DNA from: Planctomycetota bacterium
GTDB taxonomy: Bacteria; Planctomycetota; Phycisphaerae; FEN-1346; JAACEH01
NCBI GenBank assembly: GCA_016935955.1
Contig: JAFGPY010000095.1
Coordinates: 1 to 8,667 of the forward strand
Direction of reading: 5' to 3'
Length of the DNA: 8,667 bases
A program made the translations under genes and the position numbers. Positions within the stretch are counted from its first letter, which is position 1. Each line of letters starts with the position of its first letter. Below, piece by piece: positions 1 through 8,667 of this stretch. A model generated the notes under the pieces. That model saw only the letters and a list, made by a program, of their open reading frames with translations, made no database searches and had not been told where the DNA came from.

Positions 1-258
1 CTCTTCACGCGCAAGGCCTCGGCCATTACCGGCGGCCATAAGTTCGAGGACCGCGAAGCGACGATCATCTCGCAGGGCATCACGACGGCCGACATCGTCG
101 TCGAGGACGATTGCTGGATCGGTTACCGGGCCACGTTGCTGCCGGGCGTCCGCGTCGGCAAGGGCACGGTCGTCGGCGCCGGGGCCGTGGTCACGAAAGA
201 CCTGCCGCCCATGGTCGTCGCCGGCGGCGTCCCGGCCAAGGTTCTGCGGCAAAGGTAG
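1..258 (+). CDS. Hexapeptide-repeat (LbH) acyltransferase, C-terminal part
   Basis: Frame 1 is open from the window edge to a TAG at 256-258 and gives the last 85 residues of a left-handed beta-helix acyltransferase; the 5' end lies outside the window. Seen: an ITGGHKFEDRE segment whose His13 (of the fragment) sits where the catalytic histidine lies in maltose/colanic-acid O-acetyltransferase relatives. Hexapeptide turns follow (IVVEDDCWIGYRATLLPGV, VRVGKGTVVGAGAVV), then the typical ending VVAGGVPAKVLRQR. Family knowledge: these trimeric cytoplasmic enzymes move an acetyl or similar acyl group from acyl-CoA to a sugar hydroxyl or amine, often in exopolysaccharide or O-antigen synthesis. A second acyltransferase of the same fold follows on the same strand, suggesting a surface-glycan locus. 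The acceptor cannot be told from the sequence. The class is confident; the substrate is unknown. Confidence 0.9.
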   Translation, partial: LFTRKASAITGGHKFEDREATIISQGITTADIVVEDDCWIGYRATLLPGVRVGKGTVVGAGAVVTKDLPPMVVAGGVPAKVLRQR

Positions 259-305
259 TCACAGGCCGTTGACATCTCTCCCTCTTGATGGGGGAGGAGG
301 CGTAG

Positions 306-325
306 GGGCGGCTCGCGAGCCGCCC
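306..325. repeat. Perfect 20-bp GC-rich palindrome
   Basis: GGGCGGCTCG followed directly by its reverse complement, centred between 315 and 316. It is preceded by GTAGGGGC (302-309); that 8-mer reappears inverted (GCCCCTAC) at 4466-4473 in another intergenic gap. It could form a cruciform or RNA hairpin, or be a protein-binding site. Its place in a repeat-filled gap points to a mobile palindromic repeat rather than a dedicated operator. Confidence 0.7.
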
Positions 326-385
326 GCGTAAGGGACATCGCTGGTGCCATGGCCTCTTGCGGCCATGCGTCGGCAAATGGTATTC

Positions 386-415
386 GGCATGCCTGACAGA
401 GCAGGCATGGCACCC
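386..415 (-). repeat. Palindromic repeat element, copy 1
   Basis: Read on the minus strand it runs GGGTGCCATGC, a hairpin (8-bp stem 388-395/402-409 with a 6-nt loop), then GCATGCC. The same layout (GGGTGCCATGC, inner hairpin, GCATG) is found at 4381-4439 and 5640-5670. The outer GGTGCCATG at 343-351 pairs with CATGGCACC here, so it may be nested in a 72-bp composite (343-414). Confidence 0.6.
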
Positions 416-489
416 GGCCCGGGAGTGCCTGGGGCGCAGCATGGCAGCACACGACGGCCGCCATGGCACCCACTGAACCGCAGCAGACA

Positions 490-493
490 GGAG
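490..493 (+). promoter_or_regulatory. Possible ribosome binding site for the second acyltransferase (GTG 505)
   Basis: GGAG at 490-493 lies 11 nt before an in-frame GTG at 505. The upstream ATG at 463 has no purine-rich sequence before it and lies inside a repeat half-copy (CATGGCACCC, 462-471). This favours GTG 505, although the spacing is longer than ideal. Confidence 0.45.
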
Positions 494-504
494 CACCGCT
501 TACC

Positions 505-1104
505 GTGGGACTCATTCTGGCACTGATCAACTTCGCACGCGTGACGTTCTGGCGGCTGGTGCTGGCCCTGCGCGGCGGCGGCCGCATCGGTCGCGGCTGC
601 AAGTTCCAGCCCGGCGTCGTCCTGGCCTCGGCGCGCGGCCGGCCGATCATTCTGGGCGACAACGTGCAACTGATGCGCGGCGTCGTGCTCTCGACCAGCC
701 AGTCGGGCAAGATCGTCCTGGGCGATAACGTCTACATCGGCGAGTACGGCGTTGTCACGAGCAACGCCGAGATCAACATCGAACGCGACACGATCATCGC
801 CCCGCACGTCGACCTGGTGGACTTTAACCACGGGACCGACGACCTCGAGACGACCGTGCTGCACCAGCCGGTCGACGCCGCCCCGATCCGCATCGGCCGC
901 GACGTCTGGCTTGGGGCCAAGGTCACGGTGGTTCGCGGCGTGACGATCGGCGACCAGGCGGTCGTCGGCACCGGCTCGGTGGTCAACCGCGACGTCCGTT
1001 CGCGCGGCGTGGCCGTCGGCACACCGGCACGGATCATCCGCACGCGCGGTCCGGCCGACAAGCCGGCAGACGCCGACGACAACGAAGGGTCCCGCTCATC
1101 GTGA
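505..1104 (+). CDS. Hexapeptide-repeat (LbH) acyltransferase
   Basis: Predicted cytoplasmic left-handed beta-helix acyltransferase of 199 aa from GTG 505, or 213 aa from ATG 463. It probably acylates a sugar or lipid-linked sugar using an acyl-CoA. Seen: an N-terminal amphipathic/hydrophobic helix (LILALINFARVTFWRLVLAL), then hexapeptide turns (GRIGRGCKF, IILGDNVQLMRGVVL, IVLGDNVYIGEYGVV, IRIGRDVWLGAKVTVVRGV, VTIGDQAVVGTGSVV). A DFNHGTDD segment has a histidine (H109 from GTG 505, H123 from ATG 463) in the position of the family's catalytic His. The family ending VAVGTPARIIR is present, and the tail is charged and probably disordered. I prefer GTG 505 because GGAG precedes it and ATG 463 sits in an intergenic repeat. 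The TGA stop overlaps the next gene's GTG by 4 nt (GTGA), so the two are translationally coupled. The substrate is not determined. Confidence 0.88.
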   Translation: MGLILALINFARVTFWRLVLALRGGGRIGRGCKFQPGVVLASARGRPIILGDNVQLMRGVVLSTSQSGKIVLGDNVYIGEYGVVTSNAEINIERDTIIAPHVDLVDFNHGTDDLETTVLHQPVDAAPIRIGRDVWLGAKVTVVRGVTIGDQAVVGTGSVVNRDVRSRGVAVGTPARIIRTRGPADKPADADDNEGSRSS

Positions 1105-2126
1105 AGCGCCGCGTCACACAGACTCTCTGGCTCGTCATCGGGCTGGTCCTGCTGGCCGTCGTGGTCTACCTGAACGATCCGGCCGACACATGGCAGGCCT
1201 TTCTGCGGGCGCTGGACCACCCGTGGCTGCTGGTCGGAGCCATGGCTCTGTTCATGGCCACGCAGACCGGCTTCTATCTGAAGTGGCACCTGATCAGCCG
1301 CCTGGCCGGCGCCGAACCCGACGCCCAGCAATCGTTGCGACTGTTCTCAACGCTCTTCCTGGTCGGCACCTTCACCCCCGGCCGCGCGGGCGAGTTGGCC
1401 GTGCCGCTGATGATGCGCGGCGGCGCGCGTCTCACGGGCGTGGCCCTGATCAACCGCATTCTCGAGAGTTCGGTCACCGTGCTGATGGGGCTGGTAGCCC
1501 TGATCATGGCCTTCAGCAACGAGAATGAGAACCAGGCCCGCGACGTCATCGCCTTGGGCGCTTTCCTGGGTCTGTTCATTGCCGCCATGGTCGTCCTCAG
1601 CCGCCGCAGGCTGACCGAACGCCTGCTGGGCGTGGTGCGGCTGTTCCTGCGCCCGCTGGCCCGCCTGCGACCCGTGGGCTGGCTGTTGGCCAGGGAGCAG
1701 CAAGTCGAAGCCCACCTCGGGCCGTTCTACGAGGCCAACGAGCGATTGCTCCGCGTGCCGACCGTGCTGCTGTTCTGCGCGATCATGCTGCTGATCTGGC
1801 TGATGATGGTGGCGGCCAACTACATGCTGATCCTGGCCACGGTGGGCGACGTGGTGGCCGTGCCGCACGTGCTTGCGGCCATTGCCGTCTCGGCCGTGGC
1901 CATGTTCCTGGCGCCGGTGCCCGGCGGCGTGGGCGTCAGCGAAGGCGCCGTGGCCCTGTTTCTGAAGCGGCTGAACTACACGCAGAATTTTCTGCCCTTC
2001 CTGCTCCTGAGTCGAATCGGGCTGTACATTGTGGTGGTCATATTCTATTTTGTAGGGATTGCGGCTGGCCGCGAGCTACCGGAACCGGCCGTCGACCATA
2101 CAACGGATGCGGGAGTTGAACGTTGA
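1101..2126 (+). CDS. Flippase-like / lysylphosphatidylglycerol synthase TM-region family membrane protein (PF03706-like)
   Basis: Integral inner-membrane protein of 341 aa with about eight hydrophobic segments (near residues 6-25, 43-63, 79-92, 115-138, 149-167, 219-248, 254-273, 296-322). Two signatures match the LPG-synthase TM / UPF0104 flippase-like family: FTPGRAGELAVPLMMR at 91-106, and APVPGGVGVSEGAVALF at 271-287. Members are linked to movement or modification of lipids or lipid-linked sugars, and many sit beside glycosyltransferases. No soluble MprF-type catalytic domain is attached, so aminoacyl-lipid synthesis itself is not expected. The GTG start at 1101 overlaps the upstream stop by 4 nt, with GAAGGG at 1084-1089 as a weak ribosome site. 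The gene ends inside the TTGA overlap with the glycosyltransferase. Shared expression with that gene suggests a partner role in glycan or glycolipid export, which is inference. Confidence 0.85.
   Translation: MKRRVTQTLWLVIGLVLLAVVVYLNDPADTWQAFLRALDHPWLLVGAMALFMATQTGFYLKWHLISRLAGAEPDAQQSLRLFSTLFLVGTFTPGRAGELAVPLMMRGGARLTGVALINRILESSVTVLMGLVALIMAFSNENENQARDVIALGAFLGLFIAAMVVLSRRRLTERLLGVVRLFLRPLARLRPVGWLLAREQQVEAHLGPFYEANERLLRVPTVLLFCAIMLLIWLMMVAANYMLILATVGDVVAVPHVLAAIAVSAVAMFLAPVPGGVGVSEGAVALFLKRLNYTQNFLPFLLLSRIGLYIVVVIFYFVGIAAGRELPEPAVDHTTDAGVER
2111..2115 (+). promoter_or_regulatory. Ribosome binding site that decides a TTG start
   Basis: GGGAG at 2111-2115 lies 7 nt before TTG 2123, which itself overlaps the upstream TGA (TTGA, 2123-2126). 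Site, spacing and overlap together support the rare TTG start for the glycosyltransferase gene. Confidence 0.65.
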
Positions 2127-3895
2127 CTGAGTTGTCCCTCGTTTCGCCGGACTCCAAGCTGCGGCAGGAGAGGCGACAGACCCTCCTTGTCCTTCTGGCC
2201 ACGTTGGTCGTCACGGCGTGGATGTTGGCCTGGACGATCGGCACACAACCGATCAAGGGCGATGAAGCCCGCCACTTCCGCCGCGCCGTCAACTACTATG
2301 AGGCCCCCTGGCCGGACTTCCGCGTCACGCACGACCCGGCCTATCCCGAGAACGAGCGCGGCGCCGTGCTCTACTGGGACACCTGCCTGTGGCATCTGGT
2401 TCTGGCTCTGATCTGGAAGATCATCGGCTCCGCCTCGTTGCTGGCGGCACAGCTGTACCACAGCGCCTACTTCATCGTCATGGCCATGGCCGTCTACCTC
2501 GCGGGCCGCGAACTCTACGGCCACCGCGGTGGCCTCTGGGCATGGGCATTCATCGTGACCGTGCCCATGAACCTGCTCTTCGGCATGCTCTTCTACATGG
2601 AAGTCCCGGTCATGGCCTGGACGGCCGTGGCTGTCTACTTCCTGGTCCGCGGCAACCCCATTGGCCTCGGACTGGCCCTGGGCTGCATGTGGCTGACCAA
2701 GGCCACCAGCGCCACGGTCCTGATCCCGCCGCTGCTGGGCGTGGCCCTGCTGACCATGGGCGAATGCTGGCCCAAACGCATCGCGCGGCTCGTCCTGGCC
2801 ATGTTCTTCGTGGTCGTCGCCGTCTCCTGGGACTGCTACTGGCGACACGTCTACTTCGGCCACATCATCATGTTCCGCAAGGCGTACCTGCCGCTGGAGG
2901 CCCTGCCGCCGATCGTCCATCATGACGTGTCGCAAATGGCCGCTCCGAAAGAAACGGCCGTACCTTTGAGCATTTTCAGGCCCATGATCGTCGCCCAGAT
3001 GTTCGGCATCACCGGAATGCTGGCCGTCCTGCTGGCGGTGGTCATGGCCGTCGACGGCATGTTGCGGGCCATCTGGGAGAACCTCCGCAACCTCCGCAGC
3101 GGCCTGCTGGCTGCCCTCGTCCGCGTGCCCGACACCTATCCCCTCCACGCCCTGATCTTCGGCGTGCCGCTGTTGGTCTACCTGGTCGGTTACGCCGTCA
3201 TGCTCAAGGGGTCCTACGACGTTCGCTACCTGCACCCGATCGTCCTGTTCACCTCGCTGATGGCCGCCGCCTGGCTGGTCCGCGAGCCGCTGGCCGCCGT
3301 CTACCGGCTGCACAGGTATCTCGGCCGCCTGGTGGTCATCGGCCTGATTGCCGCCATGGCCGGACAGCTGCTGACCGTGCCTCCGACCGTGCATCCCCTG
3401 CGCAAGTTGCCACCGGAGGTTCTTGACGGCTTCGAGTGGATCCGCCGGAACACCGATTCCGAAGCTCGTTTCTTCTATCTCGAAGAGAACCTGACCACGC
3501 TGACCGGGCGGCCGATCTACTGGGCTGTCGCCCTGCCGCGGTACATCTTCAACCGCGAGGAGTCGCGGCAGATGGCCGTCCTGAACGCTCTGAAGATCGA
3601 CTACATTGCCATCCATCCGACCCGCCGCGACGACGGCGTCGGCGAGAAGGCTGAACCGAAGGACTATCCGCGGCCCTGGATTCGTACGCTCAGCGAGCGA
3701 CCCTACCTGGAGCTGGTCTATCCGCCCGATTTCCAGGGAAACCCGAGCGCCGACGGAACGTTCCTGATCTACCGCATCCTCCGCGATAAGATTCCCGAGG
3801 AGTGGAAGAAGGGGGCGCTGCCGCCCGGGGTCAAACCCCTTACCTGGCAGCCGGCGCGACCGTCCGACGGGTACGCCGGCGGTCCGTGCGGTTGA
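2123..3895 (+). CDS. GT-C family membrane glycosyltransferase (GT39/PMT/ArnT-like)
   Basis: Predicted polytopic glycosyltransferase of 590 aa. Such enzymes transfer a sugar from a polyprenyl-phosphate donor to a lipid or protein on the outer face of the inner membrane. Seen: a first TM at about 20-40, followed by the first-loop acidic pair in KGDEARHFRR (D47, E48), which matches the catalytic loop position of GT-C enzymes. Many further hydrophobic stretches lie between 88 and 420. A DVRYLHPIV motif at 366-374 is typical of GT39-like proteins (R-Y-x-x-P). The soluble C-terminal part (about 430-590) begins FEWIRRNTDSEARFFYLEEN, also usual for this class. The TTG start is supported by GGGAG at 2111-2115 and by the 4-nt overlap with the flippase-like gene. 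Donor and acceptor sugars are unknown. The cluster with acyltransferases suggests envelope polysaccharide or glycolipid decoration. Confidence 0.85.
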   Translation: MTELSLVSPDSKLRQERRQTLLVLLATLVVTAWMLAWTIGTQPIKGDEARHFRRAVNYYEAPWPDFRVTHDPAYPENERGAVLYWDTCLWHLVLALIWKIIGSASLLAAQLYHSAYFIVMAMAVYLAGRELYGHRGGLWAWAFIVTVPMNLLFGMLFYMEVPVMAWTAVAVYFLVRGNPIGLGLALGCMWLTKATSATVLIPPLLGVALLTMGECWPKRIARLVLAMFFVVVAVSWDCYWRHVYFGHIIMFRKAYLPLEALPPIVHHDVSQMAAPKETAVPLSIFRPMIVAQMFGITGMLAVLLAVVMAVDGMLRAIWENLRNLRSGLLAALVRVPDTYPLHALIFGVPLLVYLVGYAVMLKGSYDVRYLHPIVLFTSLMAAAWLVREPLAAVYRLHRYLGRLVVIGLIAAMAGQLLTVPPTVHPLRKLPPEVLDGFEWIRRNTDSEARFFYLEENLTTLTGRPIYWAVALPRYIFNREESRQMAVLNALKIDYIAIHPTRRDDGVGEKAEPKDYPRPWIRTLSERPYLELVYPPDFQGNPSADGTFLIYRILRDKIPEEWKKGALPPGVKPLTWQPARPSDGYAGGPCG

Positions 3896-3910
3896 GGCCG
3901 ACGAACTTAC

Positions 3911-3917
3911 AAGGAGG
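3911..3917 (+). promoter_or_regulatory. Strong Shine-Dalgarno of the flavodoxin gene
   Basis: AAGGAGG at 3911-3917 lies 6 nt before ATG 3924. It is the best ribosome binding site in the window, suggesting high translation of this small protein compared with its neighbours. Confidence 0.8.
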
Positions 3918-3923
3918 CATCTC

Positions 3924-4364
3924 ATGGCCAAAGTCATCGTGCTGTTCGATTCCCGCGGAGGCAACACCCGGGCGGTCGCCGAGAGTATCGTCGAGGGGGC
4001 CTCAATGGTGCCCGACGTTGAAGCCGTCATGATGAGCGCCGAGCAACTCGACATGGAGGCCTTGGCCGCCGCCCAGGCCGTGGCCGTCGGATCGCCCAAC
4101 TACTACACCTACATGAGCGGCCGCATCAAGACCTTCTTCGACCTGGCCTTCCGCAATCCGGCCTTCAAGGGCAAACCCTTCGTGGCCTTCAGCACCCATG
4201 GTGGCGGCGGGGGCATCAGCCAGATCATCGAGAAGCTGGCCGGTTCCATCGGCATGGCTAAAGTGGCCGGCGGCATCGACATCATGAACGCGCCGGCCGG
4301 CGATCAGCTCAAGGAGTGCCGCAAGCTCGGCCAGATGCTCGGCCGCGCCGCCGCCAATGCCTGA
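3924..4364 (+). CDS. Flavodoxin-like FMN protein
   Basis: Small cytoplasmic flavodoxin-fold protein of 146 aa, expected to bind FMN and carry electrons or act as an FMN-dependent reductase component. Seen: the opening beta strand KVIVLFDSRGGNTRAVAESI, with S10-R-G-G-N-T15 forming the FMN phosphate loop. AVGSPNYYTYMSGRIKTFFD (54-73) matches the flavodoxin/WrbA-like flavin loop (GSPxY...S..K.F.D). FVAFSTHGGGGG (86-97) corresponds to the third flavin-contacting region. The length is normal for a short-chain flavodoxin. The start is fixed by AAGGAGG 6 nt upstream. It begins 28 nt after the glycosyltransferase stop and could be cotranscribed, but no functional tie to glycan synthesis is evident. 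The redox partner is unknown; the family is confident. Confidence 0.9.
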   Translation: MAKVIVLFDSRGGNTRAVAESIVEGASMVPDVEAVMMSAEQLDMEALAAAQAVAVGSPNYYTYMSGRIKTFFDLAFRNPAFKGKPFVAFSTHGGGGGISQIIEKLAGSIGMAKVAGGIDIMNAPAGDQLKECRKLGQMLGRAAANA

Positions 4365-4525
4365 CCGGCCGGGTGGAAGCGGGTGCCATGCTTCAGCTTG
4401 TCGTATACCCCGAGCGAGGCCGAGCGGCAGAAGCATGCCGGTGGTTCACGGGCGCGGCAGGCCATGCCCCTACGACGGCCGAAACGCCTCGCACGCCGCA
4501 CCCGCATCGTACGGAGTAAGGAACC
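4365..4525. repeat. Intergenic gap with an expanded palindromic repeat copy
   Basis: No coding sequence is supported here. Positions 4381-4439 form a member of the intergenic repeat family: 4381-4400 match the reverse complement of 5651-5670 at 19 of 20 positions. The left arm CATGCTTC (4387-4394) pairs with GAAGCATG (4430-4437), but about 35 nt lies between the arms instead of a tight loop. GCCCCTAC at 4466-4473 is the inverse of GTAGGGGC at 302-309. The end of the gap (GGAG 4513-4516 and AAGGA 4518-4522) supplies the proC ribosome binding site. No convincing promoter was recognised. Confidence 0.7.
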
Positions 4526-5587
4526 ATGAGCGAGAACACACCGACTAGACCGCAACGTCGCGGAACCGCCGGCAGCATGCTCTGGCTGGCCGCCTTCGCC
4601 GCCCTCGGCGCCGTGGCCGGGCACTTCCTGGGCAACGCCGTGGAGGCCATCGGTCCCGCCTTTGGCGCCGCCCTGGGTGCCGCCGTCATGGCCATCGCCG
4701 GCGCCGGAGGCGTCTGGCTGACCGATCCGACCGTCCGCGCCGCCCGCGGCGGCGGCGATGACGCGCCGCCCATCCAGGCCATGACTTTCCGCCTCGGCAT
4801 CATCGGCGGCGGCAACATGGCCGAGGCCATTGTCCGCGGCATCGTCCGCAGCGGCGTGTTGCGGCCAAAGGACGTCTGCGTGGCCGACCCGGTGCCCGAA
4901 CGGCGACGGCTCTTCTCGGCCCTGATGCGCGTGCGAACCAGCGAAGACAACGCCGACCTCGTAACGAACAGCGACGTGGTGCTGCTGGCCGTCAAGCCGC
5001 AGATGATCGACAAGGTGATGGCCGAGATCGGCCCGTTGATGACACCGAAGAAGCTGCTGATCAGCATCGCCGCCGGGACGACCATTGCCAGGCTGTCGTC
5101 GTACTGCGGCGAGGGGGCACGGGTCGTTCGCACGATGCCCAACACGCCGATGCTCGTCGGCCGCGGCATGGTGGCCATGAGCCCCGGCGGCGCGGCCAAC
5201 GAGGACGACCTGGGCCTGGCCCGGGCGCTGCTCGGGGCGTCGGCCACGGTCATCGAGGTGCCCGAGGAGAAGCTCGACGCCGTGACGGCCGTCTCCGGTA
5301 GCGGGCCGGCCTACTTCTTCCTGCTGGTCGAGACCCTGATCGCCGCGGGCCGCGAGGCGGGCCTGTCGGACGACGAGGCTCGCAAGCTGACCGAGACGAC
5401 GTTCCGCGGCGCGGCCGAGTTGCTCGTCTCGGGCGACGTGGATGCCGCCGAGCTTCGCCGCCGCGTGACCAGTCCCGGCGGCACGACCGAGGCGGCCATC
5501 CGCTCGTTCGAGGCCGACCGTTTCGCCGAGTCCGTGGCCCGGGCCGTCAAGGCCGCACGCGACCGCAGCCGCGAGCTGGCGGGCTGA
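4526..5587 (+). CDS. proC: Pyrroline-5-carboxylate reductase with N-terminal two-TM extension
   Basis: Catalyses the last step of proline synthesis, reducing 1-pyrroline-5-carboxylate to L-proline with NAD(P)H. The ProC part spans about residues 86-353 (268 aa, normal ProC length). Landmarks are the nucleotide-binding GIIGGGNMAEAI (91-102), AVKPQ (155-159), RTMPNTP (202-208), AVSGSGPAYFF (255-265) and TSPGGTTEAAIRSF (315-328), which includes the P5C-binding serine/threonine loop. The first ~85 residues are extra: a basic start (RPQRR), two Ala/Gly-rich hydrophobic segments (about 17-36 and 45-65), then a polar linker. ATG 4526 has good ribosome sites (AAGGA 4518-4522, GGAG 4513-4516). ATG 4781, where ordinary ProC would start, has none, so the extension is probably translated. 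This predicts a membrane-anchored enzyme with a cytoplasmic catalytic domain. It appears to be a single-gene unit with no other proline genes in view. Confidence 0.93.
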   Translation: MSENTPTRPQRRGTAGSMLWLAAFAALGAVAGHFLGNAVEAIGPAFGAALGAAVMAIAGAGGVWLTDPTVRAARGGGDDAPPIQAMTFRLGIIGGGNMAEAIVRGIVRSGVLRPKDVCVADPVPERRRLFSALMRVRTSEDNADLVTNSDVVLLAVKPQMIDKVMAEIGPLMTPKKLLISIAAGTTIARLSSYCGEGARVVRTMPNTPMLVGRGMVAMSPGGAANEDDLGLARALLGASATVIEVPEEKLDAVTAVSGSGPAYFFLLVETLIAAGREAGLSDDEARKLTETTFRGAAELLVSGDVDAAELRRRVTSPGGTTEAAIRSFEADRFAESVARAVKAARDRSRELAG

Positions 5588-5639
5588 CGCGGCGCAACGG
5601 TATCCCGCGCGAATCCATCGTGATCGCCGCGCTCACTTC

Positions 5640-5670
5640 GCATGCTTCTGCAAGCAGAAGCATGGCACCC
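5640..5670 (-). repeat. Palindromic repeat element, copy 3 (best preserved)
   Basis: CATGCTTCTGC, AA, GCAGAAGCATG (5641-5664), then GCACCC. On the minus strand it reads GGGTGCCATGC, hairpin, GCATG. Its 5651-5670 end is 19/20 identical in reverse complement to 4381-4400, which is direct evidence of repeat relationship within the window. Confidence 0.7.
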
Positions 5671-5718
5671 GAGGCTCTCCGCGTGGGTGCAAGCACCCAT
5701 CCTACTTGCTGATCGCAC

Positions 5719-5759
5719 AAGAGGATCATGGCCACGCGAGCGTGGCCATGCCACCTCTT
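5719..5759. terminator. Possible bidirectional terminator hairpin between convergent units
   Basis: Outer stem AAGAGG (5719-5724) pairs with CCTCTT (5754-5759). A small internal loop follows, then a 10-bp inner stem CATGGCCACG/CGTGGCCATG (5727-5736/5741-5750) with loop CGAG. It lies about 130 nt after the proC stop and 50 nt after the PH gene stop. Only weak T-richness follows on the plus strand (TTCTCGTTGTT), so factor-independent termination is uncertain. It may instead be a repeat serving as a transcript-end stabiliser. Confidence 0.45.
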
Positions 5760-5809
5760 CTCGTTGTTCCGCGCTTACGTTGTATTCCGGGGATGATTCT
5801 CGTTGGCCG

Positions 5810-6418
5810 TCACGGTCCGCCATTGCGGCGGGCGTACTTCTGGATCGTCTCGACGATGGTCTTGTGGACCTTGGTGGGATGGCTGACGTGCTGCCACATG
5901 GCCTCGATCTGGCCGGTGCCGGCCGTGGCGAAGAAGATCGTGCCCACGCCGAGCACGCGCTGCACGAGGTTGCGGCAGACAAAGGTGTTCTGCAGCCGCT
6001 CCAGGGGGCACTCGAACAGTTGAATATTCAGGACGCCGCGCTGGCGGATGACACGGCGATCGGTCAGGATGTAGATGCGGGCGAACCATTGCAACAGGGC
6101 CCACGCCAGCCGCAAGGCGATGATCACCAGGCCGATCTGGGTGAGCGTGTGTTGCGCGCCGCTGAAGTGCCGATCAACGATCGACAGGTTGCCCGTGAGG
6201 ATCGCCAGTACGCCGAGGGCCAGGATCGGGGCGCTGACGAGGGGAATGAACCACAGCGACGGCTTGAGCCGCAGAATAACGATCTCGCCGTCGGCCAGCA
6301 GGTCCTGGGCCACGGCGCTGGTCTGCGGAGCCACGGCTTCGCCGGCCGGTCCGCCGGAGCCGTTGGTCACGCGGATCGTTGCCCTGTCGGTTGTCGGTTT
6401 CTCCTGGCAGACAACCAT
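5810..6418 (-). CDS. Two-TM membrane protein with bacterial PH (bPH2, YdbS-like) domain
   Basis: Predicted inner-membrane protein of 202 aa. Seen: a polar, probably disordered N-terminus (1-38), then a GEIVILRLKPS strand. Two TM helices follow (about 54-75 and 92-112). A bPH2 domain (about 113-195) carries the family pattern IYILTDRRVIRQRGVLNIQ, CPLERLQNTFV, RVLGVGTIFFATAG. Known members are small membrane proteins of mostly unknown role, sometimes protecting against envelope stress. The start is taken as ATG 6418: AGAGGAG (6431-6425 on the minus strand) lies 6 nt before it, whereas ATG 6424 directly abuts that site. The stop is TGA at 5812-5810. The gene lies 47 nt after the terminase stop on the same strand, so cotranscription is possible. 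A membrane PH protein is not a usual neighbour of a terminase. The family is fairly sure; the function is unknown. Confidence 0.85.
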   Translation of the reverse strand: MVVCQEKPTTDRATIRVTNGSGGPAGEAVAPQTSAVAQDLLADGEIVILRLKPSLWFIPLVSAPILALGVLAILTGNLSIVDRHFSGAQHTLTQIGLVIIALRLAWALLQWFARIYILTDRRVIRQRGVLNIQLFECPLERLQNTFVCRNLVQRVLGVGTIFFATAGTGQIEAMWQHVSHPTKVHKTIVETIQKYARRNGGP

Positions 6419-6424
6419 CCGCAT

Positions 6425-6431
6425 CTCCTCT
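6425..6431 (-). promoter_or_regulatory. Ribosome binding site choosing between tandem ATGs of the PH gene
   Basis: On the minus strand AGAGGAG is followed directly by ATG CGG ATG. Zero spacing to the first ATG (6424) and 6 nt to the second (6418) favours the second as the true start. Confidence 0.65.
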
Positions 6432-6465
6432 GGTCGGCTGTGACGGTTCAAGCCTGCGACGCCGA

Positions 6466-7980
6466 TCACCAATAGGCCCGGCTGCGCACCTGGCCGCGAC
6501 CGCGGCCGAACAGGTTTACCACCAGGTACCGCAATGCATCGATCAGGTGGTCGTGCGTGCCGTCCTTCTCGGGCAACTCGGCTCCGGCGGCACCGGCGCC
6601 CGGCGGGTAGTGGTAACTCGCCAAGGCCCGAATCAGCCGCTCGCACCGCGGGTCGACCACCAGCCGCTCCGTGCCCAGAGCCGGAGCCAGCAGCGCCCGC
6701 ACCCGGTCCACTCCCTCCATGATGCCGCTGCGGCAACTGGTTGTCAATATGCCGTGACGTGCCAACTCGTGGCAAGCGCCGCTGCCGGTCACGTCGCCGC
6801 GCTGCCACCCGGCCGGGTCGCAGAAGGTCGCCCGGATGGGCCACGGCCGCGAAGCCAGCACGGTCGCATGCTCCGAGACGGTCTTGCGGCTCTCGACGTA
6901 CTCGTCCAGCACGTGCACGACCGCCGTCTCGGGGTCGTCGCCGATAACCTGGGCCCACAGGCAGACGAACGGGTTGACGTAGCCGAAGTCCAGCGAGCGA
7001 TAGATCGGCGAGCGGCCGTCGGGCGACAGGCGGCGCACGTGCCGCTGCGGGTTGAAGCGCGAGAAGACCAGGTGCTCCTGCCGCGGACGCAGACAGAGCA
7101 TCTCGGACTCCCAGGCCTCGCGTCCGCTGCGGCGCATCTGGGCGATGGCGTCGTCGATGCGGAGGAACCCGTCGGCCTGCCGCGCGCGGCCGCGGCAATC
7201 CTCGGCGAGCGGGCACCGCGAACACGAACGGTCGCCGGTGCAGCGCTCGATGGTTTCCCACAGGCACCAGGCCATCAGGGCAAAGCCGCGATACCCGCGC
7301 GGCGCGTCCCGGTCGTCGTCCTCGTCGCCGCCTGCGGCCACGTTCCATGCCCCGTCGACCACTTGGCTCATCAGGCCGTAGGGGTGGTGCATCGTGCTGA
7401 AGGCCTCGATGCTCGCCCGCACCGAGCCGCGCGACTGGGTGACGAACTGCACCGCCCGCCAGATGTCCGGGTCGAACTCGTCCACCTCGTCGCACCGCAC
7501 CCGCTGCACGCGCTGCCCGCGGACGCCGCGCTGACTCTGCGTCAGAATCTCGATCACCGATCCATTGGTCAGTTCCGTGCGGCGGCTGCGCGGCTGGTCG
7601 GCCAGCAGGTCGGCGAAGTGCGGCCGCCACTTGGCCCCCAGGTACTCGTACATCCGTTCGCTCTGCTGCAGCGATCCGCCGAGGATGCGCGTCTGCAACC
7701 CGGGCCGGAAGATGCTCTCCAGGTGCGTCGCCACGCTGCCCAGTTCGGTCTTCGCGCCGCCGCGATTGGCCCAGACCACCAGGTCGCCGTGCGTCTGGAA
7801 GAACGAGCCGGCTACGTACTCCATCGGCGCGACGTGGCCCGGGCAGACGCGCCGCCGCGGAATCGCCAGGCCGTAGTAGCAGCGCACGAACTGCCACAGT
7901 TGCCCGACCGTCCGCGGCTCGCGCAGCCGCAGGTGCCGCAACAGGCCCGACAGACGATGTGCCGCATCAGAGAGGATCAT
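6466..7980 (-). CDS. Phage-type terminase large subunit (TerL): packaging ATPase and nuclease
   Basis: 504-aa TerL-like protein. In phages TerL binds the portal, pumps DNA into heads with ATP and cuts it. ATPase half: Walker A-like VVWANRGGAKTEL (N72-T78, K77), Walker B-like VRCDEVDEFD (D164-E165), and a possible coupling motif EAFSTM near 192-197. Nuclease half (RNase H-like): SLDFGYVNP (D331), FCDPAGWQR (D388) and HDHLIDALRY (D477, D481), the usual acidic set. Between them sits C247-x5-C253-x2-C256-x5-C262, a likely metal site, followed by DGFLRIDDAIAQ and EAWESEMLCLRP, which resemble the linker of some phage terminases. Start ATG 7980 has GAGG 9 nt upstream (7993-7990). In-frame ATG 8010 has no site. 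The start overlaps the upstream 165-aa gene by 14 nt. No portal or capsid gene follows within the window. Motifs appear intact, so it is probably functional. Its base composition looks like its neighbours'. Confidence 0.85.
   Translation of the reverse strand: MILSDAAHRLSGLLRHLRLREPRTVGQLWQFVRCYYGLAIPRRRVCPGHVAPMEYVAGSFFQTHGDLVVWANRGGAKTELGSVATHLESIFRPGLQTRILGGSLQQSERMYEYLGAKWRPHFADLLADQPRSRRTELTNGSVIEILTQSQRGVRGQRVQRVRCDEVDEFDPDIWRAVQFVTQSRGSVRASIEAFSTMHHPYGLMSQVVDGAWNVAAGGDEDDDRDAPRGYRGFALMAWCLWETIERCTGDRSCSRCPLAEDCRGRARQADGFLRIDDAIAQMRRSGREAWESEMLCLRPRQEHLVFSRFNPQRHVRRLSPDGRSPIYRSLDFGYVNPFVCLWAQVIGDDPETAVVHVLDEYVESRKTVSEHATVLASRPWPIRATFCDPAGWQRGDVTGSGACHELARHGILTTSCRSGIMEGVDRVRALLAPALGTERLVVDPRCERLIRALASYHYPPGAGAAGAELPEKDGTHDHLIDALRYLVVNLFGRGRGQVRSRAYW
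7195..7242 (-). other. Four-cysteine cluster within the terminase
   Basis: Codons 247-262 encode C-x5-C-x2-C-x5-C (CTGDRSCSRCPLAEDC), between the ATPase and nuclease halves. The spacing suits zinc or possibly an iron-sulphur cluster. Metal binding is inferred from the pattern only. Confidence 0.55.
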
Positions 7981-8464
7981 CGTTTGTCGCCTCGTCGTCG
8001 GGATCGTCATGGAGGGTGGTTGCGTCGTCCGCGGACGGTGCGGCCGCCCCCGCGTCGGCCAGGATGCCCAGCACGGTCTCGACCTGCGCATCGCTGAGGG
8101 CGCCCACCATGGAGCGCTCTGCGGCGCCGGTCTCGGCGGCCTGCTCGGTGCGTTCTTCCCCGTGGAACTCCCCGTACAGCCGCATCATGTCCACGGCGGC
8201 GCGTCGGGCCAGGTCCTTGCTCTCGCCCTGAATCAGTTCGCCCAGCAGGACCACCGCGGTGGGACCATAGGCCAGCACCAGTCGCCGCATCCGTCGTTCT
8301 GTCTCGTTGGGCAGCGAAGCCAGGTACTGGTGTGCCTCGATGTGCCGCCGGCGGCGCTTCTTGCCGCGCGGCACGTGGGCCAGCAGCCTCTCGAGTTCGG
8401 CCGGCAGGGGCTCGCCCAGCCAGTGAGCCCGCAGGGCCTCACGGTCTTGGTCGCTCAGGGTCAT
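7967..8464 (-). CDS. Uncharacterised helical charged protein, candidate terminase small subunit
   Basis: 165-aa protein not recognised with confidence. Seen: an acidic/helical N-terminus (1-30), a basic patch PRGKKRRRRH (32-41) able to bind nucleic acid, a helical block (57-101) with AYGPTAVVLLGEL and DLARRAAVDMMRLYGEF, then an Ala/Asp/Glu-rich, very acidic tail (about 140-165). The helical block loosely resembles the repeat-like segment of some terminase small subunits, in which an Ala-Leu helix is followed by a helix of type RxxAAxxxL. Position supports this: TerS genes usually lie directly upstream of TerL, and here the two overlap by 14 nt. Its ATG overlaps the upstream ATPase stop by 4 nt (ATGA, 8461-8464), with GAGG 4 nt before the start. 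An accessory DNA-binding regulator is the alternative. The gene is well supported by overlaps on both sides; the role is inference. Confidence 0.75.
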   Translation of the reverse strand: MTLSDQDREALRAHWLGEPLPAELERLLAHVPRGKKRRRRHIEAHQYLASLPNETERRMRRLVLAYGPTAVVLLGELIQGESKDLARRAAVDMMRLYGEFHGEERTEQAAETGAAERSMVGALSDAQVETVLGILADAGAAAPSADDATTLHDDPDDEATNDDPL

Positions 8465-8667
8465 AGGGCCTCGGAGTTGGCAGCCGTCATGGCGGGGCTG
8501 TACTGCTCGACCTGGCGGCCGGGGAGTTTGCGGATCAAGATGTCCGGGGCCAGATCCTCGGTCAGATCGTCGTGGGCCGTGGCCACCAGGAACGTCGTGC
8601 CCGTGCGGTCGGCGTACTTACGCAGCCGGTAACTCAGGGCCCGGGCCGTGCGGCGGTCGAGCGTCGA
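8461..8667 (-). CDS. ABC-type ATPase, C-terminal end (partial)
   Basis: The last 68 codons of a minus-strand gene that continues beyond the right edge, ending in TGA at 8463-8461. Seen: STLDRRTARALSYRLRKYA, matching the ABC D-loop (S-x-L-D) after Walker B. FLVATAHDDLTEDLAPDILI follows, with H32 of the fragment as the H-switch histidine, then a short tail (KLPGRQVEQYSPAM). The HDD...EDL.PD pattern recalls stand-alone ABC ATPases of the COG2401 type (ATPase linked to a GNAT-like acetyltransferase region). That assignment rests on a short stretch and is tentative. It is not a typical transporter ATPase tail, and no permease is seen. Its stop overlaps the start of the 165-aa gene by 4 nt, so ATPase, 165-aa protein and terminase are made from one message. 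Walker A and B lie outside the window. A DNA-repair or SMC-like ATPase is an alternative. Confidence 0.7.
   Translation of the reverse strand, partial: STLDRRTARALSYRLRKYADRTGTTFLVATAHDDLTEDLAPDILIRKLPGRQVEQYSPAMTAANSEAL

Follow-up and report, generated by a model that had tools for sequence, protein, structure and literature searches.

How does a gene for the large subunit of a terminase (TerL) come to lie in a planctomycete chromosome, coupled to the gene of an ABC ATPase and with no phage head genes beside it? The window analysed here, a stretch of 8,667 nucleotides, carries on its minus strand the three overlapping genes that the initial annotation had described: the 3' end (68 codons) of the gene for a single-domain ABC ATPase of the phrog_293/phrog_11143 kind, which runs off the window (8461..8667); the gene for a 165-aa protein in the TerS position, all helical by prediction and assigned by position, not by fold (7967..8464); and the gene for a TerL of 504 aa (P0001; 6466..7980), with ATPase motifs, a four-cysteine stretch and an RNase-H-like nuclease. 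The first two genes overlap by 4 nt (8461-8464) and the last two by 14 nt (7967-7980). No head genes follow TerL in the window, as had also been noted; directly 3' of it lies the gene for a bPH_2-domain membrane protein (5810..6460, minus strand), and then, convergent with it on the plus strand, the gene for the pyrroline-5-carboxylate reductase ProC (4526..5587), which forms a chromosomal flank. Neither an Rfam scan nor a tRNA scan found anything in it. A related locus, L001 of genome G001, has the same order, ABC-TerS-TerL-PH-ProC, with ProC again flanking the module, and this repetition indicates that the arrangement is not due to chance. The bPH_2 gene adjoins TerL in L001 and is absent beside TerL in the other neighbourhoods compared alongside.

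Judged by its motifs, the TerL of the window is an intact terminase large subunit. The residues highlighted in the initial annotation (K77, D164, E165, D331, D388, D477 and D481) are all invariant in an alignment of 17 sequences that includes this protein, and C247, C253, C256 and C262 make up an invariant four-cysteine stretch. The protein matches PHROG terminase families (best E = 3.9e-15), and a search of PDB sequences returned the large terminases 5oe8 (E = 5.7e-8) and 5oea (E = 1.2e-7); against the Pfam family Terminase_6C it scores 19.6 bits, under the cut-off of 22.6. Its AlphaFold model has a mean pLDDT of 65.4, with values of at least 80 in 12 of the 21 ten-residue blocks from residue 301 on and mostly below 50 in residues 151-300, and Foldseek searches with this model returned the large terminases of phages D6E, T4, P22 and SPP1, at whole-chain TM-scores of only about 0.3. 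Among 85 full-length TerL frames, the Walker B motif and the first and last nuclease motifs are each found in all 85; the strict GG-x-KT pattern occurs in 73 (eight of the remaining 12 were inspected, and all have GKT), and DPAG occurs in 78, with DPSG in three of the four exceptions inspected.

The two partners of TerL differ in how firmly they can be named. The 165-aa protein and its relatives that were scanned have no family match above the cut-off, and its predicted structure is of low quality (pLDDT 47.8), so that the label "TerS-like" given earlier rests on position and predicted helices. The ABC ATPase was correctly recognised from its fragment: the full-length homologue in the related locus (L001:564-1343) matches PF00005 at 47.8 bits and phrog_293 at 119.5 bits.

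TerL occurs in 177 of 298 genomes of one planctomycete class, and in 149 of them at E<=1e-50; the 298 genomes are a sample from a larger group, and presence counts come from search tallies. The genes found within 9.5 kb of TerL at 87 loci, using gene-family profiles derived from these loci with one iteration, encode the ABC ATPase (61 loci), a GNAT protein (61), an HTH protein (55), TerS (39), a LexA-like protein (35) and ParB (33). ParB, ABC, GNAT, TerS and TerL all lie within this distance at 28 loci, together with HTH at 24 and with the repressor also at 13, and TerL is solitary at 19 of the 87, although some loci stop at contig ends and a gene missing from a locus may be present in the genome. 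In its fullest form, the packaging locus is a divergent LexA/CI-type (S24) repressor gene facing an operon of HTH (sigma-region-4-like), ABC, GNAT, ParB, TerS and TerL. The window and L001 represent a reduced ABC-TerS-TerL form, with ParB-GNAT elsewhere in G001 (L239); judged from this relative, the packaging locus of the window's lineage would itself be split, ABC-TerS-TerL being together and ParB-GNAT apart. The initial annotation had pointed to the region just upstream as the place where phage head and tail genes might be found. The loci read have none there; what lies upstream of TerL is ABC and GNAT, at 61 of 87 loci, and, at fewer loci, the repressor, HTH and ParB.

The repressor gene is on the strand opposite to the operon at all 35 loci that have one. 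Two members scanned contain PF00717 (S24) and an HTH, and widened patterns find the Ala-Gly site in 32 of the 35, the Ser in 34, the Lys in 34 and all three in 30 (24 of 35 under the stricter pattern applied first); by analogy with LexA, we take these to be the residues of self-cleavage. Domains and residues alike suggest that this repressor, found in the loci of relatives and outside the window, is of the LexA/CI self-cleaving type. PADLOC matched the ABC proteins to mad3 and mad8 of MADS (best E = 1.2e-17, for mad3 in L001) and gave no match for TerL or GNAT, and a reading of the locus as a defence system was dropped on these grounds.

If TerL is kept in so many genomes, where are the head genes? 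A working view held that these genomes have none, because the portal family PF04860 (in 4 of 21 TerL genomes, 3 over the cut-off, and in 5 of 65) and the capsid family PF05065 (4 of 21 and 11 of 65) are rare in them. This view was overturned by the SPP1-type portal family PF05133, which was searched in TerL genomes and found in 70 of 80 (68 over the cut-off), with a single match in 69 of the 70; the sample consisted of 86 TerL genomes picked among the stronger matches with usable contigs, G346, G406, G436, G478, G519 and G570 being left out of the count. The capsid protein scores 289.8 bits against PF17236 (SU10-type), a family searched in genomes both with and without a strong TerL and present in 122 of 149 with it versus 8 of 149 others; no match was found in the other 27 of the strong-TerL genomes. 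Among 24 portal stretches read, 21 have a scaffold-like family, 20 the capsid and 18 a connector-like gene, counts for which the gene finder missed at least the capsid genes of G233 and G465, found beside the portal by the capsid search. The scaffold match stays below its cut-off (27.1 of 35 bits). As read from these matches, the head locus is an SPP1-type portal, a putative scaffold, an SU10-type major capsid and a connector-like gene, together with further genes mostly without assignment. No lysis or receptor genes were identified, and the 13 head-locus proteins scanned gave only a sub-threshold tail-completion match (18.2 of 24.5 bits).

Of the 70 genomes with the portal, 31 carry it on the same contig as TerL, at distances from 1.8 kb to 979 kb, and in 26 of the 31 the two are no more than 70 kb apart. 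The shortest distance is that of G308 (L187), where the portal is 1.8 kb downstream of TerL, compared with at least 7 kb in the other genomes, and where a single stretch holds repressor, HTH, ABC, GNAT, TerS-like, TerL, portal, scaffold, capsid and connector genes. Within the order to which G001 belongs, TerL occurs in six of eight genomes, with the PF05133 portal in all six and a PF17236 match in five of the six; G001 itself has portal, scaffold-like gene and capsid at L277. The phrase "without head genes", by which the cassette had been characterised, is therefore right for the window, but portal and capsid lie elsewhere in the chromosomes of its relatives.

The genes of both loci follow the host. 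Pairwise distances are correlated between TerL and portal (r = 0.903), TerL and RpoB (0.770), portal and RpoB (0.735), and capsid and RpoB (0.796), and in each case 0 of 2000 permutations reached the observed value (Mantel tests uncorrected for kinship; these figures, like the Fisher figures, ignore relatedness). Maximum-likelihood trees of TerL, portal, capsid and RpoB share the same pairs, and those of the three phage-derived proteins are for the most part congruent with that of RpoB, in a comparison that covers this one host marker and 21-24 genomes and in which some deep branches are open or differ. For the closest pairs with finite dS, dN/dS lies between 0.04 and 0.22 (Nei-Gojobori, single pairs), two to four times the value of RpoB in the same pairs. 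The system is thus inherited vertically over a large clade and is under purifying selection. Damaged copies also occur: in G187, TerL is split into two pieces, and G001 and G439 each have a capsid gene interrupted, near the same position, by an element that encodes a large serine integrase and that in G439 carries its own protease-capsid protein. With these genes broken or interrupted, the system may no longer function in some species.

The observed gene content, the linkage and co-occurrence of the genes, the agreement of their trees, purifying selection and intact motor and nuclease motifs lead us to consider it likely that the cassette serves as packaging module in a system of phage origin that resembles a gene-transfer agent (GTA), is inherited vertically and is scattered over the chromosome in a planctomycete class. 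From these genes we infer particle formation, induction, packaging of host DNA and transfer. The system is probably switched on by DNA damage. Upon damage, the repressor would cut itself, as its Ala-Gly, Ser and Lys positions suggest, and its cleavage would turn on the packaging operon; a procapsid would be built from scaffold, portal and capsid; ParB, ABC and GNAT may aid in the choice or preparation of DNA; and TerS and TerL would cut and pump DNA, mainly the host's own, until the head is full, after which the particles would exit the cell. We go further with a little less than even confidence: the system may be a GTA that evolved independently in this class, with its packaging operon (ABC-GNAT-ParB-TerS-TerL) under repressor control and its SU10-type head locus far away, both in place by the time the sampled lineages parted. 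Damaged cells would package and share chromosomal DNA, and the capsid-gene element of G001 and G439 would be a parasite of the system, in G439 as if swapping in its own shell.

Prophage edge, gene-transfer agent and domesticated motor were the three options left by the initial annotation, and the GTA-like one fits best, as the genes recur outside ordinary prophages. A domesticated packaging motor in a capsid-free role, such as DNA transfer, repair or defence, would account for the lack of head genes beside the packaging locus in the neighbourhoods compared with L001, for a portal at least 7 kb away in all of the 31 genomes except G308, and for the 27 of 149 TerL genomes without the PF17236 capsid. 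Yet portal (70/80) and capsid (122/149) are present elsewhere in the same genomes, with largely agreeing trees, so such a motor is not the best reading and seems very improbable to us; a defence role in particular meets the difficulty that the PADLOC matches are to the ABC protein and none is to TerL. The 27 genomes with a strong TerL and no capsid match, along with eight capsid genomes without a strong TerL, do count against the GTA-like reading as well, as do the 19 loci with a solitary TerL, the failure to identify lysis and receptor genes, the damaged copies and a dN/dS above that of RpoB. Repeated sampling of ordinary prophages or their decaying remnants would explain the phage homologues of the parts, the portal that follows the nearest viral TerLs (L054 and L055), the viral contig L057 with the same portal and capsid types, and the broken genes of G187, G001 and G439. 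We give it very little credence, since the portal is found once per genome over the class, the genes follow RpoB and are under purifying selection, their loci lie up to 979 kb apart, and only 3 of 109 loci have a recombinase (a limited screen with four seeds).

Satellites combine a terminase and their own repressor with head genes that are not adjacent, a logic to which the packaging locus conforms. That the locus uses a helper phage's shell for its own packaging is nevertheless scarcely credible, as the four seeds detected a recombinase at only 2 of 87 TerL loci, most of the same genomes contain head genes, and inheritance is vertical. The same shell and motor could instead form a killing particle like PBSX, which is SOS-inducible, kept by its host and packages host DNA; such a particle would kill rivals, with no gene transfer. 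The LexA/CI-kind repressor and intact motor fit this equally well, and the gene set alone cannot separate transfer from killing, but PBSX-type particles have a contractile tail, and no contractile-tail gene was recognised among the 13 head-locus proteins scanned. We regard a killing particle as unlikely.

Should the GTA-like reading be true, a separate GTA origin would have occurred in this planctomycete class, with another capsid, other motor partners and another switch; it would account for one way in which DNA is exchanged in the class and suggest a function for the ABC-GNAT pair. The genes provide a concrete set for tests in cultured members. When a genome window shows a terminase by itself, the head genes of the same system can be tens or hundreds of kilobases away. 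We found no literature describing this system, in a search whose scope took in neither most subscription journals nor any preprints. Passages of PMC11841831 state that several GTA origins are known, and that new candidates are sought through their resemblance to known GTAs, an approach that succeeds in alphaproteobacteria but does poorly in other groups.

An ABC ATPase before a packaging module had been called non-standard, a view that has to be given up, since this arrangement is regular in SSU5-type phages. These phages (Salmonella SSU5, Pseudomonas nickie, Rhizobium RHEph10) have the order ParB-ParB-ABC-GNAT-TerS-TerL-portal, with a DNA-binding protein in the TerS position and the second ParB-like gene annotated as a DNA methyltransferase in two of the three; in SSU5, the packaging order runs across the ends of the linear record. 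The ABC protein is 37.8% identical to that of SSU5 and 39.5% to that of nickie, and GNAT is 26.0, 28.5 and 27.7% identical to those of the three phages over the aligned part. In the phages, portal and capsid come at once after TerL, whereas the planctomycete system has its head genes elsewhere, with neither portal nor capsid directly after TerL in the window or in the TerL neighbourhoods compared with L001, and its operon, unlike theirs, is fronted by a LexA/CI-type repressor and an HTH gene. The portal also follows in the nearest viral TerLs, L054 (38% identity) and L055 (30%), and the viral contig L057, with a TerL 27% identical, has the same capsid and portal families as the planctomycete system. 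SU10-like phages have the capsid family PF17236 in common with it; the planctomycete genes differ in being scattered through the chromosome of their host and passed on with it.

As marks of GTAs, passages of PMC11841831 name the possession of both packaging and structural genes, their distribution among several loci, vertical descent within a large clade and repeated independent origin, with the caution that homology and synteny alone cannot prove a GTA. The planctomycete system differs from the GTAs described (RcGTA, CcGTA, BaGTA, Dd1, VSH-1 and VTA) in belonging to another phylum, in its SU10-type capsid and SPP1-type portal, in its ParB, ABC and GNAT partners and in its own S24 repressor, and it is known from genes alone. 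GTAs are not known to have such an ABC/GNAT/ParB operon. Further traits of GTAs are a TerS that lacks a DNA-binding domain, a cluster free of replication and integration genes, and particles that hold host DNA and deliver it to recipients. Like these GTAs, it keeps a phage-derived capsid, portal and terminase in the host genome, and like theirs, its genes are spread over several loci and inherited vertically.

Reading of the open frames places the 3' end of an ABC ATPase gene, a 165-aa protein and a 504-aa TerL in succession on the minus strand of the window (8667-6466), and the overlaps of 4 nt and 14 nt reported for these three genes in the initial annotation were found again. PHROG, a PDB sequence search and a structure model agree that the 504-aa protein is a large terminase; in an alignment of 17 sequences, the catalytic residues that the annotation had listed proved invariant, and so did four cysteines located between the ATPase half and the nuclease half. 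The cysteine stretch (residues 247-262; window 7195-7242, minus strand) shows a pattern present in 81 of 85 full-length frames and is a possible zinc site, of a kind not known from other large terminases. Third-position G+C of the module (0.83-0.90) resembles that of five neighbouring genes (0.85-0.91), and the order of ABC, TerS-like, TerL, PH protein and convergent ProC genes is identical in the planctomycete contig L001 (genome G001).

The oddity of the cassette is that no portal gene adjoins TerL. The closest viral TerLs, on L054 (38% identity) and L055 (30%), are each followed directly by a Pfam Phage_portal gene, and on a viral contig with 27% TerL identity (L057) the genes downstream of TerL include a portal of the SPP1 type and a capsid of the SU10 type. 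Phages nickie and RHEph10 have two ParB-like genes, an ABC gene, a GNAT homologue, a DNA-binding protein and TerL in sequence, then an annotated portal; SSU5 has the same order running across the ends of its record, and its gene after TerL clusters with the nickie and RHEph10 portals. These relatives place the source of the cassette in a tailed phage.

Our survey of TerL loci covered 87, made up of the window, L001, L002 and 84 stretches from other planctomycete genomes. The fullest operon consists of a divergent S24/HTH repressor, then an HTH gene (sigma-region-4-like), ABC, GNAT, ParB, TerS-like and TerL; in the taxonomic order of G001, the last-but-one two genes change places. Scanned members matched Peptidase_S24 with HTH, Sigma70_r4, ABC_tran, Acetyltransf and ParB_N in Pfam. 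Within 9.5 kb of TerL we found ABC in 61 loci, GNAT in 61, HTH in 55, TerS-like in 39, LexA-like in 35 and ParB in 33, with ABC, GNAT, ParB and TerS-like together in 28/87; TerL stands without partner genes in 19/87, in part of these at the end of a contig. The Ala-Gly site, Ser and Lys are all kept in 30 of 35 repressors, one scanned repressor had lambda CI as a PDB match (E=4e-5), and a repressor of the S24 type points to induction by DNA damage. Because ParB, ABC and GNAT lie beside TerS-TerL in phages and bacteria alike, they probably work on the DNA side of packaging.

Individual loci depart from this layout. The operon of G001 is split, because ParB-GNAT lies on a separate contig (L239); three tandem genes, tyrosine-recombinase-like by eye, adjoin the displaced pair (L239:11632-15016, contig C47) and might have caused the split. 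TerL of G187 occupies two frames with a stop (L049:9227-10669), and a genome-wide family search found no PF17236 capsid in that genome, likely a case of decay. GNAT occurs in 194 of 298 genomes of one planctomycete class, 135 of them with a strong TerL. The class is probably Phycisphaerae, the names on records and homologues being Planctomycetia, Phycisphaerales and Phycisphaerae. Eight inspected genomes lacking this TerL retain an ABC-GNAT fusion as a single gene (L240-L245, L257 and L258; frames of 452-566 aa), with no TerL of the family adjoining. An HTH gene weakly matching the repressor profile lies near the fusion in L241-L243.

The head genes were found elsewhere in the same genomes. 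An SPP1-type portal (PF05133) was present in 70 of 80 TerL genomes (68 over cut-off; a single match in 69/70) and in 2/14 control genomes, and two other head families, both common ones, were rare in TerL genomes: the PF04860 portal in 4/21 (3 over cut-off) and 5/65, the PF05065 capsid in 4/21 and 11/65. Over 24 portal stretches read, the common cluster comprises the portal, a scaffold-like coiled coil (21/24), a capsid (20/24) and a connector-like gene (18/24), with further genes more variable. Bit scores on L268 are 289.8 for the capsid against SU10_MCP and 63.4 for the portal against PF05133; the G001 cluster (L277) gave 48.0 bits for the portal and 246.6 bits for the C-terminal part of the capsid. 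In the taxonomic order of G001, TerL occurs in 6 of 8 searched genomes, the portal in 6/6 of these and a capsid match in 5/6.

Capsid genes are in places interrupted. In two genomes the gene is split near one position, which falls between about columns 49 and 73 of the profile (L277:11071-18193, G001:C106; L304:99-11929, G439:C1). A large serine integrase lies at the border of each insertion (588 and 598 aa, respectively), and the L304 insert also encodes a protease-capsid protein of 632 aa (PF25209, phrog_4523). G222, G352, G405 and G437, where matches are split or partial, may be more such cases. Separately, an HK97-type capsid (PF05065) lies on a small element in G494, G555, G430 and G144 (L230, L231, L232 and L233), which by eye carries an HTH repressor-like and a protease-like gene, a tape-measure-like gene in three, and no recognisable portal or terminase.

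Of the 298 genomes sampled from the class, 149 have TerL (E<=1e-50) and 130 a member of the capsid family; 122 have both, 27 TerL only, 8 capsid only and 141 neither, an odds ratio of 80 that ignores the relatedness of the genomes; the capsid family was found in 0/14 control genomes. TerL and portal share a contig in 31/70 portal genomes; the distance between them ranges from 1.8 kb to 979 kb and is within 70 kb in 26 genomes. In six near-single-contig genomes the spacing was 11, 38, 59, 168, 689 and 979 kb. Short contigs are common in the data, and the titles of two source records mark them as metagenome assemblies, but for G097, G129, G289, G342, G347 and G465 a single contig spans nearly the entire genome and matches to TerL, portal and capsid are present, the portal match of G097 being short (25.9 bits) and about 69 kb from the capsid. 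G308 carries repressor, HTH, ABC, GNAT, TerS-like, TerL, portal, scaffold, capsid and connector in one stretch of phage-like order, and the ancestral layout may have been much like this. That stretch also contains a 340-aa gene on the opposite strand and, between ABC and GNAT, a 214-aa gene (L187:11817-12461), an NlpC/P60-type hydrolase by eye, with no match in a Pfam scan and one PHROG match under another name; it is a possible lysis or entry gene.

Distance matrices built from TerL, portal, capsid and RpoB, a host marker, are correlated in all six pairings (r=0.735 to 0.903; 0/2000 permutations for each; 21-24 genomes). Maximum-likelihood trees of the four genes from 21 genomes share the groups G347+G342 with G129, G174+G036 with G551, G233+G465, G430+G567, G001+G297 and G493+G280; because some deeper branches differ or are unsettled, for example the placement of G059, G308 and G079, we do not claim full agreement. 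The closest pairs have dN/dS values of 0.04-0.22, higher than the 0.02-0.10 of RpoB but far below 1, and dS of the system genes departs from that of RpoB by about twofold or less (G342/G347: TerL 0.75, portal 0.65, capsid 0.60, RpoB 0.64; G036/G097: TerL 0.66, portal 0.48, RpoB 0.33).

The system may serve DNA transfer, may form killing particles or may have another use. The review PMC11841831 gives as genomic marks of gene transfer agents (GTAs) genes for packaging and for structure, a spread over several loci, vertical inheritance and a clear phage origin, and warns that such marks alone do not separate a GTA from the remnant of a prophage. Taken as a whole, the planctomycete system carries each of these marks.
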